From Thermoplasmata archaeon (GTDB lineage Archaea > Thermoplasmatota > Thermoplasmata > Lutacidiplasmatales > UBA184): 32,518 nucleotides of DNA. Numbering within the stretch: the stretch's first letter is position 1; each line of letters begins with the position of its first letter. The DNA is taken from NCBI GenBank assembly GCA_021791335.1, contig JAJYWS010000001.1, positions 1 through 32,518 on the forward strand, written 5' to 3'. Below are positions 1-32,518 of the stretch, piece after piece. The notes below the pieces were generated by a model, which saw nothing but the letters and a program-made list of their open reading frames with translations, searched no databases and was not told the origin of the DNA. The position numbers and the translations under genes are program-made.

Positions 1-579
1 CCCCGGGAAGCCAACCTCATGGGTGAGATGGAGAAGCCCTGGGGGCCCTTCGCGGCGGGCGTCGCCTGGAGCCGCCTCTCCGCGCTCGAGGTCGCGACCG
101 GCCGGGGCCCCATGGACCATGTGGGGCTCGTCGGCTCGGCGTGGATCTACAACCTGGACTCCACCAACCCGCTCGTCGGGGGTAACCCCCTGACAGCGGC
201 CGGGGCCGCGAACGGCACCGCCTCGAGCAGCTCCCTCAACGTGACGCAGAACCAGGTGCAGAGCCGGCCCGAGACGGTTCCGCAAGCCGAGAGTTCATCG
301 GCCTGCCTCCAGCAGGGCGCCTGCTCGGCCTCGACGGTGGTCACCCCGTTCGGGTCCGGAAGCCCGACGGCCGTCTCGATCATCCCGATCCTGGGCATCG
401 CATTGACCCTGAGTGCGGCCCTCGCTCTGGGTGCCCTTGTGGTCGTCCGTCGCCGGCCGCCCCGGAGCCCGCGTCGCCCATCCTCGGAATACACCCCACC
501 CCCGCCCTCCGACCTTCGTCCGTCGCCCAACGTAGCCCATGGGAGCCCCGACGAGGACCCGCTCCGCGACCTCTGGTAG
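1..579 (+). CDS. C-terminal part of a membrane-anchored surface protein (5' truncated by window edge)
   Basis: The frame is open from base 1, so the true start lies left of the window and only the last 192 codons are seen. The visible part has a Ser/Thr/Asn-rich stretch with sequons NGT and NVT, then one hydrophobic segment (roughly SIIPILGIALTLSAALALGA) followed at once by basic residues (VVVRRRPP) and a proline-rich tail. This is the layout of an extracellular protein held by a single C-terminal membrane anchor with a short cytoplasmic tail. The N-terminal domain that would reveal its function is missing. An in-frame ATG at 19 is not preferred because nothing upstream breaks the frame. The glycosyltransferase gene starts 59 bp downstream on the same strand. 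Confidence 0.6.
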   Translation, partial: PREANLMGEMEKPWGPFAAGVAWSRLSALEVATGRGPMDHVGLVGSAWIYNLDSTNPLVGGNPLTAAGAANGTASSSSLNVTQNQVQSRPETVPQAESSSACLQQGACSASTVVTPFGSGSPTAVSIIPILGIALTLSAALALGALVVVRRRPPRSPRRPSSEYTPPPPSDLRPSPNVAHGSPDEDPLRDLW

Positions 580-638
580 GGGGCCCCATTCCACCTGCCA
601 CCCCGGGACCCACTGAGCGCACCAAGGAGCATCCGTAG

Positions 639-1853
639 ATGGGAGGAGTCGGTCCGGCAGTCCCGGGGGAGCCGGTGTCCTTGGCCGGGATGGTCCCGGC
701 AGGAGCCCGGATCCTTCGGCCCGTTTCGCGGTCGGGGCCGATCCCCGACGTGGCCGTCGTGGTGGGGGCCTTCTCCCGAAGGCAGTTCCTTCGTGACGCC
801 GTGCGATCGGCCCTCGTGCAGGCCCGGGACGGGCTGACCCTGGAGGTTGTGGCCGTCGTAAACTTTCGGGATGCGGTGCTGGAACGCGAGTTGGCCGATT
901 GGGGAGTCCGGGTTCGTTTCGATCCCCGGCCCGGGTTGGAACGCTGGATCGACGCCGCGCGATCCACCCGAGCCCCCCTGGTCGCCTTCCTGGACGACGA
1001 TGATCTCTTCGATGCCCGGCGGCTCTCCCGGGCGGTCGAGGCCTTCCGGAGCCATCCCGATGTGGGGTTCTACCGCAACCGGGTTTACCTGGTGACGCCC
1101 GGGGGCCGCGTCGACACCGATTGGACCCGATGGGGTCGACTCTACCGGGACTCGAGCCTCGACCGGACCGGTCCGCAACATCTCACCCGAGCCGAGGTCC
1201 GGGAACGGTTGCCGCAGCTGCTCGAAATCCACGGGTCGTTCAACAGCAGCACGATGGTGCTGCGTCGCGCGATCCTCGACCGCCCGGGGTTCGACGCCCT
1301 GCGCGGCGGTCGGCAGTTTGATCTCGCCCTGTTCGTCGAAGCGGTGCTCTCCGGCCAAAGCCTCTACCTGGACTCGGAACGGCTGACCGGCTATCGGCAG
1401 CATCCCCAGAGCGCGACCCGGGATCCGCGCTGGATCCGGACCGTGGCGCGCGCCGGGACCGTCCGCCGGTTGGTGGCCCAGGCGCGGAAGTCGGGGTACG
1501 GCGACCTCGCGGACTGGCTGGCGCGGGAGCAGCGCCGCCTCGAGCGGTCCCCCGGCATTGATGCGGTGCTCCGGGCGCTCGCCGGTGCGCCCGCCCGTCG
1601 TCGGCTCCCGTTGATCCTCGGGAGGTACCTCGTCTATCTCCTCCGGCACCCCCGGCTCATCCGACCGGACGCCGATACCCTCTACCCGGTGCACCGGATC
1701 CTTCAGGCCACGGCCCGACCGGGCCTCCGGCGCCCTAGACGGGCGGCCCGGTCGGCGTCGGTGCGCCCGGGGGTGATTCGGGTGCGTCCGACGGCCGGGC
1801 TCGGCGCGGGAGTGGGTAGCGGAGGATCGCCGCAATCCCTCCAAAGGCCTTGA
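639..1853 (+). CDS. Family 2 (GT-A fold) glycosyltransferase
   Basis: 404 residues. The N-terminal half is GT2-like: beta strand PDVAVVVGAFSRRQFLRDAV (about 37-56), the second strand LEVVAVVNF, and the acidic metal/nucleotide-sugar motif FLDDDDLFD with DDDD at 119-122. It probably moves a sugar from a nucleotide-sugar donor onto a cell-surface or lipid-linked glycan; donor and acceptor cannot be read from sequence. No membrane segment is obvious. The ATG is preceded by AGGAG with a 9-nt spacer. The C-terminal 39 codons, low in complexity and Arg/Gly-rich, overlap the 3' end of the convergent aRF1 gene by 119 nt, so the tail may be a recent read-through extension. The AglB locus lies far to the right, so a joint role in glycosylation is only possible. 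Confidence 0.82.
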   Translation: MGGVGPAVPGEPVSLAGMVPAGARILRPVSRSGPIPDVAVVVGAFSRRQFLRDAVRSALVQARDGLTLEVVAVVNFRDAVLERELADWGVRVRFDPRPGLERWIDAARSTRAPLVAFLDDDDLFDARRLSRAVEAFRSHPDVGFYRNRVYLVTPGGRVDTDWTRWGRLYRDSSLDRTGPQHLTRAEVRERLPQLLEIHGSFNSSTMVLRRAILDRPGFDALRGGRQFDLALFVEAVLSGQSLYLDSERLTGYRQHPQSATRDPRWIRTVARAGTVRRLVAQARKSGYGDLADWLAREQRRLERSPGIDAVLRALAGAPARRRLPLILGRYLVYLLRHPRLIRPDADTLYPVHRILQATARPGLRRPRRAARSASVRPGVIRVRPTAGLGAGVGSGGSPQSLQRP

Positions 1854-3066
1854 GCAGCATCTCGCCCTCGTCGCTCTCGGTGGAGATGAGCCGGACCGTG
1901 CCGCCGTTGCGGGCGGCCCGGGCAAACAGCTCCTCGACATAGTCGTCGCTGCCGACGAGCTTGACGGCCCGCTGGCTGCACTTCCCGCAGGCCCGCTCCG
2001 TCTGCTGTTCGGCCGCCTCCGGCGAGCCGATGCGCTCCGACTCGGCCCCGCAGCTCGAACAGCGGAACCGCCACCGGCGCTTCTTGAGGCCTTCCGAGAC
2101 AATCAGCAGGTCGACCGCGCCGAGCTCGAGGGCCCGCTCGACCTCGGACTCCCCGTAGGCGGCCAGGCCCTGGTCGGCCCGGCGGACCTCGACCAGGAGC
2201 CGCTGGATGAGCCGCTTCTCCTCGGTGAGCTCGAGCCCATGGAGGGTCTGGGTCGCCTTTTCGACCATCTCCTTGAGGCCGTATTCGTCGGTGTATCCGG
2301 TGTCAAAGAGGGGCTCGACCACCTTCTGCTGGAGCTCGTGATGGAGGTAGCGCTCGTTGTAGAAGTACTCCTTGGTGGCGCCCGGCCCGCCGAGCAGGAT
2401 GCCCTTGAGCTGATCCTTCATCGGGAGGAAGAGCTCGGCGGCGATCTCGGCGATCCGGACGAAGAACTCGTGGGCGGCGTGTTCGATCATCCGCTCGAAC
2501 CGGTGGGCCGACTGCCCTCCGCGGCCGTGCTTGGAGGGGACCTGGGACTGCCGATTGCGGAGCGTCTCGATGCGCTTGCCGCGGAGCAGGCCGATCGTGA
2601 CCTCGGCCCGGTCCATCACGATGAGCCCCCAGCTTTCGGGCTCGTGCACCATCCCCCGGAGCGGCTCCAGGAAGAAGGTGGAGTCGCACCGGTAGAGGTA
2701 GGTGTTGAGGGGCTCGGGGGGCTCGACGATGAAGGTCACCGGCTCCGACTTGTCGGCCCCGACCGCCTTGCTCCCGACGAAGAACGCCACCCCGTGGGGC
2801 GGGGGCTCCTTGAAGCCCCGGACCCGGTTGGAGAGCGAGTCGATCGCCCACATGACGTTCTTGCGGGTGGTCCGGCTCTTGATGTTGGAGCTCTGGGCGT
2901 ACTCGTTCCTCAGGTAGGCCATGACATCCGAGATCTGCTTTCCCGGGGGGACATAGAGCGAGATCAGCTCGGTCGCCCGGCCGCGGGCCTGGGCGATCTC
3001 CTCGAGCTTGCGCTGGAAGGAGTACCGGGCGAGCTGGGGATCCAAGGGAGACTCGTCGGCGGTCAT
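1735..3066 (-). CDS. prf1: Peptide chain release factor aRF1 (eRF1 family)
   Basis: 443 residues, close to the usual archaeal aRF1 length. It recognises all three stop codons in the ribosomal A site and triggers peptide release. Domain 1 carries NIKS (61-64) and YxCxxxF (YRCDSTF, 125-131), both used in stop-codon decoding. Domain 2 carries GRGGQS with GGQ at 183-185, the catalytic loop that enters the peptidyl-transferase centre. Domain 3 has a zinc-ribbon-like insert with C336, C339, C360 and C363. The ATG at 3066 starts the conserved domain (MTADESPLDPQ); the open frame upstream runs into the thioredoxin gene and is not coding. The last about 26 residues are a Pro/Ala-rich extension overlapping the glycosyltransferase gene. 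It lies 74 bp behind the thioredoxin gene with no TATA element seen between, so the two are probably co-transcribed. Confidence 0.95.
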   Translation of the reverse strand: MTADESPLDPQLARYSFQRKLEEIAQARGRATELISLYVPPGKQISDVMAYLRNEYAQSSNIKSRTTRKNVMWAIDSLSNRVRGFKEPPPHGVAFFVGSKAVGADKSEPVTFIVEPPEPLNTYLYRCDSTFFLEPLRGMVHEPESWGLIVMDRAEVTIGLLRGKRIETLRNRQSQVPSKHGRGGQSAHRFERMIEHAAHEFFVRIAEIAAELFLPMKDQLKGILLGGPGATKEYFYNERYLHHELQQKVVEPLFDTGYTDEYGLKEMVEKATQTLHGLELTEEKRLIQRLLVEVRRADQGLAAYGESEVERALELGAVDLLIVSEGLKKRRWRFRCSSCGAESERIGSPEAAEQQTERACGKCSQRAVKLVGSDDYVEELFARAARNGGTVRLISTESDEGEMLLKAFGGIAAILRYPLPRRARPSDAPESPPGAPTPTGPPV

Positions 3067-3140
3067 GCAGTTTCCGACAGGAGAGGGGGCGCGGTCCGCT
3101 CCCCCCCAGGTTCCGTCCGCCCGTTTCCCGGGCGGCGGAG

Positions 3141-3458
3141 TCAGAGCAACCGGCGGATATGCTCGTCGATGACCTCTTCCGGATAGGCCCCGACGATGCG
3201 GTCGACCAGCTTGCCCTGCTTGTAGAAGAGCAGCGTGGGAATGCTCATGATGCCGAGCGCGCCGGCCTTCTCCCCGTTGTCGTCGGAGTTCATCTTGCCG
3301 AAGGCCACCTTGCCCTGGTACTTCTCGCTGAGCCGGTCGACGATCGGGGAGACCATCCGGCACGGCCCGCACCAGGGGGCCCAGATATCCACCACCGCGA
3401 CCGAATTGGATTGGGCAAACTGATCGAACGCCGCCCCGTTGATCTCTCGAACCGACAT
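3141..3458 (-). CDS. trxA: Thioredoxin
   Basis: 105 residues, a standard thioredoxin length. The redox site WCGPC occupies residues 29-33 and the cis-proline motif SIPTLL follows at about 72-77. It is a cytoplasmic dithiol-disulfide carrier that would be reduced by a thioredoxin reductase not encoded here. The ATG at 3458 begins exactly at the conserved fold (MSVREINGAAF); the longer open frame upstream is low-complexity and non-homologous. A TATA-like TTTAATAAG lies about 35 nt before the start, giving a predicted leader under 10 nt. It is followed by aRF1, probably in the same transcript. Confidence 0.95.
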   Translation of the reverse strand: MSVREINGAAFDQFAQSNSVAVVDIWAPWCGPCRMVSPIVDRLSEKYQGKVAFGKMNSDDNGEKAGALGIMSIPTLLFYKQGKLVDRIVGAYPEEVIDEHIRRLL

Positions 3459-3488
3459 GGGAATCCTCGCCCGTTCCAAGCGGGACCG

Positions 3489-3497
3489 CTTATTAAA
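3489..3497 (-). promoter_or_regulatory. TATA box for trx-aRF1
   Basis: On the minus strand this reads TTTAATAAG, an AT island in very GC-rich DNA. Its centre is about 35 nt upstream of the thioredoxin ATG, so transcription should begin about 9 nt before it. Confidence 0.6.
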
Positions 3498-3618
3498 CCG
3501 TTCGCGTTCCGTCGAGCCACCGCGTCCCGGTGGGGCCGCTGACGGCGCCCCGGCTCCGGGACGGGGACCCCAACACTCTTTGTAACGGCACCGCCTACCT
3601 CCGGCCGGGTCGCAACCC

Positions 3619-4401
3619 ATGGACGTAACCTCGACGGTCCCCCCGGGTGATTCGGTCCCCCGAGCGTCGCCGACCGGGCGGGCCCCCACCCTGCTCTCAC
3701 CGGCCGCCCGCCGGGACGCCCGCCGACGGATGCTCCTCCTCCGCAGCGCCGCCGTCGAACGGGTCGCCCGGCTGGCGCGAGCCTCCCCCTCGGCGGTGGC
3801 GCCCATCCGGAGGGAGCTGCGGAGCAGTGACCTGCCCGATCTGCTGCTCGACCGGGGCGCGGGGCCGGCCTACGCTCGGGAGTTGCCGCAGGGGGCGCTC
3901 CTCTACCTCCTGGTCCGGCTGCTGCGCCCCGCCCGGGTCCTGGAGACGGGTGTGCGTCCGGGCTACTCCACCGCGTGGATCCTGGCCGGACTCGAGGCGA
4001 ACCGGTTCGGCGAACTGACCTCCCTGGGTCCGGGCCCGACCGAAGGCCGGGGACGGGGCGTCGCGGACGTGACGGTGGGGCAGATGGTCGCGCCGCGGCT
4101 CCGGTCGCGCTGGACGCTGGTCCTCGGCAACACCGAGGAGCGGCTGCGCGCCCTGCTCGACGGCGGCGACCGGATCGACCTCTTCTTGTACGACAACGGG
4201 CCGGACCCCCACCGGGCCGCCCTGGAGCTGAGGTGGGCCTGGACGGCCCTGTCCGCCCGGGGCGTCCTGCTGGCCCACCATGTGGACGCCCACCCGGCCT
4301 GGACCGACTTCTGCCGGGCGCAAGGGGTCCTGCCCCAGATCCTCGATCCCGGCCCGCCCCCGCTGGGAGCTCTCGGGATGGCGACCGACCGGCGCCCCTA
4401 G
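3619..4401 (+). CDS. Class I SAM-dependent methyltransferase, O-methyltransferase-like
   Basis: 260 residues. SAM-binding motif I is seen as VLETGVRPGYST (107-118), after a helix LLYLLVRLLRPA; the downstream strand IDLFLYDNGPDPHRA matches the IDLxFIDGxHxY strand of class I O-methyltransferases of the methyltransferase_24 type. The substrate is unknown. The first about 70 residues are basic and low in conservation. A weak TATA-like CTTTGTAAC at 3578-3586 would place the transcript start about 11 nt before the ATG. Its TAG stop overlaps the TAG stop of moaB on the opposite strand within one CTAG palindrome. Confidence 0.72.
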   Translation: MDVTSTVPPGDSVPRASPTGRAPTLLSPAARRDARRRMLLLRSAAVERVARLARASPSAVAPIRRELRSSDLPDLLLDRGAGPAYARELPQGALLYLLVRLLRPARVLETGVRPGYSTAWILAGLEANRFGELTSLGPGPTEGRGRGVADVTVGQMVAPRLRSRWTLVLGNTEERLRALLDGGDRIDLFLYDNGPDPHRAALELRWAWTALSARGVLLAHHVDAHPAWTDFCRAQGVLPQILDPGPPPLGALGMATDRRP

Positions 4402-4913
4402 CGCTCGAGTTCTTCCACGAGGTGCTGGATCGCGGGAAGGATCAACCGCTCCAAGGCGGTCCGGACGGCCCGTTCCGAACCGGGCAGGGCGAAGACGGGT
4501 TTCTGCTGGAGCAGGTAGAGGCCGGCCCGACTCAGGAAGGCGAGCGGGCCCACCTCCTGGAAGCTCAGGCTCCGGTAGAGCTCCCCGAACCCCTCGAGCT
4601 TCTTCCCCCCCATCGTCTCCAAAGCGGCCACGCTCAGGTCCCGGGAGCTGACGCCCGTGCCGCCGATCGTGAGCACACACTCGATCTCCCGTTCGGCGAG
4701 CCAGGGTTCCAGGGTATCCCGCACATCGGCGACCGAGTTCGCCACCAGGTGATAGCGGTGCACCCGGTGGTGGCCGGCCTCGATCAGGGTCCGGGCCAGG
4801 TGACCGGAAAGGTCGTCCTCCTCGGTGTGCGTGTCGGAGACCGACAGGACTCCGAACTGAATGGCGCGGTCTCCTCCGGTATGGTGGCGCGATCCGGCAG
4901 CATCGGGCGTCAT
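4398..4913 (-). CDS. moaB: Molybdenum cofactor biosynthesis protein MoaB (molybdopterin adenylyltransferase family)
   Basis: 171 residues, the normal MoaB/Mog size. The fold starts at FGVLSVSDTHTEEDD (20-34), with the MPT-binding motif TIGGTGVSSRD (82-92) and a late LPGS loop. Archaeal MoaB proteins of this type adenylylate molybdopterin ahead of metal insertion, for Mo or W cofactor. The ATG at 4913 overlaps the TGA of moaC as ATGA, so translation is probably coupled to moaC. It is the last gene of the run starting at 6887. No molybdo- or tungsto-enzyme is encoded in the window. Confidence 0.93.
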   Translation of the reverse strand: MTPDAAGSRHHTGGDRAIQFGVLSVSDTHTEEDDLSGHLARTLIEAGHHRVHRYHLVANSVADVRDTLEPWLAEREIECVLTIGGTGVSSRDLSVAALETMGGKKLEGFGELYRSLSFQEVGPLAFLSRAGLYLLQQKPVFALPGSERAVRTALERLILPAIQHLVEELER

Positions 4914-5362
4914 GGGGTTTTCCTCGGGCGCTTTTCCTTCAGCCGAACCTCGATCGGACCGAGGCGGGTGGAGGGGTAGAGCCCCCGCGCATCCTTCTCC
5001 AGGTACTTGACCATGTCCCACGCCGTCAGGAGCGCCACGGTGGCGCCGACCAGCGCCTCCATCTCCACGCCGGTCTGGCCGATCGCCTGGGCTTCGACCC
5101 GGACCGCGAGGGTTCGGGGACCCGCGATCGACAGGCTCACCGAGCTTCCCGAGAGCGGGACGATATGGCAGTGGGGGATGAGATCGCTGGTCCGTTTGAG
5201 CGCCAGGAGTCCGGCGACCTCGGCGGCCGACCGCGGGTCCCCCTTCGCCACGGTGCCCCGACGGATGGCCCGGATCGTGGACGGCCGCAGTTGGAGCTCC
5301 CCGACGGCCACGCAACGCCGCGAGGTCGTCGGCTTCCGGCCGATGGTCCGCTGGCGGGTCAC
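4910..5362 (-). CDS. moaC: Cyclic pyranopterin monophosphate synthase MoaC
   Basis: 150 residues from a GTG start. It catalyses the second step of molybdopterin synthesis, converting the MoaA product to cyclic pyranopterin monophosphate. Family hallmarks are KRTSDLIPHCHIVPLSG (about 62-78) and EMEALVGATVALLTAWDMVKYLEKDARG near the C-terminus, including the conserved Asp and Lys residues. The GTG at 5362 was chosen because it overlaps the rfcS stop as GTGA and yields the normal length; the frame open further upstream is a shadow of rfcS. The usual MVDV N-terminal start is replaced by a TIGRKPTTSRR-type segment. It ends in an ATGA overlap with moaB. Confidence 0.92.
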   Translation of the reverse strand: MTRQRTIGRKPTTSRRCVAVGELQLRPSTIRAIRRGTVAKGDPRSAAEVAGLLALKRTSDLIPHCHIVPLSGSSVSLSIAGPRTLAVRVEAQAIGQTGVEMEALVGATVALLTAWDMVKYLEKDARGLYPSTRLGPIEVRLKEKRPRKTP

Positions 5363-6354
5363 GGGCCGGTTCCCATCGGGTCGCGGAGGGTGGCCAGCCG
5401 GGCGAGGACCGTCTCGAGCTGGAGACGTTCGGACGCCCCCTGGGCGAGGCGGAAGTCGATCTCCCCCAGGTGAACCACCAGCCGGGCCTTCTCCCGGTCG
5501 CTCAATCGGTCGGACGGAAGGTCGGGGAGGTAGGTGTGGATGGCCCGCAGGATGTCCTCGCCCGTCGCGCCGCGTTCCGTGAAGAGGGCGTAGAGCCGCT
5601 CCCGGGCCCCGAAGAAATCCGCCTCGAGGGCGCGCCGAACCATCTCCTCCACCTCCCGGCGGAGCGGGGTGGTCGCGAACTGCTGCACCGACTCCTCGGT
5701 GATCTCCTGGGAGGCGGTCGCGGAGAGCTGGAGGAGGTTCGTCGCCCGCCGCAGGTCGCCGGCGGCCGCGGTAAGGATCACGTCGAAGGCCGCCGGGGTC
5801 ACCCGCTGGTGTTCGGCCCGGGCGACGCGCTCCAAGGCGGTCCGTAGATCCTCCGGGGGGTACAGCCGGAACCGGAACACTGCACACCGGGACTGGATCG
5901 GGTCGATGATCCGGGACGAGTAGTTGCAGGAGAGGATGAACCGGCACGACCCGGAATACCGTTCCATGACCCGCCGCAGAGAGGCTTGGGCCTCGGCGGT
6001 CAGATTGTCCGCTTCGTCGAGGAAGAGGAGCTTGAAACCGACCGATCCGAGCGGGGAGGTGCGGGCGTACTCCTTGATCTTGGTCCGCACCGTATCGATC
6101 CCCCGTTCGTCCGAGGCGTTGAGCTCCAGGAAGTTCTGCCGCCACTCGGCCCCGAAGAGATCCCGGGCCAGACACAGGGCCGCCGTGGTCTTCCCGGTGC
6201 CGGGGGGCCCCGCAAACAGAAGGTGCGGCATCGATCGACGTTCGGCATACCCCTGGAGGAGCCGGACGATCCCCGCCTGCCCCACCATCTCGGCGAGGGA
6301 GTGCGGGCGGTACTTCTCGACCCAGATGGATCCGTCGGCGACGCCCGAACTCAT
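5359..6354 (-). CDS. rfcS: Replication factor C small subunit (clamp-loader ATPase)
   Basis: 331 residues, typical for archaeal RFC-S. With the large subunit it loads the PCNA clamp at primer-template junctions. Seen in order: the N-terminal box IWVEKYRP, Walker A GPPGTGKT (49-56), Walker B LLFLDEAD with DEAD at 113-116, and the SRC arginine-finger motif (155-157), then the C-terminal collar helices. No intein is present. The ATG overlaps the stop of the upstream unknown gene as ATGA, and the TGA overlaps the moaC GTG. A TATA-like element at 6382-6390, inside the upstream ORF, could also give it a near-leaderless transcript of its own. Confidence 0.96.
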   Translation of the reverse strand: MSSGVADGSIWVEKYRPHSLAEMVGQAGIVRLLQGYAERRSMPHLLFAGPPGTGKTTAALCLARDLFGAEWRQNFLELNASDERGIDTVRTKIKEYARTSPLGSVGFKLLFLDEADNLTAEAQASLRRVMERYSGSCRFILSCNYSSRIIDPIQSRCAVFRFRLYPPEDLRTALERVARAEHQRVTPAAFDVILTAAAGDLRRATNLLQLSATASQEITEESVQQFATTPLRREVEEMVRRALEADFFGARERLYALFTERGATGEDILRAIHTYLPDLPSDRLSDREKARLVVHLGEIDFRLAQGASERLQLETVLARLATLRDPMGTGP

Positions 6355-6887
6355 GGCGGAGCTCCGGGTCCGGGCGTCCTCATTAATTTACCGCCTGCTC
6401 CCCCGCACGGGCTCCGTCGGGGGCGATCGGCCATCGGTTGGGTGGGGGGCACGCGGGCGGCCGACGCGACCGGGGTTAGCGTCGGGTCAAGGTGGGCTCG
6501 GAGCGACTCGGCCACGAGAAGCCCGTACTGGCCGAGCGCCTGCCGGTTGCCCCCGTGGTCGTCGCGTTCGACAATCCCCAGCAGCCAGTGCAGCTGCTCC
6601 AGTGCCTCGCGCCAAGGACCGGCATCGGGGGCTGGGGTCCCGGAGGTCATGGGCGGAGGCGCTCCGACCCGTAGGGCACTGTCCAGGGCGTCGATGGCGG
6701 TTTGGATTTCGGCGATGGAAGGGTGGGCCAGCCGTACCAGTCCCCGACTGAACTGTTCGAACCATGGGATCAGGTCGGGCAGCGTGCGGGGCGGGGTCCC
6801 GGCGGGCACCGTCTCCGAAGCCATCGGGGGTTGCTCCTCGATCCCACCGCCGGACTTCGGGGGTACATCCGCGGTGTGGCCGTTCAT
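6351..6887 (-). CDS. Uncharacterised protein, first gene of the rfcS-moaC-moaB run
   Basis: 178 residues with no family I recognise. After a disordered Pro/Gly N-terminus (about 1-30) it shows two likely amphipathic helical stretches, DLIPWFEQFSRGLVRLAHPS and WREALEQLHWLLGIVERDD, then a basic, proline-rich tail. There are no membrane segments and no cysteine cluster. Support for coding: helix-like periodicity absent from shadow frames, an ATGA overlap with rfcS, and a promoter-like AT element 41-48 bp upstream of the ATG. An internal ATG (MASETVP, about 22 codons in) is an alternative start. The link to clamp loading is by position only. Confidence 0.5.
   Translation of the reverse strand: MNGHTADVPPKSGGGIEEQPPMASETVPAGTPPRTLPDLIPWFEQFSRGLVRLAHPSIAEIQTAIDALDSALRVGAPPPMTSGTPAPDAGPWREALEQLHWLLGIVERDDHGGNRQALGQYGLLVAESLRAHLDPTLTPVASAARVPPTQPMADRPRRSPCGGAGGKLMRTPGPGAPP
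6382..6390 (-). promoter_or_regulatory. TATA-like element upstream of rfcS
   Basis: Minus strand TAAATTAAT, an isolated AT-rich run centred about 32 nt before the rfcS ATG, predicting a leader of about 6 nt. It lies within the last codons of the upstream ORF, so it would be an internal promoter if that ORF is real. Confidence 0.55.
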
Positions 6888-6927
6888 CGGAGCCCCCGAA
6901 TCCTCCCGACCGGCATCCCGTGATGGG

Positions 6928-6935
6928 ATTATATC
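6928..6935. promoter_or_regulatory. Divergent TATA element
   Basis: GATTATATC / GATATAATC reads as a TATA box on both strands between the divergent starts at 6887 (-) and 6951 (+). The spacing fits the minus gene (leader about 18 nt) better than the plus gene, whose GGAGG at 6941-6945 would then lie upstream of the predicted transcript start. Confidence 0.5.
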
Positions 6936-6950
6936 AACCCGGAGGCTGAG

Positions 6951-7742
6951 ATGGCCATGCGGGAGAGGCTCGCCCACGTCGTCTTCCGCGGAACCCTCCG
7001 GGAACGGACGGTCGAGCCGTTCCTCACCCTCCTGCGCAGCCTTCGGGATCGACGGCGGATCCGGGGGGTGCTGTTCGACATTTCCAGCGGCGGCGGGGAG
7101 GTGACCGCGTCGAGCGATCTCTTCCGGGCGATTCAACGACTCGACACGATCAAGCCGGTGGTGGCCTCCATCGGGGCGGTGGGCGCCTCCGGGGCGTACC
7201 TGGCGGCCCTCGGGGCCCGCCGGATCGTCGCCCGACCGGAGAGCCAGGTGGGATCGATCGGCGTGATCTACCCGCACCTCGCGACCCGCGAACTCCTCCG
7301 CCGTTGGGGCGTCGGGGTCGAGATGATTCACGCCGGCCGCCACAAGGACGCCTACCAGGGATACCGGCCCCTCGACACGGAGGAGCGGGAGAAGCTCCAG
7401 GCGCTCGTCGAGGAAGGCTACGCCGCCTTCGTCCGCCGGGTCAGCGAGCAGAGGCACCTGTCGGCCGACGCGGCCCGGGCCCTGGCGACCGGAGAGTTCT
7501 GGACCGGGGCCAGCGCCTTGAAGTTGGGACTGATCGATGCGCTCGGAGATACCGAGTCGGCCCTGGACGACCTGGGCCGGCTCACCGGCGTTGCCCCCCG
7601 TCGCACGGTCCGGCTCGCGCCGCCGCGCCCGCTCCTGGAACGGCTGCTGACCCCGGTGGCCCAGGGCGTCGGCCAAGGCGCGTGGAACCACCTGACCGAG
7701 TCGATCGAAGACGGGCTCATGGGGGGCTCGATGCGCCGCTAG
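6951..7742 (+). CDS. sppA: Serine peptidase, S49 family (SppA-like), without a membrane anchor
   Basis: 263 residues. The ClpP/crotonase-type fold of S49 peptidases is seen: IRGVLFDISSGGGEV (38-51), the nucleophile elbow GAVGASGAYLAAL with Ser80, and the general-base region HAGRHKDAYQGYRPL with Lys132, a Ser/Lys dyad as in SppA. Such enzymes degrade remnant signal peptides or membrane-bound peptides. Bacterial SppA and most archaeal homologues have an N-terminal membrane segment; here the protein begins MAMRERLAHVVFRG with no hydrophobic helix, so it looks cytosolic or peripheral. The ATG at 6951 has GGAGG with a 5-nt spacer; a second ATG at 6957 is possible. Sec61-beta lies 130 bp downstream on the same strand, a loose link to protein secretion. 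Confidence 0.88.
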   Translation: MAMRERLAHVVFRGTLRERTVEPFLTLLRSLRDRRRIRGVLFDISSGGGEVTASSDLFRAIQRLDTIKPVVASIGAVGASGAYLAALGARRIVARPESQVGSIGVIYPHLATRELLRRWGVGVEMIHAGRHKDAYQGYRPLDTEEREKLQALVEEGYAAFVRRVSEQRHLSADAARALATGEFWTGASALKLGLIDALGDTESALDDLGRLTGVAPRRTVRLAPPRPLLERLLTPVAQGVGQGAWNHLTESIEDGLMGGSMRR

Positions 7743-7840
7743 ATCGGCGTGGACCCTGACAGGCGAGGGCGCGCGGGAGAGGGCCGGCTCCCGGGCCGAA
7801 CGTCGGCCGTCCGGAAATCGATGAGCCAGAGCCGGTCAGA

Positions 7841-7849
7841 TTTATATAT
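7841..7849 (+). promoter_or_regulatory. TATA box for Sec61-beta
   Basis: TTTATATAT, one of the clearest TATA elements in the window. Its centre is about 28 nt before the ATG at 7873, so the transcript should be leaderless or nearly so. Confidence 0.75.
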
Positions 7850-7872
7850 CGCTCCCCCGTCGGAAGGGTGGC

Positions 7873-8034
7873 ATGCCCGACAAACGGCGTTCCGGCTTCT
7901 CCAGTGCGGCCGGGCTCATCCAATACTACGACATGGAGGAGAGCCATGCCCCGAAGCTCAGCCCGTATCTCATCATGGCGATGGGACTCGTCGCCGCGGT
8001 CTTCATCGAATTTGTGAGCTGGCGGTTTACCTGA
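7873..8034 (+). CDS. secG: Preprotein translocase subunit Sec61-beta
   Basis: 53 residues. The protein reads MPDKRRSGFSSAAGLIQYYD at its N-terminus, then a short acidic linker and one membrane segment (about 32-48). The basic tip followed by SSAGLIxYxD is diagnostic of archaeal Sec61-beta, a tail-anchored subunit of the SecY-SecE translocon. The length is typical. The ATG lies two bases after the transcript start predicted from the TATA box. It ends 44 bp before the convergent taw1 stop. Confidence 0.93.
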   Translation: MPDKRRSGFSSAAGLIQYYDMEESHAPKLSPYLIMAMGLVAAVFIEFVSWRFT

Positions 8035-8078
8035 ACCCGGACGGTGGCCGCGAGCCTTCGGGCCGGCCGACCGAGGGG

Positions 8079-9029
8079 TCAGTTGGCCGGCGCCCGACCG
8101 GGGAGGAAGCGCTCGGCGCCCGGACGCGCCAGAAGGACGACCTTCGAGTCGGGGGACTCATCGGCCACGTCATAACCGGTGCGTCGGGCGAGGTCCGCGG
8201 CGAACCGGGCGATCTCGTCGTGGACCGGGACGTGGTCTCGGCCCAGGCGCTGGCGGGATTTGCCCATGTAGACATACCCCTTCGGCTCGATGAAGTCGGG
8301 CCGGGCGACCTGATCGAGGGCGGCGTACTCCCGGACCCAGCCGAGGTTCCACCCCCGGACCAGCGTGTGCCGGACGACCCGGCGGGTGCCGAGGCTCCGG
8401 ACGATCTCGAGCGACTCCAAAAGACGGTCCCAGGCGTCCTCGTGGGCCGGCAGGGTCAACCGACGAAAGACCTCGGCGTTGGGGGCCGTCACCGAGACGT
8501 ACAGCTGGGTGGGCAACGGATCGAGGTGCCGCAGCGCGTCCGGGTTGGTCCCGTTCGTGACGAGAAAGGTCGTGATCTGCCGGGCGTGGCACAGCTCGAG
8601 GAACCGGTTCAGCCGGGGGTAGAGCGTGGGCTCGCCGGTGAGGGAGATCGCGATGTGCCTCGGCGTCTGGGCCTCCCCCCACCGGTCCAGATCCATGGTG
8701 GGATCCCCCTTGAATCCGGAGAGGATCCTCCGTTGGGCGTCGATCGACCGATCGAGGAGCGTGTCGGGGTCATCGTACTCGGGCATCATTCCGTCCTCCT
8801 CCCAGCCCTGGTTGCGCCAGCAGAACCGGCAGTGCAGGTTGCAGGCATCGATCGCCGGGGACATCTGGAGGCAGCGATGGCTCTGGATGCCGTAGAATCG
8901 ACCCTTGTAGCAGTCCCGACCCTCGGTGAGGGAGGCCCGGGTCCAGTAGCAGAGCTTGACCGCGCTGTGCCGTCCGGTGAGCTGGTACCCCTGGCCCTCC
9001 AGCTCGGTGGAAAGGTCCTGGTCGCCCAT
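8079..9029 (-). CDS. taw1: 4-demethylwyosine synthase (TYW1/Taw1), radical SAM
   Basis: 316 residues from the ATG at 9029. It builds the tricyclic base of 4-demethylwyosine at G37 of tRNA-Phe from N1-methylguanosine and pyruvate. The radical-SAM CX3CX2C motif is C63, C67, C70 (CNLHCRFC) and the extra cluster cysteines are C27, C40 and C53 within KLCYWT, CYKGRFYG and HRCLQM, the TYW1 signature. A GEPTLYP loop follows in the barrel. The flavodoxin domain of eukaryotic TYW1 is absent, as in archaea. An in-frame ATG at 9056 would add MARSRRGRP; I prefer 9029 because homologues start about 25 residues before KLC and the only AT-rich element lies at 9053-9065. Its 5' end faces the MFS gene across about 70 bp. 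Confidence 0.94.
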   Translation of the reverse strand: MGDQDLSTELEGQGYQLTGRHSAVKLCYWTRASLTEGRDCYKGRFYGIQSHRCLQMSPAIDACNLHCRFCWRNQGWEEDGMMPEYDDPDTLLDRSIDAQRRILSGFKGDPTMDLDRWGEAQTPRHIAISLTGEPTLYPRLNRFLELCHARQITTFLVTNGTNPDALRHLDPLPTQLYVSVTAPNAEVFRRLTLPAHEDAWDRLLESLEIVRSLGTRRVVRHTLVRGWNLGWVREYAALDQVARPDFIEPKGYVYMGKSRQRLGRDHVPVHDEIARFAADLARRTGYDVADESPDSKVVLLARPGAERFLPGRAPAN

Positions 9030-9097
9030 CGGCCGCCCACGCCGGGACCGGGCCATAACGCTTTGTGGTCGGACCCCCGGCCCCGTCGGGGTCGGCC

Positions 9098-10321
9098 GTG
9101 AATCGCAACATTCGCTGGCTCGCGGGGGCGAGCGGCATCCGGGGGTTCGGCCTCACGATGGTCCTCGCGTACTTCGCCCTCTACCTGAGGAACGCCCTCG
9201 GGGTCGGCTACCTGGAAATCGGGCTCCTGACGGTCGCGGTCTCCCTTCCGGTGCTCGCCGGTGCCCCGGTCGGAGGGTTGCTGGCCGACCGCGTCGGGCG
9301 ACGGCCGCTCTTCCTGATCGCGCTGCTCGCCGAGTCGGCCTCGATATTCGGCGTGGCCGTGGCGATGTCCGGGGACCACCTCTTCACGACCGCGCTCGCC
9401 GTCGCCGCGACGGGGGTTTCGGGATCCCTCGGAGGGCCGGCGATCTCGGCCTACGTGGCCGACTTCACGGTCGGATCCGAGAGGACCTTGGCCTACACCT
9501 GGCAGCGGGTGGGGCACAACGCCGGCTACACGCTCGGGGTGTTCACCGGGGGTGCCCTCATCGGGATCTTCGGGTTCGTCTGGACGGGCGTCGCCGCCGG
9601 GGCGGTCCTCCTGGTCGGCCTCCTGGTCTTTGCGACCCAACTCGAAGCCTCCCCGTTCGACCGGAGCCGGCCGCCCCGGGGGACCTCGCCCATCCCCCGG
9701 CCGTCGATGAGAGACAGCCTCCGGATTATCCGCCGCGACCGCCCGTTCCTGTCGCTCGCGCTCGGGATGGCGCTCCTGACCCTGGTGACCTCCCAATGGG
9801 GGGTCACCTTCCCGCTGTTCGTGAACACGGTGCTCCGGGTCCCGTACCTGATCCTCGGGGCCGGCCTCTCGGTGAACGGGATCGTCGTCGTCTTTGGCCA
9901 GCCGCTGACCACCCAGGCGTCCATCGGGCATCGGCACACCAGCCTCGCTCTGGTGGGCCTGGGCTGTTATACTGTGGCCTTCCTCTGGATCGGAGCCCTG
10001 GGGTTCGCTCCGGAGCTGGTGATCGGTGGGTTTGTCGCGAGCGTCTTCGTGCTGACCCTAGGGGAGAACCTGGTCTCGATCCCCTACGGCACCCTACCGT
10101 CCAACCTGGCGCCCCCTTCCGAGGTCGGGGCCTACAACGGGGCATTTTCCACGCTCGTGGGCGTCGGCGGGATCCTGGCTCCCCTTCTCGGGGGAGCGGT
10201 GCTGGGGTCGGTATCGACGCCCGCCCTCGTGTGGATCATCCTGGTCGCCCCGGCCGCGCCGGCGGCGTGGCTCATCCGCCGGGCCTCCCAGAACCTGCCC
10301 GCGCGGGCCAACCGCGCCTGA
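9098..10321 (+). CDS. Major facilitator superfamily transporter
   Basis: 407 residues from a GTG start. The sequence is hydrophobic throughout and fits 12 membrane segments, with MFS motif A GGLLADRVGRRP between segments 2 and 3. The closest general type is a drug/metabolite:proton antiporter of the DHA1 kind; the substrate cannot be assigned. An in-frame GTG at 9065 would add 11 non-hydrophobic residues; 9098 was chosen because it starts right at the first helix (NRNIRWLAGASGIRGFGL). The intergenic gap to the divergent taw1 is very short and no good TATA box for this gene is evident; ATAACGC at 9055-9061 is the only candidate. The M61 peptidase follows 67 bp after the stop. Confidence 0.87.
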   Translation: MNRNIRWLAGASGIRGFGLTMVLAYFALYLRNALGVGYLEIGLLTVAVSLPVLAGAPVGGLLADRVGRRPLFLIALLAESASIFGVAVAMSGDHLFTTALAVAATGVSGSLGGPAISAYVADFTVGSERTLAYTWQRVGHNAGYTLGVFTGGALIGIFGFVWTGVAAGAVLLVGLLVFATQLEASPFDRSRPPRGTSPIPRPSMRDSLRIIRRDRPFLSLALGMALLTLVTSQWGVTFPLFVNTVLRVPYLILGAGLSVNGIVVVFGQPLTTQASIGHRHTSLALVGLGCYTVAFLWIGALGFAPELVIGGFVASVFVLTLGENLVSIPYGTLPSNLAPPSEVGAYNGAFSTLVGVGGILAPLLGGAVLGSVSTPALVWIILVAPAAPAAWLIRRASQNLPARANRA

Positions 10322-10344
10322 CCGTCGCCGGGGCCCGCCCAAAC

Positions 10345-10352
10345 GGTTAATG
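10345..10352 (+). promoter_or_regulatory. TATA-like element for the M61 peptidase
   Basis: GGTTAATG in GC-rich surroundings, predicting a transcript start near 10375. This supports the GTG at 10389 and argues against the ATG at 10350, which lies within the element. Confidence 0.45.
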
Positions 10353-10388
10353 GGGGGGCCCCGATGGGGCGCCCAGGACCCCGGTGCC

Positions 10389-12173
10389 GTGACGATCCTC
10401 TACGAAATCCTGTACCTCGGCCCCACCAGCACCCGCGTGGAAGTCCGGGTCCGACTCCCCCCCGACCCCAAGGGTTCGGTCGATCTGGTCCTGCCGTCGT
10501 GGGTTCCCGGATCGTACGTCATTCGGGACCCGGCCCGGTTCGTCCTCCGGGCCACCCTCGAGGGCCCCGACGGTCGACCGGCGGCCCCGATCGAGCGGGT
10601 CGGCAAGTCCCGCTGGAGGGCCCGGTACGACTCGGGCACGCCCCCCGTGGTCCGGTTCGAGCTTTGGGGATTCGAGTTGAGCAAGCTCGGTCTGGACACC
10701 GACCCGGATCACCTCTTCATCAATGCCGGATTCACCCTTCCGTACGTCGAGGGCCACCAAGGGGAGCCGTGCGAACTCCAGCTGCGGATCCCCTCCGACT
10801 GGCAGGTGGTGACCGAACTGGAGGAGGTCGATCGCGGCGCGCGGCGCTACCGCGCCCGGTCGTACGATGAGCTGGTCGACTCCCCGATCGACTGCGGCCG
10901 GATCCGGGAGGCGCCCTTCCGGCCGGGAGGCATTCCGCACCGTCTGAGCCTCTGCGGCGAACCGGTCGGCCTGGACCTGCCGCGGACGGTCCGCGACCTC
11001 GAGCAGATCACCGCGGCGACGATCGCCTACTTCGGGAGGTCGCCCCTGAGCCGCTACACCTTCTTCGTCCACCTTGCCGAGACCGGCGACGGGGGCCTCG
11101 AGCATGCGACGAGCAACTCCTGCGTGATCCCGAGAGACCTCTTCCGGCCGGCGAAGCGGTACCGACGGTTCCTCCACCTCGCCGCCCACGAGTACTTTCA
11201 CCTCTACAACGTCAAACGGATCCGGCCGGCGGTCCTCCAGCCGTTCGACTACACCCAGGAGGTGTACACTCGCCTCCTCTGGTGGATGGAGGGGACGACC
11301 GACTATGTGAGTCACCTCCTCCTCCGACGCTCGGGGCTGCTGTCTCCGGCGCAGTACCTCGAGGACCTCGCGGAGATGATCCGGACCTACCGGGACACCC
11401 CGGGCCGGCTCGTGACCAGCTTGGAGGAAGCGTCGCTCAGCGCCTGGGTCGGATTTTACAAGCCGTCCGACGAGAGCGTGAACCAGTCGGTTTCCTACTA
11501 CCTCAAGGGGGCGCTGGTCAGTTGGGCGTTGGATCTCGAGATCCGCACCTTGACCCGGAACGCGGCCTCTCTCGACACCGTCCTGCGCCACCTATGGACG
11601 GAGTACGGCGAGCCGGGCCGCGGGATCGGGGAGCGTGAACTCCCCCGCCTCGTGGAACAAGCCACCGGGCTGGATCTTTCGGATTTCTTCGACCGGTACG
11701 TCGCCGGCGTGCACGAACTCGACTTTGATCGTCGGGCCCGGGCGGTGGGCCTGACCCTCACCCCTGCGCCCCGGGAGGCCTCGGAGGAGGACCCGGGCGG
11801 TCCCGGCTACCTGGGCGTCGAGACGACCACCGCGGAGGGGGTGACCCGGATCAAGACCGTACGGGACGCGACCCCGGCCCGGGCCGGGGGGCTACGCCCC
11901 GGGGACGAGCTCATCGGGATCGATGGGCGTCGCATCTATGCCGCCCAGTGGAACGAGGCTCTCGAACGGCTCGGGCCCGGGCAGGAGATTGAACTGACGC
12001 TGTTCCGTCGGGGCCGGGAGCTGCACCGGCGGGTGACGCTCGCTGTTGCCCCTCCGAAGAAGCTCCTCTTCCGGCCGGCGGCCGACCCGACGGATCTGGA
12101 ACGAGCCATCCACACGACCTGGCTCGGCGGATCGATCCTCTCGACCTCCCCCGACGGACCGAACTCGCCCTGA
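10389..12173 (+). CDS. M61-family glycyl aminopeptidase-like metalloprotease with C-terminal PDZ domain
   Basis: 594 residues. The N-terminal beta domain contains the family phrase LDLVxPxWxPGSYxIRD (VDLVLPSWVPGSYVIRDPAR, 31-50). The zinc site is HEYFH (267-271) with third ligand Glu301 in WWMEGTTDY; GGLEHATS just upstream matches the M61 substrate-binding Gly/Glu loop. A PDZ domain follows at about 460-550 (GYLGVETT ... GLRPGDELIGIDG). M61 enzymes remove N-terminal Gly or Ala from peptides. There is no signal peptide or anchor, so it should act in the cytoplasm. The GTG at 10389 was preferred to the ATG at 10350 because homology begins at TILYEI and the only TATA-like element sits at 10345-10352. 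Convergent with coaBC across 51 bp. Confidence 0.9.
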   Translation: MTILYEILYLGPTSTRVEVRVRLPPDPKGSVDLVLPSWVPGSYVIRDPARFVLRATLEGPDGRPAAPIERVGKSRWRARYDSGTPPVVRFELWGFELSKLGLDTDPDHLFINAGFTLPYVEGHQGEPCELQLRIPSDWQVVTELEEVDRGARRYRARSYDELVDSPIDCGRIREAPFRPGGIPHRLSLCGEPVGLDLPRTVRDLEQITAATIAYFGRSPLSRYTFFVHLAETGDGGLEHATSNSCVIPRDLFRPAKRYRRFLHLAAHEYFHLYNVKRIRPAVLQPFDYTQEVYTRLLWWMEGTTDYVSHLLLRRSGLLSPAQYLEDLAEMIRTYRDTPGRLVTSLEEASLSAWVGFYKPSDESVNQSVSYYLKGALVSWALDLEIRTLTRNAASLDTVLRHLWTEYGEPGRGIGERELPRLVEQATGLDLSDFFDRYVAGVHELDFDRRARAVGLTLTPAPREASEEDPGGPGYLGVETTTAEGVTRIKTVRDATPARAGGLRPGDELIGIDGRRIYAAQWNEALERLGPGQEIELTLFRRGRELHRRVTLAVAPPKKLLFRPAADPTDLERAIHTTWLGGSILSTSPDGPNSP

Positions 12174-12224
12174 GGCGGGGGGCAGCCCCCATCGGAGGGA
12201 CCCGGCCCGTTCCAACCCCGCGCC

Positions 12225-13568
12225 CTAGCGCGTGGAGGCGGGCGATCGGCGCCGGAGGCCCGATCGCTTTGGGCTGCCCGGAGCGCCCTGAAGCCCGGGG
12301 GCGGCCGCCCGGGGGCGTGCCGAGCCCGAGCCCGCGGAGGGCTCGCAGAGGTCGAGGATCTGGTCGGCCAGTTCGGTCTTCGAGCCTTCGAAGGCTCGGC
12401 TCTCGCTGGGAGTGACCCAGAGCGCCCGGACCCGTCCGTTCCCGATCGATTCGACGCCGTTGGCGACGATCGCGTCGGCCCCGGACTCCCGGGCCAGCTG
12501 TTCGGCGGCCGTTCGCAGCCGGGCCGGGTCGGTCTCGGCGAGGAGCTTGAACCCCACGAGCCGGGTGGGCGGGGGGGCCAAGCTCCGGAGCAGCGGCAGC
12601 AGCTTGGGTGCGGGGTTGAGCCTCAGCGACAGCCGGGGACGGGAACGGGAGGAGATCTTGCCCGGCTCCGGGGTCGTCGTGTAGTCCGCGAGGGCGGCCG
12701 GGACCACCACCAAGTCCGACGCTCGGAGATGCGGGGCGCGTTCCTGGGCCAGCCGGGCGAGATCGCTCACGCTCCGCCATCGCGTGACCGACAGATACGG
12801 AGGCACTGGGGCGGAGTGGGCGCCGAGCCACAGGTCGACCTGAGCCCCCCGGAGATGGGCCTGGACCGCCAACGCGACGGCGGTCTCCCCGGTGCTTTCG
12901 TTGGCGATCGACCGCACGGAATCGATCGATTCCCGCGAGCCTCCCCCGATCACCGTGACCTGCCGGCCGGCCCAGGGGGAGTCGGCGAGGCGGCGCAGGA
13001 CCTCGGCGGCGATCTCTTCGGGGGAGGCGAGCTTCTCCTCCCCCTCGGCGGCGCGGGAGGCGATCACGCCGACCCCCCACTTCCGGAGGAGGGCCAGATT
13101 CTCGCTGACGGCGGGGTTGCGACCCATGTGGGCGTGCATCGCCGGTGCCACGAGGACCGGGACCCCGCCTCCCAGCGCGACCGAGGCGAAGGTGGTCACC
13201 GGTGTGTCATCAATGCCGTGCGCGATCTTCCCGATGGTGTTGGCCGTCGCCGGGGCGATCAGGTAGAGGTCGGCCCGGCCTTCGCCGGGGCCGAGCAGGC
13301 TCACGTGCTCGACCGCCCCGCTCAACTGGAGGATCGGGGGGTGACCGGTAGCGAACTCCAGCGCCTCGGGGGTGATGATCCGGGCCGCCTCCGGGCTCAT
13401 GACTGCGCGGACCTCCGCGCCGTGCCGGAGCAGCTCGCGAATGACCTTCACGACCTCGACCGCCGCGATCGAACCGGAGACGCCGACCAGGATCGTGCGC
13501 CCGGCCAGTCGTTGGGACCGGGCGCCTCGGATGACACGGCTCGGATGCACGGCCGACCTCGCTCCCAT
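12225..13568 (-). CDS. coaBC: Bifunctional phosphopantothenoylcysteine decarboxylase / phosphopantothenate-cysteine ligase
   Basis: 447 residues; it makes 4'-phosphopantetheine for coenzyme A. The CoaC flavoprotein half shows GVSGSIAAVEVVKVI (29-43), the catalytic His88 in VEHVSLL, and PAMHAHM (142-148), a variant of the PxMNxxM substrate loop in which Asn is His. The CoaB half starts near VTVIGGGSRESIDSVRSIAN with the ANESTG nucleotide/Asn motif and later RLVGFKLLAE and DAIVANGVESIG. A Ser/Arg/Pro-rich tail of about 45 residues is additional. The ATG at 13568 coincides with the transcript start predicted from the TATA element, so the mRNA is probably leaderless; the open frame upstream lacks homology. 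Confidence 0.94.
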   Translation of the reverse strand: MGARSAVHPSRVIRGARSQRLAGRTILVGVSGSIAAVEVVKVIRELLRHGAEVRAVMSPEAARIITPEALEFATGHPPILQLSGAVEHVSLLGPGEGRADLYLIAPATANTIGKIAHGIDDTPVTTFASVALGGGVPVLVAPAMHAHMGRNPAVSENLALLRKWGVGVIASRAAEGEEKLASPEEIAAEVLRRLADSPWAGRQVTVIGGGSRESIDSVRSIANESTGETAVALAVQAHLRGAQVDLWLGAHSAPVPPYLSVTRWRSVSDLARLAQERAPHLRASDLVVVPAALADYTTTPEPGKISSRSRPRLSLRLNPAPKLLPLLRSLAPPPTRLVGFKLLAETDPARLRTAAEQLARESGADAIVANGVESIGNGRVRALWVTPSESRAFEGSKTELADQILDLCEPSAGSGSARPRAAAPGLQGAPGSPKRSGLRRRSPASTR

Positions 13569-13588
13569 TGAGGAACGCTTGCGACCCG

Positions 13589-13596
13589 CATAAAGG
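13589..13596 (-). promoter_or_regulatory. TATA box for coaBC
   Basis: Minus strand CCTTTATG, centred about 25 nt before the coaBC ATG, implying a leaderless mRNA. Read on the plus strand (CATAAAGG) it could also fire rightward into the ORF-less region. Confidence 0.55.
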
Positions 13597-14388
13597 GCAT
13601 GGGGCCGGGGGCTCGGTGAGTTGTCGACGCGCGGTCTTCGTCGGGCCCCGGTTCGGAGGTCCGCGCTCCCAGCGCGAGCCGTGTCGAAACGATGGTCCGA
13701 AGTTGCATCCCGGGCCGCCAGGTCCCAGACCGGGCAACCCCGAGGTTTCGTTGAGTGCGCCCCGGCGGACACCGGGGGAGGGTCGCGGGGGAAACTCCTC
13801 CGAGGCCGGCCCTCCAGCGTTCGGGCGCCTCGCCCGAACCCTTGGGCCGCTGCCGGTCCGGGTCAGTTCAGGCTGGGGTCGCGAGCGGGGGGGTTGGGAA
13901 CTTTCCCAAGCGGGACCCCTCCGTGGTCCTCACTCGTCGTCCAGCCTCTCGACGAATCGGAGCGGACCATCCTCGCTTCCTTCCTTGCCGGGCTGAACTG
14001 CTCCACCCGGAGCGACCCGGGAGCCTGCAGGGAGGACAGAGCCGCAGGCTCCATTCCCGGGGCCCCCGGTGAATCGCGGGCGGCACGGGGACCTCTGGAC
14101 GAAGGAGGGCCCGCTCACCGATTTGGGGGACATCCCCCCGTCAAGCCGGGAGACCCCGAGTCCGGCCCGGGAAGAGGGAGCGGAGACCTCCCACTGACTC
14201 CTCGACTGACGTGCTGGTCAGGGTGCCCCATTCCGCCCGCGGGGGCACGCGGTTCATTCTCGCCCGAGGGAGATCGTCGACAGGGTAGGCGGTCCCTCCC
14301 ATCTACGGTCAGGAGATGGAGGACTCCCCAATCGACACTTCGGCGCGGGCCCCATCGGCGAAGGAGAGCCTGCCGACGGAGGAGAGAC
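13597..14388. other. ORF-less, hairpin-rich region between coaBC and the HAD phosphatase
   Basis: About 790 bp with open frames on both strands but none that reads as a protein: all are Arg/Pro/Gly/Ser-rich, without hydrophobic cores, motifs or start signals. Strong inverted repeats are seen: a 9-bp perfect stem with a 3-nt loop at 13819-13839; TTGGGAA/TTCCCAA around 13896-13911; GGAGCCTGC/GCAGGCTCC near 14029-14062; GTGCCCC/GGGGCAC around 14223-14249; and CCTCCCATCT/AGATGGAGG near 14296-14323. I looked for tRNA T-loops, the SRP helix 8 motif and the RNase P conserved regions I and V and found no convincing match. It may encode a structured RNA or be decayed sequence. Confidence 0.4.
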
Positions 14389-14396
14389 GGTTAAAG
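14389..14396 (+). promoter_or_regulatory. TATA box for the HAD phosphatase
   Basis: GGTTAAAG, centred about 25 nt before the ATG at 14417, predicting a leaderless transcript. Confidence 0.5.
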
Positions 14397-14416
14397 GGGC
14401 GATCCCATCAGGGGGC

Positions 14417-15289
14417 ATGCCCCGTCGAACGTCTCGGAGGTCTGAGGCGGCCCATCCCGACCCGCGGGAGGAACCACCGCTCTTGGGGGCTCTCCCAATG
14501 GCCGGAGCCACGAGCCATCATTCGGAAGTCGCCCGGCCCGCCAGTCCGCGCCCTCCACCCGACCCGGTCCGGGTCGAGCGGGGTGTCGTGATCTTTGATC
14601 TGGATGGGACACTGCTGGACGATCTCTCCCTCATCAGCCATGTGGCGGCGGATGTGATGCACCGAGCCTTCGGCACCCCGCCCGAGGAGGCCCGGATCCA
14701 TTACTTGGCGACGACGGGCCTTCCCTTCGAGGCCCAGCTCGCGCAACTCTTCCCGACCGCAGCCCCCGAGCTTCGCGCCGCCGCGGCCGCGACCTTCCAT
14801 CAGCGCAAGGTCACCGAGGCCTATGCCCATGCCGGCCCGTTCCCCGAAGTTCCCGGAATGCTGAAGCGGCTCGCCCAGGCTCGGTGGACGCTGGTCGTGT
14901 CGACGGGGGGTGAGACGGAGATGGCCGAACTGGTCTTGGAACGCGAGGGCCTCCGGTTCTGGTTCGAAGCGGTGCTGGGTAGCCATGAGGGCACGAAACG
15001 GGAACACCTGGTCGAGTATCGTCGACGGTACCCCGACGTTCCCTTGACGCTGGTCGGCGACTCCCGGTTCGACATGGAGACCGCGCAGTCGATCCCGGGA
15101 ACGGTGGCGATCGGCCGGGCCTCCCGACTTCACGGTTGGACGCTGACCCCGGGAGACCTGACCCAATGGGGCGCCGCCTGGGCCGACTATTCCCTGGCCG
15201 GACTTCCGGCCGCGCTGGAAGAGATCCTGGCTCGCCCTCCCCGGTCGTCGGGCCGCCGGAAGAGCCGCCGGACCCCCACAGCAAGGTAG
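14417..15289 (+). CDS. HAD-superfamily phosphatase (phosphoglycolate phosphatase-like, HAD-IA)
   Basis: 290 residues. HAD motif I is VVIFDLDGTLLDD, with the nucleophile and acid Asp at 61 and 63. A helical cap follows. Motif II is the VVSTGG strand, motif III the Lys in GSHEGTKREH, and motif IV TLVGDSRFDMETAQ. The substrate is probably a small phosphate ester, but the class is broad. The first about 55 residues are Pro/Arg-rich and unlike the family; the ATG at 14417 was kept because it coincides with the transcript start predicted from the TATA element, while the ATG at 14498 would give 263 residues and is a fair alternative. The TAG stop is directly adjacent to the 3' end of the opposite-strand tRNA-His. 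Confidence 0.85.
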   Translation: MPRRTSRRSEAAHPDPREEPPLLGALPMAGATSHHSEVARPASPRPPPDPVRVERGVVIFDLDGTLLDDLSLISHVAADVMHRAFGTPPEEARIHYLATTGLPFEAQLAQLFPTAAPELRAAAAATFHQRKVTEAYAHAGPFPEVPGMLKRLAQARWTLVVSTGGETEMAELVLEREGLRFWFEAVLGSHEGTKREHLVEYRRRYPDVPLTLVGDSRFDMETAQSIPGTVAIGRASRLHGWTLTPGDLTQWGAAWADYSLAGLPAALEEILARPPRSSGRRKSRRTPTAR

Positions 15290-15396
15290 GGCCGGGACCG
15301 AGAGTCTCAGGGCCGGGGAGCGTCCCCTGGCCGCTTTGAACCCGGGTCGAGGGATCCACAGTCCCCCAGGATAGGCCAAGCTACCCCATCCCGGCC
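15290..15396 (-). tRNA. trnH: tRNA-His (anticodon GUG) with a T-loop intron
   Basis: The minus strand folds as a cloverleaf. The acceptor stem GCCGGGA (15395-15389) pairs perfectly with TCCCGGC (15297-15291). The D-arm is GGGT/ATCC. The anticodon stem GGGGA/TCCCT encloses loop CTGTGGA, with GTG at 15359-15357. The T-stem CCGGG (15345-15341) pairs with CTCGG (15302-15298, one G-U). The histidine identity elements are encoded: G-1 at 15396 opposite discriminator C73 at 15290. CCA is not encoded. The T-loop TTCAAA|T is interrupted by a 31-nt intron at 15334-15304. Without removal of the intron the T-arm cannot form. Confidence 0.9.
15304..15334 (-). other. 31-nt tRNA-His intron at position 59/60 (bulge-helix-bulge)
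   Basis: The precursor can form the splicing endonuclease motif. The outer helix is the T-stem (CCGGG/CTCGG). Next comes a 4-bp central helix, TTCA (15340-15337) with TGAG (15309-15306). A 3-nt bulge lies on each side, AAG (15336-15334) and ACT (15305-15303). Beyond a C-C mismatch, an inner GGCC/GGCC stem carries a GGGG/CCCC hairpin. Cutting after the second base of each bulge yields precisely the exon ends needed for a normal seven-base T-loop. The intron position is non-canonical; most archaeal tRNA introns lie at 37/38. Confidence 0.82.
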
Positions 15397-15418
15397 ACGG
15401 CGCTCCACGCCGGCCCGC

Positions 15419-15427
15419 AAACAAAAG
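15419..15427 (-). promoter_or_regulatory. TATA-like element for tRNA-His
   Basis: Minus strand CTTTTGTTT, a T-rich run centred about 27 nt before the tRNA 5' end. Confidence 0.45.
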
Positions 15428-15627
15428 CCTTTCCGTACTCGGCCGGCGCCCCGGCCCTGTCGGCCTTGACCCGGCCCGATGACCTGGGCGGTTCCCCTCC
15501 CTTGAATTGGGTTGAGCCCTCTCGCGGGAACGCCCGGATCCTTGGCCCCCGGAGGGGGGGCTGAGGCGGACCTTCCCCACGCGGGGGTATGTGCGGGGAT
15601 GGAGGGCGGAACGACCTCAAGGGAGGG

Positions 15628-15867
15628 CTAGGGGTCACGGGACCCGGGCGAGTCTGTCCCGTTCCAATCGATCAGTTCCCGATGGGCCCGCCCGGCCGAT
15701 CGACCCGCGAGCCAGAAAAACCCACCCAGAATGAGACCCAATACGGCCCCACCATAGGCCTCGAAGAAAATCCAGCCGGCCCCCGACCAGAGGAGCGCGG
15801 CGATGAGCGCCGAGCTGAGCCCCCAAAGAATGACCGAGCCGATGTAGAAGATGGTCTCCCTCCGCAT
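15628..15867 (-). CDS. Small two-helix membrane protein of unknown function
   Basis: 79 residues: MRRETIFYIGSVILWGLSSA begins the first membrane segment (about 6-26), and a second glycine-rich segment follows at about 36-55 (GGAVLGLILGGFFWLAGRSA), then a charged tail. No family is recognised. The ATG at 15867 has GGGAG with an 8-nt spacer; an upstream ATG at 15906 would add 13 residues but lacks such a site. It shares a short intergenic AT element with the divergent gene at 15985. About 230 bp between it and tRNA-His hold no gene I can support. Confidence 0.6.
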   Translation of the reverse strand: MRRETIFYIGSVILWGLSSALIAALLWSGAGWIFFEAYGGAVLGLILGGFFWLAGRSAGRAHRELIDWNGTDSPGSRDP

Positions 15868-15953
15868 GGCGAACGCTCCCGACCGTAGGAGGGCCGGGCT
15901 GCCCATAGGGTACCCGGGGGGCCGGTCGGCGGGCCGATCGGAGAGCCCCATCA

Positions 15954-15960
15954 GGTTAAG
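15954..15960 (+). promoter_or_regulatory. TATA-like element, possibly bidirectional
   Basis: GGTTAAG centred about 28 nt before the ATG at 15985, giving a leaderless transcript; on the minus strand CTTAACC could serve the small membrane protein. Confidence 0.5.
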
Positions 15961-15984
15961 ACCGCGAAACCGCTGGGGCCGACG

Positions 15985-16533
15985 ATGGCGTACCTCCCGT
16001 TCACCGACGCGGACCGGGCCAGCCTCCGGTGGGTGCGGACCGGGGATCGCCCATTCACTTCCGAACTCCGGTCGGAGCGGGGGGTCTTGGGAGTGCTCCG
16101 ATGGGCCAAGGAGTCCGGTTCGCTGGCCCACGCGGAGGGGGCCGCATTTCATTGGACGCTCAAGCGGAGCGGGTTCCTGGACCCGAGGGTCTCCGTCCGG
16201 TCCGAGGGCAGCTCCGCCCCGATCGCCCACCTACGGGGCCAGGGCCTGCATCACGTCATCCGGACCGCGCAGGGTTCGTACCGGTTCGGCCGGTCGGGGC
16301 TCCTGGTACCGGCGTGGGAGGTCGGAGGGGACAACGGCGGCTGGGCCCTCCACCTCGAACCGGGCCGGACCGGACGCCGGCTGGAAGGGGCGGTCCTCGA
16401 GCTCGGCTCGAGCCGGGTGGCGCCGGACGAACTACTGCTCCTGGCGACCCTGGCGTGGTACTTCATCGTCCTCGCCTGGTTTGAGGACGAAGCCATCGGG
16501 GAGTGGACCGACCACTTCGAAGGCCGGGCCTGA
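15985..16533 (+). CDS. Uncharacterised protein, possibly tubby/LURP-one-like beta fold
   Basis: 182 residues without membrane segments except one moderately hydrophobic helix near the C-terminus (LLLLATLAWYFIVLAWFEDE, about 151-170). The body alternates short hydrophobic strands with Gly and Trp, e.g. AAFHWTLKRSGFLDPRVSVR and GSYRFGRSGLLVPAWEV, reminiscent of the tubby-C-terminal/LURP-one type hypothetical proteins; this is a pattern impression only. The ATG lies at the transcript start predicted from the TATA element. Its TGA stop is embedded in an inverted repeat shared with the convergent zinc-protein gene. Confidence 0.65.
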   Translation: MAYLPFTDADRASLRWVRTGDRPFTSELRSERGVLGVLRWAKESGSLAHAEGAAFHWTLKRSGFLDPRVSVRSEGSSAPIAHLRGQGLHHVIRTAQGSYRFGRSGLLVPAWEVGGDNGGWALHLEPGRTGRRLEGAVLELGSSRVAPDELLLLATLAWYFIVLAWFEDEAIGEWTDHFEGRA

Positions 16534-16566
16534 CCGGACGGCTTGAGGGCCCCCCGATCCGGTCAG
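16530..16566. terminator. Inverted repeat containing both convergent stop codons
   Basis: CTGACCGGA (16530-16538) and TCCGGTCAG (16558-16566) form a perfect 9-bp stem around a 19-nt loop. The TGA of the plus-strand gene and the TGA of the minus-strand gene each lie in an arm. It could act as a bidirectional 3'-end hairpin; no T-run follows. Confidence 0.4.
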
Positions 16567-16712
16567 TTCCGAGGCACGGCCGATTTGAGGGCCTCAGCGT
16601 AGCAGGACGCGCAGAGGTTGGTCAGCTTGGGCCAGCCGTCTTCCGGCGGAGGCTGAACCCGGGTGATGACGGCGTGGCACCGGTCGCACTCCAAGTGGCC
16701 ATCCTTGTACAT
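16563..16712 (-). CDS. 49-residue zinc-binding (CxxC...CxxC) protein
   Basis: The translation starts MYKDGHLECDRCHAVITRVQ and ends after NLCASCYAEALKSAVPRN. The pairs C9/C12 and C34/C37 are spaced like a zinc ribbon or treble-clef knuckle. Such small archaeal zinc proteins are usually nucleic-acid or protein binders, but no specific family is recognised. The start has a GGTGG-type purine site close upstream, and a weak TATA-like CTTAGTAG lies about 40 nt upstream (around 16749-16756). Confidence 0.68.
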   Translation of the reverse strand: MYKDGHLECDRCHAVITRVQPPPEDGWPKLTNLCASCYAEALKSAVPRN

Positions 16713-16777
16713 GCTCCACCGACCTCGCCTTGGAACCAAGCCGCCCCGCTACTAAGGGGTTCCGCCCCCCAAACCCC

Positions 16778-16785
16778 AATATCCC
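16778..16785 (+). promoter_or_regulatory. TATA-like element for the Nudix-like gene
   Basis: CAATATCC centred about 24 nt before the ATG at 16805, consistent with a leaderless mRNA. Confidence 0.45.
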
Positions 16786-16804
16786 ATCGACGTCTCGGCG
16801 GTCC

Positions 16805-17371
16805 ATGACGCCCCCGACCCTATCCCCACGGCGGTTTGCCCGGTTCTCGCGCGCCCCACCCCAGGACGACCCCTCCAAATTCCAGATCCCGGCGTCGGGG
16901 ATGTGCCTCTCGGCCTTCCTGCTGATCCACCCGGTCGGGAACCCGGAGCGGACCCTCCTGGGTCGGATGCGCCCGGGAGAAGCCTGGTTCTCCGCAGGAG
17001 CGCTCGACGAAGCGCGCAGCCGACGGATCCAGGACGGCTGGATGCTGCCCTCCCGCCAACTGGCGTTCTACGAAAGTCCCGAGGAAGCGGCGCAGACGAT
17101 TCTCGCGGAACAGCTTCCCGGCCTTCCGTTGGTTCCCCGGTGGCGTTCGGTGGCCTCCGAGGCGTATCCGGTCACCGACTCGGCGCCCGACGGGGATCTC
17201 CATTGGGATCTGCACTTTCTCTACGACTGCTTCGATGCGCCGGAACGGATTTCGGCCGGGACCCTCTGGCAGGAGACCCGGTACTTCTCCCGGGCCGAGC
17301 GGAGCGGGTTGCCGATCGCGCGGGGCCACGGGGACATCCTGGCCCTGGCGGAAGCGGCACGGCCGCAGTGA
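16805..17371 (+). CDS. Degenerate Nudix-domain-like protein
   Basis: 188 residues. The layout resembles a Nudix hydrolase: strand CLSAFLLIHPVGNPERTLLGR, then LPSRQLAFYESPEEAAQTIL and AEQLPGLPLVPRWR. The helix with ESPEEAA matches the start of the Nudix box, but the box consensus GX5EX7REUXEEXGU is broken: the first Gly is replaced and the REUXEE part reads QTILAEQ, so metal-dependent pyrophosphohydrolysis is unlikely. It may be a Nudix-derived binding protein. The ATG at 16805 fits the TATA element; the frame is open further upstream but over the zinc-gene promoter. A thioredoxin-like gene follows after 9 bp, so the two are probably one operon. Confidence 0.62.
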   Translation: MTPPTLSPRRFARFSRAPPQDDPSKFQIPASGMCLSAFLLIHPVGNPERTLLGRMRPGEAWFSAGALDEARSRRIQDGWMLPSRQLAFYESPEEAAQTILAEQLPGLPLVPRWRSVASEAYPVTDSAPDGDLHWDLHFLYDCFDAPERISAGTLWQETRYFSRAERSGLPIARGHGDILALAEAARPQ

Positions 17372-17380
17372 GATCGCCCC

Positions 17381-17719
17381 ATGGAGAGGTTCACCGACCG
17401 CCAGTTCGAGGGCTCTCGGCTCGGCCGGCCCGGCCGCTGGATCGTCGCCTTCCTCGCCGATTGGTGCCCATTCTGCCAGCGGTTTGGGGGACCGTTGGCG
17501 GCGTGGCCGCCGCCGACCGGGATCCAGGTGGCGGTGGGCGATGTGACCGATCTCGATTCGACGCTCTGGGATCGGTTCGCCATCGAAGTCGTCCCCACAT
17601 TGGTGGGCTTCCGGGACGGAACGGTGGTGGGGCGCCGCGACGGGATCGCCGGCCGCGGACTATCGCCTCGCGCACTGGACGAGATGGCCCGCGAACTCGA
17701 TGGCTCCCCCCATCAGTGA
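17381..17719 (+). CDS. Thioredoxin-like protein with WCPFC active site
   Basis: 112 residues. The redox motif WCPFC (28-32) follows strand WIVAFLADWC, and the cis-proline motif EVVPTLVGF follows about 40 residues later, giving a complete thioredoxin fold without a signal peptide. The CPFC pair instead of CGPC suggests a different redox potential or partner from the housekeeping thioredoxin at 3141-3458. It starts 9 bp after the Nudix-like gene. Confidence 0.82.
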   Translation: MERFTDRQFEGSRLGRPGRWIVAFLADWCPFCQRFGGPLAAWPPPTGIQVAVGDVTDLDSTLWDRFAIEVVPTLVGFRDGTVVGRRDGIAGRGLSPRALDEMARELDGSPHQ

Positions 17720-17727
17720 TTTGATTA
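17720..17727 (+). promoter_or_regulatory. TATA box for the SDR gene
   Basis: TTTGATTA, centred about 26 nt before the GTG at 17750; this supports a leaderless mRNA starting on GTG. It overlaps the 3' end of the upstream gene (stop at 17719). Confidence 0.55.
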
Positions 17728-17749
17728 GACCGGACCCCTGGGGGGAGGT

Positions 17750-18592
17750 GTGGACGCCCCCGGCGCGACCGACCGGCCCTCCGCCTTGATCACCGGGGGC
17801 GGCACCGGCCTTGGACTCGCGATGGCCCAACGGCTCGCCCGGGACGGCTACGATCTCACGTTAGCGAGCCGGGACCCGGCCCATCTCGAGGCGGGGGCGC
17901 GGGCGCTCCGGGGCTCCGGCGTTCGGGTCCTGACGGTCCCCACCGACGTACGCTCCGAATCGGCGGTCGACGCCCTGATGGGTCGGATCCGCACCGAGTA
18001 CGGCCGGCTCGACCTCCTGGTCAACAACGCCGCCGGCAACTTCGTGGCCCCCGCGGAGTCGATCACGCCGAACGGATGGCGGGCGGTCGTCGGGATCGTG
18101 CTCGACGGCACCTTCTTCTGCTGCCGGGCGGCGTTCCCCCTGCTCAAGGAGCGAGCGTCGAGCGCGATCATCAACATCGTGGCCGCCTACGCCTGGCTGG
18201 CCGGCCCCGGGACGGCCCACTCCGCGGCCGCCAAGGCCGGCGTAGTGGCCCTGACCCGGACCTTGGCCGTGGAATGGGCCCGCTACGGGATCCGGGTGAA
18301 TGCGGTCGCGCCCGGCCCCGTGCACACCGAGGGCACCGACCAGCGGCTGTGGGCCGAGGCGTCGATCGTCCAGGCCGTGACCCGGGGGGTTCCCCTGAGC
18401 CGTTTCGGGACCCCGGAGGAGATTGCGGAGAGCGTGGCGTTCCTCGCCGGCCCGGGGGCCGCCTACATCACGGGGCAGGTGCTGACCGTGGACGGGGGGC
18501 AATGGCTGGGCACCGGGCTCCTCCCGTTGCGGGGCTCCGACCCGCCCGCGACCTCCCCATCGCGGCCTCCGCGGGATCGGACCTCACCATGA
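17750..18592 (+). CDS. Short-chain dehydrogenase/reductase, 2,4-dienoyl-CoA reductase-like
   Basis: 280 residues with a Rossmann nucleotide site ITGGGTGLGLAMAQRLA (14-30) and LLVNNAAGNF (89-98). The segment HSAAAKAGVVALTRTLAVEW aligns with the 2,4-dienoyl-CoA reductase/peroxisomal DECR group, where the classical YxxxK tyrosine is absent: here Ser158 occupies that place, with Lys162 kept and His157 just before. The usual catalytic Ser is also not present in INIVAAY. It probably reduces an enoyl- or dienoyl-CoA or related substrate with NADPH. The GTG start fits the TATA element. The antiporter gene starts 46 bp downstream. Confidence 0.84.
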   Translation: MDAPGATDRPSALITGGGTGLGLAMAQRLARDGYDLTLASRDPAHLEAGARALRGSGVRVLTVPTDVRSESAVDALMGRIRTEYGRLDLLVNNAAGNFVAPAESITPNGWRAVVGIVLDGTFFCCRAAFPLLKERASSAIINIVAAYAWLAGPGTAHSAAAKAGVVALTRTLAVEWARYGIRVNAVAPGPVHTEGTDQRLWAEASIVQAVTRGVPLSRFGTPEEIAESVAFLAGPGAAYITGQVLTVDGGQWLGTGLLPLRGSDPPATSPSRPPRDRTSP

Positions 18593-18638
18593 CGACGGGC
18601 CGACGCGAGTCGTCCGGGGGGGCCGGGGGGGCCCCGGG

Positions 18639-20060
18639 ATGAGCCTCCTGGTCTTCGACTCGACGACCGTCGACCTGATGCTCCTCGGGGTCGTTCTGCT
18701 CATCAGCTTCGCGAGCGACCTGCTCACCGAACGGTTCCGGTTCCCGGATGTTCTCTGGCTCATCGCGCTCGGGTTTGCGGCCGGTCCGTTGTTTCACCTG
18801 ATTCCCCCGGGCCCCATCCTGGGCCTGGCCCCCCTGGTCGGGACGGCGGCCCTGGTCATCATCCTCTACGACGCAGGCCTCGACATGAACGCCCGGCTGG
18901 TCCGTCCCTTCGCCGGCTCGGCCGTGCTGTTCGCCCTGGCCAGCTGGGCGATCGGCTTCGGCCTCATCTTCGGGATCAGCCTGCTGCTCTTCGCCCCGGG
19001 CCAGGTCGACCCGTCCCTGATCTTCGCGGTCGCCTTCGCCTGCACCTCGGGGGCCGTGATCATCCCCATCGCCAGCCGGCTCATTCCGGACCCGGGCCTG
19101 CGGGCCTACGTCCACCTGGACGGGGCGATCGAAGACACCCTCTCGATCGTCGGCCTGAGCGTGCTGCTGACCGTCTTGGCCGCGACCCCCGGCCATCTCG
19201 GCCGTACCGTCGCCCTCTCGGTGCTGCTCCCCCTGCCGGTGGCCGTCGGGATCGGGATTGTGGGGGCGATCCTGGCCCGTCAGTTCCTGGCCCGTTGGCA
19301 GGACCGGCCGTTTGCGCTCATCGCGCTCTTGGGCATCCTCCTCGTGGTCTATGCGGCCGCCGAGGCGCTGGGCGGAGTCGGAGTGTTTGCGGTGCTGGTC
19401 GTCGGGATCTTCATCGCGAACGAGTACTGGGTCCGGGGCGTGCTCGCCCGGTGGCGGGGACGACGAGCCGCCCAGCCGTTCGAGCTGGGCCAGGGCTTTC
19501 GCCGGATGCAGGGCGAGTTCTCCTCGCTGCTCCGAGCGGTCTTCCTGTTCATGATCGGTGTCATCGTACCGCTCCAGCCGCTGGCGCTCGGAGCGATCGT
19601 CGCGGTCATCGCCCTCCCGATCGCCCTCTACTATCTGCGCCGCCTCCTCGCCGTGGAAGTGGCCCGGCGCGGGACCATCGCCGCCACGGGAGCCGACCAC
19701 CTCGGGGCGCTGTATGGCCGGGGCCTCACGAACGCCGTACTGCTGGTGCTCCCCATTGCCCTCTTCCCGACGCTCCAGAGCCTCCTTCTTCCCGGCTTCA
19801 TCCTGATCGTGGGGACCAACATCCTGATGACGCTGCGGCTGTTCTCCCTCCCGGCGCTGCCTCCGACCTCCGGCGCCCCGGATTCCTCCTCGCCGGTCCT
19901 TCCGCTTTCGGCCGACTGGACGGTCCCGCCCAGCTCCGCGGGACGCCCCCCACTACCGCCGGGGGCCGCCCCGCTTCGGGAACGACCTCAGGACGGGGGC
20001 ACCCACCGGACGGTCAGAAATTCGGTGACGACCGCGATGTACAGATCCGGGGATTCCTGA
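18639..20060 (+). CDS. Cation/proton antiporter (CPA family, NhaP/Kef-like)
   Basis: 473 residues, about 12 membrane segments up to residue 405, followed by a Pro/Ser-rich cytoplasmic tail. The transport core shows FACTSGAVIIPIASRL (133-148), in the place of the ATDPVAV motif, and the acidic pair in HLDGAIEDTLSIVG with E165-D166, a Na+/H+ antiporter hallmark. It probably exchanges Na+ or K+ for protons across the plasma membrane. The last about 24 codons overlap the convergent alpha/beta-hydrolase gene by 73 nt, and the tail has no conserved features. No separate promoter is seen; it may be co-transcribed with the SDR. Confidence 0.86.
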   Translation: MSLLVFDSTTVDLMLLGVVLLISFASDLLTERFRFPDVLWLIALGFAAGPLFHLIPPGPILGLAPLVGTAALVIILYDAGLDMNARLVRPFAGSAVLFALASWAIGFGLIFGISLLLFAPGQVDPSLIFAVAFACTSGAVIIPIASRLIPDPGLRAYVHLDGAIEDTLSIVGLSVLLTVLAATPGHLGRTVALSVLLPLPVAVGIGIVGAILARQFLARWQDRPFALIALLGILLVVYAAAEALGGVGVFAVLVVGIFIANEYWVRGVLARWRGRRAAQPFELGQGFRRMQGEFSSLLRAVFLFMIGVIVPLQPLALGAIVAVIALPIALYYLRRLLAVEVARRGTIAATGADHLGALYGRGLTNAVLLVLPIALFPTLQSLLLPGFILIVGTNILMTLRLFSLPALPPTSGAPDSSSPVLPLSADWTVPPSSAGRPPLPPGAAPLRERPQDGGTHRTVRNSVTTAMYRSGDS

Positions 20061-20686
20061 TGGGGCTGGCCAGCGACCCCGGGGAGGAGCGCCCACCGGG
20101 CGTTGGGCAGGCGGACGGAAAGCCGCCAGGCGGCCTCACGGCGCGGCAAGGGGCTTTCGGACCCGGCGCTGACCAGCACCGGATGCTCCAGGTCCCCGGG
20201 GGCTAGGCGATCGGAGAGGACCTCTCCCGCCCCCGAACGCGACTCCAGGGGCCCCGGCTCCCCGGACTCTCCCCGGGCTACGATCGGCTCGGAGGCGGCC
20301 GGCATACCATCCGAGGTCCCCAGGAGCTCGGGGTCCTCCGGCTCGTGGAGCACCAATCCGCGCACCAGCTCCGGCCGTTGCCGGGCTACCTCGAGCGCCA
20401 GTCCCCCGGCCCGGCCGACCCCGACCAGATGAGCCGGCCAGTGGTCGAGCTCCTCCAGGAGCCCGACAAGCTCCGCCACCGGGGGCGAACCGGGGTCACC
20501 GCCGGGTCCTCGGGGCCCCACCCCGGGGGCAAGGGCGGCCTCAAAGACAAGGACCCGCAGGCTGCGGGCCAGGCCGGCCGCCGCCCGGCGCCAGTCGTTC
20601 CTCCCGGGGGGAAGCTCCGCTAGGACGACCGTGGGATCGCCGGCCCCTACGGGCCGGCGAGGATGGCCCGACCGGCTCGGCGTCAT
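19988..20686 (-). CDS. Alpha/beta-hydrolase-like protein lacking the nucleophile Ser
   Basis: 232 residues. The fold order fits an alpha/beta hydrolase: PTVVLAELPPG, RVLVFEAAL, then WPAHLVGVGRAGGLALEVAR (83-102), VRGLVLHEPEDPEL and HPVLVSAGSESPLPR. In active enzymes the nucleophile elbow reads GxSxG; here LVGVGRAGG has Gly or Arg where Ser belongs, so hydrolase activity is doubtful. The C-terminal GVAGQPHQESPD keeps a His near the usual catalytic position. Its ATG overlaps the methyltransferase stop as ATGA, suggesting translational coupling. The 3' end overlaps the antiporter gene by 73 nt. Confidence 0.72.
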   Translation of the reverse strand: MTPSRSGHPRRPVGAGDPTVVLAELPPGRNDWRRAAAGLARSLRVLVFEAALAPGVGPRGPGGDPGSPPVAELVGLLEELDHWPAHLVGVGRAGGLALEVARQRPELVRGLVLHEPEDPELLGTSDGMPAASEPIVARGESGEPGPLESRSGAGEVLSDRLAPGDLEHPVLVSAGSESPLPRREAAWRLSVRLPNARWALLPGVAGQPHQESPDLYIAVVTEFLTVRWVPPS

Positions 20687-21777
20687 GCCGGACCAGCGCG
20701 GCCCAAACCGGAAAGGGGCGTCCGGCCGGTCAGGACCATCGACAGCGAGTTGGCCGGAGCTTCCTGGCATCGGAGACGGGTGAGCCCGCAGCTGCGGAGC
20801 AGGGCCCGGGCGCGATCGGGCCCCCACGCAGCTCCGAGCGCTTCGCCGCCGGCCGAACGGGCGACCATGGTGCAGTAGAGGGTGCTGATCCCGTAGAGGT
20901 AGGCCGCCCCGGTATTCCCGCGGTTGGCCTCGAGGGGACCGACCACCCTCGGTTCGACCGCAAAGAACCAGCCCCCCGGCCGCAGGGCTTCGACGAGATG
21001 GGTGACGCCCCCGACGGGATCCGCCAGGTCGTGGATCAGATCCAGGGCGAACACGACCTCCCGGGCCGGACGTGTCGGAATCCGGGCGATCGCCCGCCGC
21101 TCGAAACGGACGTTCGTGAGGCCGTTCGTCCGGGCCTCCTTCCGCGCCCACGTCAGCGGGAGCGCCTCGGCGTCCACGCCCAGGAACCGGGAGCGGGGAA
21201 ACGCCCGCGCCATCAGGTTCGTCACGTGGCCATCACCGCAGCCCACCTCGAGGACCGACGCCCCCTGGCGCAGCCGGCCGATGAGGCCCGGGGCCAGCCG
21301 AAGATACCGCTTGACGAACAACGCGTCGTACCGGCCCCGGTTGAGCCCGGCCATCGCCCGGGGAAACGTCGGGGCGTACGCCCCGTAGGGCACCCCGCCC
21401 CCCCGGAAGCCCTCGAGGATCCGGGGCCACGCGGCCAGGGCCGCGGTCGCCATCAGGCTCCCGGGGGCCAGGTTGGTGACGCCGGGACCCGTCAGGCACT
21501 CCCGGGCCGGCCGGCCGAGGGAAAAGACCGAGCGTTTCGGATCGTACCGCACGAGCCGCGCGCAGGTCACCGCCGAGAGCCACTCCCGGACCGGACGTTC
21601 GTCGAGCCCCAGAGCGTGGGCCAACTCGGGGCTCGTGCACGGCCGTTCGGCCAGCCGCTCCCAGAGTCCGAGCTCGTAGCCGAGCCGGACCATCTGGGTC
21701 ACGACCGTCTGGGCATACCCGCCGAAGAGTCGCCGCATCAAGCCCCGGGTCGCCCGGGACGGACGGGGATCGCTCAC
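20683..21777 (-). CDS. SAM-dependent methyltransferase with N-terminal winged-helix domain
   Basis: 364 residues from a GTG start. Residues about 20-90 form a winged-helix-like dimerisation domain (GLWERLAERPCTSPELAHAL), as in O-methyltransferases and the Rv2258c-type family. Motif I is SVLEVGCGDGHVTNLMA (174-190), then FLGVDAEALPL and VVFALDLIHDLADP and the post-motif strand EALRPGGWFFAVEP. A small molecule is the likely substrate; it is not identified. The transcript start predicted from the TATA element at 21800-21807 falls on the GTG. It is translationally coupled to the hydrolase-like gene. Confidence 0.86.
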   Translation of the reverse strand: MSDPRPSRATRGLMRRLFGGYAQTVVTQMVRLGYELGLWERLAERPCTSPELAHALGLDERPVREWLSAVTCARLVRYDPKRSVFSLGRPARECLTGPGVTNLAPGSLMATAALAAWPRILEGFRGGGVPYGAYAPTFPRAMAGLNRGRYDALFVKRYLRLAPGLIGRLRQGASVLEVGCGDGHVTNLMARAFPRSRFLGVDAEALPLTWARKEARTNGLTNVRFERRAIARIPTRPAREVVFALDLIHDLADPVGGVTHLVEALRPGGWFFAVEPRVVGPLEANRGNTGAAYLYGISTLYCTMVARSAGGEALGAAWGPDRARALLRSCGLTRLRCQEAPANSLSMVLTGRTPLSGLGRAGPA

Positions 21778-21799
21778 GGTCTTTGGGGAGCCGGGAGGC

Positions 21800-21807
21800 C
21801 GTAAAGC
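21800..21807 (-). promoter_or_regulatory. TATA-like element for the methyltransferase
   Basis: Minus strand GCTTTACG, centred about 26 nt before the GTG at 21777, consistent with a leaderless mRNA. Confidence 0.5.
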
Positions 21808-21872
21808 CTCTGGTATCCCCGGGCGAGTTTCCGTGTCGGGAGGCCGACGTGGGCCGGACCGGGGGCCGGAGA

Positions 21873-21880
21873 CTTGAAAC
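21873..21880 (+). promoter_or_regulatory. TATA-like element for the small gene at 21900
   Basis: CTTGAAAC, predicting a transcript start near 21902, at or just after the first ATG. Confidence 0.4.
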
Positions 21881-21899
21881 CCTTCCCCCGGTTCGGAGG

Positions 21900-22187
21900 A
21901 TGATTCGCATGAGCCACCTCTTCCAACGCCCCCTATGCGAGATGGGCATCGCCTACGATTATGCCTACCGGGAGCCGTTGGGCCCCCCGACCCCCGACCT
22001 GGGAGGGGGCTGCGACGATCGTCCCGGTCGGGTCGAACTCTGGGCGGCCCGGGCCTCCCTGACCGACCCTTCGGCCGCTTGGCGGCCGTTCCAGATCTGT
22101 CCCGAGCACGCGGCCCAGCTCGCCGGGGTCGATCGGAGACTGGAGAGCCGGGGCGTTACGAGCCGGTTCCGAACGCCCCGTCCGTGA
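21900..22187 (+). CDS. Uncharacterised small protein
   Basis: 95 residues (MIRMSHLFQRPLCEMGIAYD at the N-terminus), no recognised family. It contains three cysteines (in RPLCEM, GGGCDD and FQICPEHAAQL); the last forms a CPEH motif that might bind metal. No membrane segment. A second ATG at 21909 is a plausible start and has GGAGG about 9 nt upstream, while 21900 is closer to the predicted transcript start. The last 10 codons overlap the 3' end of the convergent SDR gene by 32 nt. Confidence 0.55.
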   Translation: MIRMSHLFQRPLCEMGIAYDYAYREPLGPPTPDLGGGCDDRPGRVELWAARASLTDPSAAWRPFQICPEHAAQLAGVDRRLESRGVTSRFRTPRP

Positions 22188-23064
22188 GGGAGCTGGACCG
22201 GCCCCACAGGACCTGGGCGACCTCCCGGGCACACTCCGCGTAGAGCCGCCGGGCGTCGTCCGCCCGGTAGGACCGGGCCGACGATCGTCGCGGCTGCCCG
22301 TGGGCAAAGTACCTCCCGCTCCCGAGCCCGTTCGCCGTGAGAAGGTAGAGCGGCGTCCGGGCGCCGGTCCGGGCCGATACCGCCCCGACCATGGCGAGCC
22401 GGACGAGCCCCCGGAGGGGACCGGTCAGGGAGCGACCGAAGTCGGTCCGGACGAAACCGGGGTGGGCCGCGTTGAAGGTCACCGGAATCTCCCGGTAGCG
22501 ACGCGCCCATTCGTAGGTGAGGAGGAGGAGGGCAAGCTTTGACTGGGCGTAGGCGCCCCAGGCGCCATAGGCGCCCTGCCGCTGGAGATCGTCCCAGCGG
22601 AGGCGCCCGGTGCCGTGCGCCGCCGAGGAGATGTTGACCACCCGGCCCGCGCCGCTCTCCGCCAGCCGGGGCCGGAGCCTCTCGGTCAGCACAAACGGGG
22701 AGAGCACATTGAGTGCCCAGGTCCGCTCGATCCCCTCGGCCGTCCGCTCGAAGGGCGCGAAGATCCCGCCGGCGTTGTTGACCAGCCCATCGATCCGGTC
22801 GAGGCTTTCGGCGATGGAGGAGGCGACCTGATCGGTGGCCCGGAGCTCCGAGAGATCGGCCCGGAAGATCCGGATCTCTCCATGACCCGGGAGGGCCTCG
22901 AGCACACTCCGAGCCCGTGCGAGCCGGGTCTCCGACCGACCGATCAGGGCCACGGAGCAGCCCGCACCGGCGAGTCCACGGGCGATCTCGAAGCCGATGC
23001 CCCCGGTGCCGCCGGAGATGACCACCCACTGACGGCGAGGCGGGACGGGCGACGTGTCGGCCAC
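22156..23064 (-). CDS. Short-chain dehydrogenase/reductase (retinol dehydrogenase-like)
   Basis: 302 residues from a GTG start. It has a classical SDR active site: the nucleotide motif SGGTGGIGFEIARGL (17-31), NNAGG (96-100), Ser in VVNISSAAHG, and Tyr172/Lys176 in YAQSK. The WDDLQRQGAYGAWGAYAQSK arrangement is that of retinol dehydrogenase/WWOX-type enzymes, which use NADP(H) on hydrophobic carbonyls or alcohols. The GTG at 23064 matches the transcript start predicted from the TATA element at 23085-23092; the frame open above it is non-homologous. Confidence 0.86.
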   Translation of the reverse strand: MADTSPVPPRRQWVVISGGTGGIGFEIARGLAGAGCSVALIGRSETRLARARSVLEALPGHGEIRIFRADLSELRATDQVASSIAESLDRIDGLVNNAGGIFAPFERTAEGIERTWALNVLSPFVLTERLRPRLAESGAGRVVNISSAAHGTGRLRWDDLQRQGAYGAWGAYAQSKLALLLLTYEWARRYREIPVTFNAAHPGFVRTDFGRSLTGPLRGLVRLAMVGAVSARTGARTPLYLLTANGLGSGRYFAHGQPRRSSARSYRADDARRLYAECAREVAQVLWGRSSSLTDGAFGTGS

Positions 23065-23084
23065 GCCTTCCCAGTCCTCCCCGG

Positions 23085-23092
23085 CATTTACG
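23085..23092 (-). promoter_or_regulatory. TATA box for the retinol dehydrogenase-like SDR
   Basis: Minus strand CGTAAATG, centred about 25 nt before the GTG at 23064, predicting a leaderless transcript. Confidence 0.55.
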
Positions 23093-23188
23093 CTCCGCGC
23101 CCGAGCAGACCGGCCCGCAGCCACGCCCGGTCGGGCCCCGTTCTCTCGAGAAGGCCCGGGCGCCGGTGCGTCGATCGGAGACCATATG

Positions 23189-23196
23189 TCTAAATG
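23189..23196 (+). promoter_or_regulatory. TATA-like element for the lysine-rich micro-ORF
   Basis: TCTAAATG just after a CATATG. It predicts a transcript start near 23218, which would put a hairpin (23220-23237) containing the Shine-Dalgarno sequence at the very 5' end of the RNA. Confidence 0.45.
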
Positions 23197-23219
23197 GGAG
23201 GAGTGCTTCTCCCCATCAT

Positions 23220-23237
23220 CTCCTCCCAACGGAGGAG
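23220..23237 (+). promoter_or_regulatory. Hairpin sequestering the ribosome-binding site of the micro-ORF
   Basis: CTCCTCC (23220-23226) pairs perfectly with GGAGGAG (23231-23237) across a CAAC loop. GGAGGAG is the Shine-Dalgarno sequence, 10 nt before the ATG at 23248. A further GGGAGGAG copy at 23196-23203 could compete for the same CTCCTCC arm if the transcript begins earlier than predicted. Confidence 0.45.
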
Positions 23238-23247
23238 ACCGAGAACG

Positions 23248-23301
23248 ATGCCGGCGAAGAAGAAAGGCAAGAAGAGCAGCAGCAAGAAGGGCAAGAAGTA
23301 A
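23248..23301 (+). CDS. 17-residue lysine-rich microprotein
   Basis: The ORF encodes MPAKKKGKKSSSKKGKK and stops at TAA: nine lysines in 17 residues. It is preceded by a strong Shine-Dalgarno sequence and a TATA-like element and followed by stable hairpins and a T-run, so it has the parts of a complete small transcription unit. Such a peptide would bind nucleic acid or ribosomes if made. I know no family for it. Purine-rich AAG codons can arise by chance, but in DNA this GC-rich the run stands out. Confidence 0.5.
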   Translation: MPAKKKGKKSSSKKGKK

Positions 23302-23317
23302 GGCGCGACTGCCTTAC
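23298..23317 (+). terminator. Hairpin directly after the micro-ORF
   Basis: GTAAGGC (23298-23304) and GCCTTAC (23311-23317) form a perfect 7-bp stem with a 6-nt loop that includes the stop codon. A second short hairpin with a TTCG loop follows around 23320-23334, and a T-rich run TTTTCTT lies at 23399-23405. The 190 bp between the micro-ORF and the next gene otherwise hold nothing I can support. Confidence 0.4.
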
Positions 23318-23490
23318 CGATCCCTTCGGGGGGATTGCTTGCGCGGTCGTGTCGCGGCGCTTTAGGGCGCCGGACACCCGCGGATCCCCCCACGTCTATT
23401 TTCTTGTGGACGATCGGCGCGCGCCGAGGCTGTGGGATTCTAAGACCCAATGGCCCGGCGTTCGACTGACCCGGTCGTGGCCGCCGGGGT

Positions 23491-24498
23491 CTAGGCGTTC
23501 GGCGTTCCGGCCGCCCGTCGCCATCGGGAGGGAACCCGCTGCCAGGCGGAATGGACGGAGGGGGGGGCTCCGTCGGCCGGGAACGTCACCCGGACCGCCG
23601 CGGCCCGCCCGAACATTCCGAATTCGAGGGAGTACCAGGTCGCGACCCACCCGCCGTGCGGGACCGGTTCGGCCTGTCCGAACTGGTAGGAGTCCTTGAG
23701 GAACCGGCTGCGGACCCGGGCCAGGGAGTACGACTGCTCGAGCGCCTCCTGGGCATTGGCCACCGGCCGACCGAGCCGGGGGGCCTCCTGAGGGACGTCG
23801 ACCGTGTGGGGGCCGTCCACCAACCCCTGGCCCAGCACATAGTGGGCGTACGTCGTCCGGAACCGCCCGTCCGACTTCGACTCCGAGATCAGGATCCATC
23901 GCATCGGGTGGCTGGTGGGCACCGGCATCTGGAACCCGCCCCACTGCCGCAGATGGCGGCCGATGTACAGGCGGGCCGACAGACGCAGGGCAAAGTACGC
24001 CACGAAGAAGCCGGTCAGCAGGTAGAGCGTGTCGAGATACCAAACGTATGGGACCTGGTTGCGCTCGAGCACGAGAAGGACATAGAAGGCGACGACCGAG
24101 ACGACGAGGGTCACGAAGTTGATGGCCCGGTCCGCGTCCAGCTCGAGCCGCCGCTTCGAAAACGGCAGCAGCGGGGGCACCGAGAAGTTCGTGAAGCCGT
24201 CCTGGGCGATATGGGCGAGCCCCCCCACCTCCATCACCAGGAAGTACCAGCCGAAGGTTCCGGCCGCGATGAGGGGGCCGAGCAGTCCCCCGGCGACCGC
24301 GACGATCGTCACCCCGAGCAACGAATGGGTGATGCCGTGATGCTGGAGCAGGGGAAACCGCCGGGCGATCGGAAAGAAGAGCGCGTCGGCGTCCGGAAGG
24401 CCGCCGGCGAGCGCCCCCGCCGCGAGGTACTGGGGATGCGCCCCGGCGAGGCCGAAGCTGATCAGGTAGGCGACCAGAACGTGGGTGAAGAGGTCCAC
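23491..24498 (-). CDS. DUF457-type membrane-bound metal-dependent hydrolase family protein
   Basis: 335 residues from a GTG start. The N-terminal half is the YdjM/DUF457 pattern: MDLFTHVLVAYL with His6, GGLPDADAL with Asp36 and Asp38, HHGITHSLLG with His53, His54 and His58, and GGLAHIAQD with His96 and Asp100, interleaved with four or five membrane segments. These His/Asp residues may bind a metal; the reaction of this family is not established. A soluble C-terminal part of about 150 residues (from about 185) is not recognised. It lies 19 bp after the aEF-1beta stop on the same strand and probably belongs to that transcript. Confidence 0.78.
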   Translation of the reverse strand: MDLFTHVLVAYLISFGLAGAHPQYLAAGALAGGLPDADALFFPIARRFPLLQHHGITHSLLGVTIVAVAGGLLGPLIAAGTFGWYFLVMEVGGLAHIAQDGFTNFSVPPLLPFSKRRLELDADRAINFVTLVVSVVAFYVLLVLERNQVPYVWYLDTLYLLTGFFVAYFALRLSARLYIGRHLRQWGGFQMPVPTSHPMRWILISESKSDGRFRTTYAHYVLGQGLVDGPHTVDVPQEAPRLGRPVANAQEALEQSYSLARVRSRFLKDSYQFGQAEPVPHGGWVATWYSLEFGMFGRAAAVRVTFPADGAPPSVHSAWQRVPSRWRRAAGTPNA

Positions 24499-24517
24499 AA
24501 TCGGGGAGGCCAGGGCG

Positions 24518-24784
24518 CTAGAGCAGCCCCTCCTCCATCACCTCGACCGACTCGACCCCGGGGATGTGGGCGAGGGCCTCTTCGGTCGCCGGCAAAAGTC
24601 CACCCTCATCGTTCATGACGACCGAGACGAGGAGCGACTTGAGCCCATAGGCGATCTCCTTGACCTGGAGGCCGCGCACGGTGACCCCGACGGGGATCCG
24701 GGTCCGGAGCGCCTCCGCGACCGCCTTGAGGTCGGTCTCGACCCCCTGGGGCATGATCCGAAACAGGACGGCGACCTGACCCAT
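24518..24784 (-). CDS. ef1b: Translation elongation factor aEF-1beta
   Basis: 88 residues, the normal archaeal length. It is the nucleotide exchange factor for aEF-1alpha. The sequence follows the family closely: MGQVAVLFRIMPQGVETDL, then VKEIAYGLKSLLVSVVMNDE and the C-terminal IPGVESVEVMEE. The ATG at 24784 starts the conserved domain. It lies 8 bp behind the zinc-ribbon gene, a pairing widespread in Euryarchaeota. Confidence 0.95.
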   Translation of the reverse strand: MGQVAVLFRIMPQGVETDLKAVAEALRTRIPVGVTVRGLQVKEIAYGLKSLLVSVVMNDEGGLLPATEEALAHIPGVESVEVMEEGLL

Positions 24785-24792
24785 CGGTGCTC

Positions 24793-24966
24793 CTACGGAC
24801 CCTCGAAGGCGCAGCCCGGGCAGATATAGTGGACGCTCTGATCCCGGCATCTCGCGCATCGGCCGATCCGGACCGACCCGCACTGAGGGCAGGGAAACTC
24901 CGTCGATCCCTTCGCCGGAATCGCCACGCCGCAGGAACTGCACCGCGAGGTTGCACTGTCTGCCAT
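24793..24966 (-). CDS. Zinc-ribbon RNA-binding protein (COG2888/HVO_2753 type)
   Basis: 57 residues with four CxxC pairs: RCSSCG, CPQCG, RCARCR and ICPGCAFEG, enough for two zinc ribbons. The order of pairs and the placement directly before aEF-1beta match the COG2888 small zinc-finger proteins of Euryarchaeota (haloarchaeal HVO_2753), predicted to bind RNA or act near the ribosome. The ATG at 24966 lies 28 bp after the stop of the surface-protein gene; no clear TATA element is seen between, so read-through from the AglB operon is possible. Confidence 0.88.
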   Translation of the reverse strand: MADSATSRCSSCGVAIPAKGSTEFPCPQCGSVRIGRCARCRDQSVHYICPGCAFEGP

Positions 24967-24994
24967 GCTCTTCTACCGCACCGGACCGTCGGAC

Positions 24995-25816
24995 CTACTT
25001 GCGCCGGTTCCGGCGGCGCGCGCCCACCCGGGCTACGAATATAAAGATGGCCCCGAAGAACGCCGCAATGCCCGCGACGTACCAGATCGTGTAGTTGGCC
25101 GGCGCCGGGGGAATGTAGAACGACTGGGAGTAGGTCAAGGCCCCGCCCGCGAAGACGACGAGGCCGTGGGCGTGCGTGACCGAGATGGTGAAGGTGTGCC
25201 AGCCCGGAGAGAGCCCCAGGGTGGGGTACTTGAAGGTCAGGGCGTAGGTCTGATGGGGGGTCAGCGTCGGGATCGTGACCGATCCCACGGCGACGCCGTC
25301 CAACGACACGGTGGCGGCAAACGAAAGGATCGTCTGGGGGCCGGCAACGACCGTGGCCGTCAGGACGTACGGCCGGACCACGGTCACCGAGTAGGTCAGG
25401 TTGATCGACTGATTCTGGGTCTGGTACGTCGACGCGATGAGGAGGTGGAGCACGAGGCTCTGGCTCAGATTGTTGACCGTCAGTTTGGCGGTCAAGCCTC
25501 CAGGGCCGATCGTCGCGTTGGCCGGGAAGAAGCTGACCCCCGTCAGGTTGGAACCGGTGAGCGAGGCGTAGTAACGGATGGCGCCCGCGACGGTACCGTT
25601 CGGCAACACCGCCGGTCCCCCGGTCGCGTTGATGAAGTAGCTCCCCGCACCGGAAAGGCCGAGCACGTTCGGGCCGTGGACCGAGCCCGTCAGGTTGACC
25701 GCCGGGGGAGGAGAGGTCGCGGCGGCCGGAGGAACCGCCAGGCCCCCGAGCAGCATCGCGGCGACGATCAGAAGGGCGAGCCCCGGCCCGAGTCGGAAGG
25801 CCCCGCCGTGGTTCAT
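24995..25816 (-). CDS. Sequon-rich secreted protein with signal peptide and C-terminal membrane anchor
   Basis: 273 residues. The N-terminus has a signal peptide (hydrophobic core LALLIVAAMLLGG, likely cleavage after AAA near residue 33). The ectodomain has nine N-X-S/T sequons (e.g. NLT, NAT, NGT, NYT), then a membrane segment (YVAGIAAFFGAIFIFVA) and the basic tail RRRNRRK. The ectodomain is beta-rich and resembles CARDB/Ig-like surface domains, without a named family. The ATG at 25816 overlaps the aglB stop as ATGA; a start at 25846 would add 10 residues lying inside aglB. The coupling suggests it works with, or is a substrate of, the oligosaccharyltransferase. Confidence 0.8.
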   Translation of the reverse strand: MNHGGAFRLGPGLALLIVAAMLLGGLAVPPAAATSPPPAVNLTGSVHGPNVLGLSGAGSYFINATGGPAVLPNGTVAGAIRYYASLTGSNLTGVSFFPANATIGPGGLTAKLTVNNLSQSLVLHLLIASTYQTQNQSINLTYSVTVVRPYVLTATVVAGPQTILSFAATVSLDGVAVGSVTIPTLTPHQTYALTFKYPTLGLSPGWHTFTISVTHAHGLVVFAGGALTYSQSFYIPPAPANYTIWYVAGIAAFFGAIFIFVARVGARRRNRRK

Positions 25817-28800
25817 CGCCGGGTCCACCTCCGGGACCGGTTCCATTGGTAGAACAGGACCCCGATGACGAGGGCCAGGGCGGGGATGAACGAGACCACA
25901 GGGATCACCCAGCTGGGCAACGTGTTGGAGGGGACACCGACCGAGGGCCCGGTGACGGTGGCGTTGGGGGCTCCCACGACGACCGATGCGGTCGGAACTT
26001 CAAGGGTCAGGGTGTGCTGGACGCCGGTCGAGACGACCGTGACCGCGACCTGGACCGACTGCGGCAGGCTGGAGGCGGGGCCGACCGCGGTCAGGTTGAC
26101 CTCCAGCGTCTGGTTCGCCCCGGTGTTGAGGTAGATGGGGGCCGTCACCACCTTCCCCGACTGGAGGAGGTTGGCGGACCAGCCGAGGAGGGCCAGGTGA
26201 CCGAGGTTGGCGACGGTCGCGGTCACGTTCTCGGGCTGGTTACCGATGTTGGCGACGTAGAGGGATAGGACCGCCCGGGTCGGCCCCACCTGGGGAGCGA
26301 CCGACTGAAGCGGCCCCACCGCGGCCCCGGAGTGCGGCGCGATCAGGATGGAGGGCGCGACGCTCGCGGCCGTGGTCCCGTTGGCGAACTGGGCTTCCAC
26401 AAGGACCGTGGGGTGGGCCACCGGGGTACCCGAGGGCACCGAGATCGTGACCTCGCCCGAAATGCTCCGGGCCGGACCGGTCACCCCGAGAGTGACGTTC
26501 ACGGCCGAGAAATGGAATCCCCAGTAGGCCGGAGTCCCCACCAGCGTCAGCGAAAGGGGCTGGTTGGCGAGGCTGGTGAACGCGTACCCGAAGGAGGCGT
26601 TTCCGCCGGAGTAGGGCAGATCGGCCGAGGCGGGGCCAACGATCTGGCCGACCACGGTGTCCACGAAGCGGTAGCTCAGGGCGAGCGAGGTGGCGAGGTT
26701 TCCGGAGACGATCTGGACCTGGGCCGAGGCGGTGGCGTTCACCGGAACGCCGTACGGAGAGCCCGTGGCCGTCGCCGAAACCGAGTAGAGACCGGGGGGC
26801 AGGGCGATCGCCAGAGGGGAGTTCAGGGGGATCGACGGGAAGACGACCGACCGGTCGAGGGCGTCCTGGACGGTGAGCTGGGCCCCCGTCACGGACGCAC
26901 CGAGGGTGGAGGGAGATCGGACTTGGACCTGATCGATCCACGCCGGCGACAACACGAGGCTCAGGTTGGAGACCCCCGAAGTGAAGACCGACTCGTACTG
27001 GAAGGTGGCGAGCGGCTGCCCATCCGACGAGCTGTTGGCGTAGACGGAGTAGACCCCCGGTTCGAGCTGGGCCGAGATCCGACCCGTGGTGGTGCTCCGG
27101 ACGATCGTCGGAAGCGCGGTGTCGTTGAGGTCGGTCAGACGGATCGTGCCTGCGATCGGGCCTGGGGAACCGTCGGCCGTGAGGGTGAGGTTGACCGGCA
27201 CCAGCAAGGCGCGGCTGGTGAGCGGGATGTTGCACTGGGATGAGTTGTTCGACACGTCGCACTGGTATCCCGCGGCGGTGGTGTAGACGACCGCCGTGGT
27301 CCCGTTGGCGGTGGGGACCTGGAGGGTCACATTCACTTCGGCCTGGTAAACGCCCGGTGAAGGCAGGATAGTGGAGTACTGCCCGTTGTCCGCGGAAACC
27401 TGGACCGTCACCCCGCTCGGGGAGGTAAAGAGGATGGGGGTGGTAGCGTTAACGAGTCCGGCCTGCAAGGTGGTCAGGCTCCCGCTCACGGTCGCCCCGC
27501 CCACGGTCAGGTTAAGGGGGGCGGAGATTCGGCCGTTGCTCCCCACGGTGATGTTGGCCACGGCGGAGTAGGCCGTCCCGTTCAGCATCCCCACAGCCAA
27601 CACCGAGTAATTGCCCGTGCCGGCGTAGAATCCGCTCAGGAACTGGGTCCCGTTCACGGTCACATTGACGAGCGCGGAGGAGAGCCGCACGGTGACGTTG
27701 GCGGGGGAGAGGCCGGGGGGCAGGACGAGCCGCCCCGTCGTGTTGATCTGGGGCACGACGAGCAGGGTCAGGGACACCTGGTGGGCCCCGGGGGCGATGG
27801 TCGTGGTGTAGGTCTCCGGCGGCAGGTAGACCGTCACGCTGCCCACCTGGGCCCGGGCCCCCACCCCGTAGACGCCGGGGGCGGCCAGGAACCGGAAATT
27901 CGGCCCGCCGGTGAGGGTTTGGCTCACAGCCGTGGAACTCTCCGAGGTCAGGTTGACCTGGACCGAAACCCCCGCGGGAAGCCCCACCACCGAGAGGGCG
28001 ACCGGCACCGGGGTCAGGCTCATCGGCAGGGTCGACAACGCGGAGAGGTTGGAAGGGTCCAGCCCGCAAATGCGGGAGGCATTGAAGGCAAAGGAGGTGG
28101 CCGAGACGCAGTAGGTCGTCCCTTGGGCGAGGACCGACGGGATGTAGCCCTCCACCTGGCCCTCCCGATTGGCTCGGGTGAACAGCGAGGCGCTGCCTGC
28201 CGAGATGGTGACCGCGGCCCGGGGCGCCGGAACGACGACCGTCGAGTTGGGCGAGGTTTGCCCAACTGAAAACGAGATGCGCAGCGCGGGTACGGGGGCC
28301 AACGTGAGGGCCCGACCGGAGGAGGTGTTGTAGGCGACCATCGCCCCATAGAGGGTCGAGGTCGGGGTCGACGCCCCCTGCCACGCCGCCACGGTGTAGC
28401 TTCCCGCGGGCACCTGCAGACTGAACAACGTGCTGTTCGGTGAAACCCAGGTCGACGCTTCCCCGCCCTGCGCGTTGTAGACCTCCACGAAGGTGCGGGT
28501 CGTATTGGTCAGCGGCGCAGCCTGGACGACCGATCCCTGAAGCGGGACGGACGGAGAGAGGTTGAGCGGTGGGAAGAGGGTGGTCACTCCCCCGGAAGAG
28601 GAGGGATAGATCGAGGTGAAGCCGGAATACGGAACTCCCTGGACGGTCGTGACGGCATAGACCGAGTAGTTCCCGACCGGCAAGTCGGCCCGGGCGACCC
28701 CGTTGTTCCCCGAAAGGACGGTCGTCGAATTCCCGGCGGCCGACTCGAGGAGGCCCAGCACGGAGGCCGAGGCGTTGGCGAACGAGGGAATCTGGGTGAA

Positions 28801-31800
28801 GCGGACCGCGGCATCGGTGGCGGGCCGGCCGTCCGCCAGCACCTGAAGCGCAACGCTCTGGAAGGCCACTTCGGTGAGGTTCACGGTCATCGACTGGCCG
28901 GGAGCCTGTACCTCGACAGGGACCCCGGGGGATTGGTAGCCGGAGACCGTGGCCGAGACCGCCCGTACGGTATAGTTTCCGGGACCCAGATTGCCGAAGC
29001 TATACGTCCCCGTGGTTCCGGCGACGGTGGTGGCGACGACCCCCGAGCGGTTCCCCAGGGTGACGGTGGACCCGATCCCGGGAGCCACGCCGTTCAGCAG
29101 GACCGTCCCTCGGATGGTGGCCGATTGCAGCCCGGTGGTCGCGTTGACGACCGAACCGTTGCCCACAAACCGGGCCGTTTCGGTGTAGTTCTGCCCATCA
29201 TACCGGATGTTGAGGTTGTAGTTGCCGGGAGGCACATTCGTAAAGTCGAAGGCACCGCTCGCGTCGGTCACCTGGCTGAGCCGGGAGGTGTTGTTCCCGC
29301 CCCAGAGGAGTACCTGGGCGCCCGGGATCACCGCGTCGGTGGTCGGAATGTAGGTCGAGTTGTTGGCCGAGTTCCAGTAGACGAACCCTTGGACCCGGCC
29401 GGCGCCCAAGCGGACGGTCAATGGGAGCGGGGGAGCGTTGAGGCTCAGGCCCACCGCCGCCGGAATGTCCAAGGGGACCGTCTTGAGGTTCAGAGAGTCC
29501 TGCTGGGTGTAGGGGTCAAAACTCCCCGTCGTGATGTTGAGCGTGTCGTTCCCCGGGGGGGCGACCAGCGAAAAGGAGCCGTCCGGTCCGGTCGTCACGG
29601 TCATGTGGGGAATCCCCCAGCTGTCGAAGATCGTGACCCGGGCGCCGGGAACGGGCTGACCGTTCGGGAGCACGACCCGCCCGAGGATGGTCTGCCCCGG
29701 GTAGTACTCGAGCATCGCGCCGCCGCCGTTGAAGTAGGAGTTCGCACTGGTGTCCGCCACCCCACCCGTCTTGTTCGCGAGGCTGACGGCCGTAGGCTTG
29801 TTCATGGCCGTGAAGCAGTTGGAGTTGGTCTGGGCTTCGGTCTTGGACGGGCAGTAGTACGCGGTCTGGTAGATGACTTGGAAGTGCTGCATCATCCAGC
29901 CGGGCTCCACCGGATAGCTGGCGGCGGCGCCCGAGAGGCCGGGGATACCCCCGGAGAGCCCGACATCGGTGCCATTGTACCCGATGTAGGTTCGGAAGAT
30001 CATCGATTTATAGAACGGGGCGAAGTAGTTGATGTTGTACTGGACCGCGCCGACGTTCGCGGGCAGCTGACCGAGCGGGTAGGTGTTCCCGTCGGTTCCA
30101 AGGACCGTCACGTTGAAGAATGTGGTCGGCACCCCGACCGAGTTCACGACCCGGCCGACGAGGTCGGCGGGTGCGTAGAAGATCCCCGTGTCGGTCCCCG
30201 AGAAGGGGAAGAGCCGCATGTCGGTCATGGCGTATCGGATCGTCCAGCCGGTGTAGGCCTGGACGTCGTTGTAGACCTGCGCCACCCCCGAGAGCGGCAA
30301 CGAGTCGGCGAGGAAGTAGGAGACGGCGAAATACATCGCGTTGTCCAAGGTCATGGTCGATGGGTTGACAGGCAGATACTTGTCGGGGTTGTTGACCACG
30401 GTCTGGAAGTCCGCCGAAGTATCGACCAGAAGGTGGGTCAGTTGGGCCACGTCGATCCCATCCCGCTCGAGGGTCGACGCCAGTGAGGCGGGCAGGGTGT
30501 GCCCGCCGGTCTTGGTCATCTCCGCGAAGAGGAGGGCCGTGGTCAGAACGCCGATCGCGATCGACTCATTCTGGGCCAGGAGAAACTGACCCCCCGGGTC
30601 GATTCCGTTCTGGAAGTTGTCCGCGACGACCGGGTGCTGCCCCTGGTCCATCTCCTGGAATCCGTAGTCCCACCAACTGATGAACGCCGGTCGATCCTGG
30701 ATGGGGAGCTGGGTATCCTGCGTGCCCAGCCAACTGTACATCGCCGAATCGTACTGATTCGGGGTGTCCAGTTGGGTGCCGGCGGCCCCGAAGATGTTCT
30801 GGGCCGCCGACGACGTCGTCGGCTGGAGTCCGGGCGGGAGGGTGTTGTAGACCTGCTCCGACAGTAGGGTCTTGGTGTTTCCGGGAATCCCGGCGTCGAT
30901 CGAGATCCAGATGTTCGGCAGGAGGAGGCCGACGACTACCAGGAGGATCACGATGTGCCGCGGTTTGAGCGCCTTTCGGAACGCCGAGAACTGGCTGCGG
31001 GTATCCGAGAGGTGCGAGACCGTCCGGCGCAGCTCCGGGTACCCGGCGTAGTCGATCGCCCGGCGAAGAGTCTCGGCGGCCAGCAGGGCGAATCCGGGCG
31101 CGCCGATGAGGAAGAACTTCGACGCCGAGATCGGCAGGTAGACGGAGAGGACGCCGAAGACCAGGAAGACCAGCCCGACCCGGGAATACCGAGCGCGGAT
31201 CCAGCCCCAGGCGTACAGGGCGACGCCGACCAGGGCCAGATAGAAGGTGACGAGACCGTAGCCGATCACCAACTGGTCCAACGACGGGGCCTGGGCTTCG
31301 GCCACCGTGGAGTAGATCAGGGTCTTGACGAAGTACCCCTGGCCCGTGACGATATTGATAAAGAAGTTCGGCAGGAAGAGCGCGAGCACCAGGGCGCCGG
31401 CCAGATAGGTCCCGATCAGGAGGGGGATCGAAAACACCCAAGGCACATCCCGCATGAACATGAACGGCAGCAGCAGGAGCAGCGCGCCGAAGAACAGGAG
31501 GAGCGGGAGGTCGAACCAACCGGCAAACTCGTGCTGGACGATGTAGTACGGGAACGCCATCGGGAAGCCGATGATCCCGACGATCAGCGTGACGATGTAC
31601 GTCCCGAACATGTCGACATGGCGGATGCGCTCGATGATGAACCCCACCGTGAGGAAGATCGCGACGACCGCGACGAAGTAGGTATACCCCTGCCAGGAGA
31701 GGGCGAGCGCTCCAAAACAGACCCCGGTAAAGACGGCCCACTTGACCGCCATCCGTTCCTCCCGCAGGAAGGCCTTGAGGCCCCGCCCGATCTCCCGAGG

Positions 31801-32406
31801 CTGCCGGTAGCTCACGACCCACCGTCGGGTGCCGGTGGCCTTGAGGGTCCGGAGGTAGGCGTAGACGGTGATCAGGATCACGAAGGTGTAGAACGACAGG
31901 TAGTTGCCGTACCCGAGGGTGGAGGAGTCGATGCTCGCCGGAAAGAACGGGAAGATCATCGCGGCGATGAGGCCCATCCGACGGGACGAGACCTCCTTCC
32001 CGATCAGGTACACCGGAAAGACCGACAGGGCGGCCCACAGGGGCCCCTGCAGGTTCAGGAAGAAGGCCCCGGCGGCGTTCGCGTTCCCGCCGAAGAACGG
32101 CGCGAAGACGAGGCCCAGAATGGCGTTCATCCAGTCGAAGAGCGGCTCCCGGGGGTTGATCGCGCCGAAGGGGTACTTGAGGAGCGGATCCAGGATCAGG
32201 TTGGTGTGGTTCAGGATGATGTAGGTCATCACCCGCGAGTGGTAGTACGAGTCGGAACCCCCCGCGTAGACGTAGAGGTTGCCGAACTCCTCCAGGACGG
32301 GGACATTGAAGATGGTCCGGATCGCAAAGGCGAGACCGAAGGCCGTGAAGAGTAGGGCGATGGTCCACCCATGACGGTGCCACCACTCCCGCTGCGACGA
32401 ATCCAT
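25813..32406 (-). CDS. aglB: Oligosaccharyltransferase AglB (STT3) with giant modular extracellular C-terminal extension
   Basis: 2197 residues; typical AglB proteins have about 600-1000. Residues 1 to about 500 hold about 13 membrane segments. The first acidic metal motif is GGSDSYYH (D52); the external-loop motif TVAE (367-370) matches TIxE/SVSE; WWDYG is at 578-582. These define the enzyme that transfers a lipid-linked glycan to Asn in N-X-S/T at the outer face of the membrane. The second metal motif (DxD/DxH) is not evident: the region reads STLGYGNYL (162-170). From about residue 900 to 2160 follow about ten beta-sandwich-type modules resembling carboxypeptidase-regulatory domains, each with a PGxYxVxA-like strand, and more than 40 sequons, then a membrane segment (about 2165-2185) and RSRRWTRR. 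No frameshift or repeat of the enzyme part is seen. It heads a run of minus-strand genes down to 23491. Confidence 0.92.
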   Translation of the reverse strand: MDSSQREWWHRHGWTIALLFTAFGLAFAIRTIFNVPVLEEFGNLYVYAGGSDSYYHSRVMTYIILNHTNLILDPLLKYPFGAINPREPLFDWMNAILGLVFAPFFGGNANAAGAFFLNLQGPLWAALSVFPVYLIGKEVSSRRMGLIAAMIFPFFPASIDSSTLGYGNYLSFYTFVILITVYAYLRTLKATGTRRWVVSYRQPREIGRGLKAFLREERMAVKWAVFTGVCFGALALSWQGYTYFVAVVAIFLTVGFIIERIRHVDMFGTYIVTLIVGIIGFPMAFPYYIVQHEFAGWFDLPLLLFFGALLLLLPFMFMRDVPWVFSIPLLIGTYLAGALVLALFLPNFFINIVTGQGYFVKTLIYSTVAEAQAPSLDQLVIGYGLVTFYLALVGVALYAWGWIRARYSRVGLVFLVFGVLSVYLPISASKFFLIGAPGFALLAAETLRRAIDYAGYPELRRTVSHLSDTRSQFSAFRKALKPRHIVILLVVVGLLLPNIWISIDAGIPGNTKTLLSEQVYNTLPPGLQPTTSSAAQNIFGAAGTQLDTPNQYDSAMYSWLGTQDTQLPIQDRPAFISWWDYGFQEMDQGQHPVVADNFQNGIDPGGQFLLAQNESIAIGVLTTALLFAEMTKTGGHTLPASLASTLERDGIDVAQLTHLLVDTSADFQTVVNNPDKYLPVNPSTMTLDNAMYFAVSYFLADSLPLSGVAQVYNDVQAYTGWTIRYAMTDMRLFPFSGTDTGIFYAPADLVGRVVNSVGVPTTFFNVTVLGTDGNTYPLGQLPANVGAVQYNINYFAPFYKSMIFRTYIGYNGTDVGLSGGIPGLSGAAASYPVEPGWMMQHFQVIYQTAYYCPSKTEAQTNSNCFTAMNKPTAVSLANKTGGVADTSANSYFNGGGAMLEYYPGQTILGRVVLPNGQPVPGARVTIFDSWGIPHMTVTTGPDGSFSLVAPPGNDTLNITTGSFDPYTQQDSLNLKTVPLDIPAAVGLSLNAPPLPLTVRLGAGRVQGFVYWNSANNSTYIPTTDAVIPGAQVLLWGGNNTSRLSQVTDASGAFDFTNVPPGNYNLNIRYDGQNYTETARFVGNGSVVNATTGLQSATIRGTVLLNGVAPGIGSTVTLGNRSGVVATTVAGTTGTYSFGNLGPGNYTVRAVSATVSGYQSPGVPVEVQAPGQSMTVNLTEVAFQSVALQVLADGRPATDAAVRFTQIPSFANASASVLGLLESAAGNSTTVLSGNNGVARADLPVGNYSVYAVTTVQGVPYSGFTSIYPSSSGGVTTLFPPLNLSPSVPLQGSVVQAAPLTNTTRTFVEVYNAQGGEASTWVSPNSTLFSLQVPAGSYTVAAWQGASTPTSTLYGAMVAYNTSSGRALTLAPVPALRISFSVGQTSPNSTVVVPAPRAAVTISAGSASLFTRANREGQVEGYIPSVLAQGTTYCVSATSFAFNASRICGLDPSNLSALSTLPMSLTPVPVALSVVGLPAGVSVQVNLTSESSTAVSQTLTGGPNFRFLAAPGVYGVGARAQVGSVTVYLPPETYTTTIAPGAHQVSLTLLVVPQINTTGRLVLPPGLSPANVTVRLSSALVNVTVNGTQFLSGFYAGTGNYSVLAVGMLNGTAYSAVANITVGSNGRISAPLNLTVGGATVSGSLTTLQAGLVNATTPILFTSPSGVTVQVSADNGQYSTILPSPGVYQAEVNVTLQVPTANGTTAVVYTTAAGYQCDVSNNSSQCNIPLTSRALLVPVNLTLTADGSPGPIAGTIRLTDLNDTALPTIVRSTTTGRISAQLEPGVYSVYANSSSDGQPLATFQYESVFTSGVSNLSLVLSPAWIDQVQVRSPSTLGASVTGAQLTVQDALDRSVVFPSIPLNSPLAIALPPGLYSVSATATGSPYGVPVNATASAQVQIVSGNLATSLALSYRFVDTVVGQIVGPASADLPYSGGNASFGYAFTSLANQPLSLTLVGTPAYWGFHFSAVNVTLGVTGPARSISGEVTISVPSGTPVAHPTVLVEAQFANGTTAASVAPSILIAPHSGAAVGPLQSVAPQVGPTRAVLSLYVANIGNQPENVTATVANLGHLALLGWSANLLQSGKVVTAPIYLNTGANQTLEVNLTAVGPASSLPQSVQVAVTVVSTGVQHTLTLEVPTASVVVGAPNATVTGPSVGVPSNTLPSWVIPVVSFIPALALVIGVLFYQWNRSRRWTRR
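26750..29710 (-). repeat. Array of about ten beta-sandwich modules within AglB
   Basis: Diverged protein repeats marked by a PGxYxVxA-type strand occur near residues 953 (PPGNDTLNI), 1061 (PPGNYNLNI), 1143 (GPGNYTVRA), 1247 (PVGNYSVYA), 1333 (PAGSYTVAA), 1512 (APGVYGVGA), 1598 (GTGNYSVLA), 1687 (SPGVYQAEV), 1785 (EPGVYSVYA) and 1872 (PPGLYSVSA). Spacing is about 80-180 residues. The DNA copies are not identical, so this is an old array, not a recent tandem duplication. Confidence 0.65.
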
Positions 32407-32447
32407 CGAGGGCCACTCCTACCGGAGAGCCGCGAGACCTGGGACGT

Positions 32448-32457
32448 GTATAAATAG
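32448..32457 (-). promoter_or_regulatory. TATA box for aglB (possibly bidirectional)
   Basis: Minus strand CTATTTATAC, centred about 46 nt before the aglB ATG, giving a leader of about 20 nt. The plus-strand reading GTATAAATAG could drive a divergent gene leaving the window: the frame from ATG 32465 (or ATG 32507) is open to the right edge, but too little is seen to call it. Confidence 0.6.
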
Positions 32458-32518
32458 CCTACCGATGGACAGAGGGATTCCCGACGGGGTGGGCCGTTTC
32501 CCCCCCATGCGACGGCGC

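Follow-up and report, generated by a model that had tools for sequence, protein, structure and literature searches.

The oligosaccharyltransferase AglB of Thermoplasmata carries a C-terminal rod of roughly a dozen exocellular modules, and throughout the class its gene is translationally coupled to a gene for a single-pass membrane protein that is most likely a second subunit of AglB. Descriptions of archaeal oligosaccharyltransferase (OST) give it one subunit and a compact exodomain. The architecture that we report, with its candidate for a second subunit, is class-wide and apparently undescribed so far; we found no description of the Thermoplasmata AglB extension or of the partner in the open-access literature. 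The starting point was a stretch of 32,518 nucleotides from a Thermoplasmata archaeon, here called the window, and the architecture, conservation, sequon statistics and gene coupling were all determined by computation.

The aglB gene of the window (Table 1) is open from end to end as a single uninterrupted ORF of 2197 aa on the minus strand, as an earlier note made from the sequence alone had read it. The ORF is real, and it encodes an AglB/STT3 oligosaccharyltransferase with an extension of ~1,260 residues. It lies ~110 nt from the end of the contig. In a six-frame search of the 1.41-Mb, 93%-complete genome no second STT3 was detected, and aglB is present as a single copy.

Table 1. Features of the aglB locus (positions in the window)
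Feature	Residues	Position	Strand	Remark
Partner gene, 273 aa		24995..25816	(-)	ATG shares ATGA with the aglB stop
GGAGGTGG, Shine-Dalgarno-like, within the aglB 3' end		25825..25832	(-)	8 nt upstream of the partner ATG
Extended aglB, 2197 aa (P0001)		25813..32406	(-)	ATG at 32406, TGA at 25813
Candidate TATA box TTTATA		32449..32454	(-)	~43 nt upstream of the aglB start; by eye
N-terminal multi-TM catalytic region	1-508	30883..32406	(-)	hydropathy, model, Foldseek to AfAglB
D52, first DXD motif (GGSD)	52	32251..32253	(-)	invariant in 47 class sequences
NYL replacing the second DXD motif (Asn168-Tyr-Leu170)	168-170	31897..31905	(-)	
TVAE (TIXE motif)	367-370	31297..31308	(-)	
Exocellular catalytic core	509-890	29737..30882	(-)	AglB_core-like match, model
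WWDYG	578-582	30661..30675	(-)	invariant in 47 class sequences
Rod, with about a dozen beta-sandwich modules in tandem	891-2150	25957..29736	(-)	48 N-X-S/T sequons
First rod modules	906-1178	28873..29691	(-)	CarboxypepD_reg/SpaA (transthyretin-like) type
Last rod module	2058-2124	26035..26235	(-)	weak CARDB-like (E 0.39)
C-terminal TM helix, then basic tail	2167-2192	25831..25908	(-)	hydropathy, model

Judged on the whole core, the protein is clearly homologous to AglB/STT3, although its metal site is atypical. The GT-C multi-TM core shared by AglB, STT3 and PglB was recognised by PF02516, TIGR04154 and Foldseek. The model for archaeosortase-associated STT3 (TIGR04154) matched residues 17-850 (E 3.5e-62), yet the score of 210.9 bits falls below the curated cut-off of 450 bits. 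PF02516 scored 27.2 bits in the six-frame search, over its cut-off, and 21.8 bits in the Pfam search, just under it; the latter search gave weak matches to STT3 and AglB_core. Residues 1-1190 were modelled with a pLDDT of 76, and the best PDB match of the predicted core in Foldseek was Archaeoglobus fulgidus AglB (AfAglB; 7e9s, E 2.7e-24).

The earlier note had called the STT3 core complete. D52, TVAE and WWDYG are indeed present, but the second DXD motif reads NYL. R86, E370, D52 and WWDYG are all invariant among the 47 aligned class sequences. The second motif is DHD in most relatives, and an ungapped register from the upstream RS/SS places the three forms in line: RSVLSNADHD in family f20, RSIATFGNYL in f2 and SSTLGYGNYL in the window sequence. 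NYL was found in 27 of 30 sequences of the window genus, with DYQ or DYL in the other three, and also in families f2 and f3. This NYL form of the motif in the window lineage is a new observation. For the DK/MI motif the alignment gave no unambiguous match, and the model has low confidence around residues 579-602. Two departures were seen in other families: f19 has RMH at the second DXD position with a D upstream, and the two f8 sequences L143 and L144, very diverged AglBs of 1,931-1,967 aa with the partner still adjacent, contain no WWDYG by simple pattern, so that their catalytic motif is possibly changed.

The window protein shares the GT-C multi-TM region, TIXE and WWDYG with AglB-L of Archaeoglobus fulgidus and Pyrococcus, for neither of which a C-terminal TM or a coupled CARDB partner is, to our knowledge, known. 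AfAglB has 868 aa in total, of which 369 residues are exocellular (PMC3703281). Its metal is bound directly by Asp47, Asp161 and His163 and indirectly by Glu360, and its second DXD motif is an intact DHH (Asp161-His-His163), in contrast to NYL in the window protein (PMC8342417). Because the site of Asp161 and His163 reads NYL here, two of the three direct protein ligands of the metal are missing.

The extension was predicted as an all-beta chain (model of residues 1000-2197: pLDDT 80, pTM 0.41), in which the relative positions of the modules are not to be trusted because of the low pTM. By eye, the DSSP string contains ~12-13 beta-sandwiches, somewhat above the ten or so of the earlier note. 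The CarboxypepD_reg and CARDB families that the note had suggested searching for differed in outcome: Pfam found CarboxypepD_reg modules from residue 906, and SpaA/SdrD_B-type modules up to residue 1178, while the CARDB likeness of the last module is very weak in the window protein (E 0.39) and significant in relatives outside the class. At its C-terminal end the rod passes into a low-confidence linker of ~25 residues and then the helix at ~2167-2192. Fold searches with the rod returned only generic tandem beta-sandwich chains (best whole-chain TM ~0.1). The rod evolves fast and its fold matches are generic, so that no particular binding surface stands out. Recent tandem duplication of modules was considered and rejected; repeats in the DNA are only short and weak.

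The extended AglB is the class-standard form in Thermoplasmata, and not the singular fusion of a glycan writer to a substrate that it had first seemed. It was matched in 59 of the 61 sampled relatives, and nearly every uninterrupted class copy is one frame of ~2,000-2,400 aa; in the finished genome of Ferroplasma acidarmanus Fer1 it is a single frame of 2,062 aa. Copies of the window genus measure ~2,200-2,430 aa (some of these lengths include upstream open codons), those of other class families mostly ~2,040-2,400 aa, and those of f8 ~1,930-1,970 aa. In the genus the rod accounts for 1,256-1,274 residues; most of the remaining class families have rods of 1,115-1,245, and f17 has one of 1,368. 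The C-terminal membrane anchor of the earlier note recurs, as TM and basic tail, in essentially every complete class copy. A quick tree placed the class in one supported clade, f17 excepted. A split frame (L044, E-plasma) and an in-frame TAG (L089) occur in single copies and are possibly sequencing errors.

Elsewhere in the phylum the extensions vary, with total lengths from 930 to >3,000 aa: compact forms of 926-1,004 aa (f35/f40/f42), intermediate forms of ~1,120-1,430 aa, longer forms of ~2,340-2,740 aa, and forms of >3,000 aa in f37/f43. In the last two families (L158, L159, L162) the extension is ~1,870 residues, and the partner was not placed alongside. The true TIGR04154 members of the phylum are the copies of ~930-1,000 aa in f35, f40 and f42; these compact AglBs (L093-L096), which score over the cut-off, stand alongside a longer copy, and the quick tree sets them apart on a deep branch of their own.

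Against an 87%-identical relative, dN/dS was 0.033 for the TM core, 0.036 for the exocellular core, 0.064 for the first modules and 0.135 for the whole rod, indicating purifying selection. Within the genus, identity was 0.635 in the core, dropped from 0.55 to ~0.27-0.45 along the rod, and was 0.52 in the TM tail. A natural half-rod occurs in the AglB of Acidiplasma aeolicum and two relatives (L034, L036, L039; 1,433-1,454 aa), which aligns to Ferroplasma residues 2 to ~1,150-1,227 and ~1,870-2,062. About 640-730 aa of the mid-rod are gone or replaced. The partner remains, and so do the first modules, the TM and the C-terminal ~190 aa. This indicates that the two ends of the rod matter most, since the mid-rod deletion spares both.

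Directly downstream of aglB on the same strand, a partner gene was found in all class representatives with a readable flank, mostly at a distance of -4, and the window partner overlaps the aglB stop in this way (Table 1). A longer in-frame ORF of the partner starts at 25846. The protein has a hydrophobic, signal-peptide-like N-terminus, a CARDB-like exodomain, a single TM and a basic tail, and in many families its C-terminus carries a conserved PPNYxWIYY...GRR...PKWKK. A profile search of 130 genomes gave strong partner matches in class families f1, f8, f15 and f19-f23, once per genome in nearly all matched genomes of class families. Three f8 genomes had no match to the profile, possibly as a result of divergence. 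Outside the class, the partner stands next to aglB only in f30 (by profile) and f41 (by local search), and the other matches to the profile there are CARDB only. As a named known family the partner could not be placed: 37 of 42 members matched CARDB, along with CARDB-type PDB entries, and nothing else. The coupled partner gene is a new observation; like the altered metal motif, it had escaped the earlier note. Its translational coupling to aglB could instead reflect dosage alone.

The rod contains 48 N-X-S/T sequons, in agreement with the more than 40 counted in the earlier note, where local shuffling gives 14.9 +/- 3.4 (3.2 times chance; 0 of 2000 shuffles reached 48). The core of the same chain has 5 sequons against 4.9 expected and thus no excess. 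As surface controls we took four frames of the same genome that were found through their CarboxypepD_reg modules and each end in a TM-like segment; observed over expected sequons were 16/6.6, 20/5.3, 20/7.5 and 20/6.1. Ordinary surface proteins of this genome thus have a 2.4-3.8-fold excess, and the partner has 8 sequons where 1.9 are expected, compared to 6 observed and 5.7 expected in ten other window proteins pooled. Because same-genome controls share it, the sequon excess is a general trait of exocellular proteins here. The rod itself is probably glycosylated. With a single STT3 found, and sequons enriched about threefold in the surface proteins but not in the other window proteins, N-glycosylation probably continues in the window organism. 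PF00953 (ALG7/AglH-type) had no match in the genome, nor in the Haloferax control, so that its absence here carries no information.

Most families of the class have a strong excess in the rod, but it is weak or absent in f9 (13/9.3), f13 (17/16.0), f22 (22/17.7) and one genus of f20 (14/9.3); outside the class, f29 has kept the rod with no excess at all (17/17.1). The excesses of rod and partner correlate (rho 0.54 over 94 loci, although the loci are related and the p-value is not independent). The 87%-identical relative keeps 45 of the 48 sequons, compared to 20 of the 27 other Asn. Genus-wide, the conservation of sequon Asn is only slightly higher than that of other rod Asn (0.45 vs 0.37). 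We rejected sequon load as a conserved general function of the rod, since families without an excess keep the rod and other surface proteins share the excess.

The rod resembles eukaryotic NOMO, which belongs to the BOS complex in the multipass translocon of the ER, in layout: an exoplasmic chain of transthyretin-like modules with a C-terminal TM, a trait common to many stalk proteins. Its best PDB profile match was NOMO2 (9c7v, E 9e-12), across separate short stretches, and NOMO Pfam domains scored over cut-off in the f31 and f36 extensions, where the generic PF13620 scores much higher. The 50 best fold matches of the rod do not include NOMO, and no whole-chain match to NOMO along the rod was found. 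Unlike the window rod, NOMO is not fused to STT3. Orthology was rejected, the similarity being at the level of single modules. NOMO is therefore a works-like comparison only, as the matches are short and separate and the fold search is generic. Caution against over-reading it is due also because the human NOMO translocon is without OST (PMC7505659). CarboxypepD_reg, SdrD-B and pilin-type adhesin stalks share module families and fold neighbours with the rod, but they are bacterial and have no fused glycosyltransferase. The accessory subunits of eukaryotic OST and TRAP alpha/beta lie near STT3; each spans the membrane once and has a short basic tail and, on the exoplasmic side, a beta-sandwich. 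The layout proposed for the partner is similar, and no sequence match between the partner and these proteins was found.

We infer from these observations that AglB of Thermoplasmata is clamped in the membrane and uses an accessory arm and a coupled partner for docking to substrates or complexes, a reading in which we have middling confidence. The compact globular end of an ordinary AglB would have expanded into the rod of about a dozen exocellular modules, the far end of which would re-enter the membrane, so that the arm would be held at its two ends next to the active site. The partner, as a single-pass CARDB protein, would join AglB as its second subunit. Together, arm and partner would play the role of the separate accessory subunits of eukaryotic OST: through them the enzyme may dock to surface partners, to its substrates or to the Sec exit site, and they may keep acceptor chains close to the catalytic site. 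Being exocellular, both would themselves be N-glycosylated, as any surface protein would. A docking arm was one of the uses proposed in the earlier note, and it stays the best reading of the extension. Against it stand the fast evolution of a rod whose fold matches are generic, a coupling that dosage alone could explain, the three f8 genomes with no match to the partner profile, the dispensability of the mid-rod in one lineage and the many identical traces that a passive spacer or shield would leave. A fuller version, a dedicated two-subunit OST ancestral to Thermoplasmata with a NOMO-like scaffold in cis, a CARDB subunit, a stable OST-translocon assembly and, in the window order, a re-built metal site, seems to us improbable.

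Such a spacer would bind nothing, and would stabilise or shield the catalytic domain against acid or proteases or set its distance from the membrane. The fast drift of the rod sequence at fixed length and the tolerated loss of the mid-rod fit this, and Ferroplasma, Acidiplasma and Thermoplasma are acidophiles. However, the first modules and the C-terminus are more conserved than a spacer needs, long extensions occur in families outside the class as well, and the coupled partner is left unexplained; we regard a purely passive rod as rather unlikely. The rod might alternatively be a tethered glycoprotein coat, the major self-substrate of its own catalytic site and part of the glycocalyx. In favour of this, the archaea concerned are often without an S-layer, Cuniculiplasma having AglB and no S-layer (PMC5155288); the excess is confined to the rod of a chain whose core has none, and the sequons are well kept in the close relative. 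The Picrophilus STT3 protein PTO0786 was detected in an LC-MS secretome, an independent sign of expression, but that secretome also held cytosolic proteins (PMC8345856). The idea, already raised in the earlier note, that the rod is the enzyme's own major substrate is weakened by the same excess in other surface proteins of the genome, the partner included, by the families (f9, f13, f22, f29 and part of f20) that retain the rod and have a small excess or none, and by the genus-wide figures, where sequon Asn have only a slight edge in conservation over the remaining Asn of the rod. A coat that spends one OST on every molecule would also be costly. We consider a coat doubtful.

In the window order, loss of the second DXD motif could instead mean a catalytically weakened AglB whose role at the surface has become chiefly structural. 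The prevalence of NYL or DY(Q/L) in the genus and of NYL in f2 and f3 would agree with this, as does the direct metal binding by the corresponding AfAglB residues, Asp161 and His163 (PMC8342417). On the other side, D52, E370, R86 and WWDYG are retained, core dN/dS is ~0.03, and the only STT3 found coexists with the roughly threefold enrichment of sequons in surface proteins, which makes weakening very unlikely. That two genes, one for aglB and one for a surface protein, had been joined by a chimeric assembly or a frameshift might have been suspected from the nearby contig end and from a few relatives with split frames (e.g. L044). The survey of relatives refutes it: the same single frame recurs in dozens of independent assemblies, including the finished Fer1 genome, and separate aglB and surface-protein genes were searched for in relatives and not found. 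The chance that the fusion is an artefact is negligible.

A class-wide arm with a coupled partner suggests that archaea, like eukaryotes, evolved an accessory architecture around STT3. The partner offers a concrete and testable candidate for an accessory subunit of OST in archaea, and the metal motif lost in one order could be used to probe the number of metal ligands that OST requires. Carriers of the architecture include the cultured Thermoplasma, Ferroplasma, Picrophilus and Acidiplasma, the last with its natural half-rod, which makes these proposals directly testable.
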